Of a DNA stretch of 64,000 nucleotides, positions 1-64,000 are shown piece by piece; positions within the stretch are counted from its first letter, which is position 1; the number at the start of each line of letters is the position of its first letter. Both the position numbers and the translations under genes were made by a program. The notes beneath the pieces are model-generated. The model made no database searches. It saw only the letters and a list, made by a program, of their open reading frames with translations, and had not been told where the DNA came from. The stretch covers positions 8,205,955 through 8,269,954 of the forward strand of contig OY811980.1 in NCBI GenBank assembly GCA_963681505.1, written 5' to 3'. The DNA is from Eunapius fragilis. Taxonomy: Eukaryota > Porifera > Demospongiae > Spongillida > Spongillidae.

Positions 1-56
1 ATGAGGGATCCCCAGGGGAACAATGAGGGAATGACCACCCCCCAGGGGGGAACAGA

Positions 57-474
57 CTATTGTCTGGCCATGTGTGCCCTATAGATGATGGTTATGAATA
101 CTAACATGAGCAGCATCACTGCAAGGTCGTCCAAAAACCCCACCAGACCAAACACAGACTCTGGTATCAGGTCCAGAGGAGACAGGACGTAGAGGCATGC
201 GAGGGCCAGGAGGAAGATGAGATGTAACCTGTGGACCATCCGCAGCCCTCCAATGGTGAACAGGTTTTGAAAAAGATGACGTAACAGGACAGGCAGGTCG
301 TACAGGTAGTGCATCAGCTGTAACCATGGTGATGCATGTGTAAACATCACACATGCACCCACATGTGCGTGCACTTGCCGGTCTTCTTTCTCCAGACATC
401 CTCATGTTGTAGTCCCTAAGCTCTCCTTGGTGTGGGCTGGTACGGGCTGAGGCACTCATTAGAACCAGTGTGAC
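57..474 (-). pseudogene. Partial duplicate of RNF170 (exons 3-4 only)
   Basis: Two exons, 474-379 and 317-57, encode the C-terminal half of an RNF170-like protein, including the DUF1232 membrane region (motif SPLDLIPESVFG) and the natural stop. They are separated by a 61-bp intron with a GC donor (GCAAGT) and an AG acceptor, as in the full gene at 23598-25972. No RING exon or start exon follows on the minus strand up to about 6.7 kb. This is therefore a 5'-truncated copy without a recognisable promoter or start. It differs from the intact gene by very few bases, so the duplication is recent or an assembly duplicate. Confidence 0.75.
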
Positions 475-639
475 CTGTATGAGGCCATTCATGTGATCTG
501 CAACACCGTGCATGCGATCAGCACCATACACATGTGATCTGGAACACTATACATGTCACCTATGTATGAGAAATATATTACTTTCAAGTTTGTATGATGA
601 CTTCTACACAATGATGACCCTGATGAAATTAAGGCCTCA

Positions 640-960
640 TATTGATGTACGCCAGAGCCATGATGAAATTATGGCCTCATATTCAAGATTAATGTACCAT
701 GAGGCTTCATATTCAAGATTAATGTACCATGGGGCCTCATATTCAAAATTAATGTACCATGAGGCCTCATATTCAAGATTAATGTACCATGAGGCCTCAT
801 ATTCAAGATTAATGTACCATGAGGCCTCATATTCAAGATTAATGTACCATGAGGCCTCATATTCAAGATTAATGTACCATGAGGCCTCATATTCAAGATT
901 AATGTACCATGAGGCCTCATATTCAAGATTAATGTACCATGAGGCTGGTCAAGATTAGCA
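640..960. repeat. 30-bp minisatellite, about 10 copies
   Basis: A 30-bp unit containing GAGGCCTCATATTCAAGATT repeats head to tail about ten times with few variants. The unit length is a multiple of three, so it is open in several frames, but the predicted peptides are pure repeat and are not taken as genes. The second copy of this region (about 24216-24275) has only about two units. Confidence 0.9.
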
Positions 961-1376
961 AAGCAGCCCAACTGTTACAACCATGCACCCCTTCCCCTCG
1001 TCCCCATAACCTCTCCTCACCTTCTCCCTATCCCTCCTCCCCTTCCCCTTTTTGTACCATTACCTCAACTCAGAATATTCCCAACAGACTGAACAATCTA
1101 ACTCCAAAGACTGTCCACAGTCATGGTACTAATACCACCTCAGTCATGTTACTACTACCACCTCAGTCATGGTACTACTATCATTTAATTTACACCTTAT
1201 CAAAAGCTATTAATATGGTTAAAATCATGTGCGGTTTTCTCTCGGATTTTCAAAAATAAAACTATTGTGACTGATATTTCCTTGATGTGGGGAGGGTAAC
1301 AGCATCATCCCCAGTGTGTTCTTGCTGCTCAGAGGACAGCTCTTTGATAACCATAGAAATAAGACCAAAACCTGGT

Positions 1377-1700
1377 TCGCTCCCATACGTTCTCAATGGG
1401 AAAATTTGACTATCTGACCATTGAGGTGTAAATTAAGGCGCAAAGCAGAATAAGTCAGTGTATTGTTGAAAGATAGCACTGATGCATCCTCTTTCTCTTA
1501 GATGTTTCATCCATTCGTGGGTATGGCTTTTGGATGTGATTGATAAGTAGGTTCCCGCCATACATTCTCAATGGGAAAATTAGAATATCTGTTCATCAAG
1601 GTGTAGAATCAGTTGGTGTATGGTTGAAAGATAGCACTGATGCATCCTCTTTCTCTTATCATTCATCCATTCATGGGTATGGCTTTTGGATGCGATTGGC
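1377..1700. repeat. Imperfect tandem duplication of ~175 bp
   Basis: Two successive blocks share TTCTCAATGGGAAAATT, then AAAGATAGCACTGATGCATC, then GGGTATGGCTTTTGGATG. They differ by scattered substitutions and small indels. No reading frame is conserved between them, so this is probably non-coding repeat DNA. Confidence 0.7.
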
Positions 1701-3241
1701 ATGTAAGAGTGAAGGGTCATACTATTGGTCATGTGAGAACACGTGAGAAGTCATGTGGGATGATAGATGTCCTGTGATGACAGCTTGCATGTCCTCACAT
1801 GACTTTTCACATTCTCACATGACATCTCACATGTTCTCACATGGGATAAACAGAAATCAGGCCATACAGTATTGCCGACATACGGTAAACCACTCATACT
1901 CTTTCAACAAAGAGCACCAAGCAGCAAAGCATAGTTTCACAATCAGACCTCACATCTATTTGTTAAATTAGACAGATGACATCACAGTTGCAAATGGATT
2001 AAGGAACATGACCCGTATGCATTAGGTGGCATACCTTGGCTGCTGACCCATCAGCCACACCCACTTACAAGCTAATATTAATAGCAGAGCAGTGATCATG
2101 AAGTCAAGAATAGCAGTTAAAAAAAGTTTACATCCGCAGGCTTGTTGTTCATGCCAGCCATGTCAGTGATTGTCAATGATCAAGATTTCAAAATAAATAA
2201 GTTAAGATTAGTCTAGAGAACTGCTATACTCAGTGGTTGTCTACCATATATTTCATAATCTGTCTTCTCAATAATGCAAGGATTGACAAGCTTTTGATCA
2301 GCCATTTCATGCCGGTATGTGACCCTCCATCACTCCATCAACCCAGCTGGTACTTGGATTCAGTGATATTTTCTTTTGTATACATATGATAGGGGTATAA
2401 GTTTACGCACAAATTGAATTAATTCCGTACACACGTTAACAAAACTTTACTATGCAACCTACGCGCATGCGCAAAATATTCCTTTTATCGCACATCGTGA
2501 TTAGATTTGAAATTTGTGTCCCTCGTGAATCTTAAGAAGCGATGCAACCGAAAGCAAGCCACAGGTTTCATGTACCAACGGATCTAATGATAAGGCGAGT
2601 TGTACTTCGTCTGACTGCATTTCATGTGTAGTATTTAGTTGAAAGCGCGTGTATTAGGTTGATGCAGCTTCATTTAGAGAATGTCTTCTTCAGTATAGTT
2701 CCTAAAACCGTCATTTGTATTGAAAGAGCATTAAAACATCGGTTACTGCTTCGTGTGGTGCTGGTGGGACCTTGTCTCGAGAACCTGTTGGGATTTGCAG
2801 GGTCACACAAATGTCTCTGGTCGCCAGGGAACCGCTGAGATTGCAATCTGTTAGCGCTGCCTTCAGCATAGCCAGCATGTCATTCATTGTCCGTAAACAC
2901 TCCTGGGTATAATCCCCATGCAGTGTGTTACAAACACCCGTACATCCACTGCGAGCTACTTTGGTGTGACTTTGAACTACTCAGTTCGTACCTACATGTT
3001 TGTATTGGTACTTATTGGGCCACGACACTGGTTATCTCGCTGTTGCTTCCCGAGCAGTTGCCCAGCACCGCCTGTGTAGACCAGAGCATTGTCCGGCGCC
3101 TGTACAGTCAGAATCGCTTCAACAGTCCGTAATGCTCGTAGGCCGCATGTATTATTCGTTAGTTGTTTTATAAAACTGTTAACACAAATGAAAGACATCC
3201 TCAACCTATGCATTGTCTAATTATTAAGAATAGATCTAAAT
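1701..3241. other. Intergenic DNA, no gene recognised
   Basis: AT-rich sequence with only short, poorly coding frames. Around 1735-1850 there are dispersed direct and inverted copies of TCACATG, giving weak hairpin potential. No splice-consistent exon or known domain was found on either strand. Confidence 0.5.
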
Positions 3242-3475
3242 ATGGGGTCGAGGCAGCGAAAAGGGACCTAGCGCATATTACAAAAATTATCAGGAAAGGA
3301 AGGGGCATCAAAATACACGCGTGCAATAAAAATGTAAAAAATTCCGACAGGACCCTGTAACTCCATGATGGACAGACTAATTTCCAGTGCGTAAGAAATA
3401 TGCTATAAAGGTCATAGGTGTCTCTTTGAATATAAAAACTTGAAAAAATATGCCCTTTCGCTGCCTCGATCCCAT
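3242..3475. mobile_element. MITE-like element with ~22-bp terminal inverted repeats
   Basis: The left end GGGGTCGAGGCAGCGAAAAG (from 3244) is matched in inverse orientation by CTTTCGCTGCCTCGATCCC at about 3455-3473. The interior is about 190 bp and non-coding. Internal sequence (ACTCCATGATGGACAGACTA, and CTTGAAAAAATATG) recurs at 39530-39650, so this is a dispersed family. Confidence 0.7.
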
Positions 3476-3537
3476 TAATAGTCCGTGCACCAGCTGACAC
3501 TGGTTTGAGTAAATTTATGCGCCATGATTATAGCTAT

Positions 3538-3700
3538 AGATGAATTATTAAACGGGGGCTTACTAGCTGTACCGTAGCTGTACCATAATTGTACCGTACG
3601 GTAATTAGCTTTGAATTTGTAATTGGAGGGCAAAATATGGTAATTGGTTGGCAAAAATGGTGGGCTCGCCTCCTTTTAATAATTCCCCGAAATCATGCAT
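3538..3700. mobile_element. Short MITE (copy 1), ~165 bp
   Basis: One end reads GATGAATTATTAAACGGGGG and the other is GGAGGCGAGCCC joined to an inverted AATTATTAAAAGG. The interior carries repeated CTGTACCGTAG and CCAATTAC motifs. A second copy in the opposite orientation lies at about 20508-20690, where it interrupts another repeat. That interruption defines it as a mobile unit. Confidence 0.65.
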
Positions 3701-4560
3701 TTCTAATTGATTTTTACCCTACTGCCCAGCGCAAAAGATTCTTACTCCTCGATTCGTTGGGCCTAGATTTGAAAGTGAGGATTATACTAACCTTGGTGTT
3801 GTGACGGCTCAGATTTTTTTTTTTTTGTTGTTGTTGCTGCAGCAGACCCTGAGGAAGAACTACTGTAACACTTTTAATGCATAGATTTTGTACTTCGTGT
3901 GTGAAATTTCAATTAAAATGTCGAGGGGTGGGGCTGGTGGGTTGGTGAGTGTTGCAAAAGCGGACATATTGACGGGAAATAACCGTCATATCATAACGTT
4001 AACTATAACATCCGTAATTGCATGTCACAAGATATTAACTATAAGAATTTAGATCGTGCTGGGCGTCTTATTTTTTGCATGTAAGGCCATGCAGAGTTGG
4101 TTAAATTCTAGTTTCTGATCCCATGAAATATTGTTCGGGTTACATTATTCGGCTTACATGAAATTTTAGTCCGTGTTAAATGGCTCCAACAATTACACAA
4201 GTGAACGTGCAATGCTTCCTGCCGCTCAGATGCTTTCAAAGGCTCTCCCCCCCATCTCCAACATCTGGGTCGTCAAATGTAATCTTTATTTACCATCAGC
4301 CACATCTAGGATTCTACACCTCAGGTACATGCATGCCAAGCTGTGGAAGTAGCAACTAGCTCTGAATACCCCTTGGATTGGGTTAAAATCTGTTGCATTA
4401 ATATCGGTCCTGGATTTGGCTTTGCTCCTGTCATACGCGAGCTATGTTTGCTTGCGATGGTGTTTCATCGTCCATTTCAAAATGTAATAGAGGCTGTTTT
4501 CTAAGACACGAGGTTTCTCACCGATCCCCTGTCAATAGAACATATCTTTCTGATGTTATC
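3701..4560. other. Intergenic DNA, no gene recognised
   Basis: Mixed AT-rich sequence with a poly-T run and a GTT/GCT microsatellite near 3818-3845. Only short frames occur and no domain is recognisable. Confidence 0.5.
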
Positions 4561-4737
4561 TCGTACCCAGGCCCAGGTTTCTGTACCGATGATGTAATCC
4601 ATCCGCTATTACACACACCGGATGCTCGGTGAACTGGGCCTGGGACCGTGAACTGCCAATGATGCCCCGTGTAGACCTACACTCACAGGTTCTTTTATTT
4701 CTCACTGCTGTATGTACAACGACGACACAAAACTCGT

Positions 4738-5010
4738 GTGTGTCCGTACAAGCCTCTGCAGGATGCTCCAGTGCCTCGTACCCATCTTGCCAGTCCCTCG
4801 AAGAAGAACCTCTCCTCCCGCCAGGGGCCCGGGAAGTGTGTCAAGGTGGACCTCCTAGATGGAGACCACTCCCTCACCATGCCTGTCTTCGTGAACGCCA
4901 CGGACCTTTCCCTGTCTATTGTTGGAAGCACGTCATCGCGTGTGTCGTGCTCGTTCAGTTCCTCCAACGCAACAAACCTACACTCCCTTCAAAGTACACA
5001 CTTAATGTGA
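4738..5010 (+). CDS. Possible orphan coding fragment, FERM-like start
   Basis: This GC-rich island in AT-rich surroundings encodes 90 residues. Residues 27-45 read like the start of a FERM domain (GKCVKVDLLDGDHSLTMP). The other frames and the opposite strand are also open here, so coding status is uncertain. No partner exon of a band 4.1-type protein was found nearby. It may be an isolated exon, a gene relic or chance. Confidence 0.25.
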   Translation: MCPYKPLQDAPVPRTHLASPSKKNLSSRQGPGKCVKVDLLDGDHSLTMPVFVNATDLSLSIVGSTSSRVSCSFSSSNATNLHSLQSTHLM

Positions 5011-5135
5011 CTCTCCCGTGCGAGAGCTTGCGGTGGTTGCCAAAGTTGTTCGACTGTAGAGACTTTGGTGATGTGACATATTTCTCCAGTTAACCTCTTT
5101 TCGTGCTGCAAAGTCACAGTGTGTCTAAATCAAAG

Positions 5136-5938
5136 CAAGGACACTTAATTATTACATGGACTGGAAACCACAATAAATTCATGTCGCTATCCTCGTTGCT
5201 CATGAATTATTAATGAGTTAGTACATGTACACGACGATGTGACTGTTATAGTGCATCAGAAGACTGGGACTTGACTGGGGTGCTTCGACGTTGATTTTTG
5301 TTATGTATAAACCATTCTTCGCTCCCTTTCTGCATTTGTGGCATCGCTAATTCAAAATTAGCGATGAACCAATAATTAATAAGCATCAGTTCAAGGCAAT
5401 GTATAGAAATAAATATAGGTTCGTTCATCATGTAAATATAATCTGGACTTAGAGAAACCATCCTGGTATACTGTGAAACGTAAAATAAGGCCATAACTAT
5501 TACCATATTTGCAGTGGCCTGACAACAAAACATGCGCATCGTTCGATTAAAATCGTTTGCCCTTACTTTAAGAAACATCCTTTTCAATACAAACTAACAT
5601 AGGACTTGTATCATACCATTAAGCGCTGGAAACACCTTTCATAACAAATGTCTACTCATCGGTGTGTCCAGGAGCCTAACCAATGTAGCGTAGCGAGGCA
5701 AACATGCACGTAGAAGCTAAGACCCGTATGTTAACGTAATCTTTAAGACTAAAAACGGGTTTACCTCAACAAAAGAACAGCTTTCTGTAACTGTAAGCCA
5801 CTCCAAAGCTAAGACAACTTCACAAAAGCCTTTTTTTTGTCTGAAAAGGTTGGGAACGAGGCGCAACGAGGATTGCGACAATTTATTGTATTACGTTACG
5901 CGGTGGTTTCCAGTCCATGTAATAATTAAGTGTCCTTG
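5136..5938. mobile_element. Non-autonomous DNA transposon with 36-bp TIRs and a 7-bp target duplication
   Basis: The two ends are perfect inverted repeats for about 36 bp, beginning CAAGGACACTTAATTATTAC. Similarity continues after a 13-bp indel through AATAAATT and CCTCGTTGC. The element is flanked by ATCAAAG at 5129-5135 and again at 5939-5945, a 7-bp target site duplication. The total length is 803 bp. A minus-strand frame (5246-5587, 113 residues) lies inside; it resembles no transposase I recognise. A 6-8 bp duplication would suit superfamilies such as hAT, P or Dada, but I cannot assign one. Confidence 0.85.
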
Positions 5939-5945
5939 ATCAAAG

Positions 5946-6724
5946 GCAGCAACTCGCAATTTTAATTGTCTCTAAACCTGACTATTGGCCAGGACTATCC
6001 TGGCTGGAGCTCTGATTATGTTAATATTAATTTGATTGTCCTAGCCTGATATGTCTAACTGAATTACTTAGTGTGTAAACAAATTCTTTGGTTCATAAGA
6101 GTATAACATTGACACTAGTACTTAGTGTGGCTCCTTCAAAGCTAGGCCAATATCATTCAACTTATTTTTAAAAACAACTTGATGTGGTAATATTTAATGA
6201 TGTGGATTCCACCAACACCTGGAGATCTGCCTGTCTTCTCTCTCAAAGGCCAAACATCAGCCCTCTGTTCGTGATAAAGTGTTCCTGTAAACACCTTAGA
6301 GATCCCTCATTAATTATGATTGCAGCAGTATTACCTGAAAACCCCATAATTCAAAATACAAGGGACCTTTGTACGGATATGTGCAACGTGCTAATATGCA
6401 TTCAAAAAACTATCCATATAGCAATGGATAGAATATCCATGGAAGTCAAAGTGTTCTTATTTTGTATTTGTCTGAGCAGGTTTATGATTATAACATATAC
6501 ATGTGGTCAAATGGTATTCTATATGAATCCACACAACAGATGGAATGGTGACGTGTCAGGTAGTTGCATACATCTTTGAATACACTTGTGTCAATATTAG
6601 ATGAGAAACAGGGACATGATTGTGAGAAAGGTCCTGAATTGTAAACTTGTCTCTCTCCTAACTGTGAGAGTTGAGAGGTCATTTGTTTGAAGTAAACAGT
6701 TATTGTACGTCTCTGCCCTTTTAG
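5946..6724. other. Intergenic or intronic DNA upstream of the beta-helix exon
   Basis: An open frame at 6184-6579 has no recognisable domain. Given the exon that starts at 6725 with a good acceptor, this could be intron or 5' exon sequence of the same gene. I see no support for a particular model. Confidence 0.35.
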
Positions 6725-7694
6725 GTCCTTTATAGGGGGAGGGGCTTTGGACGTGTACAATTGTGTCACCACGGAGATTGTCAATTGTTCAATTGTTGAC
6801 AACCATGCCACTTCCGTTACGCAAGACTCCCAGTATAGAGGCAATGCAGGAGGTGTGGCCATCAATTTTCATGGAGTGTTGCTCACGAATCAAACCAAGC
6901 CGAGTGTGCTAGTGGCGGGAAGCACGTTCAAGGGCAACACGGCTCACCCTGAGAACCAGGTGACTTCAAGTACCTTGGTCCAGAGAAGGGTGTTTGTCGG
7001 AAGGGGAGGGGGTCTGGCAGTGTACATGGGGGAGGATGACCCTGTCATTATCACAGTCATGGGTTGCACTTTTATCAACAACTCAGCCATTGCACGAGGA
7101 GGCGGGGTTTACATCTTCCTTGATGGCAAACTGTCTGGTCACACATTCCTTATGGCTGATTCACTCCTGGAAGGTAACATTGCGTCAGAGACCAGTACAC
7201 GTGGGAGTGTTAAAAGTGAAGGGGATGGAGGAGGAATTGCCATAACCGTCACATTCACACCATTGGACAAAAGGTTCCCTAACAGCGTGGTCATCACCAA
7301 CTGCACCTTCAGACACAACCAAGGTGGGGAATGGGGTAGTGTTGTCATGACGATATTAGTAGTATAGCTCAGTTCTGCATGTCCTACCAGTGTAGCCTCT
7401 GAACCCTGGTCTTCATTGTGGAGTGATGTAGTGTTGTGCAATTATTTGGTGTGGTCAGGGATGGGCACAGTAGGATCATGTTGGCGCTACAATTGAACCA
7501 TTGCTTGCAGCACAGCATGGAGGTGGAGCCTACGCCGCTCCAGGCCTGACCCCGGGTGATGGATACTTTGTCTCGTTTGAGAACTCACTGTTTGATGGCA
7601 ACTATGCGTCAGAGTATGCGGCGGCCATTGGATTTGCGACTCTGGTCTTTTTCCAGTCGTTCTCCTACCTCCATCCTTACAGGATCACCAGCTG
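6725..7694 (+). CDS. Partial parallel beta-helix (POMP-like) surface protein, two exons
   Basis: Exon 6725-7323 follows CCCTTTTAG and ends at CAAG|GTGGGG. Exon 7511-7694 follows TTGCTTGCAG and ends at CTG|GTAAAG. The phases agree across the join. The product is built of right-handed beta-helix rungs of the form C-T/S-F/I-x-x-N-x-A...GGG-V/L-Y: NCSIVDNHA, GSTFKGNTA, GCTFINNSAIARGGGVYI, NCTFRHN, FENSLFDGNYASE. Such repeats are typical of polymorphic-membrane-protein-like extracellular proteins, common in sponges, and many sites are N-glycosylation sequons. No signal peptide, start codon or stop exon could be located, so this is an internal part of a larger gene or a relic. The function is unknown; extracellular adhesion is a guess. 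Confidence 0.6.
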
Positions 7695-8482
7695 GTAAAG
7701 CTAATAATCCTATATATCTGGTAGCCACGCATGGTATCCACGGTTATGTCAAGTATCCAGAGTTGTACGCTGAGTGTACTTGGTAGACTCATGGTTTTTC
7801 GCCGAGTGATGTGTTGGCAGCCATGGTTGTACGCTTAGCATACTTACTAGGATATTGGTAGCAAATTATGCATTGTTCCTTGATTCCTGCATGTAGATGC
7901 ACACACACTAGCAGCTGTGTGTACATACCCTTACGCAATAACCACGGGCAATAACGTTGAGTGCACGATATATATATATGTGCTCATAGACCGCAGCAGG
8001 AAATAAGCACACGCTCTATTTCATTCACGTGATCTTAATAATATTATTCAAGACACCAATATTAGTGTTTTAAAACTTTGTTCCATACTACATGTATAGG
8101 TTTTGACCCCGACTATGAATCCCGCGACCCTACCGTAGCTTCGCTCTCGACGATCGGATCGTCTAACTTGTTACGGCAATCGATCTAGAAGTCAAAACTG
8201 AGTAGTTTCGTTTTAGTTTCACGTCGTAGAACCGCGTGGTTGTCGAGAACGAAAAATACTGCTGTCCTCGTTCCCCTTCCAAAAATAACGGGCGGGTCGT
8301 CTGCTTCATAACTCGGGACAGGAACACTTTTAAGCAATGAAAATTGCACCAATAGCTTTAGAATTTGCTGGAGGACTCGCTTTTAGGCTTTGATACACAA
8401 GAGCCTAAAAGCCTATATACGGTCTTATCAAGTCTAATTAAGCAAAAGTACCTATTTGGGTTTTAAAAAAATTATAAGGAAA
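7695..8482. other. Intergenic DNA, no gene recognised
   Basis: This stretch holds no convincing exon. The part around 8100-8300 is rich in CpG (CTCTCGACGATCGGATCG and similar) compared with its surroundings, but no domain or tRNA is visible there. Confidence 0.4.
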
Positions 8483-8596
8483 CAAGTAAATAAAAACATT
8501 CTCTCTGAGAAAGTTGGTGGGATATAGGTTTTGCAGGCAAATAGTATACTGGTGTAAAAAGCAAGGAAACAAGTTTTATCAGAAGGGAAAATGTAA

Positions 8597-8662
8597 TAGT
8601 CCTATATTTAGCACAGAAACAGCATATGCCTTAGTCGAAGTGTGCTAAATATAGGACTAACC
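8597..8662. repeat. Perfect 18-bp inverted repeat (hairpin)
   Basis: TAGTCCTATATTTAGCAC is followed about 30 bases later by its exact reverse complement, GTGCTAAATATAGGACTA. It could be a very small MITE end-pair or form an RNA hairpin. Confidence 0.8.
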
Positions 8663-8690
8663 ATGCACGCGCATTTCATACATATAACCT

Positions 8691-9231
8691 TGCATGGTTA
8701 GTTATACTTGTATAATAACAATCTTTCTTTTTTCAACAATGGGTACACCCCAAATGAATGTACAGTATGATAACAGTTTTGGTACAGATATAATGAAAAC
8801 AAAAGAACAGATATCATTTGAATGTGGAATCAAAATATGATTTGCGTTTTTCTTTTTTTTTTTTTGCTGTGATAATATACCACTCGTCCAGGAATAGACA
8901 ATAAATTTATTTTGTGGATACCCAATTTGCAGGACTCTTTCGATTCATTTAACCTTGTTACCCGGATTAAAATACATGCACATGCATGAACCGTACACGC
9001 GCACATGCTGAACATATATATTTATATATAAGCTAGCGGACCATGCAGGTGTACAGAATGCACTATGTATTGACGGATGTGGTACAATTAAGGTTTGTAT
9101 CTAGTAGTCCTACAATTGTCCGTGAACACATGCATATATATACATAATGCATGCATGCATGCTTAGGCGTATTATATATAGTACACTGTATCAGTGGGAA
9201 ACGCATGCCGGCATATCTAATCGGCGGGGGA

Positions 9232-9262
<31 letters not shown>

Positions 9263-9560
9263 TGGGGGGGGGGGGGGGGGTGGGGGGGAGACCTGCGACA
9301 CCTGCACTCCATGCTGTTATGTATACGTATAAGCTAAAAGGAGCGAGGCTCACTCCCGAACTGCATGCATACACGTGCCGCATGTATGTATTGGAAACTG
9401 TACTCACCGTTTGACGGCCCAGCTGCATATATTACGCTGAGAAAGCCAAACCACACCACAGAAACGTGCCGCGACATTTCGCCGGAGAAATTAATTTCAA
9501 AACAGAACTGCATGAGAGCTAGCCGAATTCTTTTATTACGTCACATGTAGTTATTGTTCA
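8691..9560. repeat. Dispersed ~0.9 kb repeat, copy 1
   Basis: From TGCATGGTTAGTTATACTTG to TAGTTATTG this block matches 19931-20990. Shared parts include the GTATAATAACAATC stretch, GCTAGCGGACCATGCAGG, a poly-G run and ATTACGCTGAGAAAGCC. The long poly-G run at 9228-9288 differs in length between copies. No reading frame is conserved. It is flanked by a direct repeat, CAAGTAAATAAAAACATTCT, at about 8483 and 9565. Confidence 0.8.
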
Positions 9561-9599
9561 TTTCACAAGTAAATAAAAACATTCTCTCTGAGAAAGCTG

Positions 9600-10408
9600 C
9601 AGTGGCGTAGTGTGGTGGTTGAGCGCCCGGGGACATAATGCAATAATGGCGCCCCCCCCCCCCCCCCCCCCCCCCCCTACAAATAAAGGGGTGGATCTAG
9701 GATTTTGCAGCGAGGTTTGGTAGGTAGCTGCAAGGGCGGAGAGGGGTATGCCGGGCCTCTATCATACCAGCAAGGGAGTATGCAAAGCTCACCCAAAGGG
9801 TCTGGGGCTCCGCCCCAGCTTTGCAACTTTACCACTTTTTAAGCCACAAAAACATGATACTTTCGCATACACTGCATTTGCTTCCGCAAGCAACCTATGC
9901 CTTCGCACGTACGTTCAATCTATTACATTAGGAAATTTAGCTTGGGGAAGTATCCGCCCCCGCAAAACTACCCTCGCGCTATGACTGGCGCTATGTGTAC
10001 CTGTCTGTACGATAATGGCTAACCGCTCACTGCCATTGTGAGCCTGTGCATAACAGGCTCACAATGGCAGCGAGCGATAACCCTGAAGTTGGATATTCCA
10101 ACAGATTATGGAGGTGACGATTGGATACCGTATCTTCAATGTCGGTGATTAGAAATAAATTTAAAAGTTTGCGTTGCAGATCGAGTAGACTGGGGACCCG
10201 ACTGATGGCTGTACTATCGGGTCCCCAGACTACAGATCGTTTGTTAACAAGACTCAGAATGTGCCCGCGCCCTGCGGGCCCGTTCGCGTAACGCGATAAT
10301 TATCTGTGCAAATTGTCTATTATGGCGCCCCCTAAACCCCTGCGCCCGGGGACATATGTCCCCCCCTGCGCCCCCCCCCCCCCCCCCCCCCCCCTTGCTA
10401 CGCCACTG
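9600..10408. mobile_element. hAT-like non-autonomous element
   Basis: The ends are CAGTGGCGTAG at 9600 and its reverse complement, CTACGCCACTG, ending at 10408. Both are followed inward by poly-C/G tracts and the shared words GCGCCCGGGGACATA and AATGGCGCC. CAGTGGCGTAG termini are characteristic of many hAT transposons. No 8-bp target duplication is visible. The interior (809 bp in total) carries no transposase. A 12-bp inverted repeat, CTGGGGACCCGA / TCGGGTCCCCAG, lies at 10189-10228. Confidence 0.7.
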
Positions 10409-10550
10409 TATCCCACCCTCGTCGCCACTGTGGAATCCACGAGCCGGATGCCAATAGGTATATATAATAGACGGTCCATGTAATTAAGTGCTAATTTCAG
10501 TGTAAACGGATAATAATCAACTACAATATACGGGTACACGAATATGCATT

Positions 10551-13500
10551 CTACAATTCCGTTTGTACTCCACAGAAGGAGGCCACAGGGATGAGCTGAA
10601 TGTGGTCTTTGGGTGGAGGTAATGTGGTATCACTTTGGAGAGGGAGGGCAGAGGGAAGGATGGGGAGAGAAGAGGAGGAGAGAGAATTGTTGTATGTAGG
10701 AGAGGAAGGGACAGGAGGAGGTGGAGGAGATGGAGGTGAGTGAAGTGGAAGGGAGGAGGGAGCTGTTGTATTTCCCACATCAATGACCACCTCTTTGACA
10801 TCACAAATGGATTCATAGACTCCATCATTATCTTCTACATGAATCCTTTCATAGTAGACATTTTCTGTCACGTTGATAGACTTAAGCTCAGTGTCATGAG
10901 TCATATCAGTGTAGTCGTGAGTCATATCAGTGTAGTCATCATCAAGTGATACCTTTTCTATTACTAGTTTTCCCTTTTGCTTTGATCTGTTGATTAATTT
11001 CATTATAACCACCAAAAATAATGTAGTATAAAGTAGTCTAACCTTAATATGAGAATAATAACTATTATGGAGACCACAAGAAGGACACTGAAGATGCCTC
11101 CAATTAATGCCCCAGCAAGTGGACCAATGATGGGCAGGGTGCTACCAGAAGCATCAGACTGAACTGTAGGTGTGCTTGATGGAACAGAACTGATGGGTCC
11201 TGTGGTGGAGTGTGTCACATCCTAACAGGCTACATACATTATACACACCAGTGTACATGTATGGTCCACTATACAGGGATATGCACCTAGCAGATAATGG
11301 AGATGAGGTCACCAATGCACTGGGCCCCAGACCTTTACTGGTCAGACCTCTGACCGTGATAAAGTAGGTTGCCATAGCATCCAGTGAGGTTCCCATAACG
11401 TATGTGACATTGGTCATTATTTCCAGCTGTTTATCTCCAACTACTGGTCCATACGCAATGATGTAATCCACAAACCATACATACATACATAACATTATAT
11501 AAGCACCAGTGCACATGAATGGTCCACTACACTACAGCTATGTGGCTGATGTATGGTCCACTACACTACAGCTATGTGGCTGATGTATGGTCCACTACAC
11601 TACAGCTATGTGGCTGATGTATGGTCCACTACACTACAGCTATGTGGCTGATGTATGGTCCACTAATCTACAGCTATGTGGCTGATGTATGGTCCACTAC
11701 ACTACAGCTATGGGGCTGATGTATGGTCCACTACACTACAGCTATGGGGCTGATCTATGGTCCACTACACTACAGCTATGTGGCTGATGTATGGTCCACT
11801 ACACTACAGCTATGTGGCTGATGTATGGTCCACTACACTACAGCTATGTGGCTGATGTATGGTCCACTACACTACAGCTATGTGGCTGATGTATGGTCCA
11901 CTACACTACAGCTATGTGGCTGATGTATGGTCCACTACACTACAGCTATGTGGCTGATGTATGGTCCACTACACTACAGCTATGGGGCTGACGTATGGTC
12001 CACTACACTACAGCTATGTGGCTGATGTATGGTCCACTACACTACAGCTATGTGGCTGATGTATGGTCCACTACACTACAGCTATGGGGCTGACGTATGG
12101 TCCACTACACTACAGCTATGTGGCTGATGTATGGTCCACTACACTACAGCTATGGGGCTGATGTATGGTCCACTACACTACAGCTATGTGGCTGATGTAT
12201 GGTCCACTACACTACAGCTATGTGGCTGATGTATGGTCCACTACACTACAGCTATGGGGCTGACGTATGGTCCACTACACTACAGCTATGGGGCTGATGT
12301 ATGGTCCACTACACTACAGCTATATGGCTGATGTATGGTCCACTACACTACAGCTATGGGGCTGATGTATGGTCCACTACACTACAGCTATGGGGCTGAT
12401 GTATGGCCCACTACACTACAGCTATATGGCTGATGTATGGTCCACTACACTACAGCTATGGGGCTGATGTATGGTCCACTACACTACAGCTATGGGGCTG
12501 ATGTATGGCCCACTACACTACAGCTATGGGGCTGATGTATGGTCCACTACACTACAGCTATGGGGCTGATGTATGGCCCACTACACTACAGCTATGGGGC
12601 TGATGTATGGTCCACTACACTACAGCTATGGGGCTGATGTATGGTCCACTACACTACAGCTATGGGGCTGACGTATGGTCCACTACACTACAGCTATGTG
12701 GCTGATGTATGGTCCACTACACTACAGCTATGTGGCTGATGTATGGTCCACTACACTACAGCTATGTGGCTGATGTATGGTCCACTACACTACAGCTATG
12801 GGGCTGATGTATGGTCCACTACACTACAGCTATGTGGCTGATGTATGGTCCACTACACTACAGCTATGTGGCTGATGTATGGTCCACTACACTACAGCTA
12901 TGTGGCTGATGTATGGTCCACTACACTACAGCTATGTGGCTGATGTATGGTCCACTACACTACAGCTATGTGGCTGATGTATGGTCCACTACACTACAGC
13001 TATGTGGCTGATGTATGGTCCACTACACTACAGCTATAGGGCTGATGTATGGTCCACTACACTACAGCTATGGGGCTGATGTATGGTCCACTACACTACA
13101 GCTATGTGGCTGATGTATGGTCCACTACACTACAGCTATGGGGCTGATGTATGGTCCACTACACTACAGCTATGGGGCTGATGTATGGTCCACTACACTA
13201 CAGCTATGTGGCTGATGTATGGTCCACTACACTACAGCTATGTGGCTGATGTATGGTCCACTACACTACAGCTATGTGGCTGATGTATGGTCCACTACAC
13301 TACAGCTATGGGGCTGATGTATGGTCCACTACACTACAGCTATGTGGCTGATGTATGGTCCACTACACTACAGCTATGTGGCTGATGTATGGCCCACTAC
13401 ACTACAGCTATGTGGCTGATGTATGGTCCACTACACTACAGCTATGTGGCTGATGTATGGTCCACTACACTACAGCTATGGGGCTGATGTATGGTCCACT

Positions 13501-16500
13501 ACACTACAGCTATGTGGCTGATGTATGGACCACTACACTACAGCTATGTGGCTGATGTATGGTCCACTACACTACAGCTATGTGGCTGATGTATGGTCCA
13601 CTACACTACAGCTATGTGGCTGATGTATGGTCCACTACACTACAGCTATGGGGCTGATGTATGGTCCACTACACTACAGCTATGGGGCTGATGTATGGTC
13701 CACTACACTACAGCTATGGGGCTGATGTATGGTCCACTACACTACAGCTATGGGGCTGATGTATGGTCCACTACACTACAGCTATGTGGCTGATGTATGG
13801 TCCACTACACTACAGCTATGGGGCTGATGTATGGTCCACTACACTACAGCTATGTGGCTGATGTATGGTCCACTACACTACAGCTATGGGGCTGATGTAT
13901 GGTCCACTACACTACAGCTATGTGGCTGATGTATGGTCCACTACACTACAGCTATGTGGCTGATGTATGGTCCACTACACTACAGCTATGGGGCTGATGT
14001 ATGGTCCACTACACTACAGCTATGTGGCTGATGTATGGTCCACTACACTACAGCTATTTGGCTGATGTATGGTCCACTACACTTCAGCTATGGGGCTGAT
14101 GTATGGTCCACTACACTACAGCTATGGGGCTGACGTATGGTCCACTACACTACAGCTATGTGGCTGATGTATGGTCCACTACACTACAGCTATGGGGCTG
14201 ATGTATGGTCCACTACACTACAGCTATGTGGCTGATGTATGGTCCACTACACTACAGCTATGTGGCTGATGTATGGTCCACTACACTACAGCTATGGGGC
14301 TGACGTATGGTCCACTACACTACAGCTATGGGGCTGATGTATGGTCCACTACACTACAGCTATGGGGCTGATGTATGGTCCACTACACTACAGCTATGTG
14401 GCTGATTTATGGTCCACTACACTACAGCTATGTGGCTGATGTATGGTCCACTACACTACAGCTATGGGGCTGATGTATGGTTCACTACACTACAGCTATG
14501 GGGCTGATGTATGGTCCACTACACTACAGCTATGGGGCTGATGTATGGTCCACTACACTACAGCTATGGGGCTGATGTATGGTCCACTACACTACAGCTA
14601 TGTGGCTGACGTATGGTCCACTACACTACAGCTATGGGGCTGATGTATGGTCCACTACACTACAGCTATGTAGCTGACGTATGGTCCACTACACTACAGC
14701 TATGTGGCTGATGTATGGTCCACTACACTACAGCTATGTGGCTGATGTATGGTCCACTACACTACAGCTATGTGGCTGATGTATGGTCCACTACACTACA
14801 GCTATGGGGCTGATGTATGGTCCACTACACTACAGCTATGTGGCTGATGTATGGTCCATTACACTACAGCTATGTGGCTGATGTATGGTCCACTACACTA
14901 CAGCTATGGGGCTGATGTATGGTCCACTACACTACAGCTATGTAGCTGACGTATCATCCACTACACTACAGCTATGGGGCTGGTGTATGGTCCACTACTC
15001 TACAGCTATGGGGCTGATGTATGGTCCACTACACTACAGCTATGTGGCTGATGTATGGTCCACTACACTACAGCTATGTAGCTGACGTATGGTCCACTAC
15101 ACTACAGCTATGTGGCTGATGTATGGTCCACTACACTACAGCTACGGGGCTGATGTATGGTCCACTACACTACAGCTATGTAGCTGACGTATCGTCCACT
15201 ACACTACAGCTATGTGGCTGATGTATGGTCCACTACACTACAGCTATGTGGCTGATGTATGGTCCACTACACTACAGCTATGTGGCTGATGTATGGTCCA
15301 CTACACTACAGCTATGGGGCTGATGTATGGTCCACTACACTACAGCTATGTGGCTGATGTATGGTCCACTACTCTACAGCTATGTGGCTGACGTATGGTC
15401 CACTACTCTACAGCTATGGCTACTCATGGACCATGATGGTGAGAGTATGAGGGAGTATGGACTACTCAGGTGTACCTGGAACAACTACTGTCCAAGTTAT
15501 CTGAGATGCAAGGTAAGTGCCCACAGCTATGACAGAGATGTTGTACTGAACCCCAACTTGAAGGTTGGTTAGGACATAAGAGGTAGAAGTGGTTGAACCA
15601 CCACTTGTACTTGGGACTCCATTAGCCACATAGTAGATATCATATCTGCTCACTGGACCACCTGAGGTTGGTGCAGTCCAAGAGACACTGATAGTTGTGG
15701 GACCAGACTGCACAGCAGTGACACCAGTGGGTGGAGCAGGAGAACCTGTATAGAGGTACATGTCTATAGGTACAAGACACCCTTCATAGGCAGTACTTAC
15801 CTAATACACTGAGGGATGAGGTAGTGGATCTTGGATTGAGAGTAAACCCTGTAGCTCCACACACTGGTGAGCAGGTAGTGGTGACATTGCATGTGTACAT
15901 TCCAGATGCTCTCCCAGTCACAGTCAGGGTGTTGTTATAAGTAGATGTTGGTCGATCTGTCACTATCTGAGAGGAAGCATAGTTATCACCATTCACTGAA
16001 CTTCCATTGATGGTCCACTGCACAGTTGTAGGAGGAGAACTAGTGCTGGTGCAGGTCAACTGGAACACTGGTGGATCAACATTTGTAGGTGTCAACAGCT
16101 GAAATTGGACACCTCCTGTGATGTTAGGACCATCTGTGGGAGAGTCAACACTTCCATAACACATGTGATGTACTTTCCTCTCTACTTACAAGTGGCTGCT
16201 ACAAAGAGAGCGTAGCTAGTAGGGGCTGATGTAGCTATGCCTGATGATGCTGCTAGTGTGAGATCAGTGTACAGTCCAACACAGAGTGTGATGGTGGTAT
16301 TGATACAACATTGAACACCATGTGGGAAGTCATAAGGAGTTCCACGATACAGCTCTACTCCTTGTGACACATTTCGTTGACCCAACCCTCCAGGGGTGGT
16401 TACAGGGTCTGGTGTTGCTAGTGGAAACAGGGCTCCATTTGGTTGATACCACTGTCCACCTGTTATACCCTCACACACCAGAGGATACTGGAATGCTGTA

Positions 16501-18048
16501 CTATTTAGTGTGCTCACTCTTGGTGTAACTGCTGAGAGGGACACCAGGCTGTTGTTGGCAATCATTACAAACAGTGCATTCTGATTCCAGGTGATCCTAG
16601 GTTGACCTGTTTGGGTACAAATGACCATGTCTGATATAATATTAAATGCACCACCGTGTTACACTTCTTTGCATGCAGGAAAACGTGTTTCGACCTGTAA
16701 GGCAAGATGTCAACTGTCGAAAAAGGAAAAGAAATTACATTGTAAGTGCAGGTGTATATTGAATGGAATATCTTCTAGAAATGCATGTGGTTTCTGCGCT
16801 GTACATAAACATGATTGCAGCCACTCTGTACAATATATGTATAATCATTTGTAACACTATACGACTGTTAAATCATTTTTGGCTTACTTGATATAGTTGT
16901 AGCCAAAGCAACCTGAGATGGCATACAAGTGCCCACAGCTATGACAGAGATGTTGTACTGAACCCCAACTTGAAGGTTGGTTAGGACATAAGAGGTAGAA
17001 GTGGTTGAACCACCACTTGTACTTGGGACTCCATTAGCCACATAGTAGATATCATATCTGCTCACTGGACCACCTGAGGTTGGTGCAGTCCAAGAGACAT
17101 TGACAGATGTGGGACCAGACTGCACAGCAGTGACACCAGTGGGTGGGGCAGGAGGACCTGTATAGAGGTACGTGTCTATAGGTACAAGACACTCTTCATA
17201 GGCAGTACTTACCTGATACATTGAGGGATGAGGTAGTGGATCTTTGGCTTAGAATAGGCCCTGAATTACACACTTGTGGTGAACCAGTGCAGTTGATTAG
17301 GGGAGAGGTTATACTAGTAGTGGTGACAGTGCATGTGTACATCCCAGGTGCTTTCCCAGTCACAGTCAGGGTGTTGTTATAAGTAGATGTTGGTCGATCT
17401 GTCACTATCTGAGAGGAAGCATAGTTATCACCATTCACTGGACTTCCATTGATGGTCCACTGCACAGTTGTAGGAGGAGAACTAGTGCTGGTGCAGGTCA
17501 ACTGGAACACTGGTGGATCAACATTTGTAGGTGTCAACAGCTGAAACTGGACACCTCCTGTGATGTTAGGACCATCTGTGGGTGAGTCAACACTTCCATA
17601 ACACATGTGATGTACTTTCCTCTCTACTTACAAGTGGCTGCTACAGAGAGAGTATAGCCCATAGTGCCTGATGTAGCTATGCCTGATGATGCTGCTAGTG
17701 TGAGATCAGTGTACATTCCAACACAGAGTGTGATGGTGGTATTGGTACAACATTGAATACCATGTGGAAAGACAGAAGGAGTTCCACGATACAGCTCTAC
17801 TCCTCGTGACACATTTCGCTGACCCAACCCTCCAGGGGTGGTTACAGGGTCTGGTGTTGCTAGTGGAAACAGGGCTCCATTTGGTTGATACCACTGTCCA
17901 CCTGTTATACCCTCACACACCAGAGGTTTCTGGGATGCTGTACTATTCAGTGTGCTCACTCTTGGTGTAACTGCTGAGAGGGACACCAGGCTGTTGTTGG
18001 CAATCATTACAAACAGTGCATTCTGATTCCAGGTGATCCTAGGTTGAC
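10551..18048 (-). CDS. Ig/FN3 receptor with ITAM-like cytoplasmic tail (receptor D)
   Basis: Exons in transcript order: 18048-17632 (V-like domain, C...WYQPNG...C), 17575-17213 (Ig), 17157-16888 (FN3, PPAPPTGVTAVQSGPTSVNVSW); then the same three again at 16606-16190, 16133-15801 and 15745-15476. After a 3.9-kb satellite come about 11515-11287 (second half of another FN3), 11199-11043 (membrane helix IIGPLAGALIGGIFSVLLVVSIIVIILIL) and 10986-10551 (tail with stop). Extracellular exons are phase 1. The tail contains DYTDMTHDYTDM (two YxxM motifs), YERI-x8-YESI (ITAM spacing) and proline-rich runs (SPPPPPVPSSP). Such a protein would sit in the plasma membrane and could signal through SH2 proteins; this is inferred. 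A signal-peptide exon was not found, the join around 11287-11199 does not keep frame in my model, and the first half of the third FN3 is missing. Confidence 0.7.
11517..15420. repeat. 34-bp satellite array, ~115 copies
   Basis: The unit contains GGTCCACTACACTACAGCTA followed by TGTGGCTGATGTAT and repeats without spacers for about 3.9 kb. Units differ mainly at TGTGG/TGGGG and GATG/GACG. The variants occur in local runs, which suggests block-wise expansion. A stray half-unit lies at about 11262-11275. The array lies between the second FN3 exon and the half FN3 exon of receptor D. Confidence 0.95.
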
Positions 18049-18300
18049 CTGTTTGGGTACAAATAACCATGTCTGATATAATATTAAATGCACCACCGTG
18101 TTACACTTCTTTGCATGCAGGAAAACGTGTTTCGACCTGTAGGACAAGATGTCAACTGTCGAAAAAGGAAAAGAAATTACATTGTAAGTGCAGGTGTATA
18201 TTGAATGGAATATCTTCTAGAAATGCATGTGGTTTCTGCGCTATACATAAACATGATTGCAGCCACTCTGTACAATACATGTATAATCATTTGTAACACT
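15476..18300. repeat. Tandem duplication, period 1442 bp
   Basis: The exon triplet V-like/Ig/FN3 with its introns at 16888-18048 recurs at 15476-16606, with corresponding splice sites exactly 1442 bp apart in the first two exons. The 5' flanking sequence (ATGTCTGATATAATATTAAA and onward, about 230 bp) is also duplicated, at 16627-16860 and 18069-18300. The second copy carries a 30-bp deletion in the Ig exon. Intron identity is as high as exon identity, so the event is recent. Confidence 0.9.
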
Positions 18301-18840
18301 ATACGACTGTTAAATTATTTTTGGTGTCAGAATATTAATGTACAGTAACAGCTTACACATCATACCAGCACAAAATAATTACATTCACAAGCAACTGGGG
18401 GGAGGAGGCAAGGAGAACATTCGCTCTACTAGCCAAACGCCTAGCCTTTGGCTCCCCATTTCACAAAGTCAGTGTGATTATTGAGATGTATGGTAGATTG
18501 GACATCAGTTACATTACTCTGGTGAAAACCCTAGCAAGAGCCATACTGGCTAGGAATATTGACTTTAATTAAATAGTAATAATAACTTTATACAAGCTTA
18601 GTGGCATGTAGCTGTTAATAGTAGTTTTTATGTACATGTATTGTTGTTATTTAAATCAGCAACATGTTTAAAATTGTAGAAACATAGCATGAGCAGATGC
18701 TATCGATCCGCGCCGCTAGCCATGTTATGCATGCAGGTACCGTTGCCAAGAAAGCCGGCTACAACTTTTTTGTGAATGTATTTAATTTGTGCTGATATGT
18801 GAGTGTGTGAAAGTGCTCACGTGCGAGCCGCTACTACTAC
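18301..18840. other. Intergenic DNA upstream of receptor D
   Basis: No signal-peptide exon in a compatible frame could be identified for the minus-strand receptor. The sequence is AT-rich. The 5' end of the gene may have been lost or may be too short to recognise. Confidence 0.4.
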
Positions 18841-19109
18841 TATATATATGGGACAGTGTCCAGCAGAATTACCCTTCTGGCTAGTTTTTCAAGTTTTCAA
18901 ATTTTTTGATTTTCCTTGAACACCCATGAGTTTCTGTCAAATTTTCCTTATGCATCCTAAATCAGACTATCCATCACAAGGTTATTAGGCACTGAATTTA
19001 TAATTAGCCATACATTTCAATGCGAGCGTTACTTTACTTTTGCTTGCCCTGGAAATTTTGATAAAGTACCATAAGGGTGATATAGCTGGACACTGTCCCA
19101 TATATATAT
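18841..19109. mobile_element. MITE with TATATATATGGGACAGTGTC ends
   Basis: The left end TATATATATGGGACAGTGTC continues with CAGC. It is matched in inverse by GCTGGACACTGTCCCATATATATAT at the right end. The interior is about 220 bp and non-coding. Confidence 0.8.
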
Positions 19110-19114
19110 TGTAG

Positions 19115-19379
19115 TACCGTAAAGTACCACGAATAAGCTCCCCCCCTCTCCGCCCCCACCGAAAAAAAATGGCTCGTGTTTAAACGAGCGTATCTTCGTA
19201 ATGGTTAACGCTTCCGCGTACCTGTTTCCGCATTTCAGGAAAGGAATGGTACTCCAACAGGATTTTAAAGAACGGCACGCAGCTGCGTTCATGATTACGA
19301 AGATACGCTCGTTTAAACGCGAGACAATTTTTTTCGGTGGGGGCGGAGGGGGGGAGCTTATTCGTGGTACATTACGGTA
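19115..19379. mobile_element. MITE with ~85-bp terminal inverted repeats
   Basis: The left arm begins TACCGTAAAGTACCACGAAT, passes through CCGCCCCCACCG and ends in GAGCGTATCTTCGTAAT. The right arm is its inverse with a few mismatches, ending CATTACGGTA. GTAG flanks both sides. The long arms would fold into a near-perfect hairpin. It lies only 5 bp from the preceding MITE. Confidence 0.8.
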
Positions 19380-19930
19380 GTAGTATAGTAGGTACAGATC
19401 ATGCTTGTACATGTGTAATGGTCGGTATACAGCTACTTGCCAGCCAGTAATTCAATCTATGTATTTCAATTATCTGGACATGCAGATGCATTATGAATGT
19501 GTTAACGTATAGGGGCTGGTAATTAAAAGCCACACCAGTCCAGAGAGGACACACAGCCTATGAGATTAATTAGTGCCGGGAAAAGTGTCCCAGTTCAATT
19601 AGCACAATTTCCAAGATTTTTTTATTTCGTTACATGTACTTAAACTGCATGTTACTCATTTAAATGTAATATTTCCACACCTTTACATACAAAGATAAGC
19701 CGTAAGTCGTAACATTCATTTTTAAAAATGCTCATCACTTCAAATGTTAGAGGCTGAAGAAGGCAACTTCAGACCAGTCTCAATCAGACCACTGGTATGA
19801 GTGATATCATATTATTGTTTCAACATGTGCATTCTTAAGTGTGATAACCCAATGATGAAAGTGCATGCAATGTATTAATAGTGAAATAAAATGCTTGTTT
19901 ACTTATACACGTGCCTGTCACAAAGATGAC
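19380..19930. other. Intergenic DNA, no gene recognised
   Basis: AT-rich, without a convincing exon on either strand. Confidence 0.4.
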
Positions 19931-20990
19931 TGCATGGTTAGTTATACTTGTATAATAACAATCTTTCTTTTCTCAACAATAGGTACACAACGAGTGAATG
20001 TACAGTGGCCAAAACCAGTCAGAAGTGTCGAGGCTGTTGAGAAACTGTGCATTGTAAATTCATTTTGATGTATTCATTATATCTGTACCAAAATGATAAC
20101 AGTTTTGGTACAGATATAATTAAAACAAAAGAACAGATCATTTGCATATGGATTCAAAATATGATTTGCGTCTTTCTTTTTGCTGCGATAATATATACCA
20201 CTCGTCCAGGAATAGACAATCAATTTATTTTGTGGATACCCAATTTGCAGAACTCTTTCGATTCATTTAACCTTGTTACCCTGATTTAAAATACATGCAA
20301 ATGCACATGAACCGGACACGCGCATGCGCTGAACATCTATTTATATTTAAGCTAGCGGACCATGCAGGTGCACAGAATGCACTATGTATTGACGGCCAGT
20401 GTATGTGGTACAATTAAGGTTTTATATAGTAGTCTTACAATTGTCCGTGAACACATGCATAAATATACATAATGCATGCATGCGTGCATGCATAGGCGTA
20501 TTGTATAGATGATTTCCGCGAATTATTAAAAAGGGGCGAGCCCACCATTTTTGCCCTCCAATTACCACATTTTGCCCTCCAATTACAATATTCAAAGCTA
20601 ATTACCGTACGGTACAGCTACGGTACAGCTACGGTACAGCCAGCTAGCCCCCGCTTAATAATTCATCAAATTACACTGCACGGGGAAACGCATGCCGGCA
20701 TATCTAACCGGGGGGGGGGGGGGGGCGGGGGGAGGGGTGGGGGAGACCTGCGACACTTGCACTCCATGCAGTTATGTATACGTATAAGCTAAAAGGAGCG
20801 AGGCTCACTCCCGAACTGCATGCATACACGTGCCGCATGTATGTATTGGGAAGTGCGCTCACCGTTTGACGGCCCAGCTGCATATATTACGCTGAGAAAG
20901 CCGAACCACACCACAGAAACGTGCCGCGACATTTTAAATTAATTTCAAAACTGATAGCCGAATTCTTTTATACTACGTCATGTAGTTATT
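19931..20990. repeat. Dispersed ~0.9 kb repeat, copy 2, with a nested insertion
   Basis: This copy matches 8691-9560 on both sides of a block at about 20508-20690. The block is the short MITE also present at 3538-3700, here in the opposite orientation. The interruption falls between GGCGTATTGTATA and GCACGGGGAAACGCATG, which are near-contiguous in copy 1. Confidence 0.8.
20508..20690. mobile_element. Short MITE (copy 2), nested in a dispersed repeat
   Basis: It shares GGCGAGCCCACCATTTTTGC, the CTACGGTACAG repeats and an AATAATTCATC end with the element at 3538-3700, inverted. It is absent from the orthologous position of the other repeat copy (8691-9560), which gives direct evidence of insertion. 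Confidence 0.7.
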
Positions 20991-22401
20991 GATTCGCGCA
21001 TGCCCTTAATAATAGTCACATTGAGTGCAGATGGTAAGGGAGTAGGAGAAATTGGGGTTTTATACCTCATCATGAAGACATTTTTTTCCCCTATCAATTC
21101 ATAATAATACTGTATAAAACAATACATAAACAGTAATAAATGCACATTTATTATCACTATTATAATAACCTTAAAAATCAGTAGTATAAGGTGAAAAAAG
21201 TGTTCCTAGGATGGAGGCAGCATTGCCCCTTTGTACAGCCACTGAAAGACGTTGGAGCAGATAGCTGTAATAATTAATCCATCATCGCGCCAATGCTATG
21301 CAGAATAACACACATAATATAACTGATTCGCATGCGCAGATGCCTCACTCCACAACACCGCACCGCATTCAAGTTTTTTTGTCCGCCAACGAACCTTTCA
21401 TATTAATGTCGGCCGACATTTATAAGTATAAAGGCCTGGCTTTGGTCCTGCACTTGTCCGTAGGCGCTTGACCAGTGACTATGCGTATTAAGCCGCCATT
21501 CGACCAATTACTAGTATGCATCATCCATTCCATTCTATATTTGACTTCGCGTGAGGAGGCGGCATGCACGTGCCATGGAGGGGATGGGCCAGATGGCCGC
21601 TGGGATGCACATGCACTGCGAACAGCCGAATAGCGTGGTAACCATGGTTACCATAGTATTTGATATACATGTAATCAGGAACTACGGTAGTAGTTCCTAT
21701 ATAGGAATTAACCCGGGTCGTGAATAAAACGCGACAAGCGTATAACTCGCGTACCAAGAAACGATAGTTTAGCTCTTTGGGCATTTGTTCCTATCGAACC
21801 AGAAGGCAAGGACGGTCATTTAAATGGTTTGTTCCAGTCTTCTCGTTAGAGAATGTTTTTCTTTACTTGTGTACTTGATTGTTGACGTCAGAGGATGCAC
21901 CGCTGCGTGAAAGTGGGTCTAAGAACGACGCACTTGTTCCGAGCGAATGTTACTTGTACACACACACACACACACACACACTCACATAACATATGGCCTC
22001 GTGTGGTGTGGGGGGGGGAGGGGTCATCCAGGGAAGGTCAGCTGCCATATTTCTGGAGTCCCATTCCATTACAGAACGTCTCTAGATGTCCCCATACTGT
22101 TACAGGGCGATTGTGACGGTCACTGTCCCCATACTGTTACAGGGCGACTGTCCCCATTCTGTTACAGAACGACTCTGTCCTGTTACTGGACGTAGCACAT
22201 CTAGTAACAGAATGATGACTCCAAAAAACATGGCTGGGTGAGTGGTGTGGTGGAGTGAAGAGTGGTGTGATGGAGTGAGGAGTGGTGTGGTGGAGGAGTT
22301 GTGTGGAGGAGTGAGGTGTGGTGGATGAGTGAGGAGTGGTGGATGAGTGAGGTATGGTGGAGGAGTGTGGTGTGGTGGGTGAGCATCTCTTTCCCTTTCA
22401 G
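20991..22401. other. Region with no recognised exons
   Basis: This region holds a CA microsatellite at 21958-21982, a short series of CCATACTGTTACAGGGCGA repeats at 22085-22185 and GGAGTGAGGAGTGGTG repeats at 22245-22385. The preceding exons of the phosphatase gene at 22402 would be expected here or further left, but none could be recognised. Confidence 0.45.
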
Positions 22402-22680
22402 ACAGGTCAGAGGCATATGGTACACCACTTTCAGTACCACGGATGGCCTGAACAGGGAGTACCAGTCTCTGGGCATGGCTTCATCCACTTCATCCAGGAG
22501 GTCAGGAACTTCTATGGCTCCCTCAACGTTACCTCCCCCGTGGTGGTACATTGCAGGTGAGCCACGCCCCTTAGCATGACCACACCCACTGTACATGCCA
22601 ATGACGTGCGCACACACACACACATACACACACACACACACACATACACACACACACGCACGCACATGCGCACACACACA

Positions 22681-22734
<54 letters not shown>

Positions 22735-23330
22735 GAGCTGGACGCACAGGAGTCTTTATAGCCATGCATATTATTCTGGAGAGGATGTTAGTGGAGGGAC
22801 GTGTGGATGTCTTCCAAACAGTCAAGTCACTCAGGATACAGCGTCCCGCAATGGTTCAGACGGTGGACCAGTACGCCTTCTGTTATGACATAGCTATCAA
22901 CTTTGTTGAGTCTTCCGGCTTGCTTAAACAGCCACCACCCACAGAACCACGTGCCCGTGGCAACTCAAGTGCCAGTGAGTTAAGGAAGAAGAACCCCTCC
23001 AGGAGCAGCATCCTTGTCCCCCGGGGGGAGACCTACACGAGACGCAGCTCTGTCCGATTGGCTCCCAGTACCAGCCAATTGCATAATGTGGAGGACCCAC
23101 CCCCCATCACCCCCACACTTGATGTCACCAGTCCCCTCTTGGACACCACACCTTCTCACGCCTCCAGGCTTAGTGCTGTTCCAGAAGTTGTGGTTATCGG
23201 TGAAGATGGATCAAGGCAGAGTTCTGTACCAGATATGGGTGTTAGCGGTGCGGACACATCCATGCTTCTCTCACCCCCTAACACCCTCACCTTGACACTA
23301 GACCTTAGCTCTAATTCAAGCGAGGCATAG
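22402..23330 (+). CDS. Receptor-type protein tyrosine phosphatase, C-terminal D2-like domain (5' part not found)
   Basis: Exon 22402-22556 follows CTTTCAG and ends CATTGCAG|GTGAGC. Exon 22730-23330 begins T|AATGGAGCTGG and runs to a stop. Joined, they give [12 protein letters not shown]...[15 protein letters not shown]...[30 protein letters not shown]. That is the WPD-loop, P-loop (C-x5-R) and Q-loop part of a classical PTP. The loop reads WPE rather than WPD, as in membrane-distal D2 domains of RPTP-alpha or LAR type, which have little activity. A 135-residue serine-rich tail follows. The serine codon of HCS is split by the intron, which holds a CA microsatellite. No transmembrane or D1 exon is visible upstream. 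The gene may be truncated, or its 5' exons may be unrecognised. Confidence 0.75.
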
Positions 23331-23597
23331 CAAAAAAATGTGCCAATTTTCTTATAATTAGAACACAAGTAAACTGTGTGGGTGTGTGTGCACTGTGTGA
23401 GTGTGTACATAACCATGTTTGTATGTGTGCGTGCATACATCACCTATGCTGAACTGATTGTTTATTCATTACCCTATCCCCATGACCCATCCCCAGTCCT
23501 TTCAAAAAAAATAATGAAACAAAATTGTGAACAATGAGAGAATGACCACCCCCCAGGGGGAACAATGAGGGAATGACCACCCCCCAGGGGGAACAGA

Positions 23598-25972
<2,375 letters not shown>

Positions 25973-26580
25973 TCTGACGGGAACGAGAGCAACCGAACGC
26001 GCCTATGTCCTCGCCCCCAGGCCCAGGTTAGGAGTGGCCCTCACTACACGGCCAGTTTTTTTACAACGAATCAGAGCTGTTAACGCTTGCGTAACGTCTC
26101 TATTAGCACGCGGGCGAATCAGATCCTTTTGGCAGCGCGGTGATACGCTTCTTAAATTATCTCGGGTGAATCATTATCAACCGCACCTGATTCATGTCCG
26201 TATAGCTGATGAATCATCAACGAAGTTCAAAGTATACCGTATCCCTTATTGAGCGCATTCATATGTTTTTATATTTTTCGCTTTTATGTCAAAACATCAT
26301 TTGCAATTCAGTAAACATTATAACAAAACATAGTATTACTCCAGTCATGTTTTAAACGCAGTTTGTTTTCAGTTGCTCCCTGTCGTTCTGTCCTGGTAGC
26401 AATACGCATGAAATCCACAACACATGTTGAGTGCACTGATGAACCACTGAAACAGCACGAACGATGGCTGTAGGAGAAATGACCTGAAGGACCTTTGTAA
26501 GCATCAGAAGTGGGCAATCAAACTCGTTGAGGCATGGCTGTCCACTGGCCATTTCACGATCCATATGTAGTAGCGGGTGC
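25973..26580. other. 5' flank of RNF170, no gene recognised
   Basis: GC content is raised just upstream of the RNF170 start and falls by about 26240. No TATA box is obvious. The rest contains only short frames. Confidence 0.4.
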
Positions 26581-26599
26581 TGTTAGCTCAGTAGGATCC

Positions 26600-28352
26600 C
26601 TACCTCCATCTATAGTACTGCACATGTAATAATGAATACACTATCTGGAGGACTTACTGGAGACCCAGCTCTGTCATTATTGAGCACAAAGTCACCCACA
26701 TTAACAGTGTCACATTCAGCTGTCACTGTTGCTTTGCCCCAGGTGACATGACTTAATTTGCAGGTCAGTAGTCAACATACGTTCATCTATCAGAGTTGTG
26801 ACAGACATCTCCCCAAGTCCATGTACTTGAAGCAACACAGATCCCAACTTAGTTGGCTTACATACACTGATCTAAGGTTGCAGAGTATCACCATAATGTA
26901 GCAACACAATGAAAACGAAAGCCAACTGAATACCTTACGAAGTGCCCCATGACTACAGATGGCTGTATCACTAGTAGGTAACCGTCCCGTCAGGAACTCA
27001 ACAACTTCTGCTGACTGATATAACTGTAGCAGGCCATCACCACACCTGATGAGGAGTCATTATTAAAAATAAATGGCAAAACCAATACTCACTGCATTTC
27101 TGATGGATCGAAACGACCTCCTGAACAGAAAAATCGTATGCTCTCCTGGATTGCAAAACTGTTGGCAATGTCTTTGCTCGGAGCATATTTATTGCCGTAT
27201 GTGTTACGAGACCTGATCGCACCATTATAGCTCTCACATCTAAAGAATGATTAGTAATGTCACAGACTCTGAGCCAGAATTAAGTCTTACCTTTAGGTGT
27301 TAAACCCTGATGCAGGTCCAAACTGAAGCATGTGATCAGGTAGATGAAGGAGGAGATGGATTTTGAGCTTTTCCCTCAGCTCTGGACAGTGTCTATCAGT
27401 GGCTCGAGCAAATTCAAAACAACACAGACTTCATGATGTAAACTTCTCACAATTATACCCGCTTGAACACCTGACAGACGATACAAATGAAGACACATAC
27501 ATAAATGTGTAACACATACCTTTGAAAGAGCCAACCATACTTCTGCTTCACTAGGTGTTAACAATGGTGGAAACACAGTGTGCTAGTTGTGCCAAAGTTT
27601 TGAAATCACGCCCCACAAATGATTTATAGTAGTACTTAGAGATATCTCCTGAGAGAGCTGACCAGAGAAGTTAAATGAGTTAATGCAAGCCAAAACCTCT
27701 TTGTATTGCTGTGGTGAAAACTGAGCCATCCCGGAATCTAAGTAGATACTTGTAAGGGCCCAGAGTTAGAGTATGCAAAACCTCCGCTGGTGTAGCCCTA
27801 TGTGTTTTGAAATTAAAGAAATTATGCCTTGGAGACCAGTGCAAACATCAACCTTGACATGAAATGAATAACTGGGTAAGGGCCATCTGAATATAAAAGT
27901 AGCACTTACAATCTACCATAATAGTATACAAAGAACACGTTTACTTAAGTGCAATGGTTATCTTACCAACAGCACTCTCTTCTCTTTCGGAACTGACTAC
28001 AGCTGGTAGAGTCTCTTCTCTTTCGGAACTGACTACAGCCGGTAGAGTATTCTCGACGACAGCACCTTCGAAATCGTCGCCTAGGCCTATAAATTCGCAA
28101 AAAAATGTGTCCAAAATCTCATTACACTGCTACTTACTAGAGCAGGATTCACCCTGTGTGGCAAAAGGAGGTTGAACCACAATCTGTACATGTGGAGGCA
28201 CTAACACGGCTGTGTTTGTTTCTTCGCCTATTTTGCTCCAGGTATGCTTCGTAACCAGCCGCCTTCAGATGACGCAAATACTTGTTTCTGAACTCGAATC
28301 CAAGCTTACACGATGGCGATTGGGCAATAAAGGCTCGCTTTCTCGGACACAA
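26600..28352 (-). pseudogene. Decayed gene of an uncharacterised, possibly transposon-linked family
   Basis: Minus-strand exon-like pieces in collinear order include 27720-27580 (QQYKEVLACINSFNFSGQLSQEISKYYYKSFVGRDFKTLAQLA), 27575-27520 (LTPSEAEVWLALSK), 27410-27290 (FARATDRHCPELREKLKIHLLLHLPDHMLQFGPASGFNT), 27239-27087 (CESYNGAIRSRN...APSKDIANSFAIQESIRFFCSGG) and 27045-26935 (CGDGLLQLYQSAEVVEFLTGR). The motif HLPDH...FGPASGF...ESYNG...RN...APSKDIA is shared by a large group of uncharacterised eukaryotic proteins, many near mobile elements (recalled, not checked). Two lesions show: a TAA where an acidic codon is expected after FNT (about 27297), and a frameshift between DFKTLAQLA and PPLLTPSEAEV. 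A basic 67-residue start frame at 28352-28149 (MCPRKRAFIAQSPSCKLGFEF) may belong to it, with a duplicated 33-bp segment at about 27965-28045. Confidence 0.45.
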
Positions 28353-28648
28353 TCGCGGTCACGTGATCAAGCATGCGATTCAGAGGTGAAAACCAGCCGT
28401 GTATCGTTTGTTAAGTTCAAATTAATAGTAACTAGCAATGGTTATAATAATCCAGGTGATTCAGACCGCACATATAATGTCTGAATCGGACCCTTTGGGA
28501 AATCACCTCCGTTACGTCCGTAATATCACAGCCGTAACGCACGAGATCTTTAAATCAGGTGAGATTCAGAAGTGTGGAGAACTGGTTGTGTAGGCCGTGG
28601 GGACGAGGAGTTAGGTACTGGGGACGAGGAGCTAGGTACTGTATATGT
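28353..28648. promoter_or_regulatory. Divergent promoter region between the decayed gene and receptor A
   Basis: About 300 bp separate the two divergent starts. It contains repeated words (GGTGATTCAG, GGTGAGATTCAG) and a duplicated GGGGACGAGGAG. The regulatory role is inferred from position only. Confidence 0.3.
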
Positions 28649-31358
28649 ATGATCATGCGTTTCTGGTACATGTACATGCGTCGTTTGAGTTTGTGGTTCT
28701 TATATGTTATTGTTGTGCAACAAATCGGTGAGTGAATGGCGGTGGCGCTCAGCGTTCATTTGTAACGCCAATAGCAAACGTCTGGAGCCTTCAGTGCCCC
28801 TCGGGCAGTCGGCCTTTCCCGCCAACTTCGTGCGTCAAGTTTGGAGAGCAACCGGATAGTTACGATGGGGCACAAGCACGGTGCGCATTAGATGGAGGTG
28901 CGCTGCTAACGGTTGTCGATTCGGTACAGTTGACGGCGGCATTGCGCTACGTGGAAACACTGGGGCAAAGAGGGTCGACTTACTGGATCAACGTCACTAT
29001 AAACAGCACCGGTTTAGCACCAGGGGGGCACCAGTGTACCGCCATTCGTAATGTGACGCTGTTTAAGATGGAGAACTGTACCCAACCTCAGTCCAGATTA
29101 TGTCAGACCAGCTACACAGGTGACTTTTGGAAGGTCATTGAGTTTAATCTTTACATTGATCATTTTCTCACCTTTAGCCACGCCCACCGTGTCCATAAGT
29201 GCCACGCCCACTTCCCTTTCAGTGGGCTCACCTGCTAACCTGACATGTTCCTACAGTAACAGTACCTCTGTCAGCATACAGAGGGATGATGTGGTCCTCA
29301 GTACCACCTCTGTTCCCCTTAGTACCTCCACCTCACAGTTCAGCCTATCACTACCCAGTATCCAGGCTGGTCGCTATGACTGCGTAGCTGCTAATCCTCT
29401 GGGGGCAGTCAAGTCCACAGCCATAGTAGTAGCTACTTCACAGGGTATGGGGGGGAGGGAATAGCTCTGGTTTTAGTTTAACCCCTTCTCTCCTTCAGGT
29501 ACCACCATAAATCCCATCTCTCTCACGTTCAATGGGACGACTGCAAACAGCCCTGTGTACTTACCTCTTGGTTCCATCTTCAACATCAACTGCTCCACCT
29601 CCACCTCGTCTGTCTCCTGGACCTGGTTCAGAAATGGTGTCCCTCTGTCCTCCATGTCCAGCTTGCTAAGTGTGAATGACTTCACCACCTATGACACCTC
29701 TGGGTACTACCAATGTAGAGCCATGGTCCCCTCCTCCTCCAATAATGGCATAGCACAGCTCCTGGTCCTGGCTACAGGTGGGCTACTATTAGAATCTTTT
29801 ACCTTGTAAAAGGAGTGCAATCAACTCAATGTCTTATGAGCCATTTAGTAACGGTCTGGGCACCACCTTCCTCCTCCTCCCCAGCAGGTAGCGTCCCATC
29901 ACCTCTGGAGTATATCTTTGTGGGGGCGTGGTCCCAGTCTGAGCTATTCGTTATCTGGTACCCACCTCTGAACCCCAACACAGACCCCGCCCTCTTACGT
30001 TATCAAGTCCTCTATGGGGTGTGGTCAACGGACCTCACTTACCCAGCCGATGGATCACTCCTGGGTAGCCAAGCTGCAAACTGCACCATCCCAGGACTGC
30101 TCGCGGGGACAGCCTACTCCTTGTCTGTCCTCGTCTGTTCTGAGGTTGGCTGTGACACTTCCAATTTATTGGTCACCATGGCCTCAACCTTTGGACTAGG
30201 TCAGTTGTAATGTCTCTGTACATGTGTAAGAACACACCCACAACCTCTGAAACTTCACACGTTTTCTTTGCTCCACCTCATCCCTCAACCCTCCATCTTT
30301 CTCTCCCACATACTCCTTCACCCCCTCCCTCACACCGCACTCTCCTCCCTCGTACCACACCCTCCTCTCTCTCACCACACCCTCCTCCCTCACACCACAC
30401 CCTCCTCCCTCACACCACACCCTTCTCCCTCGCACCACACCCTCCTCTCTCTCACCACACCCTCTTCCCTCACACCACACCCTCCTCCCTCACACCACAC
30501 CCTCCATGCAGTTCCAAACTCCACTGTGCAAGATGTGGTGCTGTACTACGATGAGCTGGGTATGGACATAGTTGTGGCCTGGGCACCCCTCATCACCCAA
30601 CCCCCTGAGGGCACTGTTTACTTCTATGAGGTGCAATACGGAGGCATGTATGATCCTATCAATGAAGCCGTAGTACACCCACCATTTAAGAGCTTGCGGC
30701 TTGATGGTACCTCTGATGTCTACCAGGTCAGCATCCCCCCCCCCTCCCCCCACACACACACACCCGGGGGGCATCTCGTCTTGCACCGCCCACACTTTGC
30801 TCCTCCTCATCCTGTCCCGTCACATGCAGGCGAGGGTCAGGGCAGCCGTAGTGGTGCGGGAATACCCCAAGACCTATAACTACAGTGGGTGGAGCCAGTG
30901 GGCGAGGAAACAGACGACACCAGTCAGCACTACGACACCAGTCAGCACTCCGACATCTGGTAGGGCTGCTTGGTAGCTTTGGGCGTGCCTTAACTGGTGC
31001 TTTTTAACCCCTTACTTTTAACCCCTTAGTGCCTACAGGTGAGTAGTTCACTTTGTGCACCAGTGATCACTTGGCTCCGCCCCTTTTCTACTAACCAGTC
31101 AAGTCACCTTCAACTGAAGCAAATGAAATCACCCCAGGGGCAGATGTAATTGCCCCAGCAGTGGTGGTGCCAGTGGTGGTGGTGGTGGTGATGGTAGTGA
31201 TCGGGATTGCTCTTTTCCTTTGGTGTTATTGTAAAGGGAAGAACAGGTGGGTGTGGCCTAAGACACTGCCTACTATTTTTAGCATCAGGACGACGACAAC
31301 AGATGTCACTGACAGCTCAATTGCCGTAAATGTACCAGATGATAACCAGCTCTTGTGA
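28649..31358 (+). CDS. C-type lectin/Ig/FN3 membrane receptor (receptor A)
   Basis: Exons: 28649-28727 (signal peptide MIMRFWYMYMRRLSLWFLYVIVV), 28775-29119 (C-type lectin-like), 29178-29444 (Ig), 29499-29777 (Ig), 29888-30199 (FN3), 30512-30726 plus 30830-30959 (FN3), microexon 31030-31038, 31099-31246 (membrane helix), 31283-31358 (tail). The sum is 1860 bp and in frame: 619 residues. The lectin fold shows LQCPSGSRPF...C and C...F...NC...C, but no EPN/QPD calcium-sugar motif that I can see. The Ig domains carry LTCSYSNSTSVSI...GRYDCVA and CSTSTSSVSWTWFRNG...SGYYQCRA. The second FN3 ends in GWSQWA. The tail is short and ends DDNQLL, an acidic di-leucine sorting motif. Most extracellular modules are phase 1-1 exons. 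The ligand is unknown. The first intron (47 bp) and its AATAG acceptor are the least certain part. Confidence 0.82.
30270..30505. repeat. Pyrimidine-rich tandem repeat CACCACACCCTCCTCCCT
   Basis: About ten degenerate copies of an 18-bp unit inside the intron between the two FN3 domains of receptor A. Confidence 0.85.
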
Positions 31359-32160
31359 CCACCTCTGTGTCACCCTCTGCTCCACACGACAAGACTGGGC
31401 CATCCTGTGTTTAACAACATGCCGTCAATCAATGTGTGCTAACCCTAGAAACTCTCAAGTAGAATAAAAAATAGAATTAAAAAACTTCAAATTTGAATAT
31501 CGTGAAAAACCACGTTTTATTGAGACATCCAGTGCACAGATATTGTATACAGCATCACACTACAGATAGAATCCCAAACACCAATGTTAAGAGCGGAAGC
31601 CGTAGCGGAACTAAGGCAGTGCGATTACGGGGATACATAGATGGTAAAAATTTGTAGCTCTTATTCTATGCAATAGAATAAAATAGAGGTGGACGCTAGT
31701 ATAATTTATGCTTTTAAAGTGTAAGTGGCTTAATGAGATTATAGTCAATTTATAGAAATAGCTGTTCAGCATTGGGTAATAATCACGCAGTACGTAGAAT
31801 AACACACTCAGCTATTATCCCTAGAAACCTGCAAATAGAATAAAAAATAGAATAAAAATTTTCTAATGGATTATATCATCTTGGGTGATGTATAAGGACT
31901 AAAGTGTATTGTGAGTATGATTTGTTGATGCCTAGACAATTCACCACTATCAGTGACCTCCAAGGACACCATTTTGCTCCTATGGCTTTCATCAGTTTTT
32001 TTTTGTCTGACCAAAATTACGACCTCTTCTCTTTGCTAGTTTGCAAGGCCAATACCATCTTATTTGGCTTCATGTAGTCTTGCAGTGAACTGAATAGATA
32101 ACATTTGCTTCTGTCTGTCATATTGTCCTACGATATTTTGGAGGGCAGACCTTAGGGGGT
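31359..32160. other. Intergenic DNA between receptors A and B
   Basis: AT-rich. It contains two copies of CTAGAAAC(T/C)...AGAATAAAAAATAGAAT at about 31446 and 31822. The polyadenylation-type words near 31463 could end the receptor A transcript. No gene is seen. Confidence 0.45.
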
Positions 32161-32169
32161 TTTGCCCTT

Positions 32170-32790
32170 CCCAAAGATGTTGCCTTTCTCCCACTGTGTA
32201 CTGCCCTCCCCAAGACTCCACCCACTGTGTACTGTCCTCCCCAAGGCTTCCCTTACTGTGTACTGTCCTCCCCAAGGCTCCACTCACTGTGTACTGTCCT
32301 CCCCAAGGCTCCCCTCACTGTGTACTGTCCTCCCCAAGGCTCCACTCACTGTGTACTGTCCTCCCCAAGGCTCCCCCCACTGTGTACTGTCCTCCCCAAG
32401 GCTCCCCCCACTGTGTACTGTCCTCCCCAAGGCTCCACCCACTGTGTACTGTCCTCCCCAAGGCTCCCCCCACTGTGTACTGTCCTCCCCAAGGCTCCAC
32501 CCACTGTGTACTGTCCTCCCCAAGGCTCCACCCACTGTGTACTGTCCTCCCCAAGGCTCCCCCCACTGTGTACTGTCCTCCCCAAGGCTCCCCCCACTGT
32601 GTGCTGTCCTCCCCAAGGCTCCACCCACTGTGTACTGTCCTCCCCAATGCTCCACCCACTGTGTACTGTTCTCCCCAAGACTCCACCCACTGTGTACTGT
32701 CCTCCCCAAGGCTCCACCCACTGTGTACTGTCCTCCCAAGGCTACCCCCACTGTGTACTGTCCTCCCCAAGGCTCCCCCCACTGTACATG
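32170..32790. repeat. 31-bp minisatellite, ~20 copies
   Basis: The unit CACTGTGTACTGTCCTCCCC plus AAGGCTCCACC repeats about twenty times just downstream of receptor B. It gives long repetitive frames in five of six readings, which are not treated as genes. Confidence 0.95.
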
Positions 32791-32899
32791 GCCCTTATCA
32801 GGAGACATATTGGCTTGCCCTATGTCATAATGTCCATAATGGTACAAGGTAAATTGCATCAGAAACACAAACCATTTTTTTACCACCTTAGCTACACTG

Positions 32900-35461
32900 T
32901 CAGAACAAATATAGCATGGTGATAGATGCACACAGAAGGAGTATCCATGACAACACACGGACCTCATTTTGAGAAGAATTGCCACCAGTGGCTGGAGGTG
33001 GAAATGTGTGTACGTGTGTGTGTGTGTGTATATGTGTGTATGTGTGTGTACGTGTGTGTGTATGTATGTGTGTGCGTGTGTACGTGTGTGTATGTGTGTG
33101 TGTATGTGAGTGTATGTGTGTGTGTGTGTGATGTAACACAAGCATATCAGTTGCACGTGTTTACAATAAATCTTAATACTTACGTGGTACTGTGTAGGAG
33201 ATAGGGCAGTGTGAGGGTGGAAGGTGTGAGTGGATGGTGGGAGGTGTGGGAAAGGCTTCATTTCATTACATACTCCATTGAGTGCACAATAATACTTACT
33301 ACTGGGTACTGCACATCAAGCAATGGTGGTATGTGTGTGTGGTGTGTGGTGTGTGTGTGTGTGGAGGAACATAAGCAGTTATTAGTGCCAACACAGCCAA
33401 CGTTATGGTACTGACTGAAGGGAGCTACTCCTGATGAGAAGGCCCAGGCACTGGGGGTGGTCCGTCCAAAGGTGTTTGGATTGGATGAGGTCTGGACAGC
33501 TGCCTGCACACGTATCTAAGGGGGCTCCAATAAGAAATGGTTAACTGCCATGCCCACGGTGCCACCATCCCATCACCTCATAGTTATTTGCATCCAGCAG
33601 GTTCTGAATGACAATGTAGTTGTATGAGCTGGACACAAACACAGTGTTGGACGTCCCCTGCGAGCCATCTCTGTACTCTACATAGTAACGCACCACCTGA
33701 CCAACTGGGGGCGTGGTTACCAAGGGCTGCCAGTAGGCAATAATGGTTGTGTTGTCGTTAGTACGAGAGACGTTAAAGACTTGTACAGTGTCATTGGGGA
33801 CTGGGTAACAAAGGGACACGTCTGTCACTACATACGGCACTCCATTTGATGCTCACCTGTGCCGAACGTTGTTACTGTTGCATTGTACAATGGAGCTACA
33901 ATGCTCCCAGTGGATGAAGCCACACCCACCTGCACAGTGTACTCCGAGCCAGGCTGTAGTTGGGAGATGGTCAGCTGACCAGTGAAGGGAGTGGTTATAC
34001 CAAGGGTGGGGTCAGTGCTGGCCACTGGTACCACCCCTGAAGAGATACCACACAGTGGGGAGGAGGAGTTACACCAGGTGATACTGTATCTGAGCAGGGA
34101 TTGGTCGGTGTTGGGATTGGGGGGAGGGGCCCAGTACACCTTCATGTCTGTTTGAGAGGACGGAGATGCAAAAACAGAGTCCACTGGACCTGGGACACCA
34201 TCTGAAAGGGAGAAGAAAGCATGTAATAGGACTGAGAGAAGAGATTCTAATAGTAGCCCACCTTTAGCCAGGACCAGGAACTGTGCTATGCCATTACTGG
34301 AGGAGGAGGGGACCATGGCTCTACATTGGTAGTACCCAGAGGTGTCATAGGTGGTGAAGTCATTCACACTTAGCAAGCTGGACATGGAGGACAGAGGGAC
34401 ACCATTTCTGAACCAGGTCCAGGAGACAGACGAGGTGGAGGTGGAGCAGTCGATGGTGAAGATGGAACCAAGAGGTAAGTACACAGGGCTGTTTGCAGTC
34501 GTCCCATTGAACGTGAGAGAGATCGGATTTATGGTGGTACCTGAAAGAGAGAAAGGGTTAAACTAAAACAAGAGCAGCTGTTCCCTCCCCCCATACCCTG
34601 TGAAGTAGCTACTACTATGGCTGTGGACTTGACTGCCCCCAGAGGATTAGCAGCTACGCAGTCATAGCGACCAGCCTGGATACTGGGTAGTGATAGGCTG
34701 AACTGTGAGGTGGAGGTACTAAGGGGAACAGAGGTGGTACTGAGGACCACATCATCCCTCTGTATGCTGACAGAGGTACTGTTACTGTAGGAACATGTCA
34801 GGTTAGCAGGTGAGCCCACTGAAAGGGTAGTGGACATGGGACCTATGGACACGGTGGGCGTGGTTGAGGCTAAAAGGGTGTAAGTATCAGACATCATCAA
34901 GTGAACTCCTCAGGTCTCAAATGTACCTTGGGTGTCACTGACACAGATGAAAGGAAGAGCGTTTGCACACGAGGTGACAACGAACAGACCTTGTTGTTGG
35001 ATGGCCACACACTGCCCGCTACTACCGCTGGAGGTGCCATTGAAGTTACCCGGGTTGCCCACAATGGCGGAGGAAGGCGTGAGACCTCCCGCGGTGTAGC
35101 TATACCGGGTCCAGTAGGAGACAGAGGGCGTGCCCTGGACCTGGAGGTACAGCCTCAGGTTAGTGTACTGTAGCTGGTCTTGTACGTCCACCAGAGCGTC
35201 AGGGCCGCACGCGGTGGATGCGGCTGTGGCACTGGCCGTTTGGTTGTTGACCACGTAGAGACAGCGCGTGGAGCCGTTCGGTCTGTAGTTAGGCGGGCAC
35301 GTCAGGCCGGTCACTGTGGGGTAAGGGAGACCGGACGTAAGGTCTCGGATGAACACACCCACACCCACACCCACACGCATACATACTCGCTTCGTTGCTT
35401 ACAGGTACTTACCCACGGACCATAGCGACGCTAGACAGATGGCGGATAGCGAGGCAAACAT
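32900..35461 (-). CDS. C-type lectin/Ig/FN3 receptor with GPI-type C-terminus (receptor B)
   Basis: Exons: 35461-35413 (signal peptide MFASLSAICLASLWSV), 35313-34927 (C-type lectin-like, LTCPPNYRPNGSTRC...CVAIQQQGLFVVTSC...FICV), 34869-34597 (Ig), 34540-34262 (Ig), 34201-33857 (FN3), 33800-33577 plus 33515-33416 (FN3), microexon 33189-33184 (TACCAC), 32991-32900 (last). The sum is 1755 bp, exactly in frame: 584 residues. The last exon encodes PTGGNSSQNEVRVLSWILLLCASITMLYLF and stops, with no cytoplasmic residues. A hydrophobic end with a small-residue stretch before it is the pattern of a GPI-anchor signal. The protein is close to receptor C and related to A. Its role is unknown; cell-surface recognition is inferred. 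Confidence 0.82.
33385..35307. repeat. Left arm of a ~1.9 kb inverted duplication
   Basis: This arm pairs as an inverted repeat with 36013-37935. It covers exons 2-7 of receptor B and their introns with very high identity. The arms are separated by a 705-bp unique spacer holding the signal-peptide exon of B. Confidence 0.88.
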
Positions 35462-36012
35462 AATGTTTTGTGTCGGGTTAGCAAAATACCAGGCCAATCA
35501 CGTCACGACAATGCATACTTGAATCTGATCAAATACCCAATTTGGCCTACACCATCAAACCACGGTGGATTTGCCGGCTATTAATACACTTTTGTTTTTC
35601 CAACAAAAAACGCAGGTATGTTTAATCAACCGGAGACAGGCAACAATGATGTGCACGGGCATCATAGCTCTAGAGGACAGTGATGGTGGAGGGTGGACAT
35701 TAATGGCTCCCAGGGTACATCCTGATCGAGTCGACTAAGTTGCTCAATGTCTTTTGGTTTGTTTGTGTTTTGCGAGTTTCGAATTTTATTGTATAGAAAA
35801 TGGTCGCATGCCGTAAATACGTAATATTTGACGACGGCAAACAAATTTTTTAACTGGTGAATCATTACATACATGTATATGTAGAGAATGAGATCTCAAG
35901 CGTTGATAATTATAGCGGTTCTCTCAATCTGGAAAGAAGGTAACTAGTTCTAAAAAGCTCACTGACCGGTTTTTTACTATCTTTAAAAACTCGCGTTTCA
36001 CGATAGCCACTA
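35462..36012. other. Spacer between inverted arms, 5' side of receptors B and C
   Basis: This is unique sequence between divergent receptors and would have to hold both promoters. It is open in the receptor C frame from about 35920, but no ATG with a signal peptide precedes the receptor C lectin exon. Confidence 0.5.
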
Positions 36013-38698
<2,686 letters not shown>

Positions 38699-38753
38699 AC
38701 AAACATCTGTCAGTGGCCTTGTGTGCAGTGTGTGGGTACATTTTAATGACTAG

Positions 38754-39364
38754 TTATAATTCTTTATTTTCCAGCATCAAGTTAGCAATTGAATGTGTAA
38801 TGTATTCAAACGACTCGTTCTGTGTGAAGAACTGCCTCACGTGACCACCTTTATCTACCAAGTACTTGCAGAAGTTCCATTTAGGAATGTTTCCGCTTGA
38901 CCCTATAAGATATTCGTACACTGGGCTAGCGTGCTCTCCCGTGATGTCTACTTTGCTAAAGATAGGGAATTTAACTCCGTAATCTTCCGCAAACTGCAGT
39001 ATCTCCCTCATTGTGCCCGGTTCCTGACTGCCAAACTGGTTGCACGGGAAGGCCATCACGGTGAAGCCGTGCGCACCGAACTTGCGCTGCAGCTGAACAA
39101 GTCCTCTGTAATTGGTGTCAGTGTATCCACACTGAGAGGCAACATTCACGACTAAAGATACCTGAAAAAGGTGTACGATTATGCATGAGCGCACATGAAG
39201 TCCATACACCCCCCACCCCCCGTCACCGATACCTTTCCTCGGTGTTGTTCCAGGGGTACCACGTTACCGAATGCATCATGAGCTGTTAACGAGTAGAAAT
39301 CCACTGCGTGAGATGAACTGGAATGCAAAGCAAGGATAACAGCTGTAATAAAGACTATCTTCAT
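38754..39364 (-). CDS. GPX7: Glutathione peroxidase of the ER (GPX7/8 type), cysteine form
   Basis: Two exons (39364-39233, 39161-38754) encode 179 residues. A signal peptide (MKIVFITAVILALHSSSSHA) leads into DFYSLTAHDAFGNVVPLEQHRGK and then SLVVNVASQCGYTDTNY. The catalytic position is cysteine, encoded by a normal codon, not selenocysteine. FPCNQFGSQEPGT and KWNFCKYLV supply the Gln, Trp and Asn of the active site. There is no long dimer loop, as in monomeric GPX7/8. These enzymes reduce peroxides in the ER lumen and pass oxidising equivalents to protein disulfide isomerase. The C-terminus NKEL is close to, but not, a canonical KDEL retrieval signal. It is divergent from the JmjC gene and convergent with receptor C. 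Confidence 0.88.
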
Positions 39365-39812
39365 GATATTAGAGTAATATCTATGAATGGTGGCACACGA
39401 TAGAGCTCTACAATAGAACAATTGTAATGACGTCACGCTCGTGCATTTAATAATAATGGGTTGTTAAAAGGGAGCATCAAAGGTGTCGTGTGCAATTAAA
39501 ATGTACATATAATTATTAATTCAGGCCACTGTAACTCCATGATGGACAGACTAATTTCCAGAATAAGTTGTAGGGGACACAAGTATCTCTTAGAATATGA
39601 AATAATTTGAAAACTTGAAAAAATATGCGCTAGGTCCCTTTTCGCTGCCACATATATCTTTTATCGTGTGTTATACCAGAGAAAATCTGTATATTATCTC
39701 TGGTTATATCAGTACATAGTTTAGTAATTCAGCCATGCATGATATAAATGATATTAATAAAATTAATTATGTGTCACTAGTGGGCGTGTGTGTGTTGTGC
39801 AAATCAATATAT
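39365..39812. promoter_or_regulatory. Shared divergent promoter region with a MITE fragment
   Basis: About 450 bp separate the GPX start and the JmjC start, so both promoters must lie here. A block at about 39530-39651 is related to the MITE at 3242-3475 (ACTCCATGATGGACAGACTA, and TAGGTCCCTTTTCGCTGCC). Confidence 0.5.
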
Positions 39813-42095
39813 ATGAAACGTAAACACAAGCCAAGCGCCCGAAGGCCGACGACAGGCGTGGTGCCTGCGTCGCAGACAGACGACATCAGCGAGTCGAGGC
39901 AAACAAAATGGCGGACGCTCGTCACGGCAGTCTTCGCTGTTGCTGCCCTTCTGGCGGGCATGTTCTTGGTTATTCCAGACTATACCGGACCTCGACACAG
40001 CACAGAGGCGGAAAGGAAGTCTGAGCAGGAAGGTGGAACCGTTGTGGATAGCGGTGTTGGCTGTGCGGTACTGATAGACCGTGCGCAGGCTATTTTCGAC
40101 AGATACCCGGTCCCCAACGCTGAGTGGGAGAAGTCTCTCGACCTGCTGGCCACGTGCGCTGTGCAGGAACCAAACAACCCCCTGCCCAGGTGGAAGCTAG
40201 CCGTCGGACTGATGCAGATGGGACGTGTGGACGAAGCCATGGCGTTTCTAGACGAGGCGATTGATCCTATGGGGAAGAATATTGAATTGTTAAAAACTGG
40301 TGGGACACTGTTGTCCACTCTTGGTTACCATGCGGAGGCCATTAGGTGCCTAGAAACGTACTTGGGGTTTGTCCTGAGCGCGCCTTCGTGGGACCAGCTA
40401 CTGGTGGGCATACTGCAGCAGTCCAGCGACCAATGGCCTACTTTCCTGCAGGGCGCAGGGCACGACGTGGTGCTCACCTTGGAGGTACTGCTCCACTCCT
40501 ACCTCCAGGACGTATCCCTGGTGAAGGCCGGCTACGTGTACAGGGTCATTATCGGACTGAAGGGTCCCGAAAACTGTCGCGAGTTGCTGCAAGCGTATTC
40601 GTCTTTCGCTTTCGGCTTGGGCGACCTCGCTACGGGTATCAAGTACCTTCGAACGTACACCGAGCTTCAGTACATGTCGGAGGGTTATGGCGGGCAGATG
40701 GAGGCGTACGAGGTGGTGGCGGCCCATTCCCTGCGCCTGCTAATGGCGGGGGCGGACTCCCACATCATCCTCATGGCCAAGAACCTCCTCCACTTCGGGC
40801 GGCCCGTGTGGGAGGAGTTGGCCTACCACTGCGCCCTCGTAGACGGTGACGTCATTGACTTCCAGGCCTCTATCAGACTGACCCAAGTGGCTGCCATATA
40901 CATTAAGTGCCTCACTTTTCAGAAGCTGATTGGTAACCTTGCCGACGAGGGGGCGGCTGCGTACTCTGAGAACAGGTTTGGTTGGACGCCATTGCTCCAC
41001 GCCGTTGCCCTTGGAGACAGCAAACTCGTCAACATCCTGTTGGGGCTTGGCGCCGATCCCCAAACCCGCACGACAGTGGGCCACACCTCCCTGCACGTGG
41101 CTGCCATGAGGGGCACACACCAGGTGGTCCCAGCACTGCTCAGAGGTGGAGTACGGCCTGGGGACCAGGACTACTTCAACAGGACGGCGCTGGGTGTGGC
41201 CTGTCTCCATCGCTGGTCCATTGATGGAATGGCCCGTGCATTGGGGAGCAAGGTGCCTGACAGCTGTCCCTCCCACCCATCATATGCCCCACCCGTACGT
41301 CTCACCTTGCAGGGAGGTTGGTTGGGTAGTGGGAGTGGCCTTCCGAGCGCTCTGACCAATGAACGATGCGACATTGATGTCATGGCCACACCCAACATCA
41401 CAGACTTCATCTTCAACTACTTGTCTTTGGGGAGACCCGTGCTGGTACGTAACGCCAGCAACAGCCACTCAATGAAGGAACTATATCAACGCTGGCAGAG
41501 GGTTAAGATGGAGGGAGAGTATGGGTTTGTGCAGCTGCACAGACTCCACACCTCGCACTGGGAGGGAAGGGAGGATAGCAGGGAGGGACGCACCACCCTC
41601 AAGAACTTCATGGCAGCCATGAAGGAGATGCACGAGGAACATAGGAATGTGGAGGGTGGAGCTGAAAACGTACCAGCGCCCGACTATGTGTTCGAGCGGC
41701 TCCCAGGGGATTCCCCTTTATTGGCACACTTTGAGCTCCCTTCTGTTCTCAACCCAAACCACACCCACATCCTCCCCACGTACACTTACTTCTACATAGG
41801 GCCCAGCCTTTCAGGTGAGAACATACACCCCCACAAAAACTCCTGGAATCTCCTCATATACGGCCAGAGACGTTTGTTCCTACTTCCACCAACAAAGGCC
41901 TTGTATTCAAAACAACTCATTTGGAATTGGTGGAAGGACCACCACAGTCATAGCAGAGATGTTCTGGAGTGTGTGCAGTATCCAGGCGACCTTCTGTTTG
42001 TGCCAGACATGTGGGCAGCGGGGAGCATCAATGTCAGAGAAAGTGTTGGTCTCAAGTCTGAATTTGTGTATGGTGCGTCTGAGTTCTCCCTCTGA
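39813..42095 (+). CDS. Membrane-anchored TPR-ankyrin-JmjC (JMJD8-like) protein
   Basis: A single uninterrupted frame. The ATG at 39813 (MKRKHKPSARR) is preferred over the in-frame ATG at 39735 because it places a basic head before the signal-anchor helix (LVTAVFAVAALLAGMFLVI, about residues 36-54), giving a type II membrane protein of 760 residues. TPR-like helices follow (LPRWKLAVGLMQMGRVDEAMAFLDEAI, AEAIRCLETYL), then ankyrin repeats (GWTPLLHAVALGDSKLVNILLGLGADP, GHTSLHVAAMRGTHQVVPALLRGG), then a C-terminal JmjC/cupin domain (NIHPHKNSWNLLIYGQRRLFLLPP, YPGDLLFVPDMWAAGSIN). The cupin resembles JMJD8, an ER-lumenal protein. The distal iron-ligand histidine appears to be replaced (WAAG where WWHA is usual), so hydroxylase activity is doubtful. 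The absence of introns is unusual in this window. Confidence 0.75.
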   Translation: MKRKHKPSARRPTTGVVPASQTDDISESRQTKWRTLVTAVFAVAALLAGMFLVIPDYTGPRHSTEAERKSEQEGGTVVDSGVGCAVLIDRAQAIFDRYPVPNAEWEKSLDLLATCAVQEPNNPLPRWKLAVGLMQMGRVDEAMAFLDEAIDPMGKNIELLKTGGTLLSTLGYHAEAIRCLETYLGFVLSAPSWDQLLVGILQQSSDQWPTFLQGAGHDVVLTLEVLLHSYLQDVSLVKAGYVYRVIIGLKGPENCRELLQAYSSFAFGLGDLATGIKYLRTYTELQYMSEGYGGQMEAYEVVAAHSLRLLMAGADSHIILMAKNLLHFGRPVWEELAYHCALVDGDVIDFQASIRLTQVAAIYIKCLTFQKLIGNLADEGAAAYSENRFGWTPLLHAVALGDSKLVNILLGLGADPQTRTTVGHTSLHVAAMRGTHQVVPALLRGGVRPGDQDYFNRTALGVACLHRWSIDGMARALGSKVPDSCPSHPSYAPPVRLTLQGGWLGSGSGLPSALTNERCDIDVMATPNITDFIFNYLSLGRPVLVRNASNSHSMKELYQRWQRVKMEGEYGFVQLHRLHTSHWEGREDSREGRTTLKNFMAAMKEMHEEHRNVEGGAENVPAPDYVFERLPGDSPLLAHFELPSVLNPNHTHILPTYTYFYIGPSLSGENIHPHKNSWNLLIYGQRRLFLLPPTKALYSKQLIWNWWKDHHSHSRDVLECVQYPGDLLFVPDMWAAGSINVRESVGLKSEFVYGASEFSL

Positions 42096-42386
42096 CGTAT
42101 ATGTGCTTGTGTGTGTTGTGTGTATGTGGTGTACAATGTATTAATTACTTAACGTTTGCACCCCCCACTAACCCATGACATTGATACCCCACTAGACCAG
42201 TGACATTGAACATTTAAGACATAATACAAGTTCAATAATACAATTTCCTATATTAAAATATAAAAAAAATTCATGAAATGTTATACATTGATGTTTTTAT
42301 GAAAGAAGCTTCGTAAGATTGAAAGAACAGTACACAGTCATACATGTTATCTACATAACAAACCACACACACACACACCACACATG
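42096..42386. other. 3' intergenic region between convergent genes
   Basis: About 290 bp between the JmjC stop and the RhoGAP stop, AT-rich with a short CA run. Both transcripts should end here. Confidence 0.5.
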
Positions 42387-45300
42387 TCACACAAAAAGTG
42401 GGGTTCTGTTCTTGCGTCGTGTTCTGGGGCTTGGTTTGTCTTTCTCTTTGTCCTCCCCTGTCTTACGTCTGTTGTCAATGGTTACCACAATGGTGGGGGA
42501 CTGAGGTGAGTCACTGCGCTTGCTTCCCAACGATTGCTTGACAGATAGGACCGTTATTTTCTTGTTGGGCTGGGTGTCCACGAACGACTCGTGTGTGTGC
42601 GACCTTCTGATATGAGTGGGGTCCTCCTGTTGCCTGATCTCCTCAGGACTTACCATGCGTGCGCGGGAACACTGCATGTCACGCTTGTCCTCAGGCGTGT
42701 AATCAGAGGTGAGGTGTGGGGAGGGTGAGGGTGTGACCCTCAGTGTTCTGATCCTAATGGGCAGAGATTGTGTTGTGGAATCACGGCTAGGTTGAGTGGC
42801 ATCTATTGCTAGAGGGAAGGGGGGGAGGGGCAGAGGAGTTACTGTTTGTGGTACCATGGGTAACGACTGCCATTCTGCATTGTTAGTTTCCATGGTTACG
42901 TGCACGTCCATTTCCGTAGTTAAAACGCTGTTGTGTTCCACTTGTCTGATGTTTGCGGCCGTGCTGCTGGTGCCCAGACCATACACCTTCCCTTGAGCAT
43001 AGGTTAGGGGGGTCACTGCGGCATCATCCTGATTGGCCGGGGGGAAATCATTGGTGATCGCTGGGGGCATCTTGGGCAGGGGACCATCTGTCATTGCAAC
43101 CATTACCCCAACCTGCACACACATTGTGTTGGGTCCCCCTGTGGGGGGTGGGTTTTCAGGCCCCTCCTGGTTACCAAGTCCCCCTGCATGGCTCCTGTCA
43201 ATGGCTTGTGTGGGGGGGTGTGGTTTGACAACATCCTCAATTGGCTGATCCAACGATGGAACATCCACTGACTGTTCTGAAGATGTGTTAAGACCTTCCA
43301 TTGGTTGTTTGAAAGGTTTGGTAATGGCCTCCAATGGTTTATGTGACACTGTGAGACCTTCTAATGGTAGGCTCCATGGTACACTGAAGCCATCTGACAG
43401 TGTGTCAGATGAGATGAGTATGTCCCCAGCTCTGGTCACGTCCTGGGCTGTAGCAGGTATGGTACCACCCTCTGTTGGCTCAGGTACCACTAGGGCTGCC
43501 TCTGTTGGCTCAGGTACCACTAGGACTGCCTCTGTTGGCTCAGTTACCACTAGGGTTGCCTCTGTTGGCTCAGTTACCACTAGGGCTGCCTCTGTTGGCT
43601 CAGTTACCACTAGCGCTGCCTCTGTTGGCTCAGTTACCACTAGAGCTGCCTCTGTTGGCTCAGTTACCACTAGGGTTGCCTCTGATGGCTCAGTTACCAC
43701 TAGGACTGCCTCTGTTGGCTCAGTTACCACTAGGACTGAACTCTGGTCTGCTAGAGTCTGACTATCACGACATAGCAAAGCAGAATCTCTATTGGGTCCA
43801 TCATCATTTTCAAATGAGGAGTGTTTTATTTCAGAGATGACTTTCTTCACAGTGCTTGTACCAGGTGAAGGCGATTCACTCAAACCAGATGAACTGCCTA
43901 CTCCAGATGAGCCTGCTATACCACCAGGTGAATTGCCAAAAAAGGGGCAATCCCCCACAAGGTTGTGCTCAGGTCCACAGAACAGTGAATGGATGCGGAG
44001 TGGTTTGGAGGCGGAGTCGTCTGGAAGAGGGATGTCATCAAGAGGGGTGATGTCATCACTGCTGATCAGTGGTTCGGACATTGGGACAACCCCCACGTCT
44101 CCGGTCCCCAGGTCATCTACGCCACTGTCGGGATGAACTTCACTCTCCAATTGTGAGTATGGTCGTTCGTAGCGCATATATTTGGTGGGCACAGACGCCT
44201 TCTTAACTGCAAGAGAGACAGAGGCCAACTCCACACTAGAAGAAGAAACCTTTCCTTTCCTCATGGAGCTCATAGGGGAGGAGGTGGCTGACACTGTTAG
44301 CCTCTCCTTGTCAGACCTGAAGCCATAGGTTTCACTAGAGAGGGGTCTATGTCTCCATCCCAGACCAGTCGGAGCAACTTCGGATGTCATCTCATACGAG
44401 CGTCTCCTAGCAACGGTGGTGTGCTCCAGGTGAACAGGCGTGCTCTCTTCACTGCTGTGTACAGAGAAGCTGGCGGGGGAGCTGGGTATGCTATCTGCAG
44501 GGTCACAGGGTGCAACCAGACTGACTGAGGTGACCTTGGTGTTGTCACCATCATCACCATCACCATCATCACCATCACCACCATCATCACCATCATCATC
44601 TACACAATCATCTTCATCATCATCATTACTGGAGGATAATCTCACTCCTCCTCCCCCATCTCCTGGTTTCATCTTATTCTGTAGCATTTCCCCCATCTCT
44701 GTCCCAAACTGCCTACTCACAGATGGTTCCAGAGGTTCAAGGACTTTGTCCAGAGCACCTACACTACAGCTGAGGTGTCGTCGCCCTGGTAACATTCCAT
44801 TGTATCTACGGAAACCAGAGGAGGGGAGGGTGTCCCCAGATCTCCTTATGCTATTGAACAGACCGCGTGCTTCGTATGTGTCGTATTCATTCAGGCTGTC
44901 TGAAGTAGAGTACCCAGAGAGAGAACCCCCCGGGGGTAATGTTGCTGATGCTGGCATGCTGTGGTAGCCTCGCCTTGGTTCCACTCCTTCTGACTCCTCA
45001 TCGTACCAAGAACCTTCTTGATCTTGGTCATATCTGTCTTCAAATTCATTTTCCAGCTGTCCCTCAAAGAGAGGTGTGAGGGACGTAGGTGCAATGGAGT
45101 TGTATGATCGTCTTGCCTGCATGGCATGGTCATTGGAGGTGTGGTCATTGGAGGTGGGGCCGTAATTGAATGGGAAGGACTGGCTTTCTAGAGGGAAGGT
45201 CTGGGGAGGAGGAGATGTCTGGGGAGGAGGTGAGATTAGCAATGATTAAATTGACCAAAAGGTTAGACACAAACCTTTTGAAGACCTGACGTGACATCTT

Positions 45301-47439
45301 CAGTTTTGTTCACTGACTGTTTCCTTCTGATGGGGACAGGCAAGGTGGCTTATGCCCCCACCCATTCACTGGCTGTGTGAGCTCACCTCTCAGAGGATGT
45401 GTTAGCGTGATTCTCCAGAACAGAACCATCACCTAACCCCATATCTATTAGGAGAGTAGGGGAGGGAGGGGAGGAGAGGGGAGGGGAGGGGAGGGGAGGA
45501 GAGGGGAGGGGAGGAGAGGGGAGGGGAGGAGAGGGGAGGGGAGGGGAGGGGAGGGGAGGGGAGGAGAGGGGAGGGGAGGGCGGTGAGGTGGGGGAGGGGA
45601 AGGGAGCAGGGAGGGGGAGGGGAACGGGGAGGGGATTGAGATAGGGAGGGGACATTGTGGGCCACTTACGTAATCCTGGGTCACTTGGACTTACGACGTC
45701 TTCCACATCTACCGACATCTGCAAGACAGAGTGTCATAATTACACCCACTACAGGCCACACCTCCTCCACAGAACACGCCCCCAGTGGCCCACCCACCTC
45801 AGTTTCTATGCTAGCACTGGCCTCTTTTTCCATCTCCTTCAGCTTGTCCTCTGTTAGGGTACACACCTAACACAGGGTGGGAGGAAGGAGGGTACATATT
45901 ATCCCAGCGTCCAATGATTTAACTATTCCTTCTAGCCACACCCCTCCGTACATCGTGGATGTGATAGATAAGGATTTCGATAGCCTTTGCTTGTATGGTC
46001 ATGTCTGCCAACAGAGCCAATGAGGCAACCATATCCCTACAGAGGAAGGTGACAGTGTGAATATGTGATAGTTGATGGTGATGATGTGATGGTAGTGTGG
46101 TGATGTGGTGGTGATGTGATGGTGGTGTGGTGATGTGATGGTGGTGTGGTGATGTGATGGCGGTATGGTGATGTGATGGTGGTATGGTGATGTGATGGTG
46201 GTGTGGTTATGTGATGGTGGTGATGTGATGGTGGTATGGTGATGTGATGGTGGTATGGTTATGTGATGGTGGTATGGTGATGTGATGGTGGTATGGTGAT
46301 GTGATGGTGGTGTGATGATGTGATGGTGGTGATGTAGTGTACCTTTGACGTAGTAGGTTTGGCCCAAACACAATGCCCAAGTTGCTTGGGGGCATACAGT
46401 TGACTTTTGAGTTCTCAGGATCACCAACTCTGTTACAAGCAATGGAGTAAGTTGTGTGTGTGCAAATGGTTACCATCAGAGGGATACCTGTTGAGATGGT
46501 AGAGAAGCCTCATAACAGAACAGTAGTTGGGTGTGGGGAGACGAAGCATCAGTGACCTGAGCCTATGCAGCAGTTCCCTAGCTATGCCTTCCTTCTCAGC
46601 TGACGACACTTTGGTGAAGTCACAGGGAAGGTAAGGGGAGGCCTCCTGAGAGGATAGAAGGTATTTGAGGGGAGGGAAGTGAGGGAGGGAGGGAAGTGAG
46701 GGAGGGAGGGAGGGGAGGGGAGGGGAGGGAAGGGAAGGAAGGGAAGGGAAGGGTGGGAAGGGAAGGAGGGAAGGGAGGGGAGGGAGGGAAGGGAGCAATA
46801 TTAACGTACTTTAGCAAAGGCAATGAACTCGTGGTAAAGGTCAAAGGTTAAAATGGGCTCAGGTAACTGCAAGAAAAGAGTAAATTTACCAATGGCCAAC
46901 AACAATTGTATCTAACCTGTCTGAAATAGTACTTGAGACATGAACCAACAAGGTGTGGCGCTACATCAGATAGGTCAACTCTGTCAGAACCAGACTCAAA
47001 TAGCTGACAGAGTTTTTCCAGTTTAGACTTAGCACTTGATATGCGATACACACCTTGAACACGTAACCCTTACAAGGTGTGATAGGTATGTGTTGTATGT
47101 GTGGGAAGTGGGGGAGGGGCAGAGGATAAATGCAGTGAGTGTATGTACGTACGTATGTATGTATGTATGTATGTATGTATGTATGTATGTATGTATGTAT
47201 GTATGTATGTATGTATGTATGTATGTATGTATGTATGTATGTATGTATGTATGTATGTATGTATGTATGCATGTATGTATGTATGTACCTCTTTCATCTA
47301 ATTCATTTATACACTTTGTCACCACAATTGGAATTTCTCTTTTGATTGCCTTAAGGTACTCTTGCAGGTCCACACCAAATATGGGAATCTTTTTCTGCAA
47401 CTTCTGTTGACCAAAATGATATCCTGTTATAAACAGGCT

Positions 47440-47506
<67 letters not shown>

Positions 47507-50500
47507 TGACTAACCTTGCTACCACAGTTGATGATTAAGCTTTCCAGGCAAAGGTTATGACAGGCCAGACCACACTGCAATCAGAATGGTGTGCAATAAC
47601 AGAGTGTTATGCACTTGGTAATCCATCAATTTAACAATTCCTCAAACCCCAACACCCCCCCCTCCCCCCCACCAGCATTCCTCACAGCAGTCTAGAAATT
47701 GAATAGATGTAAGCCTAACCACAGAGGTAAGCCTAACCACAGGTGTAAGCCTAACCACAGAGGTAAGCCTAACCACAGATGTAAGCCTAACCACAGGTGT
47801 AAGCCTAACCACAGGTGTAAGCCTAACCACAGAGGTAAGCCTAACCACAGGTGTAAGCCTAACCACAGGTGTAAGCCTAACCACAGAGGTAAGCCTAACC
47901 ACAGAGGTAAGCCTAACCACAGAGGTAAGCCTAACCACAGATGTAAGCCTAACCACAGATGTAAGCCTAACCACAGGTGTAAGCCTAACCACAGAGGTAA
48001 GCCTAACCACAGATGTAAGCCTAACCACAGGTGTAAGCCTAACCACAGAGGTAAGCCTAACCACAGAGGTAAGCCTAACCACAGGTGTAAGCCTAACCAC
48101 AGGTGTAAGCCTAACCACAGAGGTAAGCCTAACCACAGAGGTAAGCCTAACCACAGATGTAAGCTTAACCACAGATGTAAGCCTAACCACAGAGGTAAGC
48201 CTAACCACAGGTGTAAGCCTAACCACAGATGTAAGCCTAACCACAGGTGTAAGCCTAACCACAGGTGTAAGCCTAACCACAGAGGTAAGCCTAACCACAG
48301 AGGTAAGCCTAACCACAGATGTAAGCCTAACCACAGGTGTAAGCCTAACCACAGGTGTAAGCCTAACCACAGGTGTAAGCCTAACCACAGGTGTAAGCCT
48401 AACCACAGAGGTAAGCCTAACCACAGGTGTAAGCCTAACCACAGGTGTAAGCCTAACCACAGATGTAAGCCTAACCACAGAGGTAAGCCTAACCACAGGT
48501 GTAAGCCTAACCACAGGTGTAAGCCTAACCACAGGTGTAAGCCTAACCACAGGTGTAAGCCTAACCACAGAGGTAAGCCTAACCACAGGTGTAAGCCTAA
48601 CCACAGGTGTAAGCCTAACCACAGAGGTAAGCCTAATCACAGATGTAAGCCTAACCACAGATGTAAGCCTAACCACAGATGTAAGCCTAACCACAGATGT
48701 AAGCCTAACCACAGAGGTAAGCCTAACCACAGGTGTAAGCCTAACCACAGGTGTAAGCCTAACCACAGGTGTAAGCCTAACCACAGAGGTAAGCCTAACC
48801 ACAGATGTAAGCCTAACCACAGATGTAAGCCTAACCACAGATGTAAGCCTAACCACAGAGGTAAGCCTAACCACAGATGTAAGCCTAACCACAGGTGTAA
48901 GCCTAACCACAGGTGTAAGCCTAACCACAGAGGTAAGCCTAACCACAGATGTAAGCCTAACCACAGGTGTAAGCCTAACCACAGAGGTAAGCCTAACCAC
49001 AGATGTAAGCCTAACCACAGAGGTAAGCCTAACCACAGATGTAAGCCTAACCACAGATGTAAGCCTAACCACAGATGTAAGCCTAACCACAGAGGTAAGC
49101 CTAACCACAGATGTAAGCCTAACCACAGGTGTAAGCCTAACCACAGAGGTAAGCCTAACCACAGGTGTAAGCCTAACCACAGAGGTAAGCCTAACCACAG
49201 ATGTAAGCCTAACCACAGAGGTAAGCCTAACCACAGATGTAAGCCTAACCACAGGTGTAAGCCTAACCACAGATGTAAGCCTAACCACAGAGGTAAGCCT
49301 AACCACAGAGGTAAGCCTAACCACAGATGTAAGCCTAACCACAGATGTAAGCCTAACCACAGATGTAAGCCTAACCACAGGTGTAAGCCTAACCACAGAG
49401 GTAAGCCTAACCACAGATGTAAGCCTAACCACAGGTGTAAGCCTAACCACAGGTGTAAGCCTAACCACAGAGGTAAGCCTAACCACAGGTGTAAGCCTAA
49501 CCACAGGTGTAAGCCTAACCACAGATGTAAGCCTAACCACAGGTGTAAGCCTAACCACAGGTGTAAGCTTAACCACAGAGGTAAGCCTAACCACAGAGGT
49601 AAGCCTAACCACAGATGTAAGCTTAACCACAGATGTAAGCCTAACCACAGAGGTAAGCCTAACCACAGGTGTAAGCCTAACCACAGATGTAAGCCTAACC
49701 ACAGGTGTAAGCCTAACCACAGGTGTAAGCCTAACCACAGAGGTAAGCCTAACCACAGAGGTAAGCCTAACCACAGATGTAAGCCTAACCACAGAGGTAA
49801 GCCTAACCACAGATGTAAGCTTAACCACAGATGTAAGCCTAACCACAGGTGTAAGCCTAACCACAGATGTAAGCCTAACCACAGGTGTAAGCCTAACCAC
49901 AGGTGTAAGCCTAACCACAGGTGTAAGCCTAACCACAGAGGTAAGCCTAACCACATGTGTAAGCCTAACCACAGATGTAAGCCTAACCACAGAGGTAAGC
50001 CTAACTACAGGTGTAAGCCTAACCACAGAGGTAAGCCTAACCACAGATGTAAGCCTAACCACAGGTGTAAGCCTAACCACAGGTGTAAGCCTAACCACAG
50101 AGGTAAGCCTAACCACAGGTGTAAGCCTAACCACAGGTGTAAGCCTAACCACAGGTGTAAGCCTAACCACAGAGGTAAGCCTAACCACAGGTGTAAGCCT
50201 AACCACAGGTGTAAGCCTAACCACAGAGGTAAGCCTAACCACAGGTGTAAGCCTAACCACAGATGTAAGCCTAACCACAGATCAGATGCAACACATGATC
50301 CAACTTTATAATAACATTAGCTATACATAACTGTACCCAAACATAACTGTACTCAAACAGTAGCGATACATAACAGTACCTAATGATAACTTTTATGCAT
50401 GCAAACTTTAGTAGCAGTTGTTACAGAGCATCCCAAGTTCCTACCACACCCACCCTCCCACATCACACCCTCCATGTATCACATCCACCCTCCCATATCA

Positions 50501-51839
50501 CACCCACCCTCCCATATCACACCCTCCCTCCCAAATCACACCCACCCTCCCATATCACACCCACCCACCCATACCACACCCACCCATCCATATCACACCC
50601 ACCCTCCCATATCACACCCACCCTCCCATATCACACCCACCCTCCCAAATCACACCCACCCACCCATATCACATCCATCCTCCCAAATCACACCCACCCT
50701 CCCATATCATACCCACCCTCCCATATCACACCTACCCTCCCATATCACACCCACCCTCCCATATCACACCCACCCTCCCATATCACTCCCACCTCCCATA
50801 TCACACCCATCCTCCCAAATCACACCCACCCTCCCATATCACACCCACCCTCCCATATCACTCCTACCCTCCCATATCACACCCATCCTCCCCACCCTCC
50901 CATGTATCACTTACCACTTCACACTCGTATCCATTGAAGTACACATATGTGTCACACTGCCGGCACTTGGCAGGTGTCCTTAACCTCTTGAATGTGTGTG
51001 TGCTGGCACACCTTGAGCGAGGTTCTTCAAACTGGTCCTTTTCCAGAGGCTCAAACTGGTCACTACCTGGCCATATAAGAGGAGAACCATACAATGACCA
51101 TATATGGCATACCAATACACATGTATGGTATACACTATCCTAGTCCCCAGACCAAACATCCCTTACTTCTTCTCGAAGGACTTCCCCTGGGGTCTGACGC
51201 AGAAGACTCCTGTATGAATGCCACTGATCTTGGCCTCTGCCTCCTTCTGTCACTTAATGGTGATGCCGTCAGGGTGACAATCTCATCTCTTGAGAAGACA
51301 GCTCTGTCCCAGGCCTGAGGTGGAGCATGAATGGGGCTGGTGGGCTTCTCCCGAATTGAGGTAAGGTCATCTGCAGGTGCTATAGTCATCAAGGGTAGTC
51401 ATCAAAGGGTTAAAATTATTAGTAGTCATCAAGGGTTAACATTAGTAGTCATAAAGGGGTTAACATCAAGGGTTAACATAAAGGGTTAACATTAGTAGTC
51501 ATCAAGGGTTAACATAAAGGGGTTAAAATTGTAGTCATCAAGGGTTAACATTTTTAATCACCAAGGTGTTAACATGTGGTTGACCATCAAGGGGTTAACA
51601 TACCAAGTAGGTTGGAGTGCAGAGATGTGGAGGTAGTCAAACTGCTCGTCTCAGCAGCAGCTGTCTCTATTGTCCTGCAGGGAGATGGGATGAGAACATA
51701 TCTCCTTGCAATAACATGACCTGCTCTCTCTAGTCCTTGCTCACGTCACACACATGTCTCTGGCTGTCAAGCACGTGATGCTACCATGTATGGAGGTGTG
51801 CACATTAGAGTAAGCGTTGTGCATGTGCTATATGAAAAG

Positions 51840-51872
<33 letters not shown>

Positions 51873-51905
51873 TGTGTGTATGTGTGTGTGTGTGTATGTG
51901 TGTGT

Positions 51906-51947
<42 letters not shown>

Positions 51948-52088
51948 TCGGTGTTGGAGTGGCTTATTTTTTGCTCGGAGGTTTTATCACAAGAAGGGTT
52001 TTCCTCTTCAAGAAAGATTTCCCATGAGTGTGCCCCTCCAAATATGTACACCTGGTCCTCCACTCCAAGCATTGTAATTGCTCAATGT

Positions 52089-52149
<61 letters not shown>

Positions 52150-55100
52150 GTGTGTCACAGCATGCACAATGAACTTAACCAAATTGGCATTGTGATGGGG
52201 AGGTGGGGTACATCATGTGATGGGGAGGTGGGGTACATCATGTGATGGGGAGGTGGGGTACATCATGTGATGGGGAGGTGGGGTACATCATGTGATGGGG
52301 AGGTGGGGTACATCATGTGATGGGGAGGGCTCAATATTTCACACTCCCCCACCACACTCCCTTACCACACTCCCCCATCACAGACCCCCAACACACTCCT
52401 CCATCACAGACCCCCACCATACTCCTCCATCACAGACCCCCACCATACTCCTCCATCACATACCCCCACCACACTCCTCACACACACTCACTCTGAATTG
52501 GGGTCATACTCCTCAAAATGGAAGTCTTCAGGTTCCTTCGAGTTCTGTTTGCACTTGCCAATATAATTGACAAAGTCTTTTCCTATTTCATATTCCTGCA
52601 TCTTGTCTTTGCAATGAGCCAACTGGTGCAATTAAATGACTTAACCACTTGCATAAAAGCCCCACCCTTCAGTTAATGACTTAACCTCTTGCATAAAAGC
52701 CACACCCTTCAGTTAATGACTTAACCTCTTGCATAAAAGCCACACCCTTCAGTTAATGACTTAACCTCTTGCATAAAAGCCACACCCTTCAGTTAATGAC
52801 TTAACCTCTTGCATAAAAGCCACACCCTTCAGTTAATGACTTAACCTCTTGCATAAAAGCCACACCCTTCAGTTAATGACTTAACCTCTTGCATAAAAGC
52901 CACACCCTTCAGTTAATGACTTAACCTCTTGCATAAAAGCCACACCCTTCAGTTAATGACTTAACCTCTTGCATAAAAGCCACACCCTTCACTCACTGAT
53001 TCAGGCATTGACCTGAACATGTTCTCTTGCAGGGAGCAGTAATGGTTGAGTCCCTGGAGACCAAGAGGTAATGCATGCCAACTTATCATAACATGGCCCC
53101 CCCTGCTTCCCCATCCAACTCCCCTCCTCTCCATCCAACTCCTCTCCTCCCCATCCAACTCCTCTCCTCCCCATCCAACTCCTCTCCTCCCCATCCAACC
53201 CTCTCCTCCCATCCAACTCCTCTCCTCCCCATCCAACTCCTCTCCTCTCCATCCAACCCTCTCCTCCCCATCCAACCCTCTCCTCCCCATCCAACTCCTC
53301 TCCTCCCCATCCAACTCCTCTCCTCCCCATCCAACTCCTCTCCTCCCCATCCAACTCCTCTCCTCCCCATCCAACTCCTCTCCTCCCCATCCAACTCCTC
53401 TCTCCCCATCCAACTCCTCTCCTCTCCATCCAACCCTCTCCTCCCCATCCAACCCTCTCCTCCCCATCCAACCCTCTCCTCCCCATCCAACTCCTCTCCT
53501 CCCCATCCAACCTTCTCCTCCCCATTCCCTTAGGCCACTCCCACTTACACTCTTGAGCATTGTATCCATGTCAATCACCATTCTCCTGTACCCAAACAAG
53601 ATAGATTTCTACATACAACAAAGGATGGAGGTTATGTGATGTAACGTGGAGGTCACGTGACTGCCTCACACAGCCTAGATATAGTCACATGACTAATCAA
53701 GTGCAGCTACATGCACTGTCACATGATGTCACATGGCTAACCTGTGCTGTCACATGATGTCACATGACTAACCTGTGCTGTCACATGAACCTGGTACTGA
53801 CAGTCATTGCAGTGGGCCACAGCTTGTTTGTATGATGCCTCTGCTTCCCCCCACTGTGGGGACAGAAGAAAGGGAGGGAGGAGGGGAGAGGAGAGGGAGG
53901 GGAGGGAGGAGAGAGGGGAGGGAGGAGGAGAAAGGAAACAAGGTGAAGGAGACAGCCATATTTGCCTCTAAATGTCCCCCTACTCCAAACCTTGTAAGAT
54001 AGCAAACAAAAATAAGTCATGGAAGGAAGGGAGAAGAGGAGAGGAGAGTAGGGGACAGAGGGAGGAGGGGACAGAGGGAGGGGAGGGGGAAGGGAGGGGG
54101 AAGGGAGGGGGAAGGGAGGGGGAAGGGAGGGGAGGGGGAAGGGAGGGGAGGGGGAAGGGAGGGGAGGGGGAAGGGAGGGGAGGGGGAAGGGAGGGGGAAG
54201 GGAGGGGAGGGGGAAGGGAGGGGAAGGGAGGGGGAAGGGAGGGGAGGGGAAGGGAGGGGAGGGGGAAGGGAGGGGAGGGGAGGGGGAAGGGAGGGGAGGG
54301 GAGGGGGAAGGGAGGGGAGGGGGAGGGGAGGGGAGGGGGAAGGGAGGGGAGGGGAGGGGGAGGGGAGGGGGAAGGGAGGGGAGGGGGAAGGGAGGGGAGG
54401 GGAGGGGGAAGGGAAGGGGAGGGGGAGGGGAGGGAGGGGGAAGGGAGGGGAGGGGGAGGGGGAAGGGAGGGGAGGGGGAAGGGAGGGGAGGGGGAAGGGA
54501 AGGGGAGGGGGAAGGGAGGGGAGGGGGAAGGGAGGGGGAAGGGAGGGGAGGGGAAGGGAGGGGAGGGGGAAGGGAGGGGAGGGGGAGGGGGAAGGGAGGG
54601 GAGGGGGAGGGGAGGGGAGGGGGAAGGGAGGGGAGGGGAAGGGAGGGGAGGGGGAAGGGAGGGGAGGGGGAAAGGAGGGGAGGGGGAAGGGAAGGGGAGG
54701 GGGAAGGGAGGGGAGGGGGAAGGGAGGGGAGGGGGAGGGGGAAGGGAGGGGAGGGGGAAGGGAGGGGAGGGGGAAGGGAAGGGGAGGGGGAAGGGAGGGG
54801 AGGGGGAAGGGAGGGGAGGGGGAAGGGAGGGGAGGGGGAAGGGAGGGGAGGGGGAAGGGAGGGGAGGGGGAAGGGAAGGGAGGGGGAAGGGAGGGGAGGG
54901 GGAAGGGAGAGACCTTTAATTCCAATTCACATATCTCCTTCTTCCTTTTATCTGCTTGCTTGCCGAAAGGGTCAGCTCCAAGTAGATTCCTTACCTAAGT
55001 TATTAGTACACCATTAGTTATGACATACCTTATGACATACCTTAGTATACTTATGATATACCTTAGTATACTTATGATATACCTTAGTATACTTATGATA

Positions 55101-57869
55101 CATGATATACATTAGTGTCCATCTTGATTGAATCTAGTTTACCTGTGACACATGTTCCTTAGTATATCCTTAGTATATCCTTAGTATATCCTTGGTATAT
55201 CCTTAGTATATCTATATCATATAACATTGAAGCCTCCTCCTCCCCCTGCCATCCTCCTCCCCATGCCATACTCCTTACTTTGTGCAGGTCGCTGCCTAAC
55301 ATGCGATATTTGGTATGAGCTGTTTTCAGAGCAGCCTTGGCTTCATTCTGTGAGGGGAGGGTGTGATGGTGGGGTGTGAGGGGTGTGTGATGGTGGGGTA
55401 TGATGGTGAGGTGTGATGGCGGGGTATGAGGGGAGGGTGTGATGGTGGGGTGTGTGATGATGGGGTATGAGGGGTGTGTGATGGTGGGGTATGAGGGGAG
55501 GGTGTGATGGTGGGATGTGAGGGAGGGTGTGAGGGGAGGGTGTGACAGTGGGGTGTGATGGTGGGGTGTGAGGGTGGGGTGTGAGGGAGGGTGTATGAAA
55601 ATCAGTAGCCGAAAATCAGTAGCCATTACTACAACCAAAAATTAGTGCAACCAAAATAAAATTAGTCCAATCGTGTACAGAGGTAGTGAACAGATAGTGT
55701 ACAGAGGTAGTGTACAGGTAGTGTACAGGTAGTGTACAGGTAGAGTACAGAGGTAGTGTACAGGTAGTGTACAGGTAGTGTACAGGTAGTGTACAGGTAG
55801 TGTACAGGTAGTGTACAGGTGGTGTACAGGTGGTGTACAGGTGGTGTACAGGTGGTGTACAGGTAGTGTACAGGTAGTGTACAGGTAGTGTACAGGTAGT
55901 GTACAGGTAGTGTACAGGTGGTGTACAGGTGGTGTACAGGTGGTGTACAGGTAGTGTACAGGTAGTGTACAGGTAGTGTACAGGTAGTGTACAGGTAGTG
56001 TACAGGTAGTGTACAGGTAGTGTACAGGTAGTGTACAGGTAGTGTACCAGTTTCTTGATCTCCTTCTGCCATCTTTGATGGTAGTCCTTGCGCGTTTTGT
56101 CACATTCTTCATTCTTCTTCTCTAGTGGCTGCATTGAGGGTGAGGGAGGGGCAGGGGGAAGGGTTAGGGAGGGTGTGAAGGAGAGGGGGTGAGGGAGGGG
56201 CAGGGGGAAGGGTTAGGGAGGGTATGAAGGAGAGGGGTGAGGGAGGGGCAGGGGGAAGGTTAGGGCGGGTGTGAAGGAGAGGGGTGAGGGAGACAGTCTC
56301 ATTACTTTCTTTAGACAGCACAATTGGTACACACCTCTATCAACTTGGCCGATGTCTGTGTGTTGTAGGTTAGGCTAAAACTTGCAGCAATCTTACGATC
56401 CTAAAATGAAGATTAAAAAAAAAGGTAAAGGAACGCTAGTAACCCAAAGGTCCCCTGACAACCCCCTAGTAACCCAAAGGTTCCCTGACATCCCCCTAGT
56501 AACCCCAAGGTCCCCTGACATCCCCCTAGTAACCCCAAGGTTCCCTGACATCCCCCTAGTAACCCCAAGGTCCCCTGACATCCCCCTAGTAACCCCAAGG
56601 TCCCCTGACCTCCCTCTGGTAACCCCAAGGTCCCCTGACCTCCCCCTAGTAACCCCAAGGTCCCCTGACCTCCCCCTAGTAACCCCAAGGTTCCACTTAC
56701 TACATCCATGGAACAGCTTAGGACATCAACCAGAGGGATGTAAGGTTCCTGTGTCTTGATCTCCTGTAAGGCCGCCTCTGTTGACTTGTACAGCTGTTCC
56801 ATCTTTTGGTGATGTTTTAGCTCTATGTGTGGTGTGTGAGGAGTGTGGTGTGAGGGGTGTGGTGTGTGAGGAGGGGTGTGGTGTGTGAGGGGTGTGGTGT
56901 GTGAGGGGTGTGTGGGGGTAGGTGTACATTAAATGAGACATGTAAGCTAATGTAGTTAGTAATCAGTTGAAGGGGAAAAGAGCTCAGGTGCCTTATAAGG
57001 ATGTTAGCTCCCTCGGTCAGGTGCCTTGTAAGGATGTTAGCTCCCTCGGTCAGGTGCCTTATAAGGATGTTAGCACACTTGGTCAGGTGCCTTATAAGGA
57101 TGTTAGCACCCTTGGTCAGGTGCCTTATAAGGACCTCAGTACTTCCTGAACAACTGCATCAGCAAACCTTAGCCACACCCCACACAAACCCACTATCAAC
57201 AGCAAAGCGGCAGTTCTTGATTGATGCCTCCCCCCCTCCTCCCCCCTCCCCCCCCTCCTCCCCCCCTCCTCCCCCCCCTCTCCCTCTCCACTTACCCAGT
57301 TGAGCCCTCTTGCTGAAGTAATTCATGACCTCCTGGTGATACCGGAGCTTAGCCTTGACATACTGCAGAGATCAAGCTAAATTATCCCACCTCTCCTCCT
57401 CCCCTCTCCTCATCCCTCCTCCCCTCTCCTCATCCCTCCTCCCCTCTCTTCCCTCCCCTCTCCTCCTCCTCTCCTCTCCTCTCCTCTCATCCCTCCTCCC
57501 CTCTCTTCCCTATAGTGGGAGATATTATTAATCAGGACACTCATATAAAAACTGGAAGGGGAGGAGGGGAAGGGGAGGAGGGGAAGGGGAGGAGGGGAAG
57601 GGGAGGAGGGGAGGGGGAGGAGGACACAAGGGAAGGGGAGGAGGACACAAGGGAAGGGGGAGGAGGGGGTTACACATCAGTTGTGTTATAATGAAATCAC
57701 TGTTGAGAAGTATAGGACATCTATCACATACCATGTACACATGATTGTGGTTATGATGTGTGCATACCGTGACACTGGTACCACACCCTATACTGGTAAC
57801 CATTGGTAACAACCACACCTCCGTAAGTGGTATTCAACCATACTAGCCACACCCACACACATGCCCATA

Positions 57870-57925
<56 letters not shown>

Positions 57926-60096
57926 CACACACACACCGCAGCTGCCACTGCTACATCTCCTCTATCTTAGCAAGGCCGCTATCAATCTCGTCCACAACTG
58001 TGTAGGTAGAGGTAATGTGATGTCACAAGAAGCCACCATATTAATAACTTACCAGGATCAGCTGTGGCAGCTGTGGCAGCTAGGTCCATAATGCTGCCAA
58101 ATCTGGATGCAGCCTGGAGGTTTTCATGTGACTGCAAAAGAAGGTAACCAAGGTAACAGCAGTAGGAACACTACCTGGGCTGGGATGAGAAGGGTTAACT
58201 CTAACAAAGGTCAAAGGTCTCACCTTTGAAAATCCTTTCATTAAGTTACTGGATGACGATACCTGAACCATCCTGGTCTGTGCACCGCCCACTGGTTCAT
58301 CGCTCAGACTGTCCCCTGTCATGTATGCTGTGATGCTGCTTGTGAACGAGTCTATCAACCCTTCAATGGCCGCATTGCAACTTTGGCAAGTTGAATAGCT
58401 CCGATGGTTGCACACTGTTAAAGGTGTGCACAAGAAATATCACGTTACAATTACTCTCCTCTCTACCCCTCCACCCTCCACCTACCCCTCCTCCCCACAC
58501 TTCCACCCACCCTCCACCCTACCCTCCTCCCCACCCCTTACTTATTAACTTAGGTTAATAATAATACACCAAATTCTTACCCTTCAAATCGTCCTCAAGT
58601 ATTTTGATGGCATTCAATATCTCTGTTGACTGCATACCGGGGTGCGCAAGCAGACATTCATTGACCGTTTCAATTATGTTTCTGATTCTGTCCATAACAT
58701 CTAAGGATGGATTGACATCATCTGTCAAGGAGAGGAGGGGGGGGGGGGGTGAGTGTGGGGAGGGGTGAGGAAGGGAGGAACAAACAAGAGATATTAGAAT
58801 GTGACAACCAGGCTGAATACCACACGTGCATGTAAACACGTCATTACACATAAGTATCACACTCCACCGTCCCCATGCTCCTCTCCTCACCCTCCCCATA
58901 CTCCTCCCTCACCCTCCCCATACTCCTCTCCTCCCCATGCTCCTCCCCCTCCCCATACTCCTCTCCTCCCCATGCTCCTCCCCCTCCCCATGCTCCTCCC
59001 CCTCCCCATGCTCCTCCCCCTCCCCCTCCCATGCTCTTCCCCTCACCCTTCCCCCTCCCACAGTCACACTCCTTTCCACTGCTTAGACATGTCACTGCAC
59101 ATGGCAATGGATACACACATCTAAACAATGCCTTAAACCCACACCCCCCCAAACCATGAATGCCATTTAACACCTTCCACTTCCAGCATTCTTCTTCCTA
59201 TCTTTCCTCCTCCTCCTCCCCTCCTCCTCTCTCATTCTCCTTCTCCTCCTCTCTCTCTCACCACCCTCTTCCCTTTCCCTCCCTCACTTCCCCCTCATTC
59301 ACACCTGATGGACTCTGGTTAGGCAAAACTGCTCCACTATCTTCCATGGCCTCCTTCAGCTTGCTGACAGCACACACAAACTTCTGTGCGTCAGCAGATG
59401 TGTTGACAATATCCTGCCTCAGGTCCTCGTACACAGTCACCTTGGTGACGGGTGAGGGGGTGGTAACTTGCGGGTAGGCGGGGCCTTCACGTTTGGCCTG
59501 GGCCTTGCTGGTTACGAGGGGGCTGGGGGGCGTGCAGGCTACGTGGACAGGGGACTCATTGGGGGCCTTCCTCAGTCCTGCCTGCTTGAGTGCAAACAAA
59601 CATGCCAAAATAGTAACATGAGAGACCTTACACCGTGATGGTGGTGCAGGCATGTGTGGTCTGTACAGGTATCTGGTGTCCATCCACTCATCCATCCCCC
59701 GTGTGTACGCCATACGCTTCTGTCTCTCTCCCCCCCCCTCAAAAAGTATAAGTCCAACCAGATACCATCCTCTGACACTAACACTAACGATACCGCCCCC
59801 CCCCCCCCCCCCCCACCCCCCCGATAGCAATGTATAAATACATCCCTACCTCCCTCTCATTCTCTCATCCTCCTCCTGTGCATAAATCGCTGTGTCAATG
59901 TGTGTGTGTGCACTACGCCTCGTCCAAAGTGTTGACACGACAGACCCGCGGGTGGGGAGTTTGGACTTACTGATAAGGATGTCTGTGTGGGCAGTGGCGG
60001 CGGTCGAGAGCTCTTGCTCTGGTCCTCGAACCCGGCACTCTTTCGCTTATCACCCTTTTTAGTCTTCTTCCAGTTCACTCGAAATATGTTTGACAT
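42387..60096 (-). CDS. Rho GTPase-activating protein with F-BAR, C1 and RhoGAP domains (ARHGAP29/45/GMIP family)
   Basis: About 31 exons, roughly 1950 residues. Exons 60096-59971, 59584-59305, 58721-58581, 58414-58224, 58131-58053, ~57997-57952, 57362-57296, 56822-56701, 56400-56335, 56128-56048, 55347-55279, 54994-54914, 53853-53791, 53608-53549, 53053-52997 and 52622-52492 encode a start ([19 protein letters not shown]) and a helical F-BAR-like part ([27 protein letters not shown]). Exons 51674-51604 and 51379-51167 are a linker. 51066-50915 and 47574-47515 form a C1 zinc finger ([15 protein letters not shown]...[12 protein letters not shown]). RhoGAP exons: 47403-47289, 47068-46917 (GVYRISSAK, arginine finger), 46866-46810, 46645-46488, 46429-46343 ([11 protein letters not shown]) and 46036-45952. 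The tail is 45866-45798, 45718-45670, 45444-45387, 45326-45275 and a 2832-bp last exon 45218-42387 with a TEPTEA repeat and an acidic run. Phases close except around exon 6-7. By family, it should switch off Rho at membranes. Confidence 0.85.
43470..43745 (-). repeat. Coding 30-bp minisatellite ([10 protein letters not shown] repeats)
   Basis: Nine in-frame units encode V-V-T-E-P-T/S-E-A-x-L within the last exon of the RhoGAP protein. Two units read VVPEPTEA. The array is free of frame errors, as expected for real coding sequence. Confidence 0.9.
45465..45650. repeat. Purine tract GGGGAGGGGAGGAGAG
   Basis: Simple GGGGA/GGAGA repeat in an intron of the RhoGAP gene. A similar tract lies at 46676-46795. 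Confidence 0.9.
46070..46340. repeat. GATGTGATGGTGGT minisatellite
   Basis: Degenerate repeat built from TGATGGTGGTG and TATGGTGATG, intronic. Confidence 0.9.
47142..47288. repeat. (GTAT)n microsatellite, ~36 copies
   Basis: Nearly perfect tetranucleotide run immediately next to a RhoGAP-domain exon (the donor at 47289). Confidence 0.95.
47705..50284. repeat. 18-bp satellite array, ~143 copies, in the C1-domain intron
   Basis: The unit GTAAGCCTAACCACAG plus AG, GT or AT is repeated for about 2.6 kb with almost no length variation. Only the two bases after ACAG vary, with rare CCTAA to CTTAA changes. Because 18 is a multiple of three, several frames stay open for more than 800 codons. These repeats ([24 protein letters not shown]) are not taken as proteins. 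The array lies in the intron that separates the two halves of the C1 zinc finger. Confidence 0.95.
50430..50905. repeat. CCTCCCATATCACACCCA 18-bp repeat
   Basis: About 26 degenerate head-to-tail copies at the other end of the same intron, close to the upstream C1 exon. Confidence 0.9.
51390..51600. repeat. CATCAAGGGTTAACATTAGT degenerate repeat
   Basis: Seven to eight irregular copies of AAGGGTTAACAT, intronic. Confidence 0.8.
52195..52475. repeat. Two adjacent minisatellites
   Basis: Five copies of TGATGGGGAGGTGGGGTACA plus TCATG (52195-52325) are followed by CACCATACTCCTCCATCACA-type repeats (52340-52475). Both are intronic. Confidence 0.85.
52630..52990. repeat. 40-bp minisatellite, 9 copies
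   Basis: A perfect 40-bp unit (AGTTAATGACTTAACCTCTT plus GCATAAAAGCCACACCCTTC) fills the intron between two exons. The copies are almost identical, implying recent expansion. Confidence 0.95.
53100..53530. repeat. 20-bp minisatellite TCCTCTCCTCCCCATCCAAC
   Basis: About twenty-one copies with small deletions, intronic. Confidence 0.95.
54015..54912. repeat. ~900-bp G-rich purine tract
   Basis: Almost pure GGGGAGGGGGAAGGGAG repeat on the plus strand, running to the exon at 54994-54914. The plus strand is able to form G-quadruplexes and the duplex to form triplexes. The transcript of the gene contains the pyrimidine strand. Confidence 0.95.
55370..55602. repeat. TGATGGTGGGGTGTGAGGGG repeat
   Basis: Degenerate repeat of about 20 bp, intronic. 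Confidence 0.85.
55675..56047. repeat. 11-bp minisatellite AGGTAGTGTAC, ~33 copies
   Basis: Tandem copies of AGGTAGTGTAC with an A/G variant (AGGTGGTGTAC) in runs. It reaches directly to the splice donor at 56048, so the repeat itself supplies the intron start on the minus strand (GTACACTACCT). Confidence 0.95.
56140..56290. repeat. GGGAGGGGCAGGGGGAAGG repeat
   Basis: Three copies of a unit of about 55 bp, intronic. Confidence 0.8.
56430..56697. repeat. 30-bp minisatellite, 9 copies
   Basis: The unit CTAGTAACCCCAAGGTCCCC plus TGACATCCCC fills the intron between the exons at 56822-56701 and 56400-56335. Confidence 0.95.
56985..57150. repeat. ~32-bp minisatellite, 5 copies
   Basis: The unit AAGGATGTTAGC plus TCGGTCAGGTGCCTTAT, intronic. 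Confidence 0.9.
57220..57670. repeat. C-rich and G-rich simple repeats around exon 7
   Basis: CCCCCCTCCT runs at 57225-57290, CCTCTCCTCATCCCTCCTCC at 57385-57510 and GGGGAGGAGGGGAA at 57555-57665 surround a 67-bp exon (57362-57296). Confidence 0.85.
58865..59060. repeat. CTCCTCCCCCTCCCCATG repeat
   Basis: About ten copies of CATGCTCCTCCCCCTCCC and CATACTCCTC variants, in an early intron of the RhoGAP gene. Confidence 0.9.
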
Positions 60097-60392
60097 CTTG
60101 ACATCAATAACGTTCCACTACGCCAAGGAGTCCGCCGAATGCAGGTGTAGCTACGTGCGCTCCGCAAACTATACTATACGGTCCTCTACTGCGTATGAGT
60201 TCATGCAAGGAACCCCACTAAGTGATTCTAAGTGGGGGATGAGTTACTGGCTATGAATGCCAGGAATGTGACTATAAATAATAATAAATGTATATCGTTG
60301 TACTTGTATATATTCGCTAGAATTTATCGGAAACCGGAAAAAATTTTTCTTGTTGTGTTTCGTGAGATATCGTTTCGCCTCGAGTAGCAGAT
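60097..60392. promoter_or_regulatory. Bidirectional promoter region, RhoGAP gene and SDHB
   Basis: The two start codons face away from each other across 296 bp. GC-rich, CpG-containing sequence on both sides suggests a shared promoter; no TATA box is obvious. Inferred from position. Confidence 0.55.
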
Positions 60393-62708
60393 ATGCTCAG
60401 CAGAGCTTTTCACGTCCGCCTGTTACTGCCACAGTGTTCTAGTGTACAGGTATGCTGACTGCTCAAAGTTAGCGATAACCAAAGGGAGTTGGGGGAAGGG
60501 GGAGTGACACTGGCCGTAAGGTCAAAGTGCAAGTGGTCGAGGTGGTGTCGGTGCATGTATTTTTCTCTACTATAGGCTTGCATTCTGACGCGCCTGCATG
60601 CGACAGCGGCTCCTGCGGCTGAAAATAGCGCCAAACCTGACGTGAAACCTAACTACAAAAAGTTCCTCATCTACCGATGGGTTAGTAGTCCAATGTAGTT
60701 CTTTTTTCTGCACAAGTGTATCCACACTTTGTGTATCCTCCAGAATCCAGAGAAGGCAGGAGACAAGCCTCACATGCAGGAGTATAAGGTGGACCTTAAC
60801 CAGTGTGGCCCCATGGTACTGACGCCCTTATCAAGATAAAGAACGAGATAGACCCAACCCTCACCTTCCGTCGCTCTTGCCGAGAAGGTAAGAGACTGCT
60901 CCTTTTACCTGTATGAAGCCACCCCTTCCCCTCATTGCAGGGATATGTGGTTCATGTGCAATGAACATCAACGGCCAGAACACACTGGCATGCATTAAGT
61001 GAGCCAACCATTGTAGTCTTTAGTAAAACTGATCATAATCCCACCAGCCACATCGATACCAAGAAAAGTGTTACCAAGATCTACCCCCTCCCTCATATGT
61101 ACATTGTCAAGGACCTAGTGCCTGTAAGTAACATCGCTATGACAACCTGCAGTTATCTTATCCTAAATAATGCTAACCCAGGACATGTCAAACTTTTATA
61201 GACAGTACAAGTCTATTGAGCCATACCTACAGCGCAAGGATGAGTCCCAGGCTGGCAAAAAGGAGTACTACCAGTCAGTTGAGGATCGGAAGAAACTTGT
61301 AGGTCATCCTTTGCAACGTGTTGAATTATACCCACCTCACCTCTAATGGTACCCACCTCACCTCTAATGGTACCCACCTCACCTCTAATTGTACCCACCT
61401 CACCTTTAATGGTACCATGGTACCCACCTCACCTCTAATGGTACCCACCTCACCTCTAATGATACCCACCTCACCTCTAATGGTACCCACCTCACCTCTA
61501 ATGATACCACCTCACCCACCTCACCTCTAATGGTACCCACCTCACCTCTAATAGTACCCACCTCACCTCTAATGATACCCACCTCACTAATGATACCCAC
61601 CTCACCTCTAATGATACCCACCTCACCTCTAATTATACCACCTCTAATGGTACCCACCTAATGATACCACCTCTCACCTCTTCTAATTCCTGTTCTGTTT
61701 TTTACTCTCCTAGAATTTTACTGTAGCCTCATTTGTGTCCACACACACACACACACACACACACACACCACACACACACAACAGGATGGGTTGTACGAGT
61801 GCATTCTGTGTGCTTGCTGTAGCACCTCATGCCCCGCCTACTGGTGGCACCCAGAGAAGTACTTAGGACCAGCTGTACTCATGCAAGCCTACAGATGGAT
61901 CAGTGACAGCAGGGTATGCTGGGGGGGTGGGCCAAATGTACCAATGGATCATTGGCTGTATAGCTGGGGGAGGGGAAAGGACTGGCCAATGGGTCATTGG
62001 CAGTGGGGTATGTTTTATAGGAAGGACTGGGGAGGAGTTTTGGTTGCTAAGTGGGTGTGGTTAAGACAGCACAAGAAGTGAAGCATAACTGCGTAATTTG
62101 GAAAGCAGTAGAGAAGATGCCTTGAAGACAATAACCTTGGAAACAGTAGAATAACCTTGGAAACAGTAGAGTTGTGAGGGACATGGTTTCTAAATCCTTT
62201 TTTGGTTACCTTAGCAACCAATAAATCCTAATTGCCAAGGTGTCCATGTGGTGTGAAGGCTCTCAGTTATACAAAGAGGGAGTGAGTGAGGGGGAGGTTA
62301 GGAGGGAGTGAGGGGGAGGTTAGGAGGGAGTGAGGGGGAGGTTAGGAGGGGAGGGAGTGAGGAGGTTAGGAGGGGGAGTGAGTGAGGGGAGGTCAGCAGT
62401 GAGGGATAAGAGTGGCGACTAGCTGAGATGTGTGTATTAGTTTTTGATGCATTAATTAGGATGAGATGAAAGCTGAGCGGCTGAACAAGTTGAGTGATCC
62501 ATTCTCCGTCTTCCGTTGTCACACAATAATGAACTGTACCAAGTCTTGTCCTAAGGTTAGTCCAAGGGTTTAAGGTTAAGGGGTGTGGTTAAGGTAGAGT
62601 TGGTCTTTCTTGAAATTCTGTGGTTAACTTTACATATATCTCACTCAGGGCCTCAATCCAGGCAAAGCTATAGCTGAACTGAAGAAGATGCTTGCTGGAC
62701 TGGCTTAG
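60393..62708 (+). CDS. SDHB: Succinate dehydrogenase iron-sulfur subunit, mitochondrial
   Basis: Nine exons: 60393-60449, 60576-60680, 60744-60887, 60941-60998, 61048-61123, 61182-61298, 61785-61913, 62460-62555, 62649-62708. The product has 280 residues once one missing base is allowed for, the same length as human SDHB. It carries electrons from FAD in SDHA to ubiquinone in complex II of the inner mitochondrial membrane. An N-terminal presequence ([14 protein letters not shown]) is followed by the [2Fe-2S] motif [24 protein letters not shown], the [4Fe-4S] motif [11 protein letters not shown] and the last cluster [14 protein letters not shown]. In exon 3 the bases CCCATGGTACTGACGCCC lack one base between CTG and ACGCC (about 60821). 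Without it the frame stops within a few codons, while both sides are perfectly conserved. This points to a sequencing error rather than a pseudogene. Confidence 0.93.
61325..61670. repeat. 18-bp minisatellite ACCTCACCTCTAATGGTA
   Basis: About eighteen irregular copies of CCCACCTCACCTCTAATGGT in intron 6 of SDHB. This intron also ends in a CA run (61740-61780). Confidence 0.95.
61914..62459 (+). other. Intron 7 of SDHB
   Basis: The longest intron of the gene. It carries two copies of ATAACCTTGGAAACAGTAGA near 62130-62170 and a GGGAGTGAGGGGGAGGTTAG repeat at 62278-62395. Confidence 0.8.
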
Positions 62709-62842
62709 TATAGTAGAGCTGTTGCTTAGCAACTATTGCATGTACATAATAAACTGAAGCCATTTAATCTTGCATAGTTGGTCAAGGAATCAGATGATTT
62801 ATTAAAAAACAGTATGATACAAACTGTGTAGTGGTGTTTGCT
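62709..62842. terminator. Shared 3' region of convergent SDHB and IPO13
   Basis: Only 134 bp separate the two stop codons. AATAAA at about 62747 on the plus strand suits SDHB, and TTTATT at about 62798 (AATAAA on the minus strand) suits IPO13. The 3' ends may therefore overlap. Confidence 0.65.
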
Positions 62843-63248
62843 CTATGTGGTCTGTGCAGCATACAAGGTGCCGTGAAACCCTCGACACATCAGAGAGAAC
62901 TCTGAGACTTTGTTGCTCAGTTGCTGTCTGTTCCCTCTAGACCTGGGTGGTCATAAATCTGTGAGGGGAGGGGGTGGGGCAGTGGGTGTGGTCAGACCTG
63001 AGAACAGTTGTCTTGAAGTTCTGTTTTTCCACAAGGGAGAGGTTTGTTGAGGGAAAGCCATCCCGAGCCAGTAAGTCCTGATGAGAGGGAAGCACAAAGT
63101 TCTGCAACATGGACACTCTTCACTTCCTACTGTTCAACTGGCCACCCCAGCAATCAACCCCAAACACATACCTCCATACCTCTGCAGATAACAAATTATG
63201 ATAGGAATGGACATCAAGAGATGGTCAACGTCTAACACAACACAACAC

Positions 63249-63319
<71 letters not shown>

Positions 63320-63779
63320 CTCCAGCCATTGTGAGAACAAAGATATGCAGTGTGTGTTCATGGAGTGGAGGATGTCCACAAAGGAGGACAGGTATGAGCG
63401 AGGGGCAGCACCACCTATGGCCCCAAGGACACACTGCACCAGTAGGCAGCCTTGGTCCACTAAGAGCTCTTGCACACTCTCCAATGTGTCCACCAGCGAT
63501 ATCAGCTGACAGAACAGTACTGTAGCTGCCTTCACAGTAGGCTGCTCTGAAGCTTTAAGTGCCACACAGCCTAAGGTATTGTATGTGTGTGTGCATGTGT
63601 ACATTGTGTGTATGTGTGTGTATGTGGTTTGAGTGAAAGGCCTGCTTTTAACAACCAATGGGTTCATATACCTGCCCCCTCCCACTCCCCACACACAATG
63701 CACACCACCAACCTATTTGAAACAGACTGGCTAACGATCCTACCATATTGAGCACCAACGACGGAGAGTATTTCAGTAC
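62843..63779 (-). CDS. IPO13: Importin-13, C-terminal exons (gene continues beyond the window)
   Basis: Four exons with matching phases: 63779-63713 (VLKYSPSLVLNMVGSLASLFQI), 63570-63320 (CVALKASEQPTVKAATVLFCQLISL...LVQCVLGAIGGAAPRSYLSSFVDILHSMNTHCISLFSQWLE), 63077-62998 (DLLARDGFPSTNLSLVEKQNFKTTVLR) and 62942-62843 (SRGNRQQLSNKVSEFSLMCRGFHGTLYAAQTT, stop). The order and motifs (IGGxAPRS, LNTHC-type, GFPS, CRGxHGT) match the end of importin-13, a beta-karyopherin made of HEAT repeats that carries cargo in both directions through nuclear pores with Ran. The 5' part lies to the right of the window. Intron sequence up to 64000 is CA-rich. Confidence 0.85.
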
Positions 63780-64000
63780 CTAATGGGAAGTGAACTGAAA
63801 TAGCCACACACACACACACACACACACACACCACATGCACACACACTACATGCACACTCACCACAAGCACACACACATCACACACACATGCACACACACA
63901 CACCACATGCACACACACAACATGCACACACTCACCACAAGCACACACACATCACACACACATGCACACACACACACACCACATGCACACACACAACATG
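63780..64000. repeat. CA-rich repeat in an IPO13 intron
   Basis: CACACACA interspersed with CACATGCACACACA and CACCACAAGCACACACACAT units, running off the window edge. Confidence 0.9.

What the first reader, a model, noticed from the sequence alone, without database searches (positions are those of the whole stretch)
10806..10860. ITAM-like motif in the tail of an invertebrate Ig/FN3 receptor
The cytoplasmic exon encodes YERI, eight residues, YESI, which fits the ITAM consensus YxxI/L-x(6-8)-YxxI/L. It also encodes two YTDM (YxxM) motifs and a proline-rich end. This arrangement is that of a Syk/PI3K-coupled activating receptor, unexpected in an early-branching animal.
Basis: partly seen in the sequence, partly recalled or inferred. 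Interest (0 to 1): 0.8.

Follow-up and report, generated by a model that had tools for sequence, protein, structure and literature searches.

The report
Sponge phosphatase-receptor copy lacking its phosphatase
The immune-style double-tyrosine motif is really in the sequence, but it sits in the tail of a sponge receptor belonging to a large family of cell-surface tyrosine phosphatases, in a copy that seems to have lost its phosphatase half, so it is not good evidence for a Syk-coupled activating immune receptor.

Summary
The motif is real: YERI-x8-YESI is encoded at 10853-10806 (minus), in a tail exon (10986-10551) that follows a transmembrane exon.

The reading as an activating receptor is not supported. 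Three paralogues on the same chromosome carry the same tail, and there the exon runs on into two tyrosine-phosphatase domains (D1 with WPD and HCSAGVGRTG; D2 with WPE). The exon is therefore the juxtamembrane region of an Ig/FN3 receptor tyrosine phosphatase (RPTP); at least 51 clusters of PTP matches lie within 3 Mb. In the window copy homology stops at 10575, at the edge of a dispersed repeat, and no PTP exon follows on that strand in the window.

The motif is kept in the four recent copies, but not in the other RPTP tails read, and a chromosome 4 relative has YSRE for the first YxxI. About 1% of shuffled tails contain the pattern. Its first half also fits the ITIM consensus. The YTDM pair is a 21-bp duplication found only here.

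The genome encodes a Syk-type tandem SH2, so Syk coupling is possible but untested. Most likely: a PTP-less RPTP derivative, relic or decoy.

The parts
17632..18048 (-). exon A1 (unnamed module, first unit)
   Evidence: open, cag acceptor, gtaagt donor; no best-scoring Pfam stretch lies in it; 78% identical to g10 and g12
17213..17575 (-). exon Ig1
   Evidence: splice model; Pfam Ig_2 best stretch
16888..17157 (-). exon FN3_1
   Evidence: splice model; Pfam fn3 best stretch
16190..16606 (-). exon A2 (second unit)
   Evidence: splice model
15801..16133 (-). exon Ig2
   Evidence: splice model; Pfam Ig_3 best stretch
15476..15745 (-). exon FN3_2
   Evidence: splice model; second fn3 stretch
11515..15418 (.). 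34-bp satellite array, 114.8 copies, in the intron before the TM exon; the same array lies just before the TM exon of paralogue g10
   Evidence: TRF; blastn
11291..11476 (-). remnant of the membrane-proximal FN3 exon: 5' half missing at the array edge, donor GT changed to CT
   Evidence: blastn to g11 and g12; donor compared with g11 and g12
11043..11199 (-). transmembrane exon
   Evidence: GPLAGALIGGIFSVLLVVSIIVIILILR
10551..10986 (-). juxtamembrane/tail exon, ending in a new stop shortly after the junction
10893..10939 (-). 21-bp tandem duplication coding DYTDMTH twice (YxxM pair)
   Evidence: TRF, 2.2 copies; not in the paralogues
10806..10853 (-). ITAM-shaped motif YERI-x8-YESI; its first half also fits the ITIM form VxYxxI
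10420..10574 (-). dispersed repeat that begins where homology to the phosphatase paralogues stops (10575)
   Evidence: 8 further matches on C1, C8, C14 and C23, some of them pieces of one copy; four of the 8 start at base 1 of the query, i.e. at 10574; end of homology

Best explanation
The exon is the juxtamembrane segment of a sponge receptor protein tyrosine phosphatase (Ig/FN3 ectodomain - TM - juxtamembrane - PTP D1 - PTP D2) from a tandemly expanded family on chromosome 10 of Eunapius fragilis. In the full-length paralogues the tyrosines of this segment most likely serve as phosphorylation and SH2-docking or regulatory sites next to an active phosphatase (inferred). In the window copy a rearrangement at a dispersed repeat removed what followed the tail. 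It is now either a relic or, if transcribed, a PTP-less membrane protein that could act as a decoy or SH2 dock. Shown: family identity, the motif, no PTP exon on that strand in the window, open exons. Inferred: how the PTP part was lost, any phosphorylation, signalling or expression.
For: Paralogues g10, g11 and g12 carry the same TM and tail, and the same exon continues HDHVHNMHTNGDRGFEGEYRQ, followed by PTP exons with Pfam Y_phosphatase matches over the cut-off. D1 signatures WPD, HCSAGVGRTG and KNRF are in 3 of 3; D2 has WPE and SDGVGRTG in 3 of 3. Window homology ends at 10575 at the edge of a dispersed repeat. tblastn of nine PTP and tail-end pieces gives nothing better than E 0.2 on the minus strand of the window. 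110 listed PTP matches at C10 5.53-8.45 Mb fall into 51 clusters (rows copied, whose list was cut). The motif is in 4 of 4 close copies. One search found the tail end at 23 places: three are these paralogues; of the other 20, 14 were read and show no such motif in the tail, and a regex over all 20 gave hits only on the other strand or before the TM exon.
Against: All eight modelled exons are open with GT-AG sites, and the tail indels between window, g10 and g12 keep the frame, so 'relic' is not proven. The window tail stays open where g11 has a frameshift. 7,500 bases just beyond the window read N, so PTP exons further away are not excluded. Full intactness of the three paralogue genes was not modelled, only their signature motifs.
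Confidence: 0.8

Rival explanations
1. A true ITAM receptor: Src-type kinases phosphorylate both tyrosines, the tandem SH2 of sponge Syk binds, and the receptor activates; YTDM adds PI3K.
For: Formal consensus match; both Y and both I codons are the same in four copies; Syk-type tandem SH2 in the same genome, E 3.7e-44 to Syk over both SH2 domains and the linker; ITAM, hemITAM and ITIM motifs are reported for allorecognition receptors of Hydractinia and Botryllus (PMC12065747, passages).
Against: The closest relatives are phosphatases. The first YxxI is YSRE in the chromosome 4 relative. YxxM is window-only. About 1% chance per tail. The copies are so recent (dS 0.08-0.15) that unchanged motif codons say little. 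No kinase match is listed beside the tandem SH2 (capped list: 134 of 1,095 candidates scored).
Confidence: 0.07
2. An ITIM-like or single-SH2 docking site: VxYxxI recruits an SH2 phosphatase or other SH2 protein and works with the receptor's own PTP domains as an inhibitory unit in the full-length siblings.
For: VCYERI / VYYERI fits [ILVS]xYxx[ILV] (consensus recalled; sequence); the siblings have D1 signature motifs.
Against: The second site (GVYESI) does not fit ITIM; the first +3 residue differs in the chromosome 4 relative; no binding data.
Confidence: 0.3
3. The PTP exons are only displaced by inserted repeats and lie downstream beyond the window, so the gene is still a phosphatase receptor.
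For: Dispersed repeat at the junction; 7.5 kb next to the window read N.
Against: The junction cuts inside the coding exon; the rest of that exon (HDHVHNM...) has no match in the window better than E 3.9; the frame meets a stop at 10551. The readable stretch beyond the N holds PTP exons on the other strand.
Confidence: 0.07
4. A plain non-functional relic (pseudogene); this is one branch of the best explanation, so the odds overlap with it.
For: PTP part lost; membrane-proximal FN3 exon truncated with a changed donor; omega of the pooled second ectodomain unit 0.82-1.06 (single exons range from 0.35 to above 2) and of TM+tail 0.54-0.93; no first exon found.
Against: Open exons and splice sites, in-frame indels; omega is also high between the PTP-bearing copies g10 and g12 (0.76 tail, 0.70 ectodomain), as in fast-evolving recognition genes; g10 also has the array and no FN3 remnant seen before its TM exon, yet keeps PTP signature motifs.
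Confidence: 0.45

Closest known systems
Ig/FN3 receptor protein tyrosine phosphatases with tandem PTP domains (LAR-like in layout; name recalled)
   Same: Ig and FN3 ectodomain, single TM, and in the paralogues D1 (WPD, HCSAGVGRTG) and D2 (WPE)
   Different: ITAM-shaped tyrosine pair in the juxtamembrane segment; window copy has no PTP domain in the window; ectodomain contains an unnamed module (exon A). No tree was made, so no RPTP subtype is assigned
Classical ITAM receptors (CD3, FcR gamma, DAP12; recalled)
   Same: Yxx[IL]-x8-Yxx[IL] in a cytoplasmic tail; Syk-type tandem SH2 in the genome
   Different: Belongs to a phosphatase receptor family; motif not kept in the deeper relative; no coupling shown
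Hydractinia alr and Botryllus fuhc receptors with ITAM/ITIM/hemITAM motifs (PMC12065747, passages)
   Same: Invertebrate membrane receptors with tyrosine motifs, encoded in a gene cluster
   Different: The passages seen mention no phosphatase origin for them; no allorecognition evidence exists here

Membership tests
ITAM receptor | Yxx[IL]-x(6-8)-Yxx[IL] in a cytoplasmic tail | tested here: met
   10853-10806, spacing 8
ITAM receptor | motif conserved in homologues beyond recent copies | tested here: not met
   within this genome only: one chromosome 4 relative has CYSRE...YDSI; other RPTP tails read lack it (14 of 20 places; regex). Other species not searchable here
ITAM receptor | Syk-family tandem SH2 available in the organism | tested here: met
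   C10:3460200-3463500, best PDB match Syk, E 3.7e-44; kinase part not read and not listed
ITAM receptor | phosphorylation and Syk recruitment | not testable with these tools
   needs biochemistry
Receptor protein tyrosine phosphatase | homology of TM and juxtamembrane to RPTP genes | tested here: met
Receptor protein tyrosine phosphatase | Ig/FN3 ectodomain | tested here: met
Receptor protein tyrosine phosphatase | PTP domain in this copy | tested here: not met
   none on the minus strand of the window; homology ends at 10575. So it is RPTP-derived, not shown to be a working RPTP
ITIM receptor | [ILVS]xYxx[ILV] | tested here: met
   first site VYYERI / VCYERI; second site GVYESI does not fit
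ITIM receptor | SHP-type phosphatase recruitment | not testable with these tools
   needs biochemistry

The most novel reading that the evidence does not exclude
By losing its phosphatase half, an RPTP of a sponge has become a tail-only receptor whose juxtamembrane tyrosine pair (plus a duplicated YxxM) recruits sponge Syk and PI3K: a paired activating counterpart to its phosphatase-bearing siblings, within a large, fast-evolving RPTP cluster that may serve self/non-self recognition.
Probability: 0.06. Interest if true: 0.8.

Novelty: new variant of a known kind. Interest (0 to 1): 0.36.

Why it matters
If the ITAM reading held, ITAM-Syk signalling from a self-contained receptor would reach back to sponges and would have arisen from a phosphatase receptor. 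Even in the ordinary reading the locus points to a large tandem cluster of Ig/FN3 phosphatase receptors in a freshwater sponge, with high nonsynonymous divergence between the copies compared. That is a concrete candidate set for studying sponge cell recognition.

Tried and rejected
Plain activating receptor: rejected as the leading reading once the paralogues ran into PTP exons. Plain pseudogene because the last FN3 exon is broken: not accepted outright, since g10 also has the 34-bp array before its TM exon and no FN3 remnant seen there, yet has PTP signature motifs, and since FN3_2 joins the TM exon in frame. Conservation as proof of selection on the motif: rejected, the copies are too recent. 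dN/dS as a test of relic versus functional: inconclusive; g11 was left out of it because its tail is frameshifted, and only the second ectodomain unit was pooled. Signal-peptide scan upstream: three hits in the window, two in simple repeats and one unconvincing; none in the short stretches of g12 and g10 scanned alongside. Kinase gene at C4 2.1 Mb: judged by eye to be Fes/Fer-like, not Syk. Chromosome 4 relative: no PTP-like frame seen by eye in about 2.5 kb downstream of its tail stop; further not read, and no C4 row is among the listed PTP matches (list cut). Paper searches listed nothing, by title and start of abstract, that describes such a motif in a sponge RPTP: 20 of 478 listed; 12 of 801; 12 of 12; 8 of 8; 3 of 3; 10 of 547. 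The lists were capped, so this is no proof of absence from print. No structure prediction and no tree were made.

Full report
What the sequence shows. On the minus strand of the window a TM exon (11199-11043) is followed by a 56-nt gt..ag intron and a tail exon from 10986. The tail reads RSKQKGKLVIEKVSLDDDYTDMTHDYTDMTHDTELKSINVTENVYYERIHVEDNDGVYESICDVKEVV... and ends at a stop at 10551. Upstream, two units of three exons (A, Ig, FN3) join the TM exon in frame, giving one open frame over eight exons; Pfam confirms fn3 and Ig. The first exon was not found.

The organism. The genome has 24 contigs and 218,937,333 bases. Its total and the lengths of C2, C4 and C10 match the 218.91 Mb plus mitochondrion, and the 17.64, 14.35 and 8.87 Mb chromosomes, of Eunapius fragilis odEunFrag1.1 (PMC12616128, passages). 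The window would be on chromosome 10. This is an inference from lengths.

What the exon is. A search of the own genome with the tail gave six matches at E <= 10: the window itself, three loci on the same chromosome (g10 at 6.32 Mb, g11 at 7.56 Mb in two pieces, g12 at 7.58 Mb) and one on chromosome 4 (E 0.18). In g10, g11 and g12 the tail exon runs on into GFEGEYRQ, and exons of a tyrosine phosphatase follow, with Pfam Y_phosphatase matches over the cut-off. D1 has WPD, HCSAGVGRTG and KNRF in 3 of 3; D2 has WPE and SDGVGRTG in 3 of 3. Whether these three genes are intact throughout was not modelled, and g11 is frameshifted in the tail. So the exon is the juxtamembrane segment of an RPTP family. 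110 listed PTP matches on C10 between 5.53 and 8.45 Mb fall into 51 clusters (same strand, gaps under 6 kb, copied, whose list was cut). Some clusters may be fragments.

What happened to the window copy. DNA homology to all three paralogues ends at 10575. The next 155 bases are a dispersed repeat: 8 other matches on four chromosomes, some of them pieces of one copy, four of them starting at the first base of the query. Nine peptide pieces of the g12 phosphatase and tail end find nothing better than E 0.2 on the minus strand of the window. They do find PTP exons at 22.4-22.9 kb on the plus strand, and others on the plus strand beyond the window. 7,500 bases next to the window read N. The membrane-proximal FN3 exon of g11 and g12 is present only as a remnant (11476-11291), cut by a 34-bp satellite array (11515-15418) and with its donor changed from GT to CT. 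The g10 gene also has this array just before its TM exon, shows no FN3 remnant there, and has the PTP motifs, so this part of the structure is compatible with a working gene.

Is the motif meaningful? For: it is in 4 of 4 close copies, with the same Y and I codons; within the motif only two linker residues vary, plus one silent change. The genome encodes a tandem SH2 that matches Syk across both domains and the linker (E 3.7e-44), and Syk in sponges is already in print (PMC9486129 and PMC9601881, passages). Against: the copies are recent (dS 0.08-0.15). Omega in TM+tail is 0.54-0.93 and in the pooled second ectodomain unit 0.70-1.06, so little purifying selection is visible. The chromosome 4 relative keeps the Y-Y distance but has YSRE in place of YERI. 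Other RPTP tails lack the motif: 14 of 20 further places were read, and the regex hits in the 20 lie on the other strand or before the TM exon. Shuffled tails show it in 0.7-1.2%, and the pattern occurs at five other places in this window besides the tandem repeats. The first site also fits the ITIM form. The YTDM pair is a 21-bp duplication not shared by the paralogues. No kinase match is listed beside the Syk-type SH2 pair, in a capped list.

How it most likely works. In the siblings the tyrosines sit beside a phosphatase with active-site signatures, so a regulatory or SH2-docking role is the simplest inference. The window copy is most likely a derivative without catalytic part: a relic (about 0.45) or a decoy or docking receptor (about 0.35). 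A true Syk-coupled activating receptor is possible but unproven (0.07).

Comparison. ITAM, hemITAM and ITIM motifs in allorecognition receptors of a cnidarian and an ascidian are reported (PMC12065747, passages). The present case differs by lying in a phosphatase receptor family.

Noticed in passing
window 22405-22913 (+): PTP exons of another gene on the opposite strand ([26 protein letters not shown]).
   Followed up: partly
window 28732-31355 (+): Another receptor-like gene: weak C-type lectin match (below cut-off), two Ig domains, FN3-like exons and a TM with a short tail by eye.
   Followed up: partly
G000:C10 5.53-8.45 Mb: At least 51 clusters of PTP matches, in a stretch that also holds many FN3 matches: a large tandem RPTP family in the sponge.
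   Followed up: partly
L014 / L075 (C4:10679400-10683647): Distant relative of the TM and tail with no PTP-like frame seen by eye in about 2.5 kb downstream; possibly a second PTP-less derivative.
   Followed up: partly
window 6696-7364 (+): ORF with weak Beta_helix and Chlam_PMP Pfam matches, both below the curated cut-off.
   Followed up: no
window 47645-50327: Long simple-repeat array open in several frames.
   Followed up: no
window 60-955 and 23601-24447: The same 114-residue ORF (GCLEKEDRQVHAHVGACV...) is printed at 60-401 and 23601-23942, with a similar 30-bp repeat beside each: a duplication within the window.
   Followed up: no
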